Source: Nitrospirota bacterium (lineage in GTDB: Bacteria > Nitrospirota > Nitrospiria > Nitrospirales > UBA8639). Taken from it: DNA of 50,036 bases. Every line of letters starts with the position of its first letter. Positions within the stretch are counted from its first letter, which is position 1. A model generated the notes under the pieces. That model did no database searches, had not been told where the DNA came from, and saw nothing but the letters and a program-made list of their open reading frames with translations. The stretch covers positions 1 to 50,036 of the forward strand of contig JAQBUF010000020.1 in the NCBI GenBank assembly GCA_027623995.1. The letters run 5' to 3'. The position numbers and the translations under genes were made by a program. This document shows, in pieces, positions 1 through 50,036 of the stretch.

Positions 1-193
1 CCGAGGCCTCCCTCACTAAGACGGGAAAGCCTAGCATGAAATGGGAACGTATTTTTGTCAATAGCCGCCGTGGGCGCTCTCAACACTTTATTCTATTCTC
101 CCCCTCTATTTCAGATGCCAACCAGCCGAAACAATATTGTTGGAACTGCCCATCGCATAACATTTTCGCCTTTTTTCCTGAACAATCATTTCT

Positions 194-1078
194 ATGGAAC
201 AATTTGGACCTGGATTAGCTGCCCTGCTCGGATTTTTAGAAGGACTCACTGAGTACCTGCCCGTATCTTCGACCGGCCATCTCATTTTACTGGGACATTG
301 GCTTGGATTTACCGGCGAGATGGCCATTAGTGTAGAGATTTGCATCCAAATTGGTGCCGTTTTGGCAGTCGTCGTATACGAACGAACTAAAATTCTTGGA
401 TTGCTTCGGCATGGTCTTCATGAACAACATGAATTTCGACGAGGCATCTTGGCCGCACGCCAACCGGAAAGCCAACAGTCATGGCAGACCTATCTTCGCC
501 AGTCAGCGGAGGAGCATCGGAATATGTGGTTTCTATTGGGGCTGGGCGCGGCGTTTATACCCGCAGCCATTGTAGGTCTGTTGGCACATGATTGGATCGA
601 AAGCAATCTCTTTTCCCCTAAGACCGTGGCCATCAGTTTAATCGTTGGAGGCATCATTATTCTCATCGCGGAAACTTGGCCCAGAGCCGTAAAGATTTCT
701 CAACTCGAACAGGTTGGTGTTCGTGCCGCGATTGGTGTTGGAATGGCCCAATGCATGGCGCTAATCCCAGGAATGTCTCGCTCCGGCTCAACCATTATTG
801 GAGGCATGTTTATCGGTTTAGACCGAAAAGTCGCGACTGAGTTCTCATTCTTTCTTGCCCTACCGACCATGTTTGCCGCGACAGCCTATAAACTTATTCA
901 ATCCATTCACCTCTTTAGCACGAGTGATGTGTTCGCGTTACTGGTTGGTATGGTCGTCTCCTTCTTCGTCGCGTGGATCGTGATCGCCTCATTCTTGACC
1001 TACGTCAAAAAACACACGCTCAAGGTTTTTGGCTATTACCGAATCGTTCTCGGCACTATCATCTTGCTAATTCTGTAA
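194..1078 (+). CDS. uppP: Undecaprenyl-diphosphatase UppP (BacA)
   Basis: Integral membrane phosphatase that converts undecaprenyl diphosphate to undecaprenyl phosphate, recycling the lipid carrier for peptidoglycan and other envelope polymers; members give bacitracin resistance. The 294-residue protein has the N-terminal family signature (residues 8-26, GFLEGLTEYLPVSSTGH region) with the conserved Glu and Ser/Thr cluster, and the second signature around residues 189-205 (ALIPGMSRSGSTI). Several long hydrophobic segments follow, as expected. Length is slightly above the usual 265-280 because of a polar insert near residues 75-110 (EQHEFRRGILAARQ region), which is common outside proteobacteria. 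The ATG at 194 gives the canonical N terminus; no strong ribosome binding site is visible before it. It is followed by a tandem repeat and a convergent amidase gene. Confidence 0.97.
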   Translation: MEQFGPGLAALLGFLEGLTEYLPVSSTGHLILLGHWLGFTGEMAISVEICIQIGAVLAVVVYERTKILGLLRHGLHEQHEFRRGILAARQPESQQSWQTYLRQSAEEHRNMWFLLGLGAAFIPAAIVGLLAHDWIESNLFSPKTVAISLIVGGIIILIAETWPRAVKISQLEQVGVRAAIGVGMAQCMALIPGMSRSGSTIIGGMFIGLDRKVATEFSFFLALPTMFAATAYKLIQSIHLFSTSDVFALLVGMVVSFFVAWIVIASFLTYVKKHTLKVFGYYRIVLGTIILLIL

Positions 1079-1110
1079 TCGTGAGTTGTCATGCGTAAAG
1101 GGTAAATAAA

Positions 1111-1196
1111 CGCTTCACGCTTCACGCTTCACGCTTCACGCTTCACGCTTCACGCTTCACGCTTCACGCTTCACGCTTCACGCTTCACGCTTCACG
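1111..1196. repeat. Heptanucleotide tandem repeat (CTTCACG)n
   Basis: About 12 nearly perfect copies of the 7-base unit CTTCACG run through the convergent 3' ends of uppP and the amidase gene. On the minus strand the unit reads CGTGAAG, and its last copies supply the final codons (GTG AAG CGT GAA GCG) and the TGA stop of the amidase. As 7 is not a multiple of 3, a gain or loss of copies moves the frame, but TGA occurs in every frame, so the tail always ends quickly. A degenerate trace of similar sequence is visible near 15050. Confidence 0.95.
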
Positions 1197-1987
1197 TCAA
1201 TCCCATACATCTCCGGGCGCCGATCTTTCAATAAATCATTGTAGGGATTAATTGATTTATTGCGAGCTTCATCGACGTCGACCTCCAGCACCATTAACTC
1301 TTCCTGGTCAATTGGGGCCCGATGCAGAATTTTTCCTTTTGGGGAGACCACTTCGCTTTTACCAATAAATGTGAGTGGCGGTTTACCTCCCCTCGCTTCT
1401 TGACCGATTCGATTGGCCGTCACGCTGAACACGCGATTTTCCAACGATCGTGTGACCATGGCATCAGGGCAGTTAGGTAACACCAAATTGGAAGGATGAC
1501 ACAATATATCGGCACCCTGGAGGGCTAACGATCTAGCGACCTCAGGGTAGTACCAGTCAAAACAAATCATGACGCCTATGCGGGCCTGGCCAATATCCCA
1601 CACGTGGATTCCTGAGTTCCCTGGTGCAAAAAATAGAGTCTCTTCGAAAAACAAATGGGTCTTTCGATAGCGCCCCACAAATCCAGACGGCCCAACCACA
1701 ATCGCGGAATTATAGCACTGGTCGCCCTCTCGCTCGGGTAATCCGACAACCAGATGCGTTCCGTGCTGACGTGCCAGTTCCACACATTTTTGAGTGGTCG
1801 GCCCCTCCGGAACGGGTTCTGATAAATTGAGCACTTCATCCTGACTCACAAACTGATACCCAGTGAAAGCCAATTCTGGAAGCACGAGCAGCTCGCAATT
1901 CACCGATCCCAGCTGTGCGGCAAACTGATCAATGTTTTTTGAAACTTCGCCAAATACAGGGTGGGACTGATAATAGCCAATGTTCAT
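1178..1987 (-). CDS. Carbon-nitrogen hydrolase (nitrilase superfamily amidase)
   Basis: Cytoplasmic amidase of the nitrilase superfamily, 269 residues, the usual single-domain length. The catalytic triad is visible: Glu38 (LPELAF), Lys109 (YRKTHLF) and Cys142 (GVMICFDWYYPE). The motif around the cysteine resembles the omega-amidase/N-carbamoylputrescine amidase branch, but the substrate cannot be fixed from sequence; there is no polyamine or nitrile operon beside it. The last few codons and the stop lie inside the heptanucleotide repeat, so the extreme C terminus (DVKREA) is repeat-derived. It is convergent with uppP and lies downstream of smbP on the same strand, but a strong terminator between them makes it a separate transcription unit. 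Confidence 0.93.
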   Translation of the reverse strand: MNIGYYQSHPVFGEVSKNIDQFAAQLGSVNCELLVLPELAFTGYQFVSQDEVLNLSEPVPEGPTTQKCVELARQHGTHLVVGLPEREGDQCYNSAIVVGPSGFVGRYRKTHLFFEETLFFAPGNSGIHVWDIGQARIGVMICFDWYYPEVARSLALQGADILCHPSNLVLPNCPDAMVTRSLENRVFSVTANRIGQEARGGKPPLTFIGKSEVVSPKGKILHRAPIDQEELMVLEVDVDEARNKSINPYNDLLKDRRPEMYGIDVKREA

Positions 1988-2004
1988 CTGATGCCTGGCC
2001 TCTC

Positions 2005-2038
2005 AAAAAAAACGGGCAGGTTGCATCCTGCCCGTTTT
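2005..2038 (-). terminator. Rho-independent terminator of smbP
   Basis: On the minus strand a 12-base-pair hairpin (AAAACGGGCAGG / CCTGCCCGTTTT, 6-base loop) is followed by a run of eight T. It lies 31 bases after the smbP stop and before the amidase start, so it should end smbP transcription. Confidence 0.95.
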
Positions 2039-2069
2039 CCCAATTATGTGACTGAAAGGAGAACTGAAA

Positions 2070-2414
2070 TCAATGCACTTCGTGGAGATGCATGACTGCA
2101 CTACTGGCATGTTTGGTCGCCACCTCGGCATGGCCTTCTTTCCCATGCGTAATGGCTTCCTCTAATTCGTGGACGCCAGCATCCAGATGCTTATTATGTA
2201 CGTCTTTTTGCGCCGCATGGGCATGGCCCAACGCCACTTCAGCATGCGTCACGATGGCATCAGCATGGCCCATACCACCATGGGTCACAGCTTCTTCAGC
2301 ATGGGTAATAGCTTCATGCACATGAGCGTTTCCACCGGCCAACACAGGGGTAACCGCTGCCACCATCAACACAGCACCTATCAACATTCCTGCGAGAAGA
2401 ACGCTTCGCCCCAT
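2070..2414 (-). CDS. smbP: SmbP-like small periplasmic His-heptad metal-binding protein
   Basis: Small exported protein (114 residues from the chosen start) with an N-terminal signal peptide (MGRSVLLAGMLIGAVL, cleavage expected after VLAGG or nearby) and then a mature region built of about ten seven-residue helical repeats with His, Ala and acidic residues (patterns such as HAEEAVTHG, HADAIVTHAE, HAEVALGHAH). This matches SmbP of Nitrosomonas europaea, a periplasmic helical-bundle protein that binds Cu and other divalent metals; metal buffering is inferred. An upstream in-frame ATG exists at 2429, but the GGAGG ribosome binding site lies inside those first codons, 6 bases before the ATG at 2414, so 2414 is the better start. 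It has its own terminator downstream and a palindrome upstream, so it is probably monocistronic. Confidence 0.88.
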   Translation of the reverse strand: MGRSVLLAGMLIGAVLMVAAVTPVLAGGNAHVHEAITHAEEAVTHGGMGHADAIVTHAEVALGHAHAAQKDVHNKHLDAGVHELEEAITHGKEGHAEVATKHASSAVMHLHEVH

Positions 2415-2475
2415 TTCAGACCTCCACAAAAAAATGATTAATGATCAAAAGAACGATCCAATCTGACTTCGTTCC

Positions 2476-2489
2476 CGAGGATATCCTCG
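2476..2489. promoter_or_regulatory. Perfect 14-bp palindrome upstream of smbP
   Basis: CGAGGATATCCTCG is an uninterrupted palindrome about 60 bases upstream of the smbP start and 20 bases after the sulfurtransferase stop. It could be an operator for smbP. A weak promoter candidate lies between it and the gene on the minus strand (TTGGAT, 15 bases, TAATCA). Function is inference only. Confidence 0.3.
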
Positions 2490-2507
2490 CATGCTTTTCA
2501 GATTACA

Positions 2508-3377
2508 TCAAGATGCTTTTCCTTGGGGTGGAGCCGACACTTTATGGAGGAGTTTGACGTCCTTTGCTGCCGGCGCTGCGAAATCCCGGCTCCATTCCCA
2601 CCAGGACCCAGGATAATTCTTCACCTTTTCGTAACCCGCCAGTCGAAGAACAAAGTATAACCATGCCGATCGGACACCACCTAAACAATAGGTCACCACT
2701 TCTTGCTCAGATTGCAATCCATTATCCAGAAAAATATCCCGGATTGCATCCAGATCTTTGACCGTTCCATCATGATTGAGAAAACCATTCCAGGGAATAT
2801 TCCTCGCTGAGGGAATATGCCCAGCTCGTGGAAGCCCATCAATCTCTTTTCCCGCATATTCTTCAACACTCCGGGCATCGAGGAGAACCGTTTCAGGATG
2901 TGGCCGCTTCACCAGTTTTTTGAGATCGTCTTTGACAATCATCATTTCAGGCTTGGGCGACGCTTGGAAATCTCCAGGAGACAGACGAACGGGTTGATGC
3001 TCATAAGGACGAGATTCGGCAGTCCACTTCACCCACCCCCCATCCAATACTTTGACGCTGGAATGGCCAAGATATTGGAGCATCCAAAACATCCGGCCCT
3101 CGTCACCCCAATTATCAAAGGGATTCGAGTATACCACAATGTCGCTGGAATTCTTAATCCCCAACGCCCGAACTTTTTGTTCCAACCTGGAAATATCAGG
3201 ATCTAACACGCCCTTTGCCACAGCCTCGGGATCGCTAAAGGCATGCCAGGTAGAGTTGATCGCACCGGGAATGTGTGAGGAATAGGCCGCTTCTCCTCGA
3301 ACATCAATAATAATTAAATCTTCACGCCCTAAATTTTGAGCCAACGTTTCCGTATCAATGAGCCATGCACTCGACAT
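2508..3377 (-). CDS. Sulfurtransferase, two rhodanese domains (SseA-like)
   Basis: Thiosulfate or 3-mercaptopyruvate sulfurtransferase with two rhodanese domains, the second carrying the active-site loop CLGGVRS (Cys231 counted from the chosen start, Arg at the sixth loop position). The N-terminal domain has the inactive-domain motif around IIDVRGEAAYSSHIPGA. At 289 residues it fits the family. A 26-residue upstream extension is open (from 3455), but the ATG at 3377 has AGGAACAGG just before it and aligns with the family start (MSSAWLIDTETLA). No signal peptide, so cytoplasmic. It lies 26 bases after the multihaem cytochrome gene and is probably in its operon. The CLGGVRS loop is closer to thiosulfate-type than to the CG(S/T)GVT loop of mercaptopyruvate enzymes, so the donor is uncertain. 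Confidence 0.92.
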   Translation of the reverse strand: MSSAWLIDTETLAQNLGREDLIIIDVRGEAAYSSHIPGAINSTWHAFSDPEAVAKGVLDPDISRLEQKVRALGIKNSSDIVVYSNPFDNWGDEGRMFWMLQYLGHSSVKVLDGGWVKWTAESRPYEHQPVRLSPGDFQASPKPEMMIVKDDLKKLVKRPHPETVLLDARSVEEYAGKEIDGLPRAGHIPSARNIPWNGFLNHDGTVKDLDAIRDIFLDNGLQSEQEVVTYCLGGVRSAWLYFVLRLAGYEKVKNYPGSWWEWSRDFAAPAAKDVKLLHKVSAPPQGKAS

Positions 3378-3403
3378 AATCCTGTTCCTATTCCTCTGAA
3401 ATA

Positions 3404-4732
3404 TTAACTTAATGAGCCATGAGAGAACACAGGTTCTGGAGAATCCTTGGAACACCCAAGCCGTGCATCCACGGGCTGATCCGTCAAGGCCACACTCAAT
3501 TTCTCGCTCAGCGGAAATTCACGCTGATAAATTTGAAACTGATAGGGATCATCGGACCGCAACCCATAGTTCTCTCGCAACATGGCATGCTGACCATCTG
3601 TGAGGATATGATAGCGAACTCGAGCCTCGACAACCAAGTCTTCCCGTCCTTGTGGAATTTCATACGAAAATTGGTAGTCTCGGCTGGCCAACGGCAGCAA
3701 CCGATTATCGTAGAGTTCTAGGATCACAGGCTGCCACAAAATCCAACGGCCCATGGTCTCCGTGTGCTCCTCAAGCACGGCACCGGTGCTATCCTTCACA
3801 AAAAACTCAACGGTAAAATGTCGATCAGGGTCTCCTGTGGGAATTTTGTGACCCGCCCCCGCATTGATCAAGGTCAGAGTCATGTTCACCGTGTCCCCAG
3901 GTTGAGGATTCGGCGGATCAGCCTGAACCTGAATCGCCACCGCGCGCTTGACCATTTCGGGATCATGCCCGCCCCGCCAGAGATGTTGCCGCCCTTGCCG
4001 TATGGGACCGTCTTTAGCCACTGGACGAGAAATTTCTGGCATGTGGCAATGCTGACAGGTAAAACCCTTTTCCTTCATGAAGAACTCGCCTTCATACTCA
4101 GCATAGGTCCCGCAAGGCCCAACATTATAAAACTGAAATGGCCCGGACACGACATTATGACAGCGATAGCACATGGACGTCGTGCGAAACGCTGGATCAA
4201 ATTCCGTAGGGTGGGGAGCCACAGAATCGTCAAACGGCCCATAGATCACACCATCACGGACATGACAGGCCGCACAGGTGACTCCTTCCTTCTGGAAGGC
4301 TTGATCAAACCCAGGGTTTTCCACCTGGATCGCCTTTTCAACCCGATCATTCGGTATTTTTTGGATAAGCGTGGGCTGTTGATTTTCTAGGGGCGTGTGG
4401 CAATTGAGGCATACCCAAATATTGTCATCTTTTTTCCAATAGGCTTGGAAAAATGGGTCATCATAGGCATGAGCATGAATGCTGGCTTTCCACTCTTCGT
4501 AAATGTCTTGATGGCATCGACCACATTCTTCCGCACTTAATGAGTCTAAACCGACGGGAACCTTTTGGAAGGGAATCGCATGCGCATAGTCATCCCGAAG
4601 TCCAAAAATCACAACGGGGCGCAGTTCGGTATAAAAAAGATAGACGAGCACCGGAGCTACAACCAAGAAGACCAAAAATAAGGCCCAACGTTTTTGTCCT
4701 CGCCCCCCTCGTCGTCTGCGTCGGCTGAACAT
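3404..4732 (-). CDS. Membrane-anchored pentahaem cytochrome c (cytochrome c554-like)
   Basis: Electron-carrier protein, 442 residues. An Arg-rich N terminus (MFSRRRRRGG) precedes one membrane segment (about residues 15-34), acting as an uncleaved anchor or signal. The periplasmic part has five c-type haem motifs: CGRCH 70-74, CLNCH 108-112, CAACH 153-157, CYRCH 188-192 and CQHCH 226-230. The C-terminal 200 residues form a predicted beta-rich domain starting at AGHKIPTGDP, a motif seen in many multihaem cytochromes of the c554/c' group. It starts 3 bases after the deacetylase stop and is followed by the sulfurtransferase, so the three probably form one transcript. The redox partner is unknown; roles in nitrogen or sulfur redox chemistry are inference from context. 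Confidence 0.9.
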   Translation of the reverse strand: MFSRRRRRGGRGQKRWALFLVFLVVAPVLVYLFYTELRPVVIFGLRDDYAHAIPFQKVPVGLDSLSAEECGRCHQDIYEEWKASIHAHAYDDPFFQAYWKKDDNIWVCLNCHTPLENQQPTLIQKIPNDRVEKAIQVENPGFDQAFQKEGVTCAACHVRDGVIYGPFDDSVAPHPTEFDPAFRTTSMCYRCHNVVSGPFQFYNVGPCGTYAEYEGEFFMKEKGFTCQHCHMPEISRPVAKDGPIRQGRQHLWRGGHDPEMVKRAVAIQVQADPPNPQPGDTVNMTLTLINAGAGHKIPTGDPDRHFTVEFFVKDSTGAVLEEHTETMGRWILWQPVILELYDNRLLPLASRDYQFSYEIPQGREDLVVEARVRYHILTDGQHAMLRENYGLRSDDPYQFQIYQREFPLSEKLSVALTDQPVDARLGCSKDSPEPVFSHGSLS

Positions 4733-4735
4733 TGG

Positions 4736-5680
4736 TTAGGCTTCCATGAACGCTAAAATATGTTGATGCACGGAACCAGCTAACGCGCGAAGGTCGTAGC
4801 CCCCTTCCAAGCACGCCACCATCCGACCATGACAATGGGTATTGGCAATGCCCGCGACAATTCGAGTGAGTTCGCCATAACCTTCGTCCGTGATATTCAT
4901 GCTCGCGAGGGGATCATCCTGATGGGCATCGAAGCCTGCCGAGATCAGCACAAAATCTGGCTTAAACGCATCAGCCGCTGGTACCAATACTTTTTGAAAC
5001 ACTTCTCGATAGTCATCCGTTCCTTGCCCACGATCCATAGGCACATTAATCGTCGCGCCTTCGCCTTTACCTTGCCCACGTTCATTCTCTGACCCGGTGC
5101 CAGGATAATGTGGAAATTGATGCGTGCTAAAAAAGAGAACCGAGGGATCATCCTCAAACACATGCTGCGTGCCATTACCATGATGCACATCCCAATCCAC
5201 AATCATGACGCGCTTCAAACCATGACGCTCTTGAATATACCGAGCCGCAATCGCCACATTATTCAACAGACAAAAGCCCATGGCTCGATTCGCTTCAGCA
5301 TGATGCCCCGGTGGGCGAACCGCACAAAAAACCTGATCGACCTGGTTATCCATGATCGCATCCACAGCAGCCATCGCTCCACCTGCCGCGAGATATGCCG
5401 CAGTCAATGAACTTGGCGACATTGAGGTATCAGGATCAAGGGAGGCATACCCCTCACTTGGAGCTTTATCTTCCAATCGCTGCACATACGCCGGATCATG
5501 AATACGAGTAATCCACTCCTTCGCAGCTTTTCGCGGTTCGATTCGAGTCAATTTCGACATAGTCCCAGACGATTCTAACTTCGCCAAAATAGCCCGCAAC
5601 CGCTCCGGGGATTCAGGATGCCCCGGCCCCATATCATGTTCCAAATACGCAGGATGCGTAACGATTCCCACTCGACCCAT
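4736..5680 (-). CDS. HDAC-family (AcuC/acetylpolyamine-type) deacetylase
   Basis: Zinc-dependent amidohydrolase of the histone deacetylase superfamily, 314 residues. The catalytic site is complete: His126-His127 in RPPGHHAE, zinc ligands Asp164 and His166 in DWDVHHGNG and Asp251 in SAGFDAH, and the late Gly-rich LEGGYDL with the active-site Tyr. Bacterial members remove acetyl or other acyl groups from acetyl-CoA synthetase, polyamines or small amides; the substrate cannot be told from sequence. No signal peptide, so cytoplasmic. It is the first gene of a tight minus-strand run, 3 bases ahead of the pentahaem cytochrome gene. Confidence 0.95.
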   Translation of the reverse strand: MGRVGIVTHPAYLEHDMGPGHPESPERLRAILAKLESSGTMSKLTRIEPRKAAKEWITRIHDPAYVQRLEDKAPSEGYASLDPDTSMSPSSLTAAYLAAGGAMAAVDAIMDNQVDQVFCAVRPPGHHAEANRAMGFCLLNNVAIAARYIQERHGLKRVMIVDWDVHHGNGTQHVFEDDPSVLFFSTHQFPHYPGTGSENERGQGKGEGATINVPMDRGQGTDDYREVFQKVLVPAADAFKPDFVLISAGFDAHQDDPLASMNITDEGYGELTRIVAGIANTHCHGRMVACLEGGYDLRALAGSVHQHILAFMEA

Positions 5681-5885
5681 GAACCATTCCTTCTAGATAA
5701 TTTTCTTTTGTACTCGCTCTATTGTGAGAGAGAAAAATGAGGAAAAACAAGGATCGGATGGTAGCATAGGGTCTACGATTAGACAACGCGAAGAGGTCAA
5801 TGCTAGATTCGGTTACCGAAGGAAGATCTGAATTCAAAAGGGCTTGAACTTCACCATGGCAGTTGAACCATTCATGAAATATTCC

Positions 5886-5948
5886 TGTAGCTGCGCCATC
5901 TCATGGCGCCTCTTCCACGGGGAGGCAGCATAAGATGCTGCAGCTACA
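5886..5948. repeat. Cloverleaf-forming palindromic repeat, copy 1
   Basis: A 63-base intergenic element. The outer arms TGTAGCTGC and GCAGCTACA pair perfectly over 9 bases. Inside lie three further perfect hairpins in a row: GCCAT-CTC-ATGGC (5895-5907), GCCTC...GAGGC (5908-5926) and AGCAT-AAG-ATGCT (5927-5939), with no unpaired base between them. The result is a four-way junction (cloverleaf), with an alternative single long hairpin. A second copy lies at 42206-42293. It is not a tRNA: there is no T-loop, anticodon stem or CCA context. Confidence 0.88.
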
Positions 5949-5981
5949 AAAGAATGTTATTTTCTAACTAAAGGAAATGTA

Positions 5982-6296
5982 ATGCCTGACCCAAAAATAG
6001 AAAAATTTTTAAAAGTGCTAAAGATGGATCCCAACGACGAAACCCTGTGGTTTGGCCTTGGCAAAGCCTACATGGGAGACGAAAATTGGGAAGAAGCCAT
6101 CCCGGCATTAGAAAGCTGCATCAAAGTCAAACCCACCTACTCAGCTGCAATCTTTGCACTGGCCCAGTCTTTAAAAAAAAATAACCAACCCGACAAATGC
6201 CGAGAAGTCTGCACCCAAGGCATAGAAGTCGCCACCACCAACGGCGACCTCATGGTGATCAAAAATCTAGAAGAAATGAGGGATTCGCTTCCTTAA
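5982..6296 (+). CDS. Small TPR-repeat protein
   Basis: A 104-residue protein consisting of about two to three tetratricopeptide repeats (DETLWFGLGKAYMGDENWEEAIPALESC, then PTYSAAIFALAQSLKKNNQPDKC, with Trp/Gly/Ala/Pro at TPR positions). Such proteins mediate protein-protein contacts; no enzymatic domain and no signal peptide are seen, so it is probably cytoplasmic. The start is well supported: AAGGA lies 6 bases before the ATG at 5982. It stands alone between the cloverleaf repeat and a convergent toxin gene. The binding partner is unknown. Confidence 0.82.
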   Translation: MPDPKIEKFLKVLKMDPNDETLWFGLGKAYMGDENWEEAIPALESCIKVKPTYSAAIFALAQSLKKNNQPDKCREVCTQGIEVATTNGDLMVIKNLEEMRDSLP

Positions 6297-6329
6297 AATT
6301 TTTGAGAATCCTGGCCTTAACTTTTTTTG

Positions 6330-6710
6330 CTATTTGCAATTTTTCCGAAGCCAGGCTGTCAACTCTTCTTCTTTAAATTTTTTCTCGGCAAAGGCAAGTA
6401 TGACAGTCGCGGTTTCCTCCTCGGAAGCAACGAGCACTTTCCCATTTCTTTCCAAAAAGATCCCGCCCACCACCAACCCCGTACGCTTATTGCCATCAAC
6501 AAATGGGTGGTTCCGGACAATGCCAAACATGTAAGCCGCAGCTAAAGCAAAAAGGTCAGGGGATTCGTACAAAAAGAGATTTTCCGGACGGGCGAGAGCC
6601 GAATCTAAAAGGGTTTCATCGCGAAACCCTGAGGCTCCACCGAATTCATGAAGCAACGCATCGTGGATGGCAAGGACAACATCTCGATCAATCCAAACCG
6701 GCTCTTTCAT
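6330..6710 (-). CDS. doc: Doc-type Fic-fold toxin
   Basis: Type II toxin of the Doc (death-on-curing) family, 126 residues, the normal size. The Fic motif HPFVDGNKRTG is present at residues 68-78 (catalytic-loop His68, Asp72, Lys75, Arg76); Lys in place of the second Gly is the Doc hallmark. Characterised Doc proteins phosphorylate elongation factor Tu. Its start codon overlaps the antitoxin stop by 4 bases (ATGA), implying coupled translation. It is intact, so the module may be active. It is convergent with the TPR gene. Confidence 0.95.
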   Translation of the reverse strand: MKEPVWIDRDVVLAIHDALLHEFGGASGFRDETLLDSALARPENLFLYESPDLFALAAAYMFGIVRNHPFVDGNKRTGLVVGGIFLERNGKVLVASEEETATVILAFAEKKFKEEELTAWLRKNCK

Positions 6711-6934
6711 TGAGCCAACGCCCGCAACGTGTTGCGATATTTAGCCATAAACTTCTTGCCAATCTTAGCCTGTTTTTCAAACTCCGGATCATACGGCGTA
6801 ATCCGATAACTCCCATCCGGCGCCTCGGTCAGAAACACCCGATCACCATCATGGAGGTTTAACCGAGACAGCACCTCCTTAGGCAACACCACCCCCAACG
6901 AATTCCCAACTTTCCGAACTTTCAAATCCAGCAT
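6707..6934 (-). CDS. AbrB/MazE-type antitoxin of the Doc module
   Basis: A 75-residue swapped-hairpin AbrB/SpoVT-domain protein (KVRKVGNSLGVVLPKEVL, residues 5-22), the typical DNA-binding fold of MazE, PhD-unrelated antitoxins. The acidic/basic C-terminal tail (residues 45-75) would wrap the toxin. GGAG lies 7 bases before the ATG at 6934. It overlaps the doc start by 4 bases; order antitoxin then toxin is the normal one, and the AbrB protein should autorepress the pair. AbrB-Doc pairings are known in many genomes. Confidence 0.93.
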   Translation of the reverse strand: MLDLKVRKVGNSLGVVLPKEVLSRLNLHDGDRVFLTEAPDGSYRITPYDPEFEKQAKIGKKFMAKYRNTLRALAQ

Positions 6935-7202
6935 AGTTCAGCTCCCCTCATGTTAGTCCAAATGTTATAACATAAATTTTGTCTGGACAAGAGGAAAGTC
7001 ACATCAAAAAGTAAGTAAAAGTTCCTTCCATCTTTTTTCACCATCTAATTGAATTGGCCGAAACATCAAATAAAGGCGTTTTGACCAGAAACCTTTACAT
7101 GTACATGTTCCAAGCCTCCATAGAGACATGAGAGCCTATAGTGTCCATAAAATAAACCCATCCTGCACAACGAATTTTTATCCCATTCCTACGAGGCTAT
7201 CG

Positions 7203-8199
7203 ATGAAAAATGAAATTCAAAACTGTGAACCCGAAGGAGAATCTAATTTAGTTTCTCTAGGAGGCCAGAATGTGAGCATGCAACTGGTCCAAAGCATTTA
7301 CAACGAGATAACCGGGACAAAAGAGAAAATTGCACGACGCCACCGCGACAATCATCAGACAACATTTTCGGATTTAAAAAACCCTTAATACGAAAGTTGA
7401 GCAACTATACGAACAATACAAAATAGTTAGTAAAAACTGTAGCGTCTCTATTTACTATCTTAATGATTGCCGAGAGGTTTACAGTTCATTTGAAAGATTT
7501 GAACTTTTTGATTCAACTTCGATGAGCCCTATTGAAAATATTCGTCTAGAGTATAATTTTTTGATTATCCTTCCGGCCACTCAAAAACCACAATCTTATA
7601 AAATTGAGATAAATCTAAACTCACGTGTTGCCATTGCAAAGCGCCAACTTTTGGAGACTGGTCTTGAACGTAAACTATTTAGCATTATGGGAAGAATGCG
7701 AACCGCAAACATTGAGATTGAATATATAGACTATACAGTAGCGCGCAATTTCATGGTGGCAATTGATGAATGGTTTAAGTCAATTCATAAAATACATCTT
7801 TCAAAATTCTTTGAATTTTTGGAGAACCGTTCAGAATACATTCCCATCATCTATCAAGTAATTACTGTGGCTATTATTGGCGCTGCCCTCTTTTTAAATC
7901 ACAAAAACCTTTTGGGTGAAAGCCCTTCCGTCATTAACTTATTCGGTGCCGCAATTTTGTCAATGACCGGACTTTATGTTGCATTAATTATTGTAAGAAA
8001 ACTTGGGCATATTTCCGAATCTGGTTTTGATTTTTACAAGCCGGCTTCTGGGCTCAAATTAAACCGAGGTGATGAAATTGCTTTTAAAGAGTATGAGCAA
8101 AGCAACAGAAGGCAATTGGGCAGACTACTAGTTGCAACTCTTTTGGCCATAGGCATAAATATAATTTCTGCATTCCTGGCGTCCAGCCTAGGACTTTAA
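7203..8199 (+). pseudogene. Frameshifted gene for a three-helix membrane protein
   Basis: Two reading frames join into one likely product of about 331 residues. The first runs from the ATG at 7203 (GAGG 6 bases upstream) to a TAA at 7386-7388. The other frame opens right at the end of the first (no stop from 7378 to 8199) and continues the same polar, helical style: SDLK from frame one, then TLNTKVEQLYEQYK from the other. Removing one A from the A6 run at 7376-7381 joins them exactly. The N-terminal two-thirds are soluble and partly coiled-coil-like; the C-terminal part has three membrane helices. The family is not recognised. The gene is visibly richer in AT than its neighbours, suggesting transfer. 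The shift may be a real mutation, phase variation or a sequencing error. Confidence 0.72.
7522..8199 (+). CDS. C-terminal intact frame of the membrane protein (hypothetical)
   Basis: This 225-residue frame is what gene finders will call separately. It starts at an internal ATG of the broken gene described over 7203-8199, without a visible ribosome binding site. Residues 1-100 are soluble and mixed alpha/beta; membrane segments lie at about 106-125, 136-158 and 201-223, with a polar, charged loop between the last two (residues 160-200). No catalytic motif is recognised. A membrane-anchored sensor or effector is possible but not shown. Confidence 0.6.
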   Translation: MSPIENIRLEYNFLIILPATQKPQSYKIEINLNSRVAIAKRQLLETGLERKLFSIMGRMRTANIEIEYIDYTVARNFMVAIDEWFKSIHKIHLSKFFEFLENRSEYIPIIYQVITVAIIGAALFLNHKNLLGESPSVINLFGAAILSMTGLYVALIIVRKLGHISESGFDFYKPASGLKLNRGDEIAFKEYEQSNRRQLGRLLVATLLAIGINIISAFLASSLGL

Positions 8200-8250
8200 A
8201 AACAATAAAAGAAAAGTCCAGGGCAAACCCAAGACCTAGAAATTAGGAAG

Positions 8251-8330
8251 AAAATTTCACCGCCTTGGGCGCGGCGGAGCCGGAGCACCGAATCGACTTC
8301 TCTGGCGAAGACTGTTTGAGCGTAGCGAGT
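8251..8330 (+). repeat. Dispersed intergenic repeat, copy 1
   Basis: An 80-base stretch with the core GCCTTGGGCGCGGC, then CGAATCGACTT, then CTGTTTGAGCG. The reverse complement of 33271-33350 carries the same three blocks in the same order and nearly the same spacing, about three-quarters identical. The similarity continues weakly downstream to about 8430, where copy 1 has a GC-rich stretch and a hairpin. Neither copy lies in a gene with protein-like constraint. Confidence 0.8.
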
Positions 8331-8403
8331 TTCTGAGCCATCTTGATTCGGGGGTGGAGGCGGAGGGACCCCTTAGTGCCGCGCACGGGCAAAAATGGTT
8401 TTG

Positions 8404-8429
8404 GTCACTTTTGCCGAAACAAAAGTGAC
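8404..8429. repeat. Perfect 10-bp hairpin at the end of the dispersed repeat
   Basis: GTCACTTTTG and CAAAAGTGAC pair over 10 bases around the loop CCGAAA. It could end transcription of the upstream membrane-protein gene, but no T run follows, so it is better read as part of the repeat. The whole gene-free stretch 8200-8499 holds this repeat, this hairpin and the short palindrome at 8467. Confidence 0.7.
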
Positions 8430-8466
8430 TCGTCGTGCCTGGGCGAAACCCGGCTAAAATAAAATT

Positions 8467-8486
8467 GGTGGGCGGTGCCCACCCTA
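8467..8486. repeat. Short palindromic repeat downstream of alsT
   Basis: GGTGGGC-GGT-GCCCACC, a perfect 7-bp inverted repeat followed by CTAC. A near-identical copy in the same orientation lies on the other side of the alsT gene at 9884-9903 (there GGTGGGC-AGT-GCCACCCTAC, one C fewer). Confidence 0.85.
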
Positions 8487-8499
8487 CCTGACTATCACC

Positions 8500-9864
8500 T
8501 CACCTCATGCTACCTTTTCCTGCAGAACAAAAATGTTCACGCGTCAACCGAAAAATCAACGGGCTTAGCGCGAGAAGCGCAATTAAATTCGGGATCGCCA
8601 TAAGCCCATTTAAAATATCGGCGATCAGCCACACGAGTCCCAACTTCCCAACGGCCCCAATCGGAATCGCAATAATCCACAACACGCGATAGACCTTGAT
8701 CACTCGAACCCCAAACAAATACTCCGTACATCGCTCACCGTAATAACTCCAACCAAGCAAAGTCGTAAACGCAAATAGCATCAGCGCAATGGTCACGACC
8801 ACGCCACCCACCTGCGACAACCCAGTCTCAAACGCTTGAGTCGTCAGAGCGACCCCGGTATTTCCCTCCGTCCACACCCCAGTCATGATAATCACCAACG
8901 CGGTCATGCTGCACACGACAATAGTGTCAATAAAGGTTCCGAGCATCGCGATCAGACCTTGCCGCACAGGATCATTGGTTTTAGCAGCGGCATGAGCGAT
9001 AGGAGCACTGCCTAACCCAGCTTCATTCGAAAACAGTCCACGCGCCACCCCAAATTGAATTGCCATCATCACGGAGGCTCCTGCGAATCCTCCAACCGCC
9101 GCCGTTCCCGTCCAGGCATGGGATACAATGGTCATCAATGCTAAGGGAACTTGATCGATATTTGCCAGGATAATCATCAAGGCTCCAACAATGTAAATCC
9201 CTGCCATAAAAGGTACTAACCGAGCAGCCACAGACCCCAACCGCCGAATGCCACCGATGATGACCATGCCCGTAAGACCTGCCATCACCAACCCCGAAAC
9301 CCATGGTGGAATATTGAACGAGGACTCTACGGCACTGGCCACCGTATTGGCTTGAACGGTGTTCCCAATGCCAAACGCCGCCAGCATGCCAAAGAGGCTG
9401 AACGACATCGCCAGCCATCGCCAGTTCGCGCCTAATCCGTTTTGGATGTAATACATCGGGCCACCCACATGTTGGCCTAATTCATCTACTTCCCGATAAT
9501 GCACAGCTAGCACGGCTTCGGCATACTTTGTCGCCATGCCAAACAGGGCCGTCACCCACATCCAAAACACTGCACCTGGGCCACCCAGAAAAATTGCCGT
9601 CGCCACACCCGCAATATTTCCACTGCCGACCGTTGCGGCCAAAGCCGTCATGAGGGCTTGAAAGGGTGAAATTTCTCCCGGCTCTTTCGATGTCGAAAAA
9701 CGTCCCTGCCAGAGCAAACCAAAACTATAGCCGACTCGCCTCCATGGAATGGCCTTAAGCCCAATCGTCAGATACATGCCTACGCCCACAAGAAGGGCGA
9801 GCATAATCGGGCCCCAAATTATTCCACTGAGCGCGTTGAGAAAACTTTCTACAGTTTCCATCAT
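8500..9864 (-). CDS. alsT: Sodium:alanine/glycine symporter (AGCS family, AlsT)
   Basis: Integral membrane sodium-coupled amino-acid importer, 454 residues, the normal family length. Conserved AGCS features include the N-terminal helix with GxxxxxGxxLT spacing, the motif around residues 67-90 (SPFQALMTALAATVGSGNIAGVA) and the GPGAVFWMW segment, then the later FSNEAGLGSAP motif. About ten membrane helices can be seen. AGGA lies 4-5 bases before the first of two adjacent ATG codons. It is a single-gene unit flanked on both sides by a short palindromic repeat, which hints at acquisition or rearrangement. Substrate (alanine, glycine or related) is assigned by family only. Confidence 0.95.
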   Translation of the reverse strand: MMETVESFLNALSGIIWGPIMLALLVGVGMYLTIGLKAIPWRRVGYSFGLLWQGRFSTSKEPGEISPFQALMTALAATVGSGNIAGVATAIFLGGPGAVFWMWVTALFGMATKYAEAVLAVHYREVDELGQHVGGPMYYIQNGLGANWRWLAMSFSLFGMLAAFGIGNTVQANTVASAVESSFNIPPWVSGLVMAGLTGMVIIGGIRRLGSVAARLVPFMAGIYIVGALMIILANIDQVPLALMTIVSHAWTGTAAVGGFAGASVMMAIQFGVARGLFSNEAGLGSAPIAHAAAKTNDPVRQGLIAMLGTFIDTIVVCSMTALVIIMTGVWTEGNTGVALTTQAFETGLSQVGGVVVTIALMLFAFTTLLGWSYYGERCTEYLFGVRVIKVYRVLWIIAIPIGAVGKLGLVWLIADILNGLMAIPNLIALLALSPLIFRLTREHFCSAGKGSMR

Positions 9865-9883
9865 CTAATCCTTTAAAAGGAAA

Positions 9884-9903
9884 GGTGGGCAGTGCCACCC
9901 TAC
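9884..9903. repeat. Short palindromic repeat upstream of alsT
   Basis: GGTGGGC-AGT-GCCACCCTAC, same orientation as the copy at 8467-8486 and differing by one substitution and one missing C. The two copies bracket the alsT gene. Confidence 0.8.
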
Positions 9904-9932
9904 ACGATTAGTAAGAAACAAAGATTGGAACT

Positions 9933-10283
9933 TTACGACTCAAGCTTTTTCAGGAGAGCTTCACAGGTGGCTCTGAGTGAGGATAAGTCTTGCGTGGCAA
10001 TATGCCAAATCCGTTCGTGATTAAGACCAAAATAGTTGTGCCGTAGCTGATTCCCTAAATTGTAAATGTCAGTCCAAGGCTCATCAGAAGGAAGTTCAAT
10101 ATCGGACTGGATGAGATGTTTCGTGGCTTCAGTAATTTTCAGAAGGGCATAGGAAACAGCATTGATGAGTATATGGTTTTGGGTAAATGATCCGGCCTCG
10201 ACACTCTCAATGGTATCTTCAATCTCCTGGATACTATCCAGAATATCAGAAAGCCATACTTTAGGGTCACGGTTAGAAGACAT
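9933..10283 (-). CDS. hepT: HepT-like (DUF86) toxin component, first motif residue altered
   Basis: HEPN-domain protein of the DUF86/HepT family, 116 residues from the ATG at 10283 (MSSNRDPKVW); an upstream in-frame extension to 10352 lies inside mntA and is unlikely. HepT proteins are RNases with an R-x4-H-x-Y motif, silenced by AMP addition from MntA. Here the motif reads G-N-Q-L-R-H-N-Y (residues 77-84): His82 and Tyr84, the site of AMP transfer, are present but the first Arg is Gly, with an Arg just before His. Variants of this kind occur in the family, and activity is uncertain. It overlaps the mntA 3' end by 11 bases. Confidence 0.9.
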   Translation of the reverse strand: MSSNRDPKVWLSDILDSIQEIEDTIESVEAGSFTQNHILINAVSYALLKITEATKHLIQSDIELPSDEPWTDIYNLGNQLRHNYFGLNHERIWHIATQDLSSLRATCEALLKKLES

Positions 10284-10569
10284 CAATGAGATCCTGTTCA
10301 ACGTACGGTTGAACACGAGGCTTGACAAAGCCCTTTTCTCCCAAGTCAACACGGCAGCCGAGCATCTCGGAAATTTTTCGTTGAATCCCGACGACTTTCA
10401 ATAATGACAGCGCTTTGGCTTTGTTGAAGGTGGCCAACAAATCGACATCGGAATCAGGGCCGGCTTCGCCTCTCGCCACCGAGCCAAACAAAGCAAGATG
10501 GTCCACACCAAGCTCATTTAATTCCGACTGATGGGACTTCAGTATGTCTATGACGAAATGTTTGTCCAT
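10273..10569 (-). CDS. mntA: MntA-like minimal nucleotidyltransferase antitoxin
   Basis: A 98-residue protein with the Pol-beta-type nucleotidyltransferase motif GS-x10-D-x-D exactly conserved: Gly29-Ser30 and Asp41, Asp43 (LFGSVARGEA ... DSDVDLL). In characterised HepT/MntA pairs this enzyme adds AMP to a Tyr in the toxin and so neutralises it. It precedes and overlaps hepT, the usual arrangement. The C-terminal third (GCRVDLGEKGFVKPRV) is the normal one for the family. The ribosome binding site is weak. Confidence 0.93.
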   Translation of the reverse strand: MDKHFVIDILKSHQSELNELGVDHLALFGSVARGEAGPDSDVDLLATFNKAKALSLLKVVGIQRKISEMLGCRVDLGEKGFVKPRVQPYVEQDLIDVF

Positions 10570-10611
10570 CGATTAAAGTTAGCACAGGCCCCACTCTAAT
10601 GGCTACTCGTT

Positions 10612-11448
10612 TTACAACACCCGTTTCAACGCGAGACAGGCTTGGGGTTCGATGGGATAGCTCGCGGCAGGATTTACAGCCAAGCAACGGACCTGGGAAA
10701 AGCCTTTGGGCACAGAGACCCATTCCCCGACGGACACATTGCTTAGGCGAATGTTTGAGCGTGATTCGGCTGGCTGAATATTCCATAGCGTCAACAGCAC
10801 GGCACTGACATGAGGAACCTTCCCCAATGCATGGGTCGTCATACCTCCCAATTGTTGTAGATCCAAAGCCATCTTTCTGCCGTTGTGCTTTCCGTTGGGC
10901 AACGGCTTCTGTTCTTGATGCACCATCGAGATGGCTAACACCACTGGCGCGCAGTAGTCAGCAAGCTGATTCGCTTTCTCATTGATCCGAGCAAGGAGAC
11001 GTTTGACGAGCGCGTCTTTAAAAAAATCCGAACTCTCATCTTCTGTATTGAGGTCATGGGAACGCTTTGTATCGTTTGATCGATCAGGATCGCTCGGAAC
11101 AATGACCGTCACCTCCACAAAAAAACGATCGTTCCCCAAGTAACATTCTAAATCGGCGGTGGCCGTTTCACTTTCTTTGACAAAGGACAGTGAAAATCCA
11201 GCCTTGGCTAACAGCGAGGCGATATCAATTTCCGCTTGAGCGGACTCCATCGCTCCACGCTGCTGCTTCATAAATTGCTGCTGGAGCCATGCCAATCGAT
11301 GCTGACTATCGGGGTCGGGACAGAGGGTCTGCATCTGACGCCAAGTACGGTCAAATTTTTTTGCTGCTGATTGGTCACGTTTTTTCGTAACCTTGGGCTC
11401 AGTGATGATCAGCTCTCTGGGTGACCTCCGACGCTTAAATGTAGACAC
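10612..11448 (-). CDS. Hypothetical protein, possible PD-(D/E)XK-like fold
   Basis: I do not recognise a named family. The protein has 278 residues, a basic N terminus (FKRRRSPREL) and no signal peptide or membrane segment. A region at 68-114 has the order Glu73 in a helix, Asp99 (TADLECYLG) and Glu112-x-Thr114 (FFVEVTV), which resembles a PD-(D/E)XK nuclease core with Thr in place of the usual Lys; a Lys/Arg-rich helix follows (150-160). This is a weak structural suggestion only. The GTG at 11448 is supported by AGGA 7 bases upstream. It lies 20 bases after the threonine dehydratase gene, perhaps in one transcript, and beside a toxin-antitoxin pair. Confidence 0.75.
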   Translation of the reverse strand: MSTFKRRRSPRELIITEPKVTKKRDQSAAKKFDRTWRQMQTLCPDPDSQHRLAWLQQQFMKQQRGAMESAQAEIDIASLLAKAGFSLSFVKESETATADLECYLGNDRFFVEVTVIVPSDPDRSNDTKRSHDLNTEDESSDFFKDALVKRLLARINEKANQLADYCAPVVLAISMVHQEQKPLPNGKHNGRKMALDLQQLGGMTTHALGKVPHVSAVLLTLWNIQPAESRSNIRLSNVSVGEWVSVPKGFSQVRCLAVNPAASYPIEPQACLALKRVL

Positions 11449-11468
11449 AAGACATTCCTACGCTCCAC

Positions 11469-12422
11469 CTAATGCACATGGCCCAAAACACCAGAAAAAA
11501 AATGAGACAAGTCCACGTTGCCGCCAGAGAGAATGACCCCCACACGCTTCCCTTGTAACTCAGGTTCCTGCCGAAGCAACGGGGCCACCGCCACAGCACT
11601 GGCAGGTTCAATAATCAGTTTCGTTCGCTCATAGATGAAACGCATAGCCTGAACAATTTCATGTTCCTCCACGACAAAAAATCCAGCAAGATGTTCGCGT
11701 AAGATCGGCAGCGTCAGAGTTCCCACACTCGTTCGCAAACCTTCGGCAATAGTGTGTGGATGATCCTGTGGCACGATTCGATTTTCTTTGACCGAATACA
11801 TGGCATCCAATGCCCCCGCTGGCTCGCAGGCATAGACCTTCACCTTAGGATTGACACCATGAGCAGCCAAACACGTACCGGATAATAATCCTCCTCCGCC
11901 GATCGGGCCAAGAATCACATCGAGATCTTCCACTTGAGCGAGTAATTCCAATGCAGCCGTTCCCTGTCCCGCAATAACATACGGATCATTAAACGCTTCG
12001 AACCATTCACCCTGCTTGGCCTGAACGAGATCTTGTGAAAACGATTCCGCCTCTTGGGAGATAGCGGGCGTATGGACGATTCCCCCATATCCTTGAACCG
12101 CTGCGCGCTTCACAGGATTGATCGGCTCGGGCATCACGAGATGCGCTTCCTTCCCTAACAACTGACAGGCCAACGCGATGCCCTGCGCATGATTACCGGA
12201 CGACAACGCCACCACAGGCTTCTCGGATTTCAAATGCGCCACAGCATTGTAGGCGCCTCGAAACTTAAAGGCCCCGACATGCTGAAAGTTTTCACATTTA
12301 AGGAATACGCTGGCTTGCGAGATGGTATTAAGCTGACGGGAAGTATGAATAGGCGTGTGATTCGCGATGCCCTGTAAGAGCGCTGCCGCATATTGCACAT
12401 CCCGAAAGGTAGGAAGAGTCAT
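11469..12422 (-). CDS. Threonine dehydratase / serine-threonine racemase-type PLP enzyme
   Basis: Fold-type II PLP enzyme of the threonine ammonia-lyase family, 317 residues. PLP-binding Lys53 sits in AFKFRGA; the substrate loop SSGNHAQG and the phosphate-binding glycine stretch GGGGLLSG are present. It lacks the C-terminal ACT regulatory domain of biosynthetic IlvA, so it is the short catabolic/TdcB or serine-racemase type. It would convert threonine to 2-oxobutanoate, or act on serine; the two cannot be separated from sequence. It may be co-transcribed with the 278-residue unknown protein downstream. Confidence 0.92.
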   Translation of the reverse strand: MTLPTFRDVQYAAALLQGIANHTPIHTSRQLNTISQASVFLKCENFQHVGAFKFRGAYNAVAHLKSEKPVVALSSGNHAQGIALACQLLGKEAHLVMPEPINPVKRAAVQGYGGIVHTPAISQEAESFSQDLVQAKQGEWFEAFNDPYVIAGQGTAALELLAQVEDLDVILGPIGGGGLLSGTCLAAHGVNPKVKVYACEPAGALDAMYSVKENRIVPQDHPHTIAEGLRTSVGTLTLPILREHLAGFFVVEEHEIVQAMRFIYERTKLIIEPASAVAVAPLLRQEPELQGKRVGVILSGGNVDLSHFFSGVLGHVH

Positions 12423-12489
12423 TATGACGGGTGCCCTTCTTCAGGATCTTCAAAAAGAACGGAGCAAGGACGCAGGCAAAAAATTGTCG

Positions 12490-13188
12490 TTAGCTCTGAG
12501 ACCCAGCCTGTTTCCGTTCAGGCGTGAGTTCCTCCAAACGAAATTGCTTGGGAAGCAACACCGGAACGACAAGGGCCACGGGGTCTCCGCGTTTGAGCGT
12601 GGTGGGCTTGTCCAGCTGCAGCAACACATTGGACACAAACGCATCGTAGTCTGGCAAAAAGTCGTAGAGATTCGGCGTGAGTTTATATTCTTGTGATTTG
12701 ATGCCTTCCCACACCGAAAACGTGCGCTCCGGATAGTGGTAAAAATGATTGGGAAGATCCTTGAGCATAATCCCAATTTGTTTGGGATAGTAGAATCGAA
12801 TCCCGCAACACAACTTCGCATAGCCGCTATTCAAAATCGTATCGACATACATTCCCGAAAACGATTTATAGCCCAACAACCGCTCTTCGGGTTTAATCTC
12901 CGGGGCCTGCCACTTAAAGCCATCTTTGGTGCGACGGAGTTTGCAATCGACGGGGCAACGGATCAACCAGCCATATTGGCTGACCATGCGGACCGGCCCG
13001 CAATCATCGGGCAACACCTTGTAGCCGCTCGCCGCTAATTCCCGCTGTTCGGGTAAAGGCATATTGGTCATGAAGGGCTTATGCGGGTTCATCTCAAGCT
13101 TGAGACGTTCCGGGGCAATCGCAGTGGTATACTCACGTTCCCAATAAATGGGCCACTGAGATTCACTAATGTCAGGCAGGTCGCTCAT
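12490..13188 (-). CDS. Conserved-looking hypothetical protein, 232 residues
   Basis: Not recognised with confidence. The chosen ATG at 13188 (MSDLPDISESQ) has GGA 6 bases upstream and is preferred over an in-frame TTG at 13206. No signal peptide or membrane segment. The protein is rich in aromatic and Pro residues (HFYHYPERTFSVWEG region) with scattered Cys (CPVDC, LCCG) that do not form a classical zinc site. Composition and the strong codon pattern support a real soluble protein. It sits on the same strand between the exported flavodoxin-like gene and the threonine dehydratase gene. Confidence 0.78.
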   Translation of the reverse strand: MSDLPDISESQWPIYWEREYTTAIAPERLKLEMNPHKPFMTNMPLPEQRELAASGYKVLPDDCGPVRMVSQYGWLIRCPVDCKLRRTKDGFKWQAPEIKPEERLLGYKSFSGMYVDTILNSGYAKLCCGIRFYYPKQIGIMLKDLPNHFYHYPERTFSVWEGIKSQEYKLTPNLYDFLPDYDAFVSNVLLQLDKPTTLKRGDPVALVVPVLLPKQFRLEELTPERKQAGSQS

Positions 13189-13213
13189 GTTCAATCCAAT
13201 CGTCAATCAAACG

Positions 13214-13837
13214 TTATTGTAAAACACTGGGTTGTTTCACCTCGCCCCGTTTCACCATCCATGCCACTTCGGCGACACGCTTACCTAACGCACGCGCATC
13301 GGCTAATTCGTCTTGATCAATCCCTGGGCTCTTGCCCTCGGTCGTTGCCGATGCACCAAAGGCTCCACCACCACTCACCACAATCATTTGATTGCCAAGC
13401 ATCGCCGCCAAGATTGTGAGCATGGTGACCTCTTTACCGCTGGACACTTGCCCACCCGTCGCAAAGGCCGCGCCCACTTTGTTGCGCATCTTGAAATCCG
13501 GCCACACCCCAAACTTGAATTGCCAATTATCAAAAAATGTTTTGACCTCCCCAGCCATATTGGACCAATACACGGGAGAGCCCACCACCAACGCATCGGC
13601 AGTGAACAGGACTTCGGCAGTGACCTTTTCGACGCGTTCCACTCGCACGCGAGTTCCTGGCACGGACTGCACCCCTTCAGCCACGGCATGCGCCATCTTT
13701 TCAGTATGACCAGACACCGAATGATAGGCGACTAGCACCGTAACGAATTGTTCAGCCTGAACAGGTGAGACAACAGCGACGAGTATCAGCCATACACAAC
13801 AGGCAAACAGCTGCTTAAAAAATAATTTCGATTGCAT
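13214..13837 (-). CDS. Exported flavodoxin / WrbA-like NAD(P)H:quinone oxidoreductase
   Basis: Flavodoxin-fold protein resembling the WrbA family: FMN-phosphate loop AYHSVSGHTEKMA, then GSPVYWSNMAGEVKTFFD, and the FATGGQVSSGKE and SGGGAFGASAT segments of the family. From the ATG at 13837 it has 207 residues and begins with a clear signal peptide (MQSKLFFKQL, a hydrophobic stretch CCVWLILVAVV, cleavage near VQAEQ). WrbA proteins are normally cytoplasmic, so export is unusual. Longer starts to 13927 lack the feature order of a signal peptide and are less likely. Reaction (two-electron quinone reduction) is inferred from family. Confidence 0.88.
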   Translation of the reverse strand: MQSKLFFKQLFACCVWLILVAVVSPVQAEQFVTVLVAYHSVSGHTEKMAHAVAEGVQSVPGTRVRVERVEKVTAEVLFTADALVVGSPVYWSNMAGEVKTFFDNWQFKFGVWPDFKMRNKVGAAFATGGQVSSGKEVTMLTILAAMLGNQMIVVSGGGAFGASATTEGKSPGIDQDELADARALGKRVAEVAWMVKRGEVKQPSVLQ

Positions 13838-14013
13838 GACGACCACTCGCGCAAAACATACACCGGGGGGAATAACATTTGGCGTGATCTGGGATGTACT
13901 TGAGGAATTCAGAGAAGGACCCCTCACATCCCGTTTTTCAAAAACTTTTTAGAAAACTATGTTCCGGTCCGAGTCCCAGAGCTTAGGGAACTCCCAAGCC
14001 ACGGGACAAGGTA

Positions 14014-14199
14014 CTAGAAGCGCTCGGTTTCTTCTTCCATGTGTTCTTCAACGGACACATGGGTCAACCCTCCACGATTGGAACATTTATGACACCGAAC
14101 ACGAAACTCTTCGATCCAATTTTCCTGAACAAAGGTTTGAGCGCATTGAGCGCACTGAAAGACCCCTCTCACATAATGGACCTTTTTCTTCATCCTCAT
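14014..14199 (-). CDS. Small zinc-ribbon protein
   Basis: A 61-residue protein with two CxxC knuckles (CAQC and CHKC) spaced about 19 residues apart, a classical zinc ribbon, followed by an acidic His/Glu tail (HVSVEEHMEEETERF). The strongest ribosome binding site in the area, AGGAGG at 14206-14211, sits 6 bases before the ATG at 14199, which decides the start against the ATG at 14205 that abuts it. Function is unknown; small zinc ribbons are often nucleic-acid-binding or assembly factors. Confidence 0.75.
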   Translation of the reverse strand: MRMKKKVHYVRGVFQCAQCAQTFVQENWIEEFRVRCHKCSNRGGLTHVSVEEHMEEETERF

Positions 14200-14295
14200 C
14201 GTCATCCTCCTTTAGGGATCAATTCCTGCACACAAATATAATAGTCTAAACCTGCCACAGAGGGTTTTTTCAATGCAACCCGGGAATTTCGTGAA

Positions 14296-14335
14296 CAAAG
14301 AGACCACCGCAGGGTTCCTAACGGTGGTCTCTTTG
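14296..14335. terminator. Strong 14-bp hairpin, terminator-like
   Basis: CAAAGAGACCACCG and CGGTGGTCTCTTTG pair perfectly over 14 bases with a 12-base loop. It sits between the zinc-ribbon gene and hicB. No run of T follows on either strand, so it could be a transcript-end stabiliser or attenuator rather than a simple Rho-independent terminator. Confidence 0.6.
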
Positions 14336-14516
14336 CTCAACAAACAAAGCTCATTACTCATGCCAGCCCCCAGTTCCACAGCCCACGTTCCCTTTGCCAT
14401 TATTGGACGGAATGAAAGATTCCGTCCTGCCGACTTCAAGTCTTGCGAGACTAGGGTTGAAAGCGTACTCTTTCTTCAAAACCCTGAAGCACCATTGATC
14501 CAAAAGGGGATACAGG

Positions 14517-14729
14517 ATGAAATCAGACTATACAGCTATCGTGAAACAAGCAGGAGAGTGGTGGATCGGATGGGTGGAAGAAGTACCCGGGGTTAATTGC
14601 CAAGAACCGACACGCGAAGCCCTGATGGAAAGCCTTCGGGTCACACTACGAGAAGCGTTGGAAATCAACCGGCAGGAAGCCTTGGGGGCCGCAGGAGCGG
14701 ATTTTCATGAAGAACTGCTCGCGATATGA
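14517..14729 (+). CDS. hicB: HicB-like antitoxin
   Basis: A 70-residue HicB-family antitoxin: the partial RNase-H-like fold begins DYTAIVKQAGEWWIGWVEEVPGV and continues with the typical helix (REALMESLRVTLREALEI). It lacks a separate C-terminal HTH/RHH domain, as in the short HicB group. AGGGG lies 7 bases before the ATG at 14517. Its stop overlaps the start of the following hicA by 4 bases (ATGA). As the toxin downstream is frameshifted, this antitoxin may now be an orphan. Confidence 0.92.
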   Translation: MKSDYTAIVKQAGEWWIGWVEEVPGVNCQEPTREALMESLRVTLREALEINRQEALGAAGADFHEELLAI

Positions 14730-14918
14730 AGCGACAGACCCTCTTGCGGCACCTTCGTGAGAACGGTTGCGAATTACTCCGTGAAGGAGCTCGGCATTCC
14801 TGGTGGCACCATCCCTCCCTCCCTCAATACACGGTCTGCTATTCCCCGCCATAACGAAATTCAAGACATCTTGGCCAAGATAATTTGTAAAGACCTTGGC
14901 GTGAATCCACCTCAATAA
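14726..14918 (+). pseudogene. hicA: Frameshifted hicA toxin gene
   Basis: Starts ATGAAGCGACAG overlapping the hicB stop. The first frame gives KRQTLLRHLRENGCELLREG followed by ARHSWW, the canonical HicA double-stranded RNA-binding-like fold with its catalytic His, and then runs into a TAA at 14852 after 42 codons. A second frame from the same point gives NTRSAIPRHNEIQDILAK followed by IICKDLG, the expected C-terminal half, ending at 14916-14918. The break falls in three tandem CCCT units (14813-14824); removing one 4-base unit joins the frames into a normal HicA of about 62 residues. HicA cleaves mRNA; as read here it is inactive. Confidence 0.9.
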
Positions 14919-15070
14919 CTACCTCCTTTTTGGGAATTAATTTATGCAGGGTTTCGCCCCTGCAATTTTAAATGTAGAAGGAAAACTCAGTGTGGTGATT
15001 GGAGAAGCGTAGGAAGGGAAAACATCTTTCTTTTTTTCGGATCACACATCACGCTTTACGCCTCACGACT

Positions 15071-16018
15071 TCAAGCCTTTCCCTTTGCCCCACGGCGCTG
15101 AGTCCTCGGGAAATGGGCCGTATGCATTTCCTTGAGACGGCGTTGCTCCACGTGGGTATAAATTTGCGTGGTGGCGATGTCGGCATGGCCGAGCATCATT
15201 TGGACTGCACGTAAGTCGGCCCCATGATCCAACAGGTGTGTCGCGAACGAATGCCGCAGCATGTGGGGATAAATTCGTTTGGTAATTCCCGCTCGAAGGG
15301 CTCGCCTCCGGAGAATCCCCCAAAAACTTTGTCGTGTCATCGCCGTTCCCCGGCGTGTGACAAACAGGGCAGACGAATTATTCTGTTTCAACAAGAACGG
15401 TCGAGCCTCCTGACAGTATTGTTCAATTTTCTTTCTCGCGGCCTCGCCCATGGGTACCACTCGTTGTTTGTCACGCTTGCCTGTGGCTAACACATGCCCT
15501 ACCTCCACATTCACTTTGGCGAGATCGACGCTAATGAGTTCAGACACCCGCAACCCCGTGGCGTACAGCAGTTCTACCATGGCCACATCACGCAATTCCT
15601 CTGGGCCCTTCCCAGGCGGCAAATCAAGCAACCGGGTGATTTCTGCTTCCGTCAGAGTCTTTGGCAATTTCAGCCATTGCTTGGGCGACCGCGGAATCTG
15701 GGCTAGGACATCAGGAATTCCTTTTTCCGTCGTCAGAAATCGACAAAATCCTCGTATCGCCGCCATGCACCGAGCCACCGAGGTCGCCGACAATGCCAAG
15801 TTTCTGAGGAATTCTAGAAACCCCAACACGAATTGAGTCGTTAACTCATTGGGAGCTTGAAGATTCTTCTCCTTGCAATACCGTTGAAACTTTCCCAAGT
15901 CTCGGCGATAGGCTTCCAAGGTATTGGTGGCGAGACCGCGCTCGGCCCTCATGATCGTGATATAGTCATTGAGCAGGTAATCGAGTTCACTTACTGCCGT
16001 TTCCTCGTTTTTAGCCAC
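15071..16018 (-). CDS. xerD: Tyrosine recombinase XerC/XerD
   Basis: Site-specific recombinase, 315 residues, with the N-terminal SAM-like core-binding domain (about residues 10-100) and C-terminal catalytic domain. All catalytic residues are present: Arg157 (ATGLRVSE), Lys181 (TGKRDKQ), His252 and Arg255 (HMLRHSFATH), His278 (LGHAD) and the nucleophile Tyr287 (QIYTHV). This is the chromosomal dimer-resolution type by length and motif style. GTG start at 16018. A basic tail (RTQRRGAKGKA) ends the protein. No second recombinase gene or phage genes lie nearby, so it reads as housekeeping rather than an integrase; XerD versus XerC is not certain. Confidence 0.94.
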   Translation of the reverse strand: MAKNEETAVSELDYLLNDYITIMRAERGLATNTLEAYRRDLGKFQRYCKEKNLQAPNELTTQFVLGFLEFLRNLALSATSVARCMAAIRGFCRFLTTEKGIPDVLAQIPRSPKQWLKLPKTLTEAEITRLLDLPPGKGPEELRDVAMVELLYATGLRVSELISVDLAKVNVEVGHVLATGKRDKQRVVPMGEAARKKIEQYCQEARPFLLKQNNSSALFVTRRGTAMTRQSFWGILRRRALRAGITKRIYPHMLRHSFATHLLDHGADLRAVQMMLGHADIATTQIYTHVEQRRLKEMHTAHFPRTQRRGAKGKA

Positions 16019-16094
16019 AATGAGTCGTCCCGTTCGTTGAGCGTAATTTTGTTGAAAATGGCCTAGATTGTTTTCAATCTATTGTGATTGAGTC

Positions 16095-16115
16095 GGCCCT
16101 CTTTCAAAGAGGGCC
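16095..16115. terminator. Small perfect hairpin between xerD and the TPR/SBP gene
   Basis: GGCCCTCTT and AAGAGGGCC form a 9-bp stem with the loop TCA. No long T run follows on either strand; it lies between divergent genes, so termination is doubtful and it may be a remnant or regulatory hairpin. Confidence 0.4.
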
Positions 16116-16178
16116 TGTTGAATATTTCATGGTCAATAGCCATAAATGCTTCAGGGTAGATGACTGACGTCACTGGGA

Positions 16179-16334
16179 GGGAATGTTCAAAAAAGTCCGT
16201 CCAGCAAGGCCGCAGCCATTTTGACGCGCGGAGCGTACTCTTAGTACGTGAGCACGGCAAATTGGCGACGATGTCTGTGCGAGCCGCTTCGGCAAAGCCA
16301 GAGAACGCTGCTGGCGGCTTTTTTCAACATTCCC
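16179..16334. repeat. Intergenic element with ~26-bp imperfect terminal inverted repeats
   Basis: The ends read GGGAATGTTCAAAAAAG and, on the other strand, GGGAATGTTGAAAAAAG, continuing with CCAGCA in both. The centre contains GTACTCTTAGTAC. Elements of this style are, from memory, common in Nitrospira genomes; that link needs a search. It sits just upstream of the TPR/SBP gene and makes the long in-frame extension of that gene implausible. Confidence 0.75.
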
Positions 16335-16378
16335 AAGAAGTTTTCTTGACAGTAGAAGGACCTGGCCGTATATACCAA

Positions 16379-18379
16379 ATGAGGAAGAAATACATCCTCA
16401 CCACCCTTGTGATGCTTCACACCCAACACCTATTTCGTCTTCACATCTTGCCCTGGTTCGCCGTGGTCCTTTGCGTCCTGGGCTTTCCTCAACTGGCCAG
16501 TGCCCAACGAGACCAGCCCATTCAGGAAGAACCCGCTCCGCTCGTCGCCACGGAGATGGCTCCCAAGGATGAACGCGTGGAGCGCGTTGAAATGCTCTTG
16601 AATCAGGAACAGATTGATCAGGCCTTGGTCATCCTTGAAGATTTTGTTGAATCGGGCTCCACTTCGCCTCAAGCCGATGCCTTGACGTTTCTCCACGCAC
16701 AAGCCCTTCAAGCCAAAGGTGACACCAAGCAAGCCATCATCATTTTAGAACAATTGCTGGAAGAATACCCCATCTCTTCTTTCATGGACGAGGCAGGGCT
16801 CTTACTAGGCCGGCTCTACATCGAATCCCAAGAAGCCAACCGCGCGATTATCGTGTTGACCAATGCCCTCAATCGGTCATCCAATTCCAGCACTCACATG
16901 AACGGCTTACACCTTCTTCGTCAGGCCTACGAATTAAAGGGCGAATTCACAAAGGCCGTCCAAATGGCCTTGAAGCAAATGAACGCGACCGGCGAACACG
17001 AGCGTCGTGAGTTGTTGGATTATATTCAGGGGCTGATTCTTCAAAGAATGGATGAGCGCACCCTGGGGAACATGCTGGAGACCTACACCACCACCTTTCC
17101 CGGCGATGTCGCACTCATTCGATTGATTGAACTGCATACGGCTCAAGGGGATGAAGTGCTGGCCGAACGCGACATTCGAGCCTTTCTTTATCGATTTCCT
17201 AATCATCCTTATGCGCAAACGGCTGTGGCCCTGATGCAGTCATTTATCTCTAAGATTAAGGCCCATCAATATGTCATCGCCGCGGTGCTCCCCTTCTCAG
17301 GAAAAATGAAACCGTTTGGCACCGATGCCTTGAACGGTATTCGACTGGCCATGCAAGAAGGACGAGCTGAATTCGGATCGAATACTCTGGGGATTGTGGT
17401 CAAAGACAGCGCGCTTCCCCCAGCTCAACTCCATCATGTGGTCGAGCAAGTCATGAGAGAGTTTGAGCCGATCGCCTTGATCGGTCCGTTGCTCGCACAA
17501 CAAGTCAAAACCGTCGCAGATCTTCCGGATTGGGCAGAAATCCCCTTCATTACTCCCACCGCCAGCATTTCGGATGTCAAACAATTCGGGCGGTATTGGT
17601 TTAGCACGGCCTTAACCTCTCGTTTGCAAATGACCAAATTGGTCGAACATGCCATACGGACCTTGGGGTTTTCTCGATTCTGCGTGCTGGCTCCTGATTC
17701 CTCGTATGGCAAGGAATTGGCCAACATCTTTCAAGAAATCGTGGTTCGACATGGAGGAGAAGTGATTGCGGCTGAGACCTTTCAGCGTGCAACCACCGAT
17801 GCCTCGACCCAAATCAAACGTTTAAAAAATAAAGATCTCAGCCTCTATGGCGAGATGCTCCCCATGGAAACCGCAGAACCCGTCAAGGAGGGGGAGGAGC
17901 AGTTGGTCTACACTCCAGGATTTGATGCGGTCTTCCTTCCTGGCCATCCCACCGATGTCGCATTTCTTTCCGCCCAATTAGCCTATTTCGATATCAAAGT
18001 CCCCTTATTGGGAAGCAATACCTGGAACCATCCTGATTTGCTGAAATGGGGGAGGAGCACATTGAATGGCAGTACCTTTGGCGATGCCCTGTTTCTCCAA
18101 AGTACGGATCCTGAGGTCCAAGGGTTTGTTCAGAAGTACCGAGAGCAATTTCAGGAAGATCCCTCGATCTTTGCCGTACAAGCCTATGACGCCATGCGAG
18201 TCATCCTGGCTACCATTAAACATGGAGCCACGACCGGACCAGAAGTACGCGATCAATTGTTTATTCGCCACGACTTTCCTATCTTAGGTGGGCTTACTTC
18301 GTTTGGGGGAGGTGGCGTCCTCGACCGTAAAGTGTATATGATTCAGGTCGCAAACGGGCGGTTTATCCAGATTAACTAA
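16379..18379 (+). CDS. Exported TPR + periplasmic-binding-fold protein (LivK/LpoA-like)
   Basis: From the ATG at 16379 the protein has 666 residues. It begins with a signal peptide (hydrophobic LPWFAVVLCVLGF, cleavage near LASAQ). Residues about 55-270 are TPR-like repeats (ALVILEDFVESG, AIIILEQLLEEYP). From about residue 290 a periplasmic-binding fold of the branched-chain-amino-acid type begins (AAVLPFSGKMKPFGTDALNGIRLA). The combination resembles LpoA-type peptidoglycan-synthase activators and TPR-fused substrate-binding proteins; no permease or ATPase genes are next to it, so a structural or regulatory envelope role is at least as likely as transport. The longer open frame from 16160 runs through a repeat and is rejected. 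Confidence 0.88.
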   Translation: MRKKYILTTLVMLHTQHLFRLHILPWFAVVLCVLGFPQLASAQRDQPIQEEPAPLVATEMAPKDERVERVEMLLNQEQIDQALVILEDFVESGSTSPQADALTFLHAQALQAKGDTKQAIIILEQLLEEYPISSFMDEAGLLLGRLYIESQEANRAIIVLTNALNRSSNSSTHMNGLHLLRQAYELKGEFTKAVQMALKQMNATGEHERRELLDYIQGLILQRMDERTLGNMLETYTTTFPGDVALIRLIELHTAQGDEVLAERDIRAFLYRFPNHPYAQTAVALMQSFISKIKAHQYVIAAVLPFSGKMKPFGTDALNGIRLAMQEGRAEFGSNTLGIVVKDSALPPAQLHHVVEQVMREFEPIALIGPLLAQQVKTVADLPDWAEIPFITPTASISDVKQFGRYWFSTALTSRLQMTKLVEHAIRTLGFSRFCVLAPDSSYGKELANIFQEIVVRHGGEVIAAETFQRATTDASTQIKRLKNKDLSLYGEMLPMETAEPVKEGEEQLVYTPGFDAVFLPGHPTDVAFLSAQLAYFDIKVPLLGSNTWNHPDLLKWGRSTLNGSTFGDALFLQSTDPEVQGFVQKYREQFQEDPSIFAVQAYDAMRVILATIKHGATTGPEVRDQLFIRHDFPILGGLTSFGGGGVLDRKVYMIQVANGRFIQIN

Positions 18380-18406
18380 CTTCCTTCTGCCACTCATTAA
18401 CTTCCC

Positions 18407-19120
18407 ATGGTTCAATTTTTTCATACACTCTCATATGTCATCCTTCCGCTTATGGCGGCCGTCGTGTTGCACGAATATGCCCATGGCTGGGTCGCTCATT
18501 ATTTTGGCGATGATACGGCCCAATCACAGGGACGGTTGACACTCAATCCCGTGAAGCACATCGATCCCTTTGGAACCATCATTGTTCCCCTATTGTGCCT
18601 ACTTGCTCCGGGTGGGTTCTTATTCGGATGGGCCAAACCCGTGCCCGTGAATCCAAACCGATTACGAAATCCTCGACGAGATATGGCGCTCGTCGCCGCA
18701 GCTGGGCCAGCCATGAATTTTGTCCTCGCGATTGGGAGTGGAATTTTATTGGCTATGATTTACGCGATCGACCCAACGTTAAAGGCCAACTGGCCTCCTC
18801 AACCAGGCATTGAGCCTCGGGAGGACCTCCTGGGAATGTTGTTGCTCCCGCTCACCGCCATGTTACTTTTTTCCGTTATCATCAATACGTTATTATTTGC
18901 CTTTAACCTTGTACCAATTCCCCCACTTGATGGTGGACGAATCCTTACAAGCTTGCTACCGTATCGCTCCGCTTTGGCACTTAGCCGAATCGAACCCTAT
19001 GGAATGTTCATCCTTTTGGGATTGTTTTTTTTCGATGAACGGGTTCCCATCATCAGTACTTTTGTTGGCACGATTTTTAAATTTATGGCGAGTGATATTC
19101 TTTCAAAATCAGCTTTTTAA
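18407..19120 (+). CDS. Site-2 protease family (M50) intramembrane metalloprotease
   Basis: A 237-residue multi-pass membrane protease with the zinc motif HEYAH (residues 22-26), the group-3 signature NPVKHIDPFG (about residues 46-56) and the second active-site motif PPLDGGRI near residues 175-182. Four to six membrane helices are visible. It is the short S2P type without PDZ domains found in many bacteria, and the gene order M50 protease then trpS is seen in many genomes. Starts 27 bases after the TPR/SBP gene, so may share its transcript. Substrate unknown. Confidence 0.93.
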   Translation: MVQFFHTLSYVILPLMAAVVLHEYAHGWVAHYFGDDTAQSQGRLTLNPVKHIDPFGTIIVPLLCLLAPGGFLFGWAKPVPVNPNRLRNPRRDMALVAAAGPAMNFVLAIGSGILLAMIYAIDPTLKANWPPQPGIEPREDLLGMLLLPLTAMLLFSVIINTLLFAFNLVPIPPLDGGRILTSLLPYRSALALSRIEPYGMFILLGLFFFDERVPIISTFVGTIFKFMASDILSKSAF

Positions 19121-19140
19121 TTATTGAAAAGAGAAATTTA

Positions 19141-20115
19141 ATGCGAGTACTAAGTGGCATGCAGCCCAGCGGACGACTGCATCTTGGCAATCTATTAGGA
19201 GCGCTGGAAAATTGGAAGAAGTTACAGGAGCAGAACGAATGCTTCTTTTTTGTCGCGGATTGGCATGCGCTGTCCACAAACTACGAGGACACCAGTCAGC
19301 TTCAAACCTTTATTCACGAGATCCTGATTGACTGGCTGGCGGCCGGGATTGATCCCGAACGAGCCACGGTATTCATCCAATCCCATGTCCCTGAACATGC
19401 CGTATTGAATTTGCTGCTTTCAATGATCACGCCGATTCCCTGGCTTGAGCGAAATCCCACGTATAAAGAAAAACAAGAACGGATCGAGGGACGAGATCTG
19501 TCCACCCATGGTTTTCTTGGATACCCCGTTCTGCAAGCTGCGGACATTTTGTTATACAAAGCCGACGCGGTGCCGGTTGGCAAAGACCAGCTTCCGCATC
19601 TCGAACTCACCCGGGAAATCGCTCGTCGATTTAATAGCCTGTATGCTCCAGTACTCGTTGAACCTAAAGAAATGCTCACGGAATTTCCCAAGGTCCTGGG
19701 AACCGACGGTCAAAAAATGAGCAAGAGCTATGGGAACACGATTAACTTGTCAGACTCAGCCCCTGAGGTTCGCCAAAAACTGAAAACCATGCTCACCGAC
19801 CCTGCCAGGGTCAGGAGAACAGATCCGGGAAATCCTGAAATCTGCCCGGTCTTTGATTTTCATAAAATTTACTCAACCCCAGCGGTTATTGATCAGATCA
19901 ACAAAGAATGCCGAACAGCGGAAATCGGGTGTATTGACTGCAAGAAATTTGTGGCCGATTCCATGGTTGAACGACTCTCACCCATTTGGGAATCCAGGAA
20001 AGCCCTCGAGTCCAATCCAAAACAATTGGAAGAGGTCGTCCGCATTGGATGCAAACGCGCGACTGAAGTCTCTCAGCAAACTCTTGCCGAAGTGAAAGAG
20101 GCCATGAAAGTGTAA
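19141..20115 (+). CDS. trpS: Tryptophanyl-tRNA synthetase
   Basis: Class I aminoacyl-tRNA synthetase that charges tRNA-Trp. The HIGH-type motif is PSGRLHLGN (residues 9-17) and the KMSKS loop is exactly KMSKS at 192-196. 324 residues is the normal bacterial length. It follows the M50 protease gene by 20 bases. A purine-rich GAAAAGAGAAATT lies before the ATG. Confidence 0.97.
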   Translation: MRVLSGMQPSGRLHLGNLLGALENWKKLQEQNECFFFVADWHALSTNYEDTSQLQTFIHEILIDWLAAGIDPERATVFIQSHVPEHAVLNLLLSMITPIPWLERNPTYKEKQERIEGRDLSTHGFLGYPVLQAADILLYKADAVPVGKDQLPHLELTREIARRFNSLYAPVLVEPKEMLTEFPKVLGTDGQKMSKSYGNTINLSDSAPEVRQKLKTMLTDPARVRRTDPGNPEICPVFDFHKIYSTPAVIDQINKECRTAEIGCIDCKKFVADSMVERLSPIWESRKALESNPKQLEEVVRIGCKRATEVSQQTLAEVKEAMKV

Positions 20116-20202
20116 AATAGTGATCCCATTTCTGTGAGCTTCCGCACATTCTCTTTAGTTCCTCTTCCCCATCACCGAAAAAATTATCACGGGGTTCATT
20201 TC

Positions 20203-20231
20203 TTGACTTAACATCCCCCCAAAAGTACTAT
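20203..20231 (+). promoter_or_regulatory. Sigma70-type promoter of the gap operon
   Basis: TTGACT (20203-20208), a 17-base spacer, and TACTAT (20226-20231) give a near-consensus promoter about 60 bases upstream of gap. A small hairpin follows in the likely leader: TCAGGGG (20237-20243) pairs with CCCCTGA (20249-20255) around a 5-base loop. Confidence 0.8.
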
Positions 20232-20268
20232 GAGGCTCAGGGGCTTTCCCCCTGACAATATTGATTAA

Positions 20269-21297
<1,029 letters not shown>

Positions 21298-21360
21298 TTC
21301 TTCGTCTTTTCTGACCCCTAGTCCACGGGAAGCCAGCTAGTATGGAGGAAAGGATTACTC

Positions 21361-22554
21361 GTGCGTATTACAAAACAAACCATCGATCAGGTTGACCTTC
21401 GCGGTAAGCGCGTCATCATTCGCGTGGACTTTAATGTTCCGCTCGATGACTCCTTGCAAATCACCGACGATTCCAGGATTCGTGCAGCATTACCCACCAT
21501 CAATCATACCGTTGATGAAGGTGGGATCGTGATCCTCTGTTCTCATTTGGGACGACCAAATGGCAAACCTTGCCCAGAATTAAGCCTGGCGCCTGTCGCG
21601 AAACGCCTCAAGCGTTTCCTTGGCAAAGATGTGATTTTTTCACCAGATTGCGTTGGGCCGAAGGTAAAAAATCTGGTCAGTCAACTCAAGCCCGGCGACG
21701 TCCTCCTACTAGAAAATCTTCGGTTTCATCCTGAAGAAGAAGAAAATGATGACCAGTTTGCCTCGGAACTCGCATCCTTAGCCGACGTCTATATTAACGA
21801 AGCTTTTGGTGCGGCACATCGGTCCCATGCTTCTACGGTGGGGATCACTAAGTTCATCAAGACCTCCGCCGCCGGCTATTTGATGAAACGAGAAGTTGAA
21901 TACCTGGAAGGTGCCGTTGAGAACCCCATCCGACCATTTGTGGCCATTCTTGGTGGAGCGAAAGTTTCAGGGAAAATTGGAGTCATCGAAAATTTAGGCA
22001 AAAAAGTAGACAAAGTCATCATCGGTGGTGGCATGGCCTTTACGTTTATTAAAGCCATGGGCATGGAAATCGGGCGTTCCCTTGTCGAAGATGCCATGCT
22101 CGATTTTGCCAAAGGCATTCAACAACATGCCATGGAACGCGGGGTAAAATTTTATCTGCCCGTCGATTGCGTAGTGGCCGCGAGTCTGGATCCAGGAGCA
22201 GAAACCAAAATTATTCCAGTCCAAGAAATCCCCGAAGGATGGTACGGAATGGATATCGGCCCAGCATCCGTGAAACTGTTTTCTGAAGCCATTCAAAATG
22301 CCAAAACGATCTTATGGAATGGCCCAATGGGCATGTTCGAGCGGGATGCATTTGCCAGAGGAACCCAAGCCATTGCCCATGCCGTGGCTAATGCGTACGC
22401 CTTGACCATCGTCGGTGGTGGAGATACGGCCTTAGCCGTCCATCGCTCTGGAGAAACCGACAGCATGTCGTTTATTTCGACCGGTGGTGGTGCTGCGCTC
22501 CAGCTCCTGGAAGGCGGAGAAATGCCAGGCCTCGCCGCCTTGCCCGATCGTTAA
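21361..22554 (+). CDS. pgk: Phosphoglycerate kinase
   Basis: Transfers phosphate between 1,3-bisphosphoglycerate and ADP. 397 residues, full length. Signature RVDFNVPLD near residues 21-29 and the SHLGRPNGK motif (about 60-68), with the GGGDTA nucleotide loop near residue 360. Starts with GTG at 21361; GGAGGAAAGG just upstream supports it. Second gene of the glycolytic cluster, 63 bases after gap. Confidence 0.98.
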   Translation: MRITKQTIDQVDLRGKRVIIRVDFNVPLDDSLQITDDSRIRAALPTINHTVDEGGIVILCSHLGRPNGKPCPELSLAPVAKRLKRFLGKDVIFSPDCVGPKVKNLVSQLKPGDVLLLENLRFHPEEEENDDQFASELASLADVYINEAFGAAHRSHASTVGITKFIKTSAAGYLMKREVEYLEGAVENPIRPFVAILGGAKVSGKIGVIENLGKKVDKVIIGGGMAFTFIKAMGMEIGRSLVEDAMLDFAKGIQQHAMERGVKFYLPVDCVVAASLDPGAETKIIPVQEIPEGWYGMDIGPASVKLFSEAIQNAKTILWNGPMGMFERDAFARGTQAIAHAVANAYALTIVGGGDTALAVHRSGETDSMSFISTGGGAALQLLEGGEMPGLAALPDR

Positions 22555-22599
22555 TTTCCAAAGTTTGGGTCACCCCTTCACCGCTCAAATATACATCCT

Positions 22600-23367
22600 A
22601 TGAGAACTCGCCTCATCGCCGGCAATTGGAAAATGCATAAAACGGCTGCGGAAGCCGTGACCTTTGTACACGAATTCCGAAAAGTCTTATCGCCTTCAAC
22701 ATCCATCGATATTGTCCTGGCTCCTCCCTTTGTCAGCCTGTTTGCCGTTCAACAAGCCATGACACAAGAAGATCGTTTTGCCATCGCCGCGCAAAATCTC
22801 TATTGGGAAACTGAAGGGGCTTATACCGGTGAAGTGTCAGGCTCCATGTTACAGGACTTGGGATGCACTTATGTGATTGTGGGACATTCCGAACGGCGAC
22901 ACCTGTTTGGAGAAAAAAACGACGAAGTGAATAAAAAGGTCAAAGCCGCCTTGGCGCATGGGTTAATTCCAATACTGTGCGTGGGCGAAACCTTAGAAGA
23001 GCGAGAGGCTGGGAACACACAAGCGGTAGTCAAAGATCAATTGCTCAAAGGGCTCTCGGAGGTTGGAGTCGAAAATATTCCAACAATCATCATCGCCTAT
23101 GAACCGGTTTGGGCCATTGGGACAGGAAGGGCTGCCAGCGTAGAACAAGCTGAAGAAGTGCATGCCTTTCTTCGCGCGACACTCAGCACAGAATTTGGAG
23201 AAATCTCTCAGGATGTTCGGATTCTGTACGGGGGAAGTGTTTCCCCGCAAAATGCCGAAGCGCTCTTTAGCTGTAAAGAAATTGATGGGGCATTGATAGG
23301 AAAAGCTTGTCTTGACCCCGTAGTTTTTGCTAAGATCTGCGGTCTCGCAGATTTGGCCTCAACCTAA
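22600..23367 (+). CDS. tpiA: Triosephosphate isomerase
   Basis: TIM-barrel enzyme, 255 residues. Catalytic Lys in GNWKMHK (residues 8-14), catalytic His in VGHSERR and catalytic Glu in AYEPVWAIGTG; phosphate-binding YGGSV near the end. Follows pgk by 45 bases and precedes secG by 21. Confidence 0.98.
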   Translation: MRTRLIAGNWKMHKTAAEAVTFVHEFRKVLSPSTSIDIVLAPPFVSLFAVQQAMTQEDRFAIAAQNLYWETEGAYTGEVSGSMLQDLGCTYVIVGHSERRHLFGEKNDEVNKKVKAALAHGLIPILCVGETLEEREAGNTQAVVKDQLLKGLSEVGVENIPTIIIAYEPVWAIGTGRAASVEQAEEVHAFLRATLSTEFGEISQDVRILYGGSVSPQNAEALFSCKEIDGALIGKACLDPVVFAKICGLADLAST

Positions 23368-23388
23368 AAAACCAAAGAATAAAAAACT

Positions 23389-23736
23389 ATGTATACCATC
23401 ACCGTCATTTTGCATCTCATTGTTTGCTTTCTCATGATTGCGGCTATTCTGCTTCAGGCGGGTAAAGGGGCGGAAATCGGCGCGTCATTTGGTGGATCGA
23501 GTCAAACAGTCTTTGGTAGTCGAGGGCCGGGCACATTCCTGAGCAAAGTGACTGTTGGAGCCGCAGTGATCTTCATGCTCACCTCCTTAAGTTTGGCTAT
23601 TCTTTCCAAGCGAGAGCACTCCTTATCATCCGTGATTGGCCTTCCAGCTACCACGAGTGAATCAACATCCGCGCCAGCTTCAACACCTCCTGCAACCGAA
23701 CCCGCTGATCACGATTCCGAAGAACATTCAAAGTAG
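23389..23736 (+). CDS. secG: Protein translocase subunit SecG
   Basis: Small membrane subunit of the Sec translocon. Two membrane segments (about residues 4-22 and 51-72) separated by the conserved loop GKGAEIGASFGGSSQTVFGSRG. 115 residues; a Ser/Thr/Pro-rich acidic tail follows the second helix. The tpiA-secG neighbourhood is very common in bacteria. Last gene of its cluster, convergent with ilvE. Confidence 0.96.
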   Translation: MYTITVILHLIVCFLMIAAILLQAGKGAEIGASFGGSSQTVFGSRGPGTFLSKVTVGAAVIFMLTSLSLAILSKREHSLSSVIGLPATTSESTSAPASTPPATEPADHDSEEHSK

Positions 23737-23864
23737 ACAGCTTAATTAGATCTGCCACCCCACTTTCACGAATATCATGAAAGCATTCCTCTATTAGCAA
23801 CTCGCAAATTGTTTGCGTGAAAAGGATACGTCAAAAAAATCAAACAGTAGGATTGGCCTTACCT

Positions 23865-24779
23865 CTAAACCGAGGCTAACCAATTTTGGTGAGTGGGGTC
23901 TTCGCCCTTCACAATATCAAAAAATGCTTTTTGTAGAAGCGTCGTCATAGGACCGCGTTTACCTTCGCCAACAGACCTGTCATCAATTTCACGCACAGGT
24001 GTCACCTCAGCCGCCGTTCCTGTTAAAAACACTTCATCCGCCACGTACATGGCGTCTCGGGTGAAGCGCTCTTCAACCACCGGAATTTTTCGTTCTTCGG
24101 CAAGCTTCATGATGGCATCCCTGGTTATCCCTTCAAGAATGGAGGTCAAGGGTGTCGTTTTGAGGATGCCTTTTCTCACAATGAAAATATTCTCTCCTGT
24201 CCCTTCAGCCACATACCCCTCAGGATCAAGAAGAATCGCCTCATCATAGCCTGAATTCTTGGCCTCACATTTAGCTAAGATAGAATTCACGTAATACCCG
24301 GAAACCTTCGCTCGAGTCATCGACACGTTCACATGGTGTCGGGTAAAAGAAGACATTTTGGCCCGAATACCCTTTTCTAATGCATCTTCCCCCAAATATG
24401 TCCCCCAGGGCCAAGCCGCAATACTCAACTTGATGGGATTATTTCCAGGAAACAGGCCCATTTCGCCATATCCCACATAGAGCAAGGGCCGAATATAACA
24501 GGACTCCAATTTATTAACGCGCACCGTCTCAACAATGGCGTCGGACACCTCTTTTTTACTATACGGCACCTTCATCGCCATAATATGGGCCGATTCAAAG
24601 AGACGATCCACATGCTCACTTAAACGAAAAATAGCCGAGCCCTTACTTCCCTTATAGCAACGAATCCCCTCAAAGGCCGCTAACCCATAATGTAGAGCAT
24701 GGGTCAAGACATGAACCTGGGCCTCGTTCCAATTGACAAATTGGCCATCCATCCAAATTTTTTCACTTGCGGTAACCAT
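23865..24779 (-). CDS. ilvE: Branched-chain amino-acid aminotransferase
   Basis: Fold-type IV PLP transaminase, 304 residues. PLP Lys158 in TRAKVSGYYVNS, the downstream class-IV signature EAILLDPEGYVAEGTGENIF, and the N-terminal YGLAAFEGIR motif. It makes valine, leucine and isoleucine from their 2-oxo acids. Stand-alone, convergent with secG and divergent from rplU. AAGGA lies about 12 bases before the ATG. Confidence 0.97.
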   Translation of the reverse strand: MVTASEKIWMDGQFVNWNEAQVHVLTHALHYGLAAFEGIRCYKGSKGSAIFRLSEHVDRLFESAHIMAMKVPYSKKEVSDAIVETVRVNKLESCYIRPLLYVGYGEMGLFPGNNPIKLSIAAWPWGTYLGEDALEKGIRAKMSSFTRHHVNVSMTRAKVSGYYVNSILAKCEAKNSGYDEAILLDPEGYVAEGTGENIFIVRKGILKTTPLTSILEGITRDAIMKLAEERKIPVVEERFTRDAMYVADEVFLTGTAAEVTPVREIDDRSVGEGKRGPMTTLLQKAFFDIVKGEDPTHQNWLASV

Positions 24780-24905
24780 AGCTTGGGGTTATCCTTTACC
24801 CTTCGGTCAATATCATTTAGAGAAACAATCCAGCCGCGTATATAGCCCAGGCGACAAAACCCTGTCAATCTAGGTGGGTAGGGTCAACTAATTAGCCGGC
24901 GCGTC

Positions 24906-24932
24906 TTGACATGATCTCAATCTGCATGATAT
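24906..24932 (+). promoter_or_regulatory. Candidate sigma70 promoter of rplU
   Basis: TTGACA (24906-24911), a 15-base spacer, and TGATAT (24927-24932), 30 bases upstream of the rplU ATG. Reading the minus-10 as GATATT gives a 16-base spacer. Confidence 0.55.
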
Positions 24933-24962
24933 TTCTTTTTGGATTGGGAGGTTACGGACCTT

Positions 24963-25277
24963 ATGTATGCGATTCTTGAAACAGGCGGAAAACAATATCG
25001 TGTGGAGCCAGGCACCACACTTGACGTTGAATTACTTGATGCTGAAGTAGGACAAACGGTTGAATTAAAACCCGTTCGTTTCATTTCAGGCGATGATGGC
25101 GGAACTGTTGGTCAACCAGAACTTGATCAAGCCCACGTAAAAGCGACCGTGGTAAGAAATGCCAGAACCCGTTCTATCACTATTTTTAAGAAAAAACGGA
25201 GAAAAGGCTACCGCCGCACCAAAGGACATCGACAGGATTTCACACATATTCGGATTGAAGAAATTGTTGCAGGCTGA
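24963..25277 (+). CDS. rplU: 50S ribosomal protein L21
   Basis: 104 residues from the ATG at 24963 ([17 protein letters not shown]), the canonical L21 N terminus; an in-frame TTG at 24939 adds nothing family-like. The basic C-terminal segment [16 protein letters not shown] is the L21 RNA-binding tail. GGGAGG lies 11 bases upstream. First gene of rplU-rpmA-obg. Confidence 0.98.
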
Positions 25278-25302
25278 TTGATAGAGGATTTGAGGAGACT
25301 CC

Positions 25303-25557
25303 ATGGCACATAAAAAAGGTGGCGGATCATCACGAAACGGGCGAGATAGTAATCCCCAGTATCTCGGCGTGAAAAAATATGGTGGTGAGGTAGTCAAGGC
25401 GGGCAATATTTTGATCCGTCAGCGTGGCACCAAGTTTCATCCTGGTTTTAATGTGGGCATGGGCAAAGACCATACCTTGTTTGCCAAATTCCCAGGAATC
25501 GTCAAATTTGAAGGCGGCGAAGCCCGACGTAAGATCAGCGTCTATCCAGCAGCGTAA
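25303..25557 (+). CDS. rpmA: 50S ribosomal protein L27
   Basis: 84 residues, beginning [16 protein letters not shown], the mature-type N terminus that reaches the peptidyl transferase centre, followed by the conserved [20 protein letters not shown] and RGTKFHPG. No extra N-terminal cleavage sequence as in Firmicutes. 25 bases after rplU. Confidence 0.98.
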
Positions 25558-25652
25558 TCCCTTCCAGTTTTACCTTTCGTTCCTCTATAATCTTCAAAAG
25601 CTAATATTTCAGGCAGGTTGATTGATTAAAATCAACTTGCAAGGACTCCTTT

Positions 25653-26693
25653 ATGTTTATCGATCAAGCAAAAATTTATATCAAAGCCGGGAGCGGCGGG
25701 AGTGGCATTTCCAGTTTCCGGCGTGAGAAGTATGTACCGCATGGTGGGCCCGATGGTGGCGACGGGGGAAAAGGTGGAGATGTGATATTTCAAGCATCTC
25801 ACCGTGCGACCACGTTGCTCGATTTAAAATATCTTCGCCACTACGAAGCCAAGCCTGGTCGTCATGGGGAAGGTACGAATAAGCATGGTCGCAACGGAGC
25901 AGACGTAACCGTGACCGTCCCGGTTGGAACCATTATTAAAAATCACCAAACCAGCGACGTCTTGGCAGACCTTATTGAGGATGGCCAAATGGTAATTATT
26001 GCCCGTGGGGGAAAAGGTGGTCGAGGCAATTCCCAATTTAGCTCATCAACCAACCGGGCGCCCACGAATTTCGAGCCTGGAATGCCAGGCGAACAATTCA
26101 CATTGGATCTAGAATTAAAACTGCTCGCCGATGTCGGCTTGGTCGGCTATCCCAATGCAGGCAAATCCACGATGATTTCGACGCTCTCCGCAGCGCGCCC
26201 AGAAATTGCCGACTATCCATTTACCACCTTAGTCCCCAACCTTGGCGTGGTACCCTTTGGAGAATATCGCAGCTTTGTCATGGCCGACATCCCTGGGCTC
26301 ATCGAAGGCGCCCATTCAGGGAAAGGATTAGGCATTCAATTTTTAAAACATATTCAGCGCACGGCGTTTTTGTTATATCTCATCGACATTTCAGAATGGG
26401 CACAGGAAGATCCTTTAGAAGCATTTGCCATTCTTCAACGCGAGCTATCGACGTTCGACAACCATTTAGCAGATCGACCGTTTGTCATCATCGGCACAAA
26501 ACTCGACGTCAAGGGCGATGGCGAAAAACTTTTAAAACTTCAGCAATACAGCAATGAGCACGGGTTAACATTTTTCGCGGTCTCTTCAGCCACACGAGAA
26601 GGCCTCGACGCACTCGTGACCTATATTGGTTCACGCTTGGATGAAGTGAAGGAATCATGCGACATCAGCTCATCACCGGCGCCAAACGCGTAG
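25653..26693 (+). CDS. obg: GTPase Obg/CgtA
   Basis: Ribosome-assembly GTPase, 346 residues. The N-terminal Gly-rich Obg domain (residues 1-158, GSGGSGISSFRREKYVP) precedes a G domain with G1 GYPNAGKS, G2/switch TTLVPNLGVV, G3 DIPGLIEGA and G4 GTKLD. No C-terminal OCT domain, as in many Obg. ATG with AAGGACTCC before it. Its last 37 bases overlap proB in another frame. Confidence 0.97.
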   Translation: MFIDQAKIYIKAGSGGSGISSFRREKYVPHGGPDGGDGGKGGDVIFQASHRATTLLDLKYLRHYEAKPGRHGEGTNKHGRNGADVTVTVPVGTIIKNHQTSDVLADLIEDGQMVIIARGGKGGRGNSQFSSSTNRAPTNFEPGMPGEQFTLDLELKLLADVGLVGYPNAGKSTMISTLSAARPEIADYPFTTLVPNLGVVPFGEYRSFVMADIPGLIEGAHSGKGLGIQFLKHIQRTAFLLYLIDISEWAQEDPLEAFAILQRELSTFDNHLADRPFVIIGTKLDVKGDGEKLLKLQQYSNEHGLTFFAVSSATREGLDALVTYIGSRLDEVKESCDISSSPAPNA

Positions 26694-27778
26694 TCCTCAA
26701 GATTGGTAGCAGCTTGGTTGCCTCTCGCGACCTAGGGTTGCGGCATGATCTCATTGCACGACTCTCTCGCGACATTGCCGAATTGAAAACCCAACAACGC
26801 GAAATCGTCCTCGTATCATCAGGAGCCATTGTCGCCGGAATCGAAAAGTTAGGATTGAAAACCTATCCGCAAACCATTCCGTTAAAACAGGCAGCGGCAG
26901 CAGCGGGACAGAGCCACCTGATCCATGCGTACGAAAAATGTTTTCAGGAAACCGGCCAAAAAGTAGCGCAGATATTATTGACGCATCAAGACCTGACAGA
27001 CCGCAAACGATTTCTCAATGCGCGGCATACGTTGACCACCCTGATTGAGTTAGATGTCATTCCCATCATCAATGAGAACGATACGGTCTCCGTCGAGGAA
27101 ATTCGCTTTGGCGACAACGACACCCTCGCCGGTCAAGTCGCCCACTTGGTGGACGCCGACCTGTTCGTGATTTTATCCGACGTGAACGGCCTCTACACCG
27201 AAGACCCGCGTCAAAACCCTCAAGCCAAACTCATTCCAGTGGTTGAAGAAATTACCCCAGACATCGAACAGAGAGCCGGCACCTCACGTAGCGAGGAGAG
27301 CCGAGGCGGCATGGTCACGAAAATACAAGCCGCCAAAGACGTTGGGCAATTCGGAGTACCCACCCTTATTATGAATGGTGAGACGCCTGATCTCTTGACG
27401 CAGATATTTGCAGGAGAAGGGCAAGGCACCTTATTTCTTCCACAAGATCGGAGGCTGCCCAGTCGAAAGCATTGGATCGCCTTTACCCTAAGACCCAAAG
27501 GACAACTGGTTCTCGATGATGGTGCCGTCGAAGCGTTACGACACCGTGGAAAAAGTTTATTACCCTCTGGCATCCTGAACATCAGAGGAGAATTTTCCTC
27601 GGGTGATCCCGTGTCTTGCGTCGATGCGAATGGAAAAGAATTTGCCAAAGGGCTGGTCAACCTTTCATCGCAATCACTGGAAAAAATCAAAGGACGGAAG
27701 ACCAAAGAAGTTCAGGAAATCTTAGGCGGCAAGGAATACGAAGAAATCATTCATCGAGATAATCTCGTGATTCTTTGA
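26657..27778 (+). CDS. proB: Glutamate 5-kinase
   Basis: First enzyme of proline biosynthesis. The amino-acid kinase domain (residues 1-260; VVLKIGSSLVA, SSGAIVAG, NENDTVS, DVNGLYTEDP) is followed by a C-terminal PUA domain (about 280-373). 373 residues, full length. The ATG at 26657 has AAGGA 3-4 bases upstream and lies inside obg, a 37-base overlap that implies coupled translation. Confidence 0.97.
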   Translation: MRHQLITGAKRVVLKIGSSLVASRDLGLRHDLIARLSRDIAELKTQQREIVLVSSGAIVAGIEKLGLKTYPQTIPLKQAAAAAGQSHLIHAYEKCFQETGQKVAQILLTHQDLTDRKRFLNARHTLTTLIELDVIPIINENDTVSVEEIRFGDNDTLAGQVAHLVDADLFVILSDVNGLYTEDPRQNPQAKLIPVVEEITPDIEQRAGTSRSEESRGGMVTKIQAAKDVGQFGVPTLIMNGETPDLLTQIFAGEGQGTLFLPQDRRLPSRKHWIAFTLRPKGQLVLDDGAVEALRHRGKSLLPSGILNIRGEFSSGDPVSCVDANGKEFAKGLVNLSSQSLEKIKGRKTKEVQEILGGKEYEEIIHRDNLVIL

Positions 27779-27816
27779 GATCACGACCATAGGCTTTCGA
27801 CCCCTTAGCACCCCCC

Positions 27817-28476
27817 ATGCGTATCGGACTCTTCGGAGGCACATTTAATCCCATTCATCGCGGCCATTTACACATTGCCGAGCAAACGCGTACGCGACTG
27901 GCCTTAGACCACATCATTTTTATTCCCACAGGCGACCCGCCTCACAAACCAGCCGAAACCCTAGCCCCAGCTCACCATCGACTGGAAATGGTCAAACTGG
28001 CGATCAAAGACATCCCCTTCTTTGGAATCTCCAACATCGAAGCCACGTCCTCGCAGACCTGCTACACCATCGATACACTCCAGGCTCTGAGAAGCCAGAT
28101 AGAAGGCGAACTATCCTTTCTGGTGGGGCTGGATGCCTTTCTGGACCTTCCCACCTGGAGGGCCAGCGACCAATTATTAGCCGAGGCCAACTTCATCGTC
28201 ATCTCACGACCGGAGGTGCGATTCACCCAGATCAGGTCGCTGCCCATGCTTCCGTCAATACCAGAGAAAGACCTCACCGCCCTCGATAATGGACAACGAG
28301 ATCGTCTCGAAATCCCAACCTCAGCCAATACCACCCTCACCCTGTTGGCCCTAGCCTCATGTGAGATTTCCGCCTCCACCATTCGTGAGCGCCTAAAAGA
28401 AGGCCTCAGCATGGGCGATTGGTTGCCGACCCCCATTGAATCTTATATAATCCAGCATCACTTATATGGAACGTAA
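27817..28476 (+). CDS. nadD: Nicotinate-nucleotide adenylyltransferase
   Basis: NAD biosynthesis enzyme, 219 residues. Nucleotidyltransferase motif GLFGGTFNPIHRGHL (residues 4-18) and the ISASTIRERL motif near residue 190. Lies between proB and rsfS in the order obg-proB-nadD-rsfS that is widely conserved. Confidence 0.97.
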   Translation: MRIGLFGGTFNPIHRGHLHIAEQTRTRLALDHIIFIPTGDPPHKPAETLAPAHHRLEMVKLAIKDIPFFGISNIEATSSQTCYTIDTLQALRSQIEGELSFLVGLDAFLDLPTWRASDQLLAEANFIVISRPEVRFTQIRSLPMLPSIPEKDLTALDNGQRDRLEIPTSANTTLTLLALASCEISASTIRERLKEGLSMGDWLPTPIESYIIQHHLYGT

Positions 28477-28478
28477 AC

Positions 28479-28916
28479 ATGAAACAGAGTATTGCTGAAA
28501 AAATAAAAGCCAAAGCCCTTGCCATGGGACGGACTGCTCTTGAAAAGAAGGCCACCGACGTCGTCATTCTGGAAGTTGGAAACCTAACCTCAATTGCCGA
28601 CTATTTTGTCGTCTGTTCAGGAAGTTCGGAACGCCAAGTCAAAGCCATTGCCAGCGCCATCCAGGATGAGCTGAAGAAAACGTTTAAGGCTGAGGCCACG
28701 GTTGAAGGCACATCTTCAGGAACTTGGGTTCTCCTCGACTATGACGATATCATCGTCCACGTCTTCCATGAAAACATTCGTACGTTTTATGGCCTGGAAA
28801 ACATGTGGGGAGATGCACCGCAAATTCCGCAAGCCGAATATGATTCGATCCCGTCGCAGCCTTCTCTCGGCACACGCACCCGAGAAAAAGCCGCACTGGT
28901 TCATCAGGCCAGTTAA
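28479..28916 (+). CDS. rsfS: Ribosomal silencing factor RsfS
   Basis: 145 residues. The RsfS/DUF143 core is clear: ATDVVILEVGNLTSIADYFVVCSGSSERQVKAIA and the C-terminal SGTWVLLDYDDIIVHVF motif. It binds L14 and blocks subunit joining in starvation. Only 2 bases separate it from nadD. A polar tail of about 20 residues follows the domain. Confidence 0.97.
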   Translation: MKQSIAEKIKAKALAMGRTALEKKATDVVILEVGNLTSIADYFVVCSGSSERQVKAIASAIQDELKKTFKAEATVEGTSSGTWVLLDYDDIIVHVFHENIRTFYGLENMWGDAPQIPQAEYDSIPSQPSLGTRTREKAALVHQAS

Positions 28917-28985
28917 TTCCTGCTAGTCCACCAACGCTGACGATTCACTGACATTTCTGGGCGAACCCATCAACGGAGCAACCAC

Positions 28986-29975
28986 ATGACAGACTACACC
29001 CAACTCGCAGATAAAGTGTTACAGGATGAAAACATCACCCGCGAAGAAGGCCTGTCTCTGCTCCAAACACCAGATGAAGATTTGTTGGGATTGATCAATG
29101 CCGCGTATCGAATCCGACATCGGCACTTCGGCAACACAGTCACCTTACAAATGCTGTTCAATGCCAAGAGCGGTGCCTGTCTGGAAGACTGTCATTACTG
29201 CTCACAATCATCTATTTCCAAAGCACCAATCGAACGCTATGCCCTCGTCGACCCTGAACAAATGCTCACGGCAGCCAGACGCGCAGCCGAATCCAAGGCC
29301 CAACGCTACTGTGTGGTGATTAGTGGAAGAAGCCCATTAGATCGGGAAATTGAAGTCGTATCCACAGCGGTTCGCCAAATAAAAGAAGAACTGCCCATTC
29401 AAGTGTGCTGCTCCCTCGGCCTACTCACCGAGCCACAAGCCCAACAACTCAAAGCCGCAGGGGTTGATCGAATCAACCACAACCTGAACACCAGCGAGGC
29501 ATACCATGCCTCAATTTGCACCACACATACCTTTCAAGACCGTATCACCACGCTTAACAACGCCAGAGCCGCAGGCCTCGAACTTTGCTCTGGTGGCATC
29601 GTCGGCATGGGAGAACAAGACGAAGACCTTGTGGATCTCGCCTTATCCCTGAAAGACCTCAATCCAGATTCCATCCCCCTCAACATGCTCCACCCCGCAT
29701 CCGGAACACCCCTAGAAAACGAGAATAATTTAACCCCACAACGCTGCCTCAAGATCATGAGCATGTTCCGCTTCTTTCATCCAAAAAGAGAACTCCGCGC
29801 AGCAGGCGGACGCGAATATAACCTTCGCTCCCTTCAACCCCTAGCCCTCTACGTCGCCGATTCCCTCTTCGTCAACGGCTACCTCACCACCCCAGGAGAC
29901 CCAGCCCACGAAGTCCAACAAATGATCCAAGACATGGGATTCGAGGTTCAAGTGAATTCCCCCACTCCAGCATAG
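28986..29975 (+). CDS. bioB: Biotin synthase
   Basis: Radical SAM enzyme inserting sulfur into dethiobiotin, 329 residues. The 4Fe-4S motif is C-x3-C-x2-C at Cys65, Cys69, Cys72 (ACLEDCHYCSQS). The later BioB blocks NHNLNTSEAYH, GGIVGMGE and the Arg/Asn-rich AGGREYNL are present. No other biotin gene lies nearby. It begins 69 bases after rsfS and may be read with it or alone. Confidence 0.97.
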   Translation: MTDYTQLADKVLQDENITREEGLSLLQTPDEDLLGLINAAYRIRHRHFGNTVTLQMLFNAKSGACLEDCHYCSQSSISKAPIERYALVDPEQMLTAARRAAESKAQRYCVVISGRSPLDREIEVVSTAVRQIKEELPIQVCCSLGLLTEPQAQQLKAAGVDRINHNLNTSEAYHASICTTHTFQDRITTLNNARAAGLELCSGGIVGMGEQDEDLVDLALSLKDLNPDSIPLNMLHPASGTPLENENNLTPQRCLKIMSMFRFFHPKRELRAAGGREYNLRSLQPLALYVADSLFVNGYLTTPGDPAHEVQQMIQDMGFEVQVNSPTPA

Positions 29976-30056
29976 ATATCCTATAACGCGCACCATCATT
30001 GAATGATGCTTTACAGCGTATTCCTGGTATATAATAAGTGCTGGAACTAAGACACG

Positions 30057-30248
30057 ATGCGCAAAAAACCCCTCATAGAAACAAACCCATTTTTCAAAAC
30101 CCCGGAGAAATACCGGAAGGCGTTGGTTACCAACATTGCCACCTCCACCGCCATTGAAACCGGCATGCCAGTCGAAGAGATTGCTCGAATGTTATCTGAA
30201 AAGGAAAAGGCTAAACCAGTTAAGAAGTCGAAAGGCTCTGCTCAATAA
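30057..30248 (+). CDS. Small protein with Fic-inhibitor-like motif (putative antitoxin)
   Basis: 63 residues, lysine-rich, with NPFFKTPEKYRKALVTNI and then STAIETG followed by a short acidic helix (PVEEIARMLSEKEK). The STAIE block matches the inhibitory motif (S/T)xxxE(G/N) of Fic antitoxins except that Thr stands for Gly/Asn. The Fic protein at 30884 carries SSTAIEGN, the full motif. The gene is tail-to-tail with the next Fic gene and their ends overlap by 29 bases, an odd layout for a toxin-antitoxin pair. Antitoxin function is inference. Confidence 0.65.
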   Translation: MRKKPLIETNPFFKTPEKYRKALVTNIATSTAIETGMPVEEIARMLSEKEKAKPVKKSKGSAQ

Positions 30249-30864
30249 TTTCCTCAAAAAGATTCTCCATGGGTGCATATTGTTTATCTAGCCCGGAGCG
30301 AATCGCCGCAAAGTATGCCATTTTCTTCTCTCCCGCCAGCACACCAAAATCTAACAAGGGCAACCCGGCTTGAAGGGCCATGAGAGTAGAAAGCAAACGG
30401 GCAAGCCGTCCATTCCCATCTCGAAACGGATGAATCAGCACCAACTCGACGTGCGTTTCCGCCAATGCTTCTAAGATTTCTTGGCGGGTTGGAAAACGGC
30501 ACGGTGTCCAGCGCCCCAACACGTCCCGTTCAAATTGCGTCATCAAAGATGAGATATGCGCTGCTGCCGCGAATAGAAAATCGTCCTTGCTCACATTCAC
30601 CTGCCGATAGCGCCCTGCCCAATCGTAGATATCTCCAAGCCAGATTCGGTGACAGTCGCAGAGGTCCTCGGTGGTAAATCTATGAGACTCGTCGTACTTT
30701 CGGACCAGAATGTCTAACGCCTTTTCCAGGGATCGAGATTCGGCGTTATCCATCATCGATTTTGACGTAATGCCCAGCCAATTTTTCAGCACCTGCTTCT
30801 TTGAGCCAGGCTCAAACTGAGCCTCGGGCAGATCCGAAGCATCATAGCGATCATCTGATGTCAC
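30220..30864 (-). CDS. Fic/DOC family protein (AMPylator-type)
   Basis: 214 residues with the complete Fic motif HPFRDGNGR at 145-153. The N-terminal helix bundle includes the LGDIYDWAGRYR block typical of the stand-alone Fic group (as in VbhT/Fic-1). No internal (S/T)xxxE(G/N) inhibition helix is evident, so regulation in trans by a small antitoxin would be expected. The start is a GTG at 30864 backed by GAGGAG 6 bases upstream. Such proteins transfer AMP to target Tyr/Thr; the target here is unknown. Confidence 0.93.
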   Translation of the reverse strand: MTSDDRYDASDLPEAQFEPGSKKQVLKNWLGITSKSMMDNAESRSLEKALDILVRKYDESHRFTTEDLCDCHRIWLGDIYDWAGRYRQVNVSKDDFLFAAAAHISSLMTQFERDVLGRWTPCRFPTRQEILEALAETHVELVLIHPFRDGNGRLARLLSTLMALQAGLPLLDFGVLAGEKKMAYFAAIRSGLDKQYAPMENLFEEIIEQSLSTS

Positions 30865-30883
30865 TACATACTCCTCTTTCCTA

Positions 30884-31888
30884 TCACGACAAAATATATC
30901 GCCCGGACTTCCTCGTTCCCACTCGTTGGACCAAACCTGCCTCCAGGAGTGGATTCAACAAATCCATCGCACCCTGTTTAGAAACGCCAATACCTTCACG
31001 GATTTCTTGAGGCGTAAGGCTCTGTCGGTCGCGTAGAAGGCGGAGAAGTTGCTCTTGCTTAGGCCGCAACACGATTTTTTTCTTTCCTGCGCCAGCAGAG
31101 AGATGCTGAATCCGATCCCACACTTGTTCCAACGAAACGTGAATAGCTTCTGCAGCGTATTCCAACCAATGTGTTAAATCACAGCCATCCTTTCGGACCG
31201 ATGCAAGAGCTGTGTAATACCGGCTACGGTCTTTCCAATAAAAATCATCTACGGAAAAGATATGGTGGGTATCAAAACCGCGGCGATACAATTCCCAGAG
31301 TGCCAGTGCTCGACCAGTGCGACCGTTGCCATCTGCAAAGGGATGGATATCCTCAAACTGATAATGAATGATCGCCGACGAGATCACAGGAGACCACGGT
31401 GAGGAATTTGCATTCCACCAATCCAACAGCTCAGCCATTAAACCAGAGACCATCTCAGGCGGAGGTGGAACATACTGACCGACCTGCACGTGAATATCTC
31501 GATACCGACCAGCTTTTCCTTGGTCCATCACATCTGACGCCAAGAGGGAATGAAGTGAAAAAATTTCTTTATGGGTGATGGGCTTATCTGATGGAAGCTT
31601 TTCAATGAAGCGCAGACCAGCGAAATAGTTGAGCACCTCACGCGTTGCACGTTGAGGTTCAGTCGGAAGGGCCTGCCCCTCTTCTAACAGGCGGACTTGT
31701 TCAAGCGTGAGAGGATTCCCCTCGATGGCCGTAGAGCTGTGAGTGTTTCGAACTCGAGCATCCTTTTGGAGGGTCGGAATCCAGGGAACCTGAATTGTCG
31801 CCGAGAGAATCTTCTCTCGAAATGCGGAGATTTCCTCAATAAGGCTCAGCAATTGAGGGGTTATCGTGAATTTAGGCTGAAATGCCAT
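30884..31888 (-). CDS. Fic family protein with N-terminal autoinhibitory helix and C-terminal winged helix
   Basis: 334 residues from the ATG at 31888 (MAFQPKFTITP); an in-frame TTG at 31915 adds nine residues. Order: Fic_N domain with the inhibitory motif SSTAIEGN near residues 51-58, the Fic core with HPFADGNGRTGR, then a C-terminal winged-helix-like region (LTPQEIREGIGVSKQGAMDLL). This is the class II Fic layout, in which the internal Glu blocks ATP binding. It ends 20 bases before the next Fic gene on the same strand, so the two may be one unit. Confidence 0.93.
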   Translation of the reverse strand: MAFQPKFTITPQLLSLIEEISAFREKILSATIQVPWIPTLQKDARVRNTHSSTAIEGNPLTLEQVRLLEEGQALPTEPQRATREVLNYFAGLRFIEKLPSDKPITHKEIFSLHSLLASDVMDQGKAGRYRDIHVQVGQYVPPPPEMVSGLMAELLDWWNANSSPWSPVISSAIIHYQFEDIHPFADGNGRTGRALALWELYRRGFDTHHIFSVDDFYWKDRSRYYTALASVRKDGCDLTHWLEYAAEAIHVSLEQVWDRIQHLSAGAGKKKIVLRPKQEQLLRLLRDRQSLTPQEIREGIGVSKQGAMDLLNPLLEAGLVQRVGTRKSGRYILS

Positions 31889-31988
31889 GTACCTATCGTA
31901 ATAGCGCTCTAGCAATAGGTCAAGTGTAAGTCAAGTTATGAGCCAAGCAGGGATTGAGGGGAAATCTATTAATGGAAAATGGGGAGTT

Positions 31989-32201
31989 TTAGTCCCCTGC
32001 GACAAGTTCGGCTTCTAGAGGATGGTCTTTTCGAAAACGGCTCACGCCCTGTACGCTAAACCCTAGCAGCCGCCCCTGCTCATCGACACGTTCCATGACT
32101 GCATCGTGGGCAGTCGAACGCATGAAACCTGGGGCATCCTTGAACTGAACTTCCAAAAAATCCCCTTCAGGATCAAACCAAACTTTTACTTTTTCGGCCA
32201 C
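31989..32201 (-). CDS. DUF2283 family protein (first copy)
   Basis: 70 residues with the DUF2283 pattern: VWFDPEGDFLEVQF, then DAVMERVDEQGRLLGFSV. GTG start at 32201 behind AAGAGA. It lies 27 bases after an XRE-type regulator gene on the same strand. DUF2283 proteins are often paired with DUF4258 partners in toxin-antitoxin-like loci; this copy has an XRE partner instead. Confidence 0.87.
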   Translation of the reverse strand: MAEKVKVWFDPEGDFLEVQFKDAPGFMRSTAHDAVMERVDEQGRLLGFSVQGVSRFRKDHPLEAELVAGD

Positions 32202-32227
32202 ATCATTTCTCTTGCGTTAAAAGGTTT

Positions 32228-32569
32228 TTACGCGGCAGCATGGCGGCCTTTGCTATCTCCGCCTTTTATCGTGCGGGCGAGGTCAGCTGGCTTGGCACCC
32301 AACAGGAGTAAAGAACTGACTAACAAGTCCATCGAAACAGAGGGATCGCCAGACTCCATCTTAGCCACACGAGATTGACTGGAACGAAGGCGCTTGGCTA
32401 ACTCGACCTGCGACAGCCCTCGGCGTTGGCGGCGATCGCGCAGACTGCGGCTTAAGGCCAACTTCAACTCGATAAGTGCCGCATCGGCATCTGACAAACC
32501 CAAGAACTCCTGGGCTGACCCAAGGGCCCACCCAGCGGATTCGAGTTTTTCTCGTTTACTTCTTTTCAA
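32228..32569 (-). CDS. XRE-family HTH regulator (HigA-like antitoxin)
   Basis: 113 residues. HTH_XRE spans about residues 45-100 (RDRRQRRGLSQVELAKRLRSSQSRVAKME). Basic tail GGDSKGRHAAA. The start is a TTG with no clear ribosome binding site, so the exact N terminus is uncertain. Resembles antitoxins of the HigA type, but no HigB-like toxin gene precedes or follows it. It is followed by a DUF2283 gene. Confidence 0.87.
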   Translation of the reverse strand: MKRSKREKLESAGWALGSAQEFLGLSDADAALIELKLALSRSLRDRRQRRGLSQVELAKRLRSSQSRVAKMESGDPSVSMDLLVSSLLLLGAKPADLARTIKGGDSKGRHAAA

Positions 32570-32635
32570 TTAGATAAACCCATCTTGGCTATGTACCAGC
32601 GAGCTGAGAGGAATCATACTCAATAAGTCTGTGGC

Positions 32636-32836
32636 CTAGCCTGTCGTTTGAAATTCGACTTTATCTGCTTCAGTGACACGTTTGGATGCATCCAGAATTT
32701 CAATAGATACCAGATTGCCACCTTCATCATAATCCAGGATGACTCCGGGCTTGTCCTCGTCGCTTTCAGAAACCGAAGCCCCGTCTTTAAGGATCACGCT
32801 AAGGACATCCGACTTCTGATCATAAGAAACTTTCAT
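32636..32836 (-). CDS. DUF2283 family protein (second copy)
   Basis: 66 residues (MKVSYDQKSDVLSVILKDG, VILDYDEGGNLVSIEIL). The ATG at 32836 has GGAGGG 7 bases upstream, which decides the start over the in-frame codon at 32851. Its start overlaps the stop of the DUF4258 gene by 4 bases (ATGA). The two form a compact pair with toxin-antitoxin-like organisation. Confidence 0.92.
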   Translation of the reverse strand: MKVSYDQKSDVLSVILKDGASVSESDEDKPGVILDYDEGGNLVSIEILDASKRVTEADKVEFQTTG

Positions 32837-33117
32837 AACTCTTCCCTCCAATATTTCAAAATCTTGCTTGTCCGATATGCAGTAACAACTTCTGCAGGCT
32901 GACGATCTATGTCCACAAAGACTCGAACAAGGAATTGTCTAGGAGGATGACCCAATTGAAGACGAGATTGCAAGACATGTCGCCCTGGTCGAACCTCAAA
33001 CCATTGTTCTGGTTCATTCAGGACCGCACCGACAATCGCCTCACTCAGCCCCCTCCTGGCCATTTCAAATAAGGCATGGTCATTAAAAACAAATTCGGAG
33101 ATCGGATCAGGTGCCAT
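32833..33117 (-). CDS. DUF4258 family protein (putative toxin-like partner of DUF2283)
   Basis: 94 residues, DUF4258 pattern: N-terminal NDHALFEMARRGLSEAIVGAVL with the conserved His, then RFLVRVFVDIDRQPAEVVTAYRTSK. GAGGAG lies 10 bases before the ATG. DUF4258 is related to small RelE-like or HTH-free toxin folds, and its coupling with DUF2283 is a known but poorly characterised gene pair; which member is toxic is not established here. Confidence 0.9.
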   Translation of the reverse strand: MAPDPISEFVFNDHALFEMARRGLSEAIVGAVLNEPEQWFEVRPGRHVLQSRLQLGHPPRQFLVRVFVDIDRQPAEVVTAYRTSKILKYWREEL

Positions 33118-33466
33118 GGTTATTCAACTCCTCTGCAAGAATACCATCTTTCAGAGTTTATTTTCGCAACTTGTCCAAAGGGACCCAATCGCCGGGGGTG
33201 CGTTCGTATGTCCAGAAGGTCCAGCCGTTGCAGCTTGGGCGGTTGCCCGAAGCTGACGGACTTTTTCAATGCTTCCCTTCGCTCAAACAGCCCTCGCCGA
33301 AAAGTCGATTCGAGGCGGCGGCCCAGCCGCGCCCAAGGCAAGTGAAAAATTGGATAACTGACTCATTGATGATCGAAGCAAAACACGGCAGAAGCGAGGT
33401 TTGAAGTATGAGTCAACAAAAGACCCGCCCCCGCAACGTGCAGATGAATTTGGTGTGATAGAGCGT
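33118..33466. other. Gene-free stretch of 349 bases holding repeat copy 2
   Basis: No protein-like frame is supported. The short open frames here sit in repeat sequence. The stretch holds the second copy of the dispersed repeat (33271-33350, reverse orientation) and its weak continuation toward 33150, next to the truncated helicase. Confidence 0.7.
33271..33350 (-). repeat. Dispersed intergenic repeat, copy 2
   Basis: On the minus strand this reads GCCTTGGGCGCGGC, later CGAATCGACTT and CTGTTTGAGCG, matching copy 1 at 8251-8330. The copies are about three-quarters identical. Confidence 0.8.
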
Positions 33467-34327
33467 TCATTTTTCAAGGGAAACGTGAATCTCATATTTT
33501 TTTTGTAAATGCCGTACATGTGTTTCCAACGAAGGCTCGCTCGCCCAGGTGCGCCAAAGTTCAGGATAGGAAATACTTCGAAAGTGAATTTTTGATTGGG
33601 AAATACCTGATTGAAAACCCGCAATCTCTCCACGATGCGTTTGGCAGATTTCAACTTCTTGCCCATTATCTGGCTCCCAAAAGAGATGATGATCATCAAT
33701 CAACGTGGATAGCCCAAAAAGCTCCAAGAGTGAGTTCTGGAGAGGCGTCGCGGTCAATAACAGCTTGCGGGAGTCTTCAGTGGCCCACCGTAAGCCTTGG
33801 CCAACTTTGTTGCTGGGTCTATAGGCATTGCGGAGCTTGTGCGCTTCATCAATCACGACGAGGTCCCACTGGATTGCCTTTAACTCTTCGCGCAACGCAT
33901 TCCCATAGTTGAATGAGAGGATGATGACGGCTTTCTCGGCGAGTGGGGCCCGCCCACTGCGTTGGGCCTCGCGAAAGGCCTTTGCATCCAAAACAAGGCT
34001 AGGCAAGTTGAATTTCTCCTCTAGCTCTAGCGCCCACTGCTTTCGAATGGACGCAGGGCAAAGAACCAGAAGTCGCCGCTTGCGTTCCGCCCAGAACTGG
34101 CAGAGCACGATGCCCGCCTCGATCGTCTTTCCTAGACCAACCTCATCGGCCAAGATCACGCCCTTTGAAAGCGGTGATTGTAGAGCAAACAGAGCCGCCT
34201 CGATCTGGTGGGGATTCAGATCCACAGCTGCGTCGAAGAGTGACATGGATAACCGGTCCATGCCGTTTACAGACCGGCGGGTCAAGTCATGCGCAAAGTA
34301 TTTGGCGTGATAGTCTGTTAATTTCAA
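33467..34327 (-). pseudogene. Truncated SNF2-family helicase (N-terminal part only)
   Basis: 286-residue frame. Residues 1-215 are a normal SNF2/DEAD-box start: DEVGLGKT (61-68), DEAH at 160-163, and TATPLQNS near 192-199. After ILADD-like LSTLIDDHHLFW (about 215) similarity stops and the frame continues with non-family sequence to residue 286. The second RecA lobe and the C-terminal domain are missing, and no downstream frame supplies them before the repeat at 33350. It would not be a working translocase. Full-length relatives occur in defence and restriction contexts. Confidence 0.8.
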
Positions 34328-34491
34328 CTGTGGGGAGACCTATGAGGGTTAAAATGAACGAGAAATATGACCCTATTAAAGCTTCATCCATGGCTCAGCC
34401 ATGCTACCTAAGCGCTGGGGAAAATTAAAGAGGGAAAAGAAAGAGTGGAGCCCCGATTAAAAATGTCGGGAATGACCGATTCCTCAATCAT

Positions 34492-34561
34492 TCATACCTC
34501 AACCCCTCGGCGATGACGCCTTTGGTGACCCAGCGGGCTGGAAGGTAGGCGGCGGCTACTT
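34492..34561 (-). pseudogene. Relic of the 3' end of a second FtsX/MacB-type permease
   Basis: On the minus strand this encodes AAYLPARWVTKGVIAEG then LRYE and a stop, residue-for-residue identical to the last codons of the permease at 35329-37902, but with about eight base differences that are all synonymous. It is therefore not a recent direct duplication but the remnant of a diverged paralogue. It sits on the far side of vapBC from the intact permease gene. Confidence 0.8.
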
Positions 34562-34582
34562 TACACCCTTTTTCAAATGCAC

Positions 34583-34999
34583 TTACCTAGACAGACTACT
34601 AAGATAATCCGAGGGTGAAATGGTCTGGTTCTGAAACTTTTTACGCAATTTTGTGTCGTAGGTAACGAGTCCGGTATTTTCCCGTTCGGCTAGTGCGACA
34701 AACAGGGTGTCGTAAGCTGGATGATTTGCTGCAACGGATAACTCAAGGGCACGTTCCCAAAGTTCGTCCGCGGGTGTTGCATGGGTGATTAGGGCATCCG
34801 CATCTGTTAATACCTCAATTCCCACCTCAAGGGTCAATTGGTTTTCGCGCGTCCATTGCCACACCACATTCACGAGTTCGGCTCGGAAGCTATCGGGGAC
34901 AATGATGTCTTCGGCATTGGTTAATACCGCGAGAGATTCGTCACGAAAACGTGTGACTCCGAGGAGCGCGTATGCGAAGACCATGGTATCTACGACCAC
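34583..34999 (-). CDS. vapC: VapC-like PIN-domain toxin
   Basis: 138 residues, PIN-domain RNase. The acidic active-site residues are present: Asp4, Glu41, Asp97 and Asp115. GTG start at 34999 with GAGG 8 bases upstream. It lies 13 bases after its antitoxin gene. VapC toxins cleave tRNA or rRNA; the target is unknown. Confidence 0.92.
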   Translation of the reverse strand: MVVDTMVFAYALLGVTRFRDESLAVLTNAEDIIVPDSFRAELVNVVWQWTRENQLTLEVGIEVLTDADALITHATPADELWERALELSVAANHPAYDTLFVALAERENTGLVTYDTKLRKKFQNQTISPSDYLSSLSR

Positions 35000-35012
35000 C
35001 AGGCAGACCTCT

Positions 35013-35237
35013 TTAGGGACGACCGACTTGTCGCCATGTTTTAATTTTCGCAGGGGTGGTCTTAGGTAATTCTTTCCACCTTTTCTGAATCCGTGAGGCT
35101 ATCTCGGGAGTAGTGGCATACTTCTTTTTAAGCAGTTCACGGACTTCTTGTTCCATGGAATGATCTTTCCGACTAGCAGCCGCTTTGAGCCGATCGAGTA
35201 TGGCTTCTGGAATTTTTCTAATGGTGAGTGTGCTCAT
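35013..35237 (-). CDS. vapB: VapB/FitA-like antitoxin (ribbon-helix-helix)
   Basis: 74 residues. N-terminal ribbon-helix-helix (TLTIRKIPEAILDRLKAAASRKDHSMEQEVRELL) of the FitA type and a C-terminal toxin-binding tail (KRWKELPKTTPAKIKTWRQ). GAGG lies 7 bases before the ATG at 35237. Precedes vapC in the usual order. Confidence 0.92.
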   Translation of the reverse strand: MSTLTIRKIPEAILDRLKAAASRKDHSMEQEVRELLKKKYATTPEIASRIQKRWKELPKTTPAKIKTWRQVGRP

Positions 35238-35328
35238 GGCTTTACCTCTTGGCTAAAAATTCAATGTTTTATGCTAGCATGATGCTAGCACATTGGACAA
35301 GACAAATAAACCAAGATTTCTTTATCCG

Positions 35329-37902
35329 TCACTCATACCGCAAGCCTTCGGCGATGACGCCTTTGGTCACCCATCGGGCTGGGAGGTAGGCGGCGGTGAT
35401 GGCGGCTAGGGCGGCGACAGTGATGGCTCCGATGAGGGTGCTGGGGGAGACGACGAATTGGATGGTCCATCCAAAGGATTGTTTGTTGATGACGAAAATG
35501 AGCAGGGCGGCTAGGAGCAGGCCGGCTAGTAAGCCTAGGACTGCCCCGATGGCACCGAGGATGAGTGATTCCCAGAACACCATGCCTTGAATTTGTCGCA
35601 CGCCGGCGCCAAGTGCGCGAAAGGTGGCGAACTCTCGTTGGCGTTCGACGATGGCGGTGAGGAGGGTATTGACGATGCCCAACAGGCCCACCACTACTGC
35701 GATTAATTCCAGACCATGGGTGACTCGAAAGGTTCGATCGAAAATTTCGAGGATTTCGGCGCGGAGTTCTTGATTGCTAATCGTGGTGATCGGCATGAGT
35801 GGGGTCAGGGCATTGTTCAGACGATCCCGAAGCGCTTCAGCGGTGATCTGTGGGTCTCGGTACACAGCTAACACTGACGCCGAGGCATCTTCCCAAAACT
35901 TTTTATACAGCGCTCGGTCCATGACGACTTTGCCGCCATCGGTGGCGTAGTCGTAGAAGATTCCTACGACTGGAAATTCATGGGAACCTTGGCGTGTTGG
36001 CAACATCAACGACTCCCCGACTTCGACTTCTAATCGTTTGGCCAACACTTCGGACAGGATGACGCCATTTTTCTTTAGCGCTTCTTGCAGTCGCGTATCG
36101 GAGTCGCCATCGACGAACAGATACTGGCTACGATCGGCATGGATGTGGAAATCGCGTCCCACGAGTATGACGGTGCTGGAACCGACTTGAATGCGGACTT
36201 GCCGATAGGGGTCCACGGCCGCCACACCTGGCACGGCGGAGACTGCTAAGAGAAATGATTCTGGGAAGTGCGAATCTTTCCCCGCCTGACTTGCTTCCAA
36301 CACATCTAATTGTGGGGTGACGATCAGATCGGCCATCATCGTTTGATCGATCCAGGTCTCCACTGTGGCCCGAAAGCTTTGGACCATGACGCCGACGCCA
36401 ACCATGATCGCAATGCCGACCATCATCGCGGAGAGGGTCATGCTATTTCGCCCTGGAGTTCGAATGATTTGATCCGCAGCCAGATGAGCCGACAAACCCA
36501 GGGAAGATTTAAACGGCAGATTCATGATTCCCCGAAGCGCGTGAATGCACAATGGGGCTAAACAGGTACAGGCCAGCAGGAGGCAAAACGCAGCAGCGTA
36601 TCCATACACTGGAATGCCGTTTATGGGCGCCAGGCTCGAAAGGCCGAACGCCAACAGAAATAGCGCCGCTGCCACAGTGGTAAATACCCCATAGCGGTTT
36701 TGCCTGGTGTCTTCATATTGACCGGGTGCCAAGGCGCGTGCTGGCTCGGTGTGGCTGGCTTCCCAACATGGCCCCAATGCCCCGAGGATTGAGATGACCA
36801 GGCCCAACACACTTCCTGCCGCCAATAAGGCTGGGGTGAGCTCGACGGAGCCTACTGCCACTGAGGTATACAGTTCCGACACGGTTTGGCTTTCCAACAC
36901 CACTAGGAATTTCGCAAAGAATACCCCCAAGATGGTTCCTAAGGCTCCTCCCAGCACACCCACCACGGCAGCCTCTCCTAAAAACAGCAGCCCGATTTGG
37001 TTTCGAAACATGCCGAGCGCCCGGAGAATCCCGATTTCCCGCCGATATTGGACCACGGAAAAGCCTACGGCGTTGTAGACGAGAAACACCCCCACGAACA
37101 GCCCGACCATGCTTAAGGTGGTGAGATTCAGTTGAAACGACCGGAGCATACGCTCAACCTGTTGATTTCGTTGGGCTGGCCGCCCGACGGAGACGGTGGG
37201 GCCCAGGGTTTGTTGCAAATCTTGAATCACGGCTTGGGTATTGGCCCCTGCCTGCGTCGTCAGATCGAATCGATCCACATAGCCTACGAGATCAAACAGG
37301 GTTTGTGCGGCGGCGATATCCATCACGGCCAGGGAATCCCAGGATTGTCCTGCTTGAGCGGCATCAAACACTCCGCCTAAGGTGACCTCGTAGCGACGGT
37401 TGCCAACAACGAGGCCCAGCGCATCACCAACCTGAAGATTGAATCGCTTGGCGGTCTCCTGATGAAGAAAGAACACATCGGGATTAATGAGATAGTCCAG
37501 AGACGACTCTTGGGAATCGGCAGAAGAAAATTTGAGGGTATCGGCGCTGAGCCATTCCAGCACATCTACGGCATGAAGACGTATCGATTGCGAATCGCCA
37601 CTTGGGAGAATGGCTGTGGCTGAAATATTAATGACTGGGTTTGCAGACACCACTGCGGGATGTTTTCGTATGGAAATCACGACTTGTTCATCGAGCAATC
37701 CCTCGGTGGCGGTCACCTGAATCGTCGCCGTTCCCACCACTTGCGTCACGGTTTGTTCGAAGGAACGAAAGACTTCTTCATTGGCGACGGACATCGCCAT
37801 CGCTGCCGACACCCCAATTCCCACCCCAAAGACCGTGAGCCCGGTTCGCCAGGGCCGGCTCCAAATATGGTGAATTGCCAATGTCAAGATGGGGTAAAAC
37901 AT
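35329..37902 (-). CDS. ABC transporter permease, FtsX/MacB type with two permease modules
   Basis: 857 residues. One N-terminal membrane helix (about 17-38), a periplasmic domain, an FtsX unit with three helices (about 270-400), a linker with two helices, a second N-terminal-type helix (about 485-510), a second periplasmic domain and a final FtsX unit (about 735-857). This is the double-module layout of YbbP/LolC-like exporters for lipids, lipoproteins or signals. The cognate ATPase lies at 39253, separated by a LuxR-type gene and pyrD. A relic of a paralogous 3' end lies at 34492. Ribosome binding site weak. Confidence 0.93.
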   Translation of the reverse strand: MFYPILTLAIHHIWSRPWRTGLTVFGVGIGVSAAMAMSVANEEVFRSFEQTVTQVVGTATIQVTATEGLLDEQVVISIRKHPAVVSANPVINISATAILPSGDSQSIRLHAVDVLEWLSADTLKFSSADSQESSLDYLINPDVFFLHQETAKRFNLQVGDALGLVVGNRRYEVTLGGVFDAAQAGQSWDSLAVMDIAAAQTLFDLVGYVDRFDLTTQAGANTQAVIQDLQQTLGPTVSVGRPAQRNQQVERMLRSFQLNLTTLSMVGLFVGVFLVYNAVGFSVVQYRREIGILRALGMFRNQIGLLFLGEAAVVGVLGGALGTILGVFFAKFLVVLESQTVSELYTSVAVGSVELTPALLAAGSVLGLVISILGALGPCWEASHTEPARALAPGQYEDTRQNRYGVFTTVAAALFLLAFGLSSLAPINGIPVYGYAAAFCLLLACTCLAPLCIHALRGIMNLPFKSSLGLSAHLAADQIIRTPGRNSMTLSAMMVGIAIMVGVGVMVQSFRATVETWIDQTMMADLIVTPQLDVLEASQAGKDSHFPESFLLAVSAVPGVAAVDPYRQVRIQVGSSTVILVGRDFHIHADRSQYLFVDGDSDTRLQEALKKNGVILSEVLAKRLEVEVGESLMLPTRQGSHEFPVVGIFYDYATDGGKVVMDRALYKKFWEDASASVLAVYRDPQITAEALRDRLNNALTPLMPITTISNQELRAEILEIFDRTFRVTHGLELIAVVVGLLGIVNTLLTAIVERQREFATFRALGAGVRQIQGMVFWESLILGAIGAVLGLLAGLLLAALLIFVINKQSFGWTIQFVVSPSTLIGAITVAALAAITAAYLPARWVTKGVIAEGLRYE

Positions 37903-38003
37903 GCGTCAATAGGGAGAGTTGTATGAGGGTGCCTAATTTTGGTACATAGGGGGTTCATTATTCAGCATTCATTCTTGAGCAGTCTTTCATCCAGGCATCA
38001 TTC

Positions 38004-38285
38004 ATGGCTAAAGCAAAAGTGAAGACCCAGGATTTGACGGGTGCGGTGCGCGAAAAGAAGGACGAGGCCTTTTCGTTAACGACTCGTCAAAAAGAAATTC
38101 TTAAATTGGTGGCCCTTGGGCATACCAATCGAGAAATTGGCGAACAGCTTGATATCAGTGTGCGCACGGTAGAAGTCCATCGATTCAATTTGATGCGTCG
38201 CCTGCGCGTGCGAAATGTGGCTCAACTTCTTCGGCAAGGTCTGCTCTTACGCCTTATTCCCAAAACTACCGTTCCCAGTAAATAA
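38004..38285 (+). CDS. Stand-alone LuxR/GerE-type HTH protein
   Basis: 93 residues. The LuxR-type HTH occupies most of it (LTTRQKEILKLVALGHTNREIGEQLDISVRTVEVHRFNLMRRL). There is no receiver, PAS or ligand domain. It is divergent from the ABC permease gene and lies 102 bases from it, so it might regulate the ABC system. GerE-like small regulators of this form exist in other bacteria. Confidence 0.93.
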   Translation: MAKAKVKTQDLTGAVREKKDEAFSLTTRQKEILKLVALGHTNREIGEQLDISVRTVEVHRFNLMRRLRVRNVAQLLRQGLLLRLIPKTTVPSK

Positions 38286-38329
38286 TCAGCCTCGCCGCCT
38301 CCCTCGATTTCAGACGATCCCAAAACCGT

Positions 38330-39256
38330 TTACAATTCTTTGAGCCGCCCTCGACAGGCTTCCACCGTGGCATAGCCTTTTTGTGTTAAGACTTCGGACA
38401 GTTCTTTTTCGAGGCGGTCAAACGCCGTCAGCCCTTCCTCAACTAATGTCGTCCCTATTTGAACCGCCGATGCGCCACAGAGCAGATGCTCGAAGACGTC
38501 CGTTCCTGTCACGACGCCGCCGACTCCGATGATTGGCATGCGTCCCTGAAATAGCTTCCAAAAGGCCCGCACATTGGCTAAGGCTACAGGCTTGATGATC
38601 GTCCCACCAATCCCGCCAAAGCCGCCTTTGGGTTTGATGACCACCGTTTCTGTTTCTGGATCGACTACCAGCCCATTGCCCACTGAATTGATGAGCGACA
38701 AAAATGACACATTCATCTGCTCCAGCATTTTGGCCATGGCCTCATGATGCACCGGATCAAAATAGGGTGGCAATTTTACTCCCATGGGAATGGTGAGGCA
38801 GTCTTGAAGTTCGAGTAACAGTTGCCTCGACGCTTCGGTGTCATAACCGATCTGCGGCTTTCCGGGGATATTGGGACAGGAGAGGTTGACCTCGACCAGG
38901 TCTGGTTTGGCCAGTTCAATGGCTTTGGCCGCTTCGATAAAATCTTGGGGATTGAGTCCCGCGATACTCGCCACGATAGGTTTCTTGAACCGTCGAAGCT
39001 CCGGGATCAATTTGGCGTAGGCTGGGTACCCTAAATTTGGCAAGCCCATTGAATTAATGGACCCGTGAGGAAAGCTATGATACCTCGGTCCAGGATTGCC
39101 CTCACGCGGTTGTGGCGTCATAGATTTGGTCACGATTGCGCCGGCATGTGACGCGCCTAGAGCTTCGAGCTCCTCTTGTGTCACACAACATGCCCCTGCG
39201 GCATTCATGAGACATGTGGGAAAGGTCACCCCGGCGATGGTCGTCGAAAGATTCAT
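38330..39256 (-). CDS. pyrD: Dihydroorotate dehydrogenase, class 1A-like
   Basis: 308 residues; TIM-barrel FMN enzyme oxidising dihydroorotate to orotate in pyrimidine synthesis. Catalytic Cys127 lies in VEVNLSCPNIPGKPQ. The blocks MGVKLPPYFD, VVIKPKGGFGGIGGTIIKPVALANVRAF and FEHLLCGASAVQIGT match the fumarate-dependent class 1A (PyrDA) type rather than 1B or the membrane class 2. GGAG precedes the ATG. The start overlaps the end of the ABC ATPase gene by 4 bases. Confidence 0.93.
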   Translation of the reverse strand: MNLSTTIAGVTFPTCLMNAAGACCVTQEELEALGASHAGAIVTKSMTPQPREGNPGPRYHSFPHGSINSMGLPNLGYPAYAKLIPELRRFKKPIVASIAGLNPQDFIEAAKAIELAKPDLVEVNLSCPNIPGKPQIGYDTEASRQLLLELQDCLTIPMGVKLPPYFDPVHHEAMAKMLEQMNVSFLSLINSVGNGLVVDPETETVVIKPKGGFGGIGGTIIKPVALANVRAFWKLFQGRMPIIGVGGVVTGTDVFEHLLCGASAVQIGTTLVEEGLTAFDRLEKELSEVLTQKGYATVEACRGRLKEL

Positions 39257-39969
39257 GTTGTCTCCATATTTATCGCACCAGCAGATGCCAGCTTCGATGC
39301 CGAACTTTGCGTTAGTTGCCCATCTTGTAACGCATAGATTCGATCAGCCACCCCAGCCGCAGCTTCGGAATGCGTAGCGAGAATCACTGTCTGCCCAGCA
39401 CGCTTCGCAATGCCATGAAGTAATTCCACAATTTCGGCCCCCTGATGAGAGTCGAGATTGCCTGTTGGCTCATCGGCCAAAAGCACTCTCGGTTGATGCA
39501 CCACCGCCCGCGCAATGGCCACGCGTTGTTGCTCGCCGCCCGATAGCTCGCTGGGTCGATGGGCTTGCCGATGACCAAGCCCCACCATCTCCAACACCTC
39601 CGCCACTCGTTGGCGAATAATCTTCGAAGGTTGCCCATTAAACTGTAAGGGTAAACTCACGTTCTCGGCAGCCGTCAATCCTGGCACCAAATGAAAGGAT
39701 TGGAAGACCATGCCGATCCACTCCCGTCGGCGTCGAGTCCACTCTGCATCGGAAAACTTACTCGTGGGTTGGTCGTCCAGAAAAATCTCTCCGGACGAAA
39801 TGGTGTCTAGCCCAGCAATGATATTCAAGAGCGTACTCTTTCCACTCCCGCTCGGCCCCATGACCGCACAAAACTCTCCATCGGCAATATGCACCGTCGC
39901 CTCGTTCAGGGCCTGAATCACCACAGCACCACGACGATATTCTTTACACACGCGGTCTAACTTAATCAC
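39253..39969 (-). CDS. ABC transporter ATPase, LolD/MacB-type
   Basis: 238 residues. Walker A GPSGSGKST (38-46), signature LSGGEQQRVAIARA, Walker B VLLADEPTGNLDS, and H-loop ILATHSEAAAG. This is the LolD/MacB ATPase clade that pairs with FtsX-type permeases, here most likely the one at 35329. GTG start at 39969. It overlaps pyrD by 4 bases. Confidence 0.95.
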   Translation of the reverse strand: MIKLDRVCKEYRRGAVVIQALNEATVHIADGEFCAVMGPSGSGKSTLLNIIAGLDTISSGEIFLDDQPTSKFSDAEWTRRRREWIGMVFQSFHLVPGLTAAENVSLPLQFNGQPSKIIRQRVAEVLEMVGLGHRQAHRPSELSGGEQQRVAIARAVVHQPRVLLADEPTGNLDSHQGAEIVELLHGIAKRAGQTVILATHSEAAAGVADRIYALQDGQLTQSSASKLASAGAINMETT

Positions 39970-40184
39970 GTCGCTCTATTCCTTGGTGGTGTAGATTCCC
40001 CGGGAAATCTCCAGGGATTCATCGTCGCTCGTTCCTATATCATACCCTTAGCACATGGTCCAAATTTTCGATGCGGTGTTTCTGTTGTCCCCCAAGTAGC
40101 GGACACTTCTCGCAACATTAGCTTGACGATCTGCAAGGCTTTTCCTAGAGTCATTTCAATCTTTGACCGGAGCCTTGAATCTGC

Positions 40185-40922
40185 ATGACGTTGACTCCCT
40201 CTCGCCTACTCCACCGTGTGCTTCATGTACTGCTCCCCATGAATTGTATCAGTTGCGGAGAGGAGCTCTTCGATAACCCTGTTCCCTATATTTGCCCATC
40301 CTGCTGGGAGACCATTTCGGTCCTCCCAGATCCCAAATGCCCGTGCTGCAATCTTCCCTTTTCCTCGCCCTCTACTCTCACCCACAGCCCACAACACCTT
40401 TGTGGGCGATGCCGGCAACGACCTCCAGCATACACCAAAGCCTGTACACCCTACGCCTACCACGGCGTACTCAAGGATGCCATCAGCCAATTCAAATATC
40501 ACGGGAAGGTACGATTAGCGCGGCCACTCGCACAGCTCATGGCTTCGGCTTGGGACTTGCCTCAAGATCTTGACGGGATTATTGCCGTCCCTCTTCACCC
40601 CACGCGCTTGAGGGAACGGGAATATAATCAATCGCTCTTATTAGCTGAACGTCTGAGCCATCACCTCGGAGTGCCCGTCTTGTGGAATGTCTTGGTCCGC
40701 ACGAAACACACCGTTCCCCAAACGACATTGAAACGATCCGCTAGGATTAAAAATCTGCGGAAATCTTTTGCTGTCATTCGCCCCAATGAAATTTCCGGGA
40801 AAAAAGTGCTGTTGGTGGATGATGTCTTTACGACTGGGACCACTATCAATGAATGCGCCAAAACCCTTCGAAAAGCTGGGGCAGAAACCATATATGTCCA
40901 AACCCTAGCGAGAATGGTCTAG
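40185..40922 (+). CDS. comF: ComF family phosphoribosyltransferase-like protein
   Basis: 245 residues. An N-terminal zinc-finger region with CxxC pairs (CISC, CPSC, CPCC, CGRC) and a C-terminal PRTase-type fold with the PRPP loop VLLVDDVFTTGTT, plus the conserved PLHPTRLREREYNQS. ComF proteins are tied to DNA uptake in competent bacteria; the family is also widespread in non-competent species. Alone upstream of mraZ. Confidence 0.94.
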   Translation: MTLTPSRLLHRVLHVLLPMNCISCGEELFDNPVPYICPSCWETISVLPDPKCPCCNLPFSSPSTLTHSPQHLCGRCRQRPPAYTKACTPYAYHGVLKDAISQFKYHGKVRLARPLAQLMASAWDLPQDLDGIIAVPLHPTRLREREYNQSLLLAERLSHHLGVPVLWNVLVRTKHTVPQTTLKRSARIKNLRKSFAVIRPNEISGKKVLLVDDVFTTGTTINECAKTLRKAGAETIYVQTLARMV

Positions 40923-40954
40923 CAGCCAGAGGATCTAAAAATTAAAAGTATTAC

Positions 40955-40983
40955 TTGACATTACTAGGTAATTTTCCTAACCT
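40955..40983 (+). promoter_or_regulatory. Sigma70-type promoter of mraZ
   Basis: TTGACA (40955-40960), a 17-base spacer, and TAACCT (40978-40983), 54 bases before the mraZ ATG. This is the closest to consensus in the window. Confidence 0.78.
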
Positions 40984-41037
40984 GATCTTGAAAATTAAGT
41001 CCAACAACTTATTTCTTATTTCTGGATTTTTTGAACA

Positions 41038-41478
41038 ATGTTTGCTGGCCAATACCATTGTAAATTAGACGAGAAGGGTCGATTCATCCTTCCCAGCCCT
41101 CTTCGGGAGCAGCTGGAAGCGGAGGGTGAGAAAATTATTTTCGTCAAAGGCCAAGACCAGCCTCTGGCCGCTTATTCCCTGAAAGAATGGGAATCTGTTC
41201 TCGCTCGAGCCAAAGCGACCTTTGATGAAGACCAAAGCCGATTGTTCATGCATTTCGTGGTGTCAGAAGCCGCATCCTCAGATATCGATAAGACTGGGCG
41301 TATTCTTATTCCCGGTCGACTCAGAAAATCCATTCCCATCGAAGATGATCTGGAGATCGTGCTCGTTGGAATGTTTCACAAATTAGAGATTTGGAATCCC
41401 TCAGAATGGCGCCGCTATCTCATCAAGCATGATGAGCAATTCGAGAACAACCTCGGAAAAATGCTGGATCTTCTCTAA
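41038..41478 (+). CDS. mraZ: MraZ transcriptional regulator (orphan locus)
   Basis: 146 residues with two MraZ/AbrB-type repeats (FAGQYHCKLDEKGRFILPSPLRE and SSDIDKTGRILIPGRLRKSI). MraZ normally heads the division and cell-wall (dcw) cluster and represses it. Here no mraW, ftsL or mur gene follows; comF precedes and a RusA-like gene follows 14 bases later. A near-consensus promoter is directly upstream. Confidence 0.94.
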   Translation: MFAGQYHCKLDEKGRFILPSPLREQLEAEGEKIIFVKGQDQPLAAYSLKEWESVLARAKATFDEDQSRLFMHFVVSEAASSDIDKTGRILIPGRLRKSIPIEDDLEIVLVGMFHKLEIWNPSEWRRYLIKHDEQFENNLGKMLDLL

Positions 41479-41492
41479 ATCATTACACGCCC

Positions 41493-42041
41493 GTGGCGGC
41501 TCCCTCTTCCCATCGATCACCGTTTCCGAACACACGTCAGAACAAAAAGCGTTCCCCTGTCAGTGCATCAACCACTCAATTCGTACGGCTGACAACCACT
41601 CAATTCGAGTTTGTTCTGCCCCTACCGCCCAGCATTAATAGCCAATACGCAACGGTCAATGGACGACGAGTCCTCTCTTCGACGGGACGACATTACAAAG
41701 CCTCTATTGGCCAAATATTACTAGGCGCCTTGGCCCAATCATCCGATCGCACTGTTTTTTTAGATGCGGCTCAATCGCACTACTTGGCGTTGTCCCTTCA
41801 TTTTTATTTTCCAACATTGCTCAGGCGGGATCTCGATGGCGGGTTAAAGATTGCCCAAGATGCGTTGTGCGAAGCCATGGGGATCAATGACAATCGTATC
41901 GTGGAGATTCACTTGTTTAAGGCACTAGATCGTGAAGGCCCTCGACTTCATTGCACGTTATCGATAACCACTCCCGCGCCGCCAATGTCTTTACGGGGAA
42001 AGCGCTCCTCACCCTCTTCCAATCGAAGAATTCGACTCTAA
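41493..42041 (+). CDS. RusA-like Holliday junction resolvase
   Basis: 182 residues from a GTG at 41493. RusA-family core: VLPLPPSINSQYATVNGRRV and the metal-binding RRDLDGGLKIAQDALCEAMG, then INDNRIVEI. The N-terminal 45 residues are low-complexity basic (HRSPFPNTRQNKKRS) and the true start may be internal. RusA proteins cut Holliday junctions and are mainly phage-derived, yet no other phage gene is near. Confidence 0.85.
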   Translation: MAAPSSHRSPFPNTRQNKKRSPVSASTTQFVRLTTTQFEFVLPLPPSINSQYATVNGRRVLSSTGRHYKASIGQILLGALAQSSDRTVFLDAAQSHYLALSLHFYFPTLLRRDLDGGLKIAQDALCEAMGINDNRIVEIHLFKALDREGPRLHCTLSITTPAPPMSLRGKRSSPSSNRRIRL

Positions 42042-42478
42042 TAACCCAATACCCCTTCAACACCTATTCTAAAAAACCGGAGTCTGGATTCATTCAAAAT
42101 GCTGTCTGCTATCAACTAGTAGCAGTATTTTAACTTTTAAATAGGACGCATGAAGAATGCCATTTTGTCGAAAGGTGAAATTGATTCCTCATGTGTATTT
42201 CTTTTGTAGCTGCACGATCTTATCGTGCCCTCTTCGGGTCTTCGCACTGGCCGGGGAAACAAAAGGAGGGGCGGCATAAGATGCCGCAGCTACGAACCTC
42301 AAGTCATTTACAAAGCCCACGTCCATTGCGCAAATGAATATTGAGTGTATGAATGAAAAGTTAAACCGCTTTAGTTGAAATTTTTGAAAGTGGAGATTGT
42401 TTCCGTAACAGCAGGAAACAGTAGGTAAGGCAGTGAGAGCAAAGGGTGGGGAAGGGATGGCCTTGCTTACCCGTAAAC
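42042..42478. other. Gene-free stretch of 437 bases
   Basis: Between the resolvase and the convergent PilZ gene. It holds cloverleaf repeat copy 2 (42206-42293) and a 7-bp hairpin TGTTTCC/GGAAACA at 42398-42420. No frame with protein-like composition is seen. Confidence 0.75.
42206..42293. repeat. Cloverleaf-forming palindromic repeat, copy 2
   Basis: Outer arms GTAGCTGC / GCAGCTAC (8 bp). Inner hairpins: ACGAT-CTT-ATCGT (42214-42226), a longer variable arm CCCTC...GAGGG, and GGCAT-AAG-ATGCC (42273-42285). Compared with copy 1 the stem bases differ in pairs that keep the pairing (GCCAT/ATGGC becomes ACGAT/ATCGT; AGCAT/ATGCT becomes GGCAT/ATGCC), while the loops CTY and AAG stay. The loops CTT and AAG are complementary. 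Confidence 0.88.
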
Positions 42479-42859
42479 CTACAAGGACAGGACAACTTCT
42501 TGCGGTGCCCGACGGCGCTCTACTGGCTTGATCGTTTTCGGGAAGACACGATTGGATTTGGGCAACGCCGCCCTCACTCCAGCAGGAAAAAACACACCGA
42601 GCCTTGAGGCGTAACAATGGCGGACAATCCCCGCTACCCAAATCACATCGTGGGGAAGTCGAAGTTTCACCGAGACTCGTTCATCAACTCGAATGGGTGA
42701 AGATTGAGGGCGATCTATTTCTAGGAGAGCTCCATGCCGGCTAAGATTTAGCAGCTTGGCTGATAAGGACTTATTCTGGCTGGCACGAATTTCTACTGAA
42801 AGAGGCGCTCCTAACACAGGGGCGACCCTTGGGATTTTTCGACGTTCCGTCTTAACCAT
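42479..42859 (-). CDS. PilZ-domain c-di-GMP receptor protein
   Basis: 126 residues from the ATG at 42859. The RxxxR motif (Arg7-Arg11, RRKIPR) and the N-x-S-x-x-G motif (residues 38-43, NLSRHG) needed for c-di-GMP binding are intact. A basic Pro/Arg-rich tail follows. The ATG lies inside the last codons of the STAS gene (8-base overlap), which argues for one transcript and coupled translation. An in-frame start at 42889 is an alternative. Confidence 0.9.
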   Translation of the reverse strand: MVKTERRKIPRVAPVLGAPLSVEIRASQNKSLSAKLLNLSRHGALLEIDRPQSSPIRVDERVSVKLRLPHDVIWVAGIVRHCYASRLGVFFPAGVRAALPKSNRVFPKTIKPVERRRAPQEVVLSL

Positions 42860-43226
42860 TTTTTGATTTTCCCTTCTCTGCGAACTCATCAGTTGATACA
42901 GCCACGGCGTCTTCAAGACTTCGAAACACAGGAATCCATTCGCCGATTTCTGTGAGATTGAGAATGTCTCGAACAAACCCATCTTGCACAATAAGACTCA
43001 TTCTCCCACGCACTCGGTTAAACTTTCGTTGCGTGATTACCAGCCACCCTAATGCCGCACTATCAATAAAGGTGACATCCGTGACGTCCAAGATGATATG
43101 GCGATACCCGGCGTTGATCGCCAAATCCATTCGCCATTTGTATTCTTGGCGGGCATTCTGATCGAATCGCCCGACCAACTTTTCTATAATGACTTCGCTA
43201 TTGACCTGTTGCTCAGAAATCACCAT
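42852..43226 (-). CDS. STAS-domain anti-sigma-factor-antagonist-like protein
   Basis: 124 residues. STAS fold with the phosphorylation-site block DVTFIDSAALGWL (Asp55, Ser56). No kinase or phosphatase gene is adjacent. It overlaps the downstream PilZ gene by 8 bases. Partner-switching or scaffold roles are likely, linked here to c-di-GMP sensing. GAGG lies 10 bases before the ATG. Confidence 0.93.
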   Translation of the reverse strand: MVISEQQVNSEVIIEKLVGRFDQNARQEYKWRMDLAINAGYRHIILDVTDVTFIDSAALGWLVITQRKFNRVRGRMSLIVQDGFVRDILNLTEIGEWIPVFRSLEDAVAVSTDEFAEKGKSKNG

Positions 43227-43449
43227 GCCCGTAAAACCTCTGTGAAATAAAAATTCTGTCCTCCACTGTTTCGGCGCTTTGCTTCAGACACTTGACCCCA
43301 ACAACAATCACGATTATCCCAAGAAAAAGGTACTCCTTATCATCGCGAAGCGCTGTTCACTTGTGGTAAATTGAGAGGAAAGTAGATCGTTTCCATTTTT
43401 CAATGAAAACCATTCGTCTGTGTTCTTATCCAAAGGGAGTCCCCGACAA

Positions 43450-44529
43450 ATGAGAATTGTGCTGTCATACCTTTTGCTGATGTCCATTTTGGTGGCCACG
43501 ATAGACCCCATAGAAAGCTGGGCGCGTCGAAATCCTCTCACTGCCGAGCAAAAGGAATATTTGGCCAGCGCTCAACATATCCAAATTCACACGCTCGCGC
43601 TCACGGAAAAAGGCGTTGAAAAATCAATTGATATTCACCAAGCGGTGGCGGAACGGATGCAAACCATGGGACTCACCGTCATAAAGGACCCGTCAACGCC
43701 CCATGATGTCATGCTCAAGGTCAAATGTGAAGAACGACGATCATTGGTCGCGATGAACAAAATTGGCGGGGATGCGGATCAACCAGGAGCCCCATCTCGG
43801 CTGTGGAAAGGGCCTGCCTGCCAATTGACCTATAGCATTGATAAACAAGTGACCCCGTGGCGACAAGAAGTTCGCACAGAATTTGAGGATGCCTGGGAAG
43901 CCGCGAAAACCCATGGACAAACTGACTCTGGGCTCTATGCCCTTGAACACCTCAGGAAAGCTCTACTCACAAGCGATTTCCCATTTGCACTTCTGGCGGA
44001 ATGGAAACAAGCCACACGGATGGCCTCATTTCTTGCCGCCAAAGAAAGCAGCACCGCCACCAAAGAAAAAATCATTCATGTCGCGAAGAACATGGCGAGT
44101 CCGGAAATGCTTCGGTCGCTAGAACTATCCATGACGGATACGAATCTAGCCCCCCGGGCCATTCGAGCTATGGGCTTTATGGGTACAGCGGCTACCCCAC
44201 CTCTCTTGCAACTCCTTGAGAGTTCTGAATCTGTCGAAATCAAAGCGTTAGCAGCACAAGCCTTGGGAGAAGTCGGAAGCCATAGCGGTGACATGACGAT
44301 CCTCCCACCATTATTAGCCATGATGGAGTCACCCACCATCGACCTTCAAGTTCAAATCGAAATCGTGAAAGCCCTTGGGAAAATTCCAGACCACCAATCA
44401 GAAGATCCACTCAGAAGGCTTGGAGTCAAAACTTGGACGTCACGATCCGACGACCCCCGCATGCAAGAACTTCGCGAAGCTATTGAATTGAGCTTATGGC
44501 ACATCAACCCCAGTCCTCATAGCGAATGA
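43450..44529 (+). CDS. Exported HEAT-repeat protein
   Basis: 359 residues from the ATG at 43450; a TTG at 43420 is less likely. It begins with a signal peptide (LSYLLLMSILVATIDPIESWA). The middle is unassigned; residues about 210-330 form three HEAT repeats (RAIRAMGFMGTAATPPLLQLLE, EIKALAAQALGEVGSH, VQIEIVKALGKIPD). HEAT domains bind proteins; the function is unknown. GGGAG lies 10 bases upstream. Confidence 0.85.
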   Translation: MRIVLSYLLLMSILVATIDPIESWARRNPLTAEQKEYLASAQHIQIHTLALTEKGVEKSIDIHQAVAERMQTMGLTVIKDPSTPHDVMLKVKCEERRSLVAMNKIGGDADQPGAPSRLWKGPACQLTYSIDKQVTPWRQEVRTEFEDAWEAAKTHGQTDSGLYALEHLRKALLTSDFPFALLAEWKQATRMASFLAAKESSTATKEKIIHVAKNMASPEMLRSLELSMTDTNLAPRAIRAMGFMGTAATPPLLQLLESSESVEIKALAAQALGEVGSHSGDMTILPPLLAMMESPTIDLQVQIEIVKALGKIPDHQSEDPLRRLGVKTWTSRSDDPRMQELREAIELSLWHINPSPHSE

Positions 44530-44564
44530 TTGATTGGACTCAAATGATTGGGGAACAAAGAGGG

Positions 44565-45107
44565 TTAAGAGTCGGAGGGTACCCAAGAGAGGGACCAGGC
44601 CGGAGAAGGTGAAGCATTCATCTGCTGAAAATCCTGAATAAACATTCGCACCAGTAACCGCACACGATCTTGAAAGTTTTGAATATCTCCCGTAGACAGC
44701 GTCCCCTCACTCCATGTGACCACGGAAGGATGGATGGAATGACTCATAAGCGTTGCTTCCTGATGAAGTTCAATTAAAACCGTATACGCATAATAGTTGG
44801 CAGCAATTTGTGTCACGGCTCCTTGGATTTCTAACACTGGGCGACCATAAGATTGTCCATCCATGTGTTCCGCAAGCAGAAGTCCCGATTGACGAAGTTG
44901 GCTCTCAATTTCCTTAGAGAGATCCCAAAGCGGCAACTCATCCTGAATCTGGGTTGGCGTAGACACAAAGGCCAGCGGCTTTAACACAATCCCCGACAAC
45001 CCTCGAAGCGATTCCTTCTCATTCACATTCGCCGCTTCAACGAAATGAAAGGGACTCGCCATTAAGATGAGAATAATAACTGCTTCAAAGATCCGACGCT
45101 GTCGCAT
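44565..45107 (-). CDS. Exported hypothetical protein
   Basis: 180 residues from the ATG at 45107, chosen for AGGG 8 bases upstream over the one at 45122. Signal peptide (IFEAVIILILMASPFHFVEA). The mature part is mixed alpha/beta (GIVLKPLAFVSTP, EIQGAVTQIAANYYAYTVLIELHQEA), with a few features of outer-membrane-associated periplasmic proteins. No family recognised. Convergent with the HEAT gene. Confidence 0.78.
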   Translation of the reverse strand: MRQRRIFEAVIILILMASPFHFVEAANVNEKESLRGLSGIVLKPLAFVSTPTQIQDELPLWDLSKEIESQLRQSGLLLAEHMDGQSYGRPVLEIQGAVTQIAANYYAYTVLIELHQEATLMSHSIHPSVVTWSEGTLSTGDIQNFQDRVRLLVRMFIQDFQQMNASPSPAWSLSWVPSDS

Positions 45108-45122
45108 GGAACACCCTTTCAA

Positions 45123-45479
45123 CCAAATCTTTTCAATTGCATTGAGGCCCAGATACTCCGTCTTTCAATTGAAACCCATTTTCCCCTATTTGTAATTCAA
45201 CCTGACTCCTAGACTAACGAAATTTATCCCGTGATTTCAATTCCCAAAACGAGGGATACGTATTTAAGATTGCTTCATGAATCAAGTACACTAGAATGCA
45301 CTGAAAATTGTTCCCAACAGTCCAAATCTTTTAACAGTTCCGAATGTAAAGGGCTGCCATGGCTGTAAAGATTGATAGGGATTCGCAAGGCTATACAATA
45401 GCCTGAAAGCAATATAGATGAATCAGAAATTTCACTTCCAAGGCCTTTAAATATAAGGCGACCTCCGTCAAACTTCCCA
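45123..45479. other. Gene-free, AT-rich stretch of 357 bases
   Basis: Upstream region of the STT3-like gene. The frame of that gene is open only back to 45402, without another start codon. No promoter with good match was found. Confidence 0.6.
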
Positions 45480-47342
45480 ATGATATTGCAAGAACCCAAC
45501 CCCATCGAACCCATTACTCCAATCTGCAAAAAACTTCTATTTTTTTTACTGTTGCTGCACACATTTTTTGTCATTCGTGGCGACTCCCCCATTATAGAAG
45601 GCAGCCTTTTTGGCCCTGATTCCTACATGCATTTAAACAGAGTGTTGGCGCTCATTGAAAATGGGGATTGGTATAATTCACTTTTTCTCAGAAGCAATGC
45701 TCCCTATGGGGAGGAGTTACATTGGACGAGACTCTTCGACATCATCCTATTAACCGGCACAGGCTTATTTCTTCCTTTCTTGCCCTTTAGTGACGCTCTT
45801 TACCTATCTGGAATCCTTGTCAGTCCAATCCTTCAAGGGATAGCGCTCATTGGTTTGCTTTGGGGAATCGCACCCTATTTATCAAAACAGCATCTTGTAT
45901 TGTCCGGAGGACTTTTTGTCTTACAACCAGCCATTTTCGGTTATTGTATGGCAGGAAAGGCTGATCATCACAGTCTCATCCTCGCGCTATTGATGTGGCT
46001 TCAGGCATGCACGCTTCGCCTACTGCTCACTCCTACTCACAATAAAATGTGTATTTCTGCCGGGATATTCGGTGGGCTACTGATTTGGACAAGTATCGAG
46101 GGCTTTATTTTTCTCGCCATATCCCTCGTAACTTTAACGGCTTGTTGGGGGGTATACGGAAAGGAATTCAGTAAAAAGGGAATATTGTTTGCGACAGGCC
46201 TTGTCATCACCGCAACTCTGGCCTTAGCCATTGAGAGGAGGCCTTGGACTGGATGGGGCATTCTGGAGTATGACCGGTTTTCCATTGTACATTTGGCGGC
46301 TCTGGTTCTGATTTGGCTTTTCTGGATAACGATTTATGTGCTACAGGATCATCTCCGCTTCTCTTTGAACCGAACCCTTCGGGTCTCCATTGTTTTTTCT
46401 GGTGCTCTTATTGCCGCCATTATTCAATGGCTATTGTTCCCTGATTTTTTTCTCGGACCCCACGCGAATCTGGACCCGCGTGTGATTTCGCTTCATTGGG
46501 ACCAAATAACAGAAACACAACCCCTGGTCTCCTTGAAACCTTTTTGGGTAGGTCCACTTTTCCTCTATTTAGGCATTGCACTTCTAGGCATACCACACCT
46601 TGTGACCCTCTTATGTCGAACCCTTCCGCGAGACCAGCGCATGCTCTGGAGTCATATTGGAATGGCCTTGCTCATATTGACTCCACTCGCCATCATTCAA
46701 ATCCGTTCGGCTATCTATGCCACGGCATTGTTAGTCATTCCTTATGGCAACTTTCTCCTCGAGAAAGGAGTATCGATTAACACTCTCATTCGAACGGTTT
46801 TTTATCAAAGACTATTGCAAATAATTTTGGTGTTTATTGGATGCATTGGCTTTACGGTAATTGGAGCAGTGGTCATGGAACGCGAGAAGGCTTTTCTCAA
46901 AGCGCCGCACGGTGAATGTCCAATCACCCCTTTATCAAATTATATCAATGGCTCTGAACTGCTGAATGGAGAAAAAAGAACAATTCTCACCTTTGTAGAT
47001 TTTGGCCCAGAGCTTCTGTACCGCACACCGCATAGCGTTCTTTCCACCCCGTACCACCGCAATATGTCTTCGATAATCGATACCAATACGATCATGCAAG
47101 CCAAAACGAATCAGGAAGCCCAAGCTATTCTCGAATCAAGGAAGGTTGATCTCATTTTGCTCTGTCCAAAATCTAGCGAACGTCGCTATTATTCCCTGAC
47201 CACGGGGGAAGCAAAGTTTTATGACAATCTCATGGCAGGACAACTGCCAACATGGATAAGCCCGCTTTCGCTTCCAGAGGAATTATCGAAACATTTTAAA
47301 TTGTTCGCCATCGCCAATCCTTCAGAGCCGGCTACCGACTGA
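45480..47342 (+). CDS. STT3-like GT-C membrane protein (oligosaccharyltransferase-related)
   Basis: 620 residues, about 11-13 membrane helices. The first external loop has GPDSYMHLNR (residues 45-54), equivalent to the acidic-x-Tyr-His-Arg loop of STT3/PglB/AglB, with GEELHWTR soon after. A further loop has MAGKADHHS, equivalent to the DHH metal-binding region of OSTs. In the soluble C-terminal domain, TFVDFGPELLYRT stands where STT3 has WWDYG, so the acceptor-peptide site differs and N-glycan transfer to Asn-X-Ser/Thr is uncertain. It is followed by a DPM1-like gene, suggesting a lipid-linked sugar donor. The family assignment is by motif only. Confidence 0.78.
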   Translation: MILQEPNPIEPITPICKKLLFFLLLLHTFFVIRGDSPIIEGSLFGPDSYMHLNRVLALIENGDWYNSLFLRSNAPYGEELHWTRLFDIILLTGTGLFLPFLPFSDALYLSGILVSPILQGIALIGLLWGIAPYLSKQHLVLSGGLFVLQPAIFGYCMAGKADHHSLILALLMWLQACTLRLLLTPTHNKMCISAGIFGGLLIWTSIEGFIFLAISLVTLTACWGVYGKEFSKKGILFATGLVITATLALAIERRPWTGWGILEYDRFSIVHLAALVLIWLFWITIYVLQDHLRFSLNRTLRVSIVFSGALIAAIIQWLLFPDFFLGPHANLDPRVISLHWDQITETQPLVSLKPFWVGPLFLYLGIALLGIPHLVTLLCRTLPRDQRMLWSHIGMALLILTPLAIIQIRSAIYATALLVIPYGNFLLEKGVSINTLIRTVFYQRLLQIILVFIGCIGFTVIGAVVMEREKAFLKAPHGECPITPLSNYINGSELLNGEKRTILTFVDFGPELLYRTPHSVLSTPYHRNMSSIIDTNTIMQAKTNQEAQAILESRKVDLILLCPKSSERRYYSLTTGEAKFYDNLMAGQLPTWISPLSLPEELSKHFKLFAIANPSEPATD

Positions 47343-47361
47343 TAACCCAGAACCGATTCTT

Positions 47362-48063
47362 ATGAAACATTTCTCCAATACCGTTTCCATCATCATTCCT
47401 GTATTCAATGAGCGTTTGACCATTTTAGAAATTATCAAAAAAATACAATCGATCCCTTTGCACAAAGAAATAATTATCGTGGACGATGCTTCCACTGACG
47501 GAACAAGAGAGTTACTAAAGGCTATCGAAAGTGAGGAAGGAATCAGAGTCCTCTATCACCAAAGGAACATGGGCAAAGGGATGGCGATCAGGACCGCCGT
47601 CCCTTACGTGACCTCAGAAATTTTGTTAATTCAGGATGCTGATTTAGAATATGACCCAAACGACTACCAGAAACTCATAGCCCCCATTCAGAATGGAACC
47701 TCCAACGTCGTGTACGGCACCCGAGAAATTTTACCTGGCAATACCTACTCGCATCTCACCTTTTTTCTAGGTGGAAAGTTTCTGACATGGCTCACGAACA
47801 TCCTCTATGGATCACACCTAACTGATATGCCAACATGTTATAAGGCATTTAGAACTGAAACTTTCCAGTCCCTAGAACTCACTTGTCAACGGTTTGAATT
47901 CTGCCCAGAAGTCACAGCAAAGTTGCTCAAAAATGGACAGACGATTGTAGAAGTACCCATAAATTATTATCCAAGGAAGATTAAGGACGGCAAGAAGATT
48001 CGATTCCAAGACGGCTTGCAGGCGATATACACATTGCTGCGCCTAAGAATTTTTGAAAAATAA
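47362..48063 (+). CDS. Family 2 glycosyltransferase (polyprenyl-phosphate sugar synthase-like)
   Basis: 233 residues, GT2/DPM1-like: VSIIIPVFNERLTILEII, VDDASTDGT and DADLEYDPNDY, with the metal-binding Asp residues. No membrane segment. In DPM1-type enzymes it makes polyprenyl-phosphate hexose, the donor used by GT-C enzymes such as the upstream protein. It begins 20 bases after that gene, likely one transcript. Confidence 0.93.
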   Translation: MKHFSNTVSIIIPVFNERLTILEIIKKIQSIPLHKEIIIVDDASTDGTRELLKAIESEEGIRVLYHQRNMGKGMAIRTAVPYVTSEILLIQDADLEYDPNDYQKLIAPIQNGTSNVVYGTREILPGNTYSHLTFFLGGKFLTWLTNILYGSHLTDMPTCYKAFRTETFQSLELTCQRFEFCPEVTAKLLKNGQTIVEVPINYYPRKIKDGKKIRFQDGLQAIYTLLRLRIFEK

Positions 48064-48205
48064 TGATAATAAATGAGGCAACTTTTACTTTTGAAAATTT
48101 TCTAGACTGGAGTGCGCATTTAGGGACAGGGGAATTTACTCAAACGCGTAAGGCCAGGTACTGATTGCCAGAGAAATTCAGGAAGCAAGGAAAGGAAGGG
48201 TAAAA

Positions 48206-48580
48206 CTATTCCGAAGTTTTGACTAATGTCACACGCACTATTTCCGGGTCAAGATCGTAGATCCTGCCACTGGCGAAATCATCAACGAGCCCCGTCCCTA
48301 AATTAAAAACATTGTACCAGGCAAACCCATCGAGCGATTCTTTCAGCAGAATACGTTCGGGTCGATACCCGGCCTTTTCAATAGTCAGAATATAGTCACC
48401 GGCCCCGCGTGGGATCTTGACCACATCGGGGGAATAGTAGGTGCGTCCCGCGACAATGAGTTTGGCCCTTGGTGGATCGGTAAACACCGGCACGCTGACA
48501 ATATTCGAATTGGCCAACGAGGCGCAGCCCACACCAACCACCAGGAATAACAGCACCATCACGCTACGAAGCCAGGTCAT
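48206..48580 (-). CDS. PEGA-type lipoprotein (third of three)
   Basis: 124 residues. Signal peptide ending in the lipobox GVGC, then a PEGA-like beta domain (DPPRAKLIVAGRTYYSPDVVKIPRG, ILTIEKAGYRPERILLKES). Starts inside the previous gene (4-base ATGA overlap); GGAG precedes the ATG. Tethered to the envelope, probable surface or peptidoglycan-facing module; function unknown. Confidence 0.88.
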   Translation of the reverse strand: MTWLRSVMVLLFLVVGVGCASLANSNIVSVPVFTDPPRAKLIVAGRTYYSPDVVKIPRGAGDYILTIEKAGYRPERILLKESLDGFAWYNVFNLGTGLVDDFASGRIYDLDPEIVRVTLVKTSE

Positions 48581-48966
48581 GGTCCGGTCTCCTGTTGAAA
48601 GGTTTCATTGGGGATCAACACGAAGTCTACGGTTTCGGGCTCAACATCATAGGCCGCACCGGTTCGCATGTCGGCAAGAAAGCCGACCGGAGTCACATTG
48701 AGCCCCCACAGGTAATCAGGGGATTGTCGAAGAAAGACATGCCCTGGACGATACCCCTTTTTATAAATCGAGAGCTTGAAATCCCCGGACTTGCGTGGTA
48801 CCCAGACGAGTGCCGGAGACATGTAGGTATAGCCTGCAAGATGGAGAGTGGCCCCAGGTGGATTGGTAGTGACGGGTACATGAGTCCACGGACCGGGGTA
48901 GAGCGTGGACGCGCAACCGCCTAGCGCGCAGAGTAAGATAATGGCGAGGATGCGAATTGTAGGCAT
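48577..48966 (-). CDS. PEGA-type lipoprotein (second of three)
   Basis: 129 residues. Lipobox ALGGC and the same beta domain (NPPGATLHLAGYTYMSPALVWVPR, KLSIYKKGYRPGHVFLRQS). It lies 7 bases after the first lipoprotein gene and overlaps the third by 4 bases. Confidence 0.88.
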   Translation of the reverse strand: MPTIRILAIILLCALGGCASTLYPGPWTHVPVTTNPPGATLHLAGYTYMSPALVWVPRKSGDFKLSIYKKGYRPGHVFLRQSPDYLWGLNVTPVGFLADMRTGAAYDVEPETVDFVLIPNETFQQETGP

Positions 48967-48973
48967 TGTTCTC

Positions 48974-49336
48974 TCATCGCTTTTTCAACTGTAGATGAAT
49001 GTCTTGGGGGGCAAGGCTCATGCCCGCACCATTGAGCACATCAACGGGGCATGCCAGACAAAGATTCAACACATTCAAGGCAACCCACGGCTCTTCCGTT
49101 TCGGTCACCATGACTTGCTCAGGGTGGTAGCCATGCTTGGAAATGATGACTCGAAAGTTCCCTACACCACGAGGCAAAAGAATTGATGCGGGAGTGATAT
49201 AGGTGTTGGCATTGGCTTGGACAATCGCGCCCGGCGGGTTCGTGGTGACATGGATGGGGATATCTTCCATATCCGTCACGATGCTCGCACACCCGGTAGC
49301 AAGAACTAGAGACCATAGCAGGGAGAGCCGCTTCAT
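48974..49336 (-). CDS. PEGA-type lipoprotein (first of three)
   Basis: 120 residues. Lipobox LATGC and a PEGA-like domain (TNPPGAIVQANANTYITPASILLPRG, NFRVIISKHGYHPEQVMVTETE). A Cys pair near residue 95 (CLACP) is unique to this member. First gene of the set; a TACTATACT-like element lies just upstream. Confidence 0.88.
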   Translation of the reverse strand: MKRLSLLWSLVLATGCASIVTDMEDIPIHVTTNPPGAIVQANANTYITPASILLPRGVGNFRVIISKHGYHPEQVMVTETEEPWVALNVLNLCLACPVDVLNGAGMSLAPQDIHLQLKKR

Positions 49337-49602
49337 ACGACACCAGTATAGTACAGATGGGGGTGGGTTTACATCCCCCTAGGAGTGAAAATATTAAACC
49401 CTACAACCATGCCCCAGAACTACAAAGAATCCTGAGGCGTGATATGTGTGATTCACAGAATGTTTTAGGTTCGTGGCTTCAAGACAAACTTTCGGTCACT
49501 TAGGAAAAACTGTCAAAGACAAAGGGTTGAGATAAATAAAAGGGGTTCGTTAGGATTCTGAAAGTTGTTCTCAACCTTCTCCTTTACAGTCAAAATCATT
49601 CC

Positions 49603-49752
49603 TTAACTCGATAACCACAGCACGATGTCACCGAGCATCTTTTCCCACCACACGGTTGCTGCAAACACTGTCAGCGCTGCGAACAGGGGCATCCACCGTT
49701 TTGAGACCAATGATGCGACAAATAATACCGGGACCCAACACCACGGCGACAT
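49603..49752 (-). CDS. Possible small two-helix membrane protein
   Basis: About 49 residues from the ATG at 49752 (MSPWCWVPVLFVASLV) with two short hydrophobic segments. No ribosome binding site of quality is seen (GGAG lies 10 bases upstream) and no homologue is known to me. May be a chance frame. Confidence 0.25.
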   Translation of the reverse strand: MSPWCWVPVLFVASLVSKRWMPLFAALTVFAATVWWEKMLGDIVLWLSS

Positions 49753-50006
49753 TAAGAATTGTCTCCAGATCATCCCACAATTGTACGGGATCACCACGCT
49801 CAACTTAATACGTACAATTCCGCATTAACAAAAAACAAAGAAATTTTTCCCTGCATGTTCCTGTGTGCTAGACCAAAAGTGTATCCTTGAGATTTGGAGG
49901 GATAGGTCAATCCGAAAATGGTGGAGATTCTCAAGCACCTTCACCCTAAAAACGGCAGTTGGAAGATGGATTCTACCTAGAAAATCCACGTTCACCTCAG
50001 GAAATT

Positions 50007-50036
50007 ATGTCGGATGAGGGAATAATGGCGGAGGAT
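50007..50036 (+). CDS. Start of a gene cut by the window edge
   Basis: ATG at 50007 with AGGA 4 bases upstream opens a frame (MSDEGIMAED) that runs off the end. Ten codons are too few to judge. Confidence 0.3.
   Translation, partial: MSDEGIMAED

Follow-up and report, generated by a model that had tools for sequence, protein, structure and literature searches.

Does the toxin gene hicA, which is broken at a short CCCT repeat, represent a reversible genetic switch or a gene in decay? The initial annotation had allowed both readings. The window, i.e. the whole stretch of DNA that was analysed, is a single contig of 50,036 bases from a draft genome of 3.13 Mb in 110 contigs.

The hicBA genes and the break in hicA

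Five features describe the two genes and the lesions in the second one:

14517–14729 (+), hicB-type antitoxin gene, 70 aa, intact (open frame; relatives; fold model)
14726–14854 (+), hicA in the frame as started, with residues 1–32 normal, then out of frame, and a stop at 14852–14854
14813–14825 (+), CCCTCCCTCCCTC tract with the 4-nt excess over the fixed spacing of the relatives (sequence, spacing, genome-wide counts)
14826–14918 (+), C-terminal half of hicA, comprising the final strand and helix of the domain, shifted to the +1 frame, where it is open
14880–14882 (+), ATA (Ile) codon replacing a Lys that is present in 70 of 70 distinct intact relatives

The open frame of hicB and its gap-free, colinear alignment with 31 relatives (60–73% identity) confirm the earlier description of this gene as intact. 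The hicB stop and the hicA start at 14726 overlap in ATGA. The HicB model had a pLDDT of 95, and its best Foldseek matches were HicB N-terminal domains (e.g. 6g1c, 6u0i and 6hpb), with weak E values above 0.05 and probabilities of 0.97–1.0. Pfam gave matches below the cut-off only. As modelled, the protein has the HicB fold (a partial RNase H) and lies next to hicA, the combination by which the antitoxin is recognized.

The start of hicA is normal (MKRQTLLRHLRENGCELLREGARHSWWHHPSL), and the frame from the ATG at 14726 encodes 42 aa, ending in ...ARHSWWHHPSLPQYTVCYSPP with the stop at 14854. The +1 frame encodes the remaining HicA domain, ...NTRSAIPRHNEIQDILAKIICKDLGVNPPQ, up to 14918. An intact relative (L002) aligned in two frames, with window residues 1–32 in one (84% identity) and the remainder in another. 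H24 of the window corresponds to the conserved His of REGxxHS, which all 70 relatives share. The started frame matched PF07927 (HicA_toxin) at 18.9 bits (E = 0.0016), below the cut-off of 27, while 21 of the 21 intact relatives scanned matched this family (32.8 for the lead sequence). Hence, judged by its sequence, the window hicA is a broken member of the HicA toxin family rather than a working one. The PF07927 matches of the intact relatives, the HicB fold matches and the overlap of the two genes all bear out the original identification of the pair as hicA and hicB.

A model of an intact HicA relative (pLDDT 76) showed the order helix, strand, strand, helix, with a strand at residues 35–38 and a helix at residues 46–55; the break lies N-terminal to both. 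Truncation at this point should abolish the HicA domain, so that no working mRNA interferase would be expected; with the domain lost from residue 33 on, HicA is predicted to be inactive. A phmmer search of PDB sequences with the intact relative returned nothing, its model was too uncertain for fold matches, and the NCBIfam search gave no match. Six other HicA-family copies in the genome are distant and uninformative on the CCCT tract.

Loci with a hicB at least 54% identical were collected from whole genomes of relatives and from named genome contigs; the nearest named relatives at the locus include Nitrospira and Nitrospirales metagenome-assembled genomes, so that the window probably derives from a member of the order Nitrospirales. 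The span HSWW..SA[V/I], which crosses the break, measured exactly 15 codons in 81 of the 82 relatives, the sole exception (L114) having two additional codons in frame. Given this fixed spacing, the window is 4 nt too long. Together with the two-frame alignment to L002, this excess corroborates the frame break that had been placed at the CCCT tract.

The tract, flanked by CAT and AATACA, is 13 nt or 3.25 units long. It was absent at the break position from every relative in the 82 loci compared, so the locus does not conserve it; in the Nitrospira copies, the same residues (HHPSLNTRSA) are specified by CCTTCTCTG or CCCTTCTCTG. A count of CCCT units in related strains had been proposed. As none of the relatives has the tract, this count yielded no two-unit allele, and we infer a parent allele with one CCCT unit fewer from the spacing.

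By itself, the tract is unremarkable, because the 50-kb window contains this single tetranucleotide run of 12 nt or longer, against 0.8 such runs (0.27 of at least 13 nt) expected in a first-order Markov sequence of equal length. The real feature is the frame break inside a conserved gene. Genome-wide repeat statistics, calculated as pattern counts, gave two CCCTCCCTCCCT sites in the whole genome against one in the reversed control, and no CCCTCCCTCCCTCCC in the whole genome. Nothing suggests a class of contingency repeats in this genome.

hicA lesions beside retained hicB

Removal of one 4-nt unit had been described as restoring a complete HicA. The two halves are indeed open in their two frames, but the joined product would still carry Ile in place of the invariant Lys at residue 51 (alignment column 53, owing to two gap columns). 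Just 3 of the 70 intact relatives have a private change at any position that is invariant in the others. The substitution suggests relaxed selection on the toxin, as far as sequence comparison can indicate, although Ile may be tolerated at this residue, because distant HicA homologues also have Q, N or E there. At another locus (L007, G020:C1), an open hicA frame has Trp26Arg and Pro39Gln, both private changes of residues that are otherwise invariant, and the gene may be starting to decay.

Decay of the whole 3' half was considered as proof of age and dropped, since its divergence fell within the normal range: the difference between the 5' and 3' halves was as large or larger in 11 of the 70 intact copies. 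With the 3' half not unusually diverged, the case for relaxed selection comes down to a single additional lesion. Moreover, the frame break looks recent, because the displaced 3' half is open and, apart from the Lys-to-Ile change, shows about the conservation seen in intact genes.

Once the window, three duplicates and two loci at contig ends had been set aside, 89 loci could be scored for loss of hicA. A full-length hicA frame was found in 70 loci, two of which (L012, L086) had altered C-termini, whereas 19 had no normal hicA beside hicB (at least 54% identity) as a result of frameshift, nonsense, truncation, interruption or absence of the gene. Some of these 19 could be draft-genome errors. 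Decay of hicA beside a retained hicB nevertheless appears to be common in the subfamily, at about a fifth of the hicB copies. In L012, hicA continues into unrelated sequence; this locus belongs to a series (L010–L015; genus g4, same family) in which, in several species, the hicA expected after a hicB-type gene is frameshifted, truncated or missing.

Two Nitrospira loci carry different stops in hicA, at codon 51 (L038:4001–4400) and codon 27 (L039:4001–4400); the former is the same position as the Lys-to-Ile residue of the window. The hicB genes of these two loci are separated by 10 codon changes, all synonymous, and encode identical proteins, whereas the hicA genes show 9 synonymous and 6 non-synonymous changes, the two stops included. 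This pattern is consistent with a decaying toxin and purifying selection on the antitoxin, although the stops may simply be recent.

Origin of the cassette and explanations of the break

Two further features concern the surroundings of the genes:

14341–14944 (no strand assigned; ends approximate), lineage-specific segment of about 600 bp that carries hicBA (alignments with G001 and G002)
14945–14964 (+), terminator-like hairpin 3' of hicA (one found against 1.2 expected in shuffled sequence)

The cassette is flanked by xerC and a small zinc-ribbon gene. XerC and the genes across hicBA are syntenic in congener G001 and partly so in congener G002, where the contig is short. The segment at about 14341–14944 is missing from the same site in both, the only congeners available, and hicBA is therefore lineage-specific at this site. 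The difference could reflect gain here or loss elsewhere. Gain is favoured, since similar hicB genes are distributed widely but patchily across phyla. A search for a target-site duplication at the segment turned up no clear case. A sequence similar to the hairpin occurs in G002. Directly left of the insert, at 14287–14344, lies a 23-nt inverted repeat (87% complementary, 12-nt loop) that is partly conserved in G002, and at about 3200–3400 of L132 (G002:C249) a tandem repeat of about 20 bp (TTTCAATCTTTCCTTGTCA) occupies the xerC-side intergenic spot that corresponds to hicBA in the window.

We consider a recent hicA pseudogene, formed by a 4-nt slippage duplication in an acquired hicBA cassette, to be the best explanation, with a probability of roughly 70%. 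In this scenario, the toxin–antitoxin cassette would have been acquired horizontally between xerC and the zinc-ribbon gene, and a 4-nt unit would then have been duplicated within a short CCCTCCC repeat at hicA codons 30–32. The 4-nt excess itself is observed; replication slippage is its probable cause. The duplication would remove the last strand and helix of the HicA domain and leave no working mRNA interferase. The retention of hicB may reflect a recent loss of hicA or a continuing use for HicB.

An error of sequencing, assembly or strain mixing, in which the additional 4 nt would be an artefact and the true genome would have hicA in frame, seems unlikely. The genome is a draft in 110 contigs and the remaining hicA frame is intact to its natural end, as an error would predict. 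However, short-read errors do not usually take the form of a clean 4-nt gain within a 13-nt tract, and the Lys-to-Ile change is independent of this gain.

Phase variation, by which reversible gain and loss of CCCT units would switch HicA on and off, is improbable. A tandem tetranucleotide tract does sit at the frame break, and the on-state would be survivable because hicB is intact. Yet the tract is absent from all relatives, whereas a contingency locus would be expected to conserve it; it has just 3.25 units in a genome without a class of CCCT tracts; hicA carries an additional substitution at an invariant residue; and unit-number variation was observed nowhere, the window being the sole locus with the tract. 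A viral-contig scan for the tract site found nothing, and titles and abstracts on hicA and phase variation, or on phase-variable toxins of toxin–antitoxin systems, offered no clear precedent. A switch is conceivable, because the short icaC tetranucleotide tract reversibly gains and loses units at low frequency (PMC4117637). Its elaboration, in which slippage would maintain a mixture of armed and disarmed cells with constantly made antitoxin, is similarly improbable. Hence, of the two initial readings, decay is supported by the substitution at an invariant residue, the recurrent loss of hicA beside hicB and the lack of a conserved tract, while the switch is unsupported.

It is very improbable that +1 ribosomal frameshifting at the CCC-U sequences of the tract yields some full-length HicA: the shift needed is +1 and codons in a CCC-U context are known to be prone to slippage, but the product would gain one residue in a linker of fixed length, and neither the site nor a frame break at that place occurs in any relative.

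Comparison with known systems

The locus resembles HicAB type II toxin–antitoxin systems (PF07927 HicA with a partial-RNase-H HicB) in its two short overlapping genes, the HicA motifs including the His of REGxxHS, the HicB fold, and the scattered, mobile distribution. It differs from them in that the antitoxin gene comes first, the HicB protein, at 70 aa, lacks a DNA-binding domain, and hicA is broken.

Many solo toxins and antitoxins have been reported and are regarded as derivatives of full systems (PMC2701414). With its toxin lost and its antitoxin kept, the locus is qualitatively no different from these solitary or decayed loci; what is particular to it is that the lesion arose where a short repeat gained 4 nt. 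Read as ordinary toxin–antitoxin decay, it is a clean small case of an antitoxin retained and a toxin lost, of modest value for the pattern of hicB retention. The wider comparison, in which about a fifth of the subfamily hicB copies have no normal hicA, is more useful. Because the HicB protein is unchanged between two loci with different hicA stops (L038 and L039), selection for orphan HicB becomes testable.

As in Staphylococcus aureus icaC, the gain of one unit in a short tetranucleotide repeat truncates the protein (PMC4117637). Variant icaC isolates have 4–6 tetranucleotide repeats, and a gained unit is lost about once in 45,000 divisions (PMC4117637). Reversion and variation among isolates have thus been shown for icaC but neither for hicA, and the hicA repeat, unlike that of a contingency locus, is not conserved.

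Follow-up and report, generated by a model that had tools for sequence, protein, structure and literature searches.

The window analysed here, a stretch of 50,036 nucleotides from a member of the Nitrospirales, carries two adjoining genes on the + strand, at 45480..47342 and 47362..48063. The first encodes a 620 amino acid GT-C protein, which is assigned to an STT3-fold bacterial branch lacking WWDYG on the basis of its fold, a match to TIGR04154 below the cut-off, and its relatives. The second, which follows after a gap of 19 bp in the ORF list of the window, encodes a 233 amino acid GT2 glycosyltransferase resembling the polyprenyl-phosphate-sugar synthases DPM1 and AglJ, based upon profile matches and a partner with 62% identity in the sister genome G008. 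Both ORFs had been placed here by the first-pass annotation, which also quoted the strings GPDSYMHLNR, ADHHS and TFVDFG from the GT-C protein; these were located at residues 45-54, 161-165 and 504-509, respectively. The three lipoproteins which it described nearby on the opposite strand were also found (48206-49336), all with lipoboxes and with PEGA-type, mostly weak, Pfam matches. These small proteins are mutually alike, and their genes stand in tandem, overlapping or almost so. The G+C content of the pair is 45% and 42%, compared with approximately 51% in two upstream genes, possibly a sign of transfer. Elsewhere in the window, a short ORF at 33467-34327 resembles the start of an SNF2-type helicase and is apparently truncated; it is surrounded by Fic-like and toxin-antitoxin-like ORFs (30220-34999; all read by eye).

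Enzymes of the STT3/AglB type attach sugars to proteins in archaea and eukaryotes. The AlphaFold2 model of the GT-C protein, for which a 22-row alignment of relatives was the input, had a pLDDT of 89 and a pTM of 0.90. Foldseek gave 22 matches with E<0.001, comprising catalytic subunits of oligosaccharyltransferases (OSTs) and three entries for the C-mannosyltransferase DPY19; the best matches were all OSTs. Using VIA-align, AfAglB of Archaeoglobus scored Z 29.8 over 528 residues (3.3 A), followed by STT3 (24-28), PglB (~23), ALG12 and ArnT (~21) and DPY19 (~20). On nearest fold, an ArnT (GT83) type was rejected (Z ~21 vs 29.8). The structural match spans residues 14-619 and thus includes the C-terminal domain, so that the predicted structure possesses the OST architecture, a GT-C membrane part plus a mixed alpha/beta C-terminal domain, over nearly its full length. 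This periplasmic domain of approximately 140 amino acids (46920..47339) is of the central-core-only type, residues 477-612 matching the corresponding domain of a short AglB (3vu0) with Z 13.2 over 127 residues. The first-pass annotation had allowed for a structure in some GT-C family other than the OSTs; since the best structural matches are OSTs, the model groups the protein with the latter.

The family is almost invisible to Pfam. No match to STT3 (PF02516) was found in the window protein, to which Pfam assigns no family, and one of 22 relatives reached this model, at 4e-4. The NCBIfam model archaeo_STT3 (TIGR04154) gave 33 bits (E 1.7e-8) against a curated cut-off of 450 and was matched by 19 of the 22 relatives. 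Searches with the single window protein yielded zero relatives among PDB sequences (phmmer) and nothing among genome contigs; relatives emerged with the alignment as query. In the species genomes collection this query located 24 loci, distributed among the Nitrospirota, Alpha- and Gammaproteobacteria, Gemmatimonadota, Chloroflexota and Myxococcota. The protein is encoded by 10 of 59 genomes of the same order (the window's own included; the others are 34-45% identical to it), the family is present in 44 of 289 alphaproteobacterial genomes, and viral contigs contained no relatives. A tree of 54 members placed all its Nitrospirales members in one clade (support 97/94), within which the window protein is sister to its counterpart from G008. 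We conclude that the window protein is an enzyme with the STT3 fold and belongs to a bacterial branch which is widespread but poorly annotated; because the WWDYG feature is absent, it is classed as a variant and not as a canonical OST. No paper describing this family was found in the open-licence literature. In several genomes (L032, L034, L040, L102, L112, L113, L114 and L116) two STT3-like genes lie head to tail in tandem, perhaps reflecting two acceptors or two donors, and the copy in G313 (L072/L100) contains one in-frame stop codon, which may indicate a pseudogene or a sequencing error.

The catalytic centre can be compared with that of AfAglB, in which the metal ligands are Asp47, Asp161 and His163, the first DXD-type motif is Gly-Asn-Asp and the second, Asp-His-His, contains the last two ligands; Glu360 of TIXE stands behind water molecules, and His81 and Arg426 are near the phosphate site (PMC8342417). 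The first DXD-type loop of the window protein, GPDSYMHLNR (45612..45641), includes Asp47, which equals the AfAglB ligand Asp47 (PMC8342417) and occurs in 53 of 53 aligned relatives. The second motif, Asp162-His163-His164 (45963..45971), is likewise Asp-His-His and is present in 51, 52 and 50 of 54 members, respectively. QITE (46503..46514), of the TIXE/SVSE type, lies in external loop 5 (EL5), and its Glu345 is Glu in 53 of 54 members and Asp in one. His81 of an HWTR motif (45720..45722; His in 47/53) and Arg409 (46704..46706; 54/54) are proposed counterparts of AfAglB His81 and Arg426, paired by order and context, not coordinates. The 54-member alignment therefore contains two OST hallmarks, namely a DXD-type metal motif in each of external loops 1 and 2, and the TIXE/SVSE Glu in EL5. 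As judged from this alignment, the catalytic residues of AglB are kept, near-invariant, across the family.

A profile of 22 relatives matched 3vgp and 3vu0, which are C-terminal domains from two of the short AglB proteins of archaea, with E 2-3e-4, and aligned the FVDFGPELLYRT stretch of the family on the WWDYGNWILYVS stretch of short AglB. FVDFG (46992..47006), which is degenerate in the family, thus occupies the place of WWDYG, as the first-pass annotation had read by eye. WW was found at this position in none of the 54 members, and the Asp position is variable (D 23, N 15, F 7, S 4). Conserved instead is a family-specific motif ending in TPYHRN (47046..47063), downstream of the WWDYG position, with His526 in 50 of 54 and Arg527 in 46 of 53 members. 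In OSTs, Trp-Trp-Asp and a DK/MI residue make up the Ser/Thr pocket (PMC3703281). Neither a conserved Lys nor MxxI was seen in the alignment, variant DK motifs being placeable only with coordinates (PMC3703281). The alignment argues that the Trp-Trp-Asp pocket reading Ser/Thr at +2 is lost throughout the family, in keeping with the earlier proposal that this motif had been replaced, and suggests that recognition of the acceptor probably does not depend on the NXS/T rule.

The second ORF matches GT2 family PF00535 (Pfam, 107.7 bits), and its best NCBIfam model is AglJ (TIGR04182). It was rejected as an AglJ equivalog, the score of 132 bits being below the curated cut-off of 325; the match covers the first 218 of 293 model positions, and no membrane helix was predicted. 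The fold of one protein and the GT2 profile matches of the other agree with the earlier description of an STT3-type GT-C protein adjoining a polyprenyl-phosphate-sugar synthase. The conservation of the pair is partial: in G008 the GT2 gene again directly follows the STT3-like gene, but this exact arrangement was seen only there, the other relatives having a different, longer AglJ-like GT2 near the STT3-like gene, often convergent. Each of the 11 Nitrospirales loci that were scanned, including those of the window and G008, has an AglJ-like GT2 within approximately 3 kb, as do loci in Dehalococcoidia, Gemmatimonadetes, Inquilinus, a gammaproteobacterium and some Alphaproteobacteria. ArnC-type control GT2s prefer a different model over AglJ. 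The use of AglJ-likeness to recognize a partner of STT3 was rejected, as GT2s that are unlinked, or linked to ArnT, score equally; the label therefore tells the chemistry (a polyprenyl-phosphate sugar) and not the partner. At L060 and L061 an AglJ-like GT2 close to that of the window directly adjoins an ArnT-like GT-C gene (the GT-C being read by eye). AglJ is the archaeal synthase which starts the glycan on dolichyl phosphate, and the AglJ-AglB way of working may thus be a fair analogy for the window pair.

Pilus genes recur around the enzyme in its relatives. Eight relatives' loci (L012-L019) and L027 contain two to five Flp pilin genes beside the enzyme and a GT2, with Tad genes (TadE/TadG-like, CpaA, CpaB or CpaC) alongside as far as the stretch extends. 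At a Kiloniellaceae locus (L028) the enzyme adjoins genes for TadG-like, Flp, prepilin peptidase and CpaB (208.7 bits) proteins, and in three further Alphaproteobacteria (G411, G283 and G509) its gene and those for Flp pilin, CpaA, CpaB and CpaC are divergent. Flp pilin genes thus lie near the enzyme at nine Nitrospirales and four alphaproteobacterial loci; most alphaproteobacterial loci of the enzyme are away from Tad genes. On the 54-member tree this linkage requires four changes, at least three of them forced by supported branches. TadE occurs in 32 of 44 alphaproteobacterial genomes with the enzyme vs 91 of 245 without it (p 2e-5), and in 9 of 10 vs 16 of 49 same-order relatives (p 0.001), both tests ignoring shared ancestry and genome size; nine of the ten genomes of the remaining loci also have TadE. 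No pilin gene lies beside the window pair, and a search of the window genome found neither TadE nor Flp pilin, so a universal Tad partner for the family was rejected. The recurrent adjacency in relatives suggests a pilin-glycosylating enzyme. In another Nitrospirota family (G087; L053:4684-8760) the gene order is pilA, a distant STT3-like protein (752 amino acids) with APWSFG at the WWDYG place, and an AglJ-like GT2, an arrangement resembling an operon for the glycosylation of a type IV pilin.

The first-pass annotation had named the neighboring lipoproteins as candidate acceptors. This was abandoned, since such genes are not beside the enzyme at any other locus inspected, whereas pilin genes recur. 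The window genome encodes type IV pilin-like proteins, including one of the PilA type (C35), none of them near the pair, and the type IV pilin of this organism is one candidate acceptor. In G008, a convergent gene adjoining the pair encodes a TPR-like protein. Among the 29 Flp pilins near the enzyme at 13 loci no enrichment of NXS/T was seen; 22 have none in the mature part, and in the remaining seven, confined to two loci (five in G013 and two in G015), it lies near the C-terminus. Should Flp be the acceptor, NXS/T could not serve as a general rule, in agreement with the loss of the pocket.

We believe, on balance, that the two genes together make up a small unit for protein glycosylation from a lipid carrier, for which a pilin is likely to be the usual acceptor in relatives, and that the window GT-C protein is probably a protein (pilin) glycosyltransferase. 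The GT2 would make a polyprenyl-phosphate sugar in the cytoplasm; after transfer across the membrane by a putative flippase, the STT3-fold protein would act in the periplasm, passing this sugar or a short glycan extended from it to an exported protein. Transfer of a single sugar by the pair, as first proposed, is plausible. Catalysis may employ a metal held by Asp47 and Asp162-His-His, together with Glu345 of EL5, as in AglB, and selection of the acceptor would probably be independent of the NXS/T rule. In the relatives, the usual acceptor would most likely be a pilin of the Flp/Tad kind and, in one distant case, PilA. From the fold, the conserved motifs, the gene neighborhoods and the co-occurrence we infer protein glycosylation, pilins as usual acceptors and a linkage outside NXS/T, and likewise the activity and the donor. 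More tentatively, this widespread branch of the STT3 superfamily may have abandoned the NXS/T sequon and turned into pilin glycosyltransferases, mostly for Flp/Tad pili, fed by a polyprenyl-phosphate-sugar synthase and perhaps linking the sugar through Ser/Thr or another residue rather than sequon Asn.

It is rather unlikely that the GT-C enzyme works in the manner of ArnT, whose acceptor is lipid A, and delivers its lipid-carrier sugar to a lipid or to a polysaccharide of the envelope, the STT3 fold reflecting ancestry only. Such a role would suit the missing acceptor pocket, the absence of a Tad pilus from the window genome and the relatives of the window GT2 outside G008, which adjoin ArnT-like GT-C genes or stand alone; against this, the ArnT match is clearly below those of OSTs (Z ~21 vs 30), the protein retains the C-terminal domain which in OSTs contributes to the peptide site (Z 13.2 to 3vu0), and the association with pilin genes recurs. 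We regard as improbable an ordinary N-glycosylating OST which still uses NXS/T through an unusual pocket: the residues credited with activation of the Asn amide, Asp47 and Glu345, are retained, and the C-terminal sites in the G013 and G015 pilins agree with it, but WW is missing in all 54 members, Asp is not conserved and no site exists in 22 of 29 nearby Flp pilins, including all those of 11 of the 13 loci. That the pair is adjacent by chance, the GT2 serving another pathway, seems very improbable even though the exact pair occurs in only two genomes and GT2 relatives exist in genomes without an STT3-like gene, since the same broad group of synthase recurs beside the STT3-like gene across phyla, while each genome of the order has roughly 2-19 matching GT2s.

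The closest known systems include archaeal AglB, especially the short AglB-S1 and AglB-S2 of A. fulgidus (591 and 593 amino acids; PMC3703281), which the window protein resembles in fold, length and a C-terminal domain of the central core only. The likeness in Asp47, Asp-His-His and the TIXE-type Glu refers to residues described for the long AfAglB (PMC8342417), and the window protein differs in lacking WWDYG and in being bacterial. Bacterial PglB (Campylobacter, Desulfovibrio; GT66) shares the fold (Z ~23) and the general catalytic layout, but the structural match is weaker than to AglB, the WWDYG pocket is lost in the window protein and no pgl-type locus was seen around its gene. The archaeal dolichyl-phosphate-sugar synthase AglJ provides the best model for the paired GT2, which differs from it in the low, partial match and the lack of a predicted membrane helix. 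ArnT shares the GT-C fold and uses an undecaprenyl-phosphate sugar; it is the weaker structural match, and its acceptor is lipid A. TfpO and TfpW of Pseudomonas aeruginosa are pilin-linked glycosyltransferases, the latter also called a GT-C enzyme (PMC11841053); they are likened to the window family by description only, and their substrates are PilA-kind type IV pilins rather than Flp.

A report on Aggregatibacter describes Flp1 as glycosylated (PMC6182317); RcpC, earlier implicated in Flp glycosylation, has since been shown to play a structural part in extending the pilus (PMC12307814). Since no paper naming an Flp glycosyltransferase was found, the WWDYG-less family is a testable candidate in the lineages which carry it. 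STT3-type enzymes are understood as readers of NXS/T. If our reading is true, a common branch in bacteria which shares the catalytic centre of these enzymes but not their sequon pocket would illustrate how the choice of acceptor can be rewired, and could prove useful in glycoengineering.
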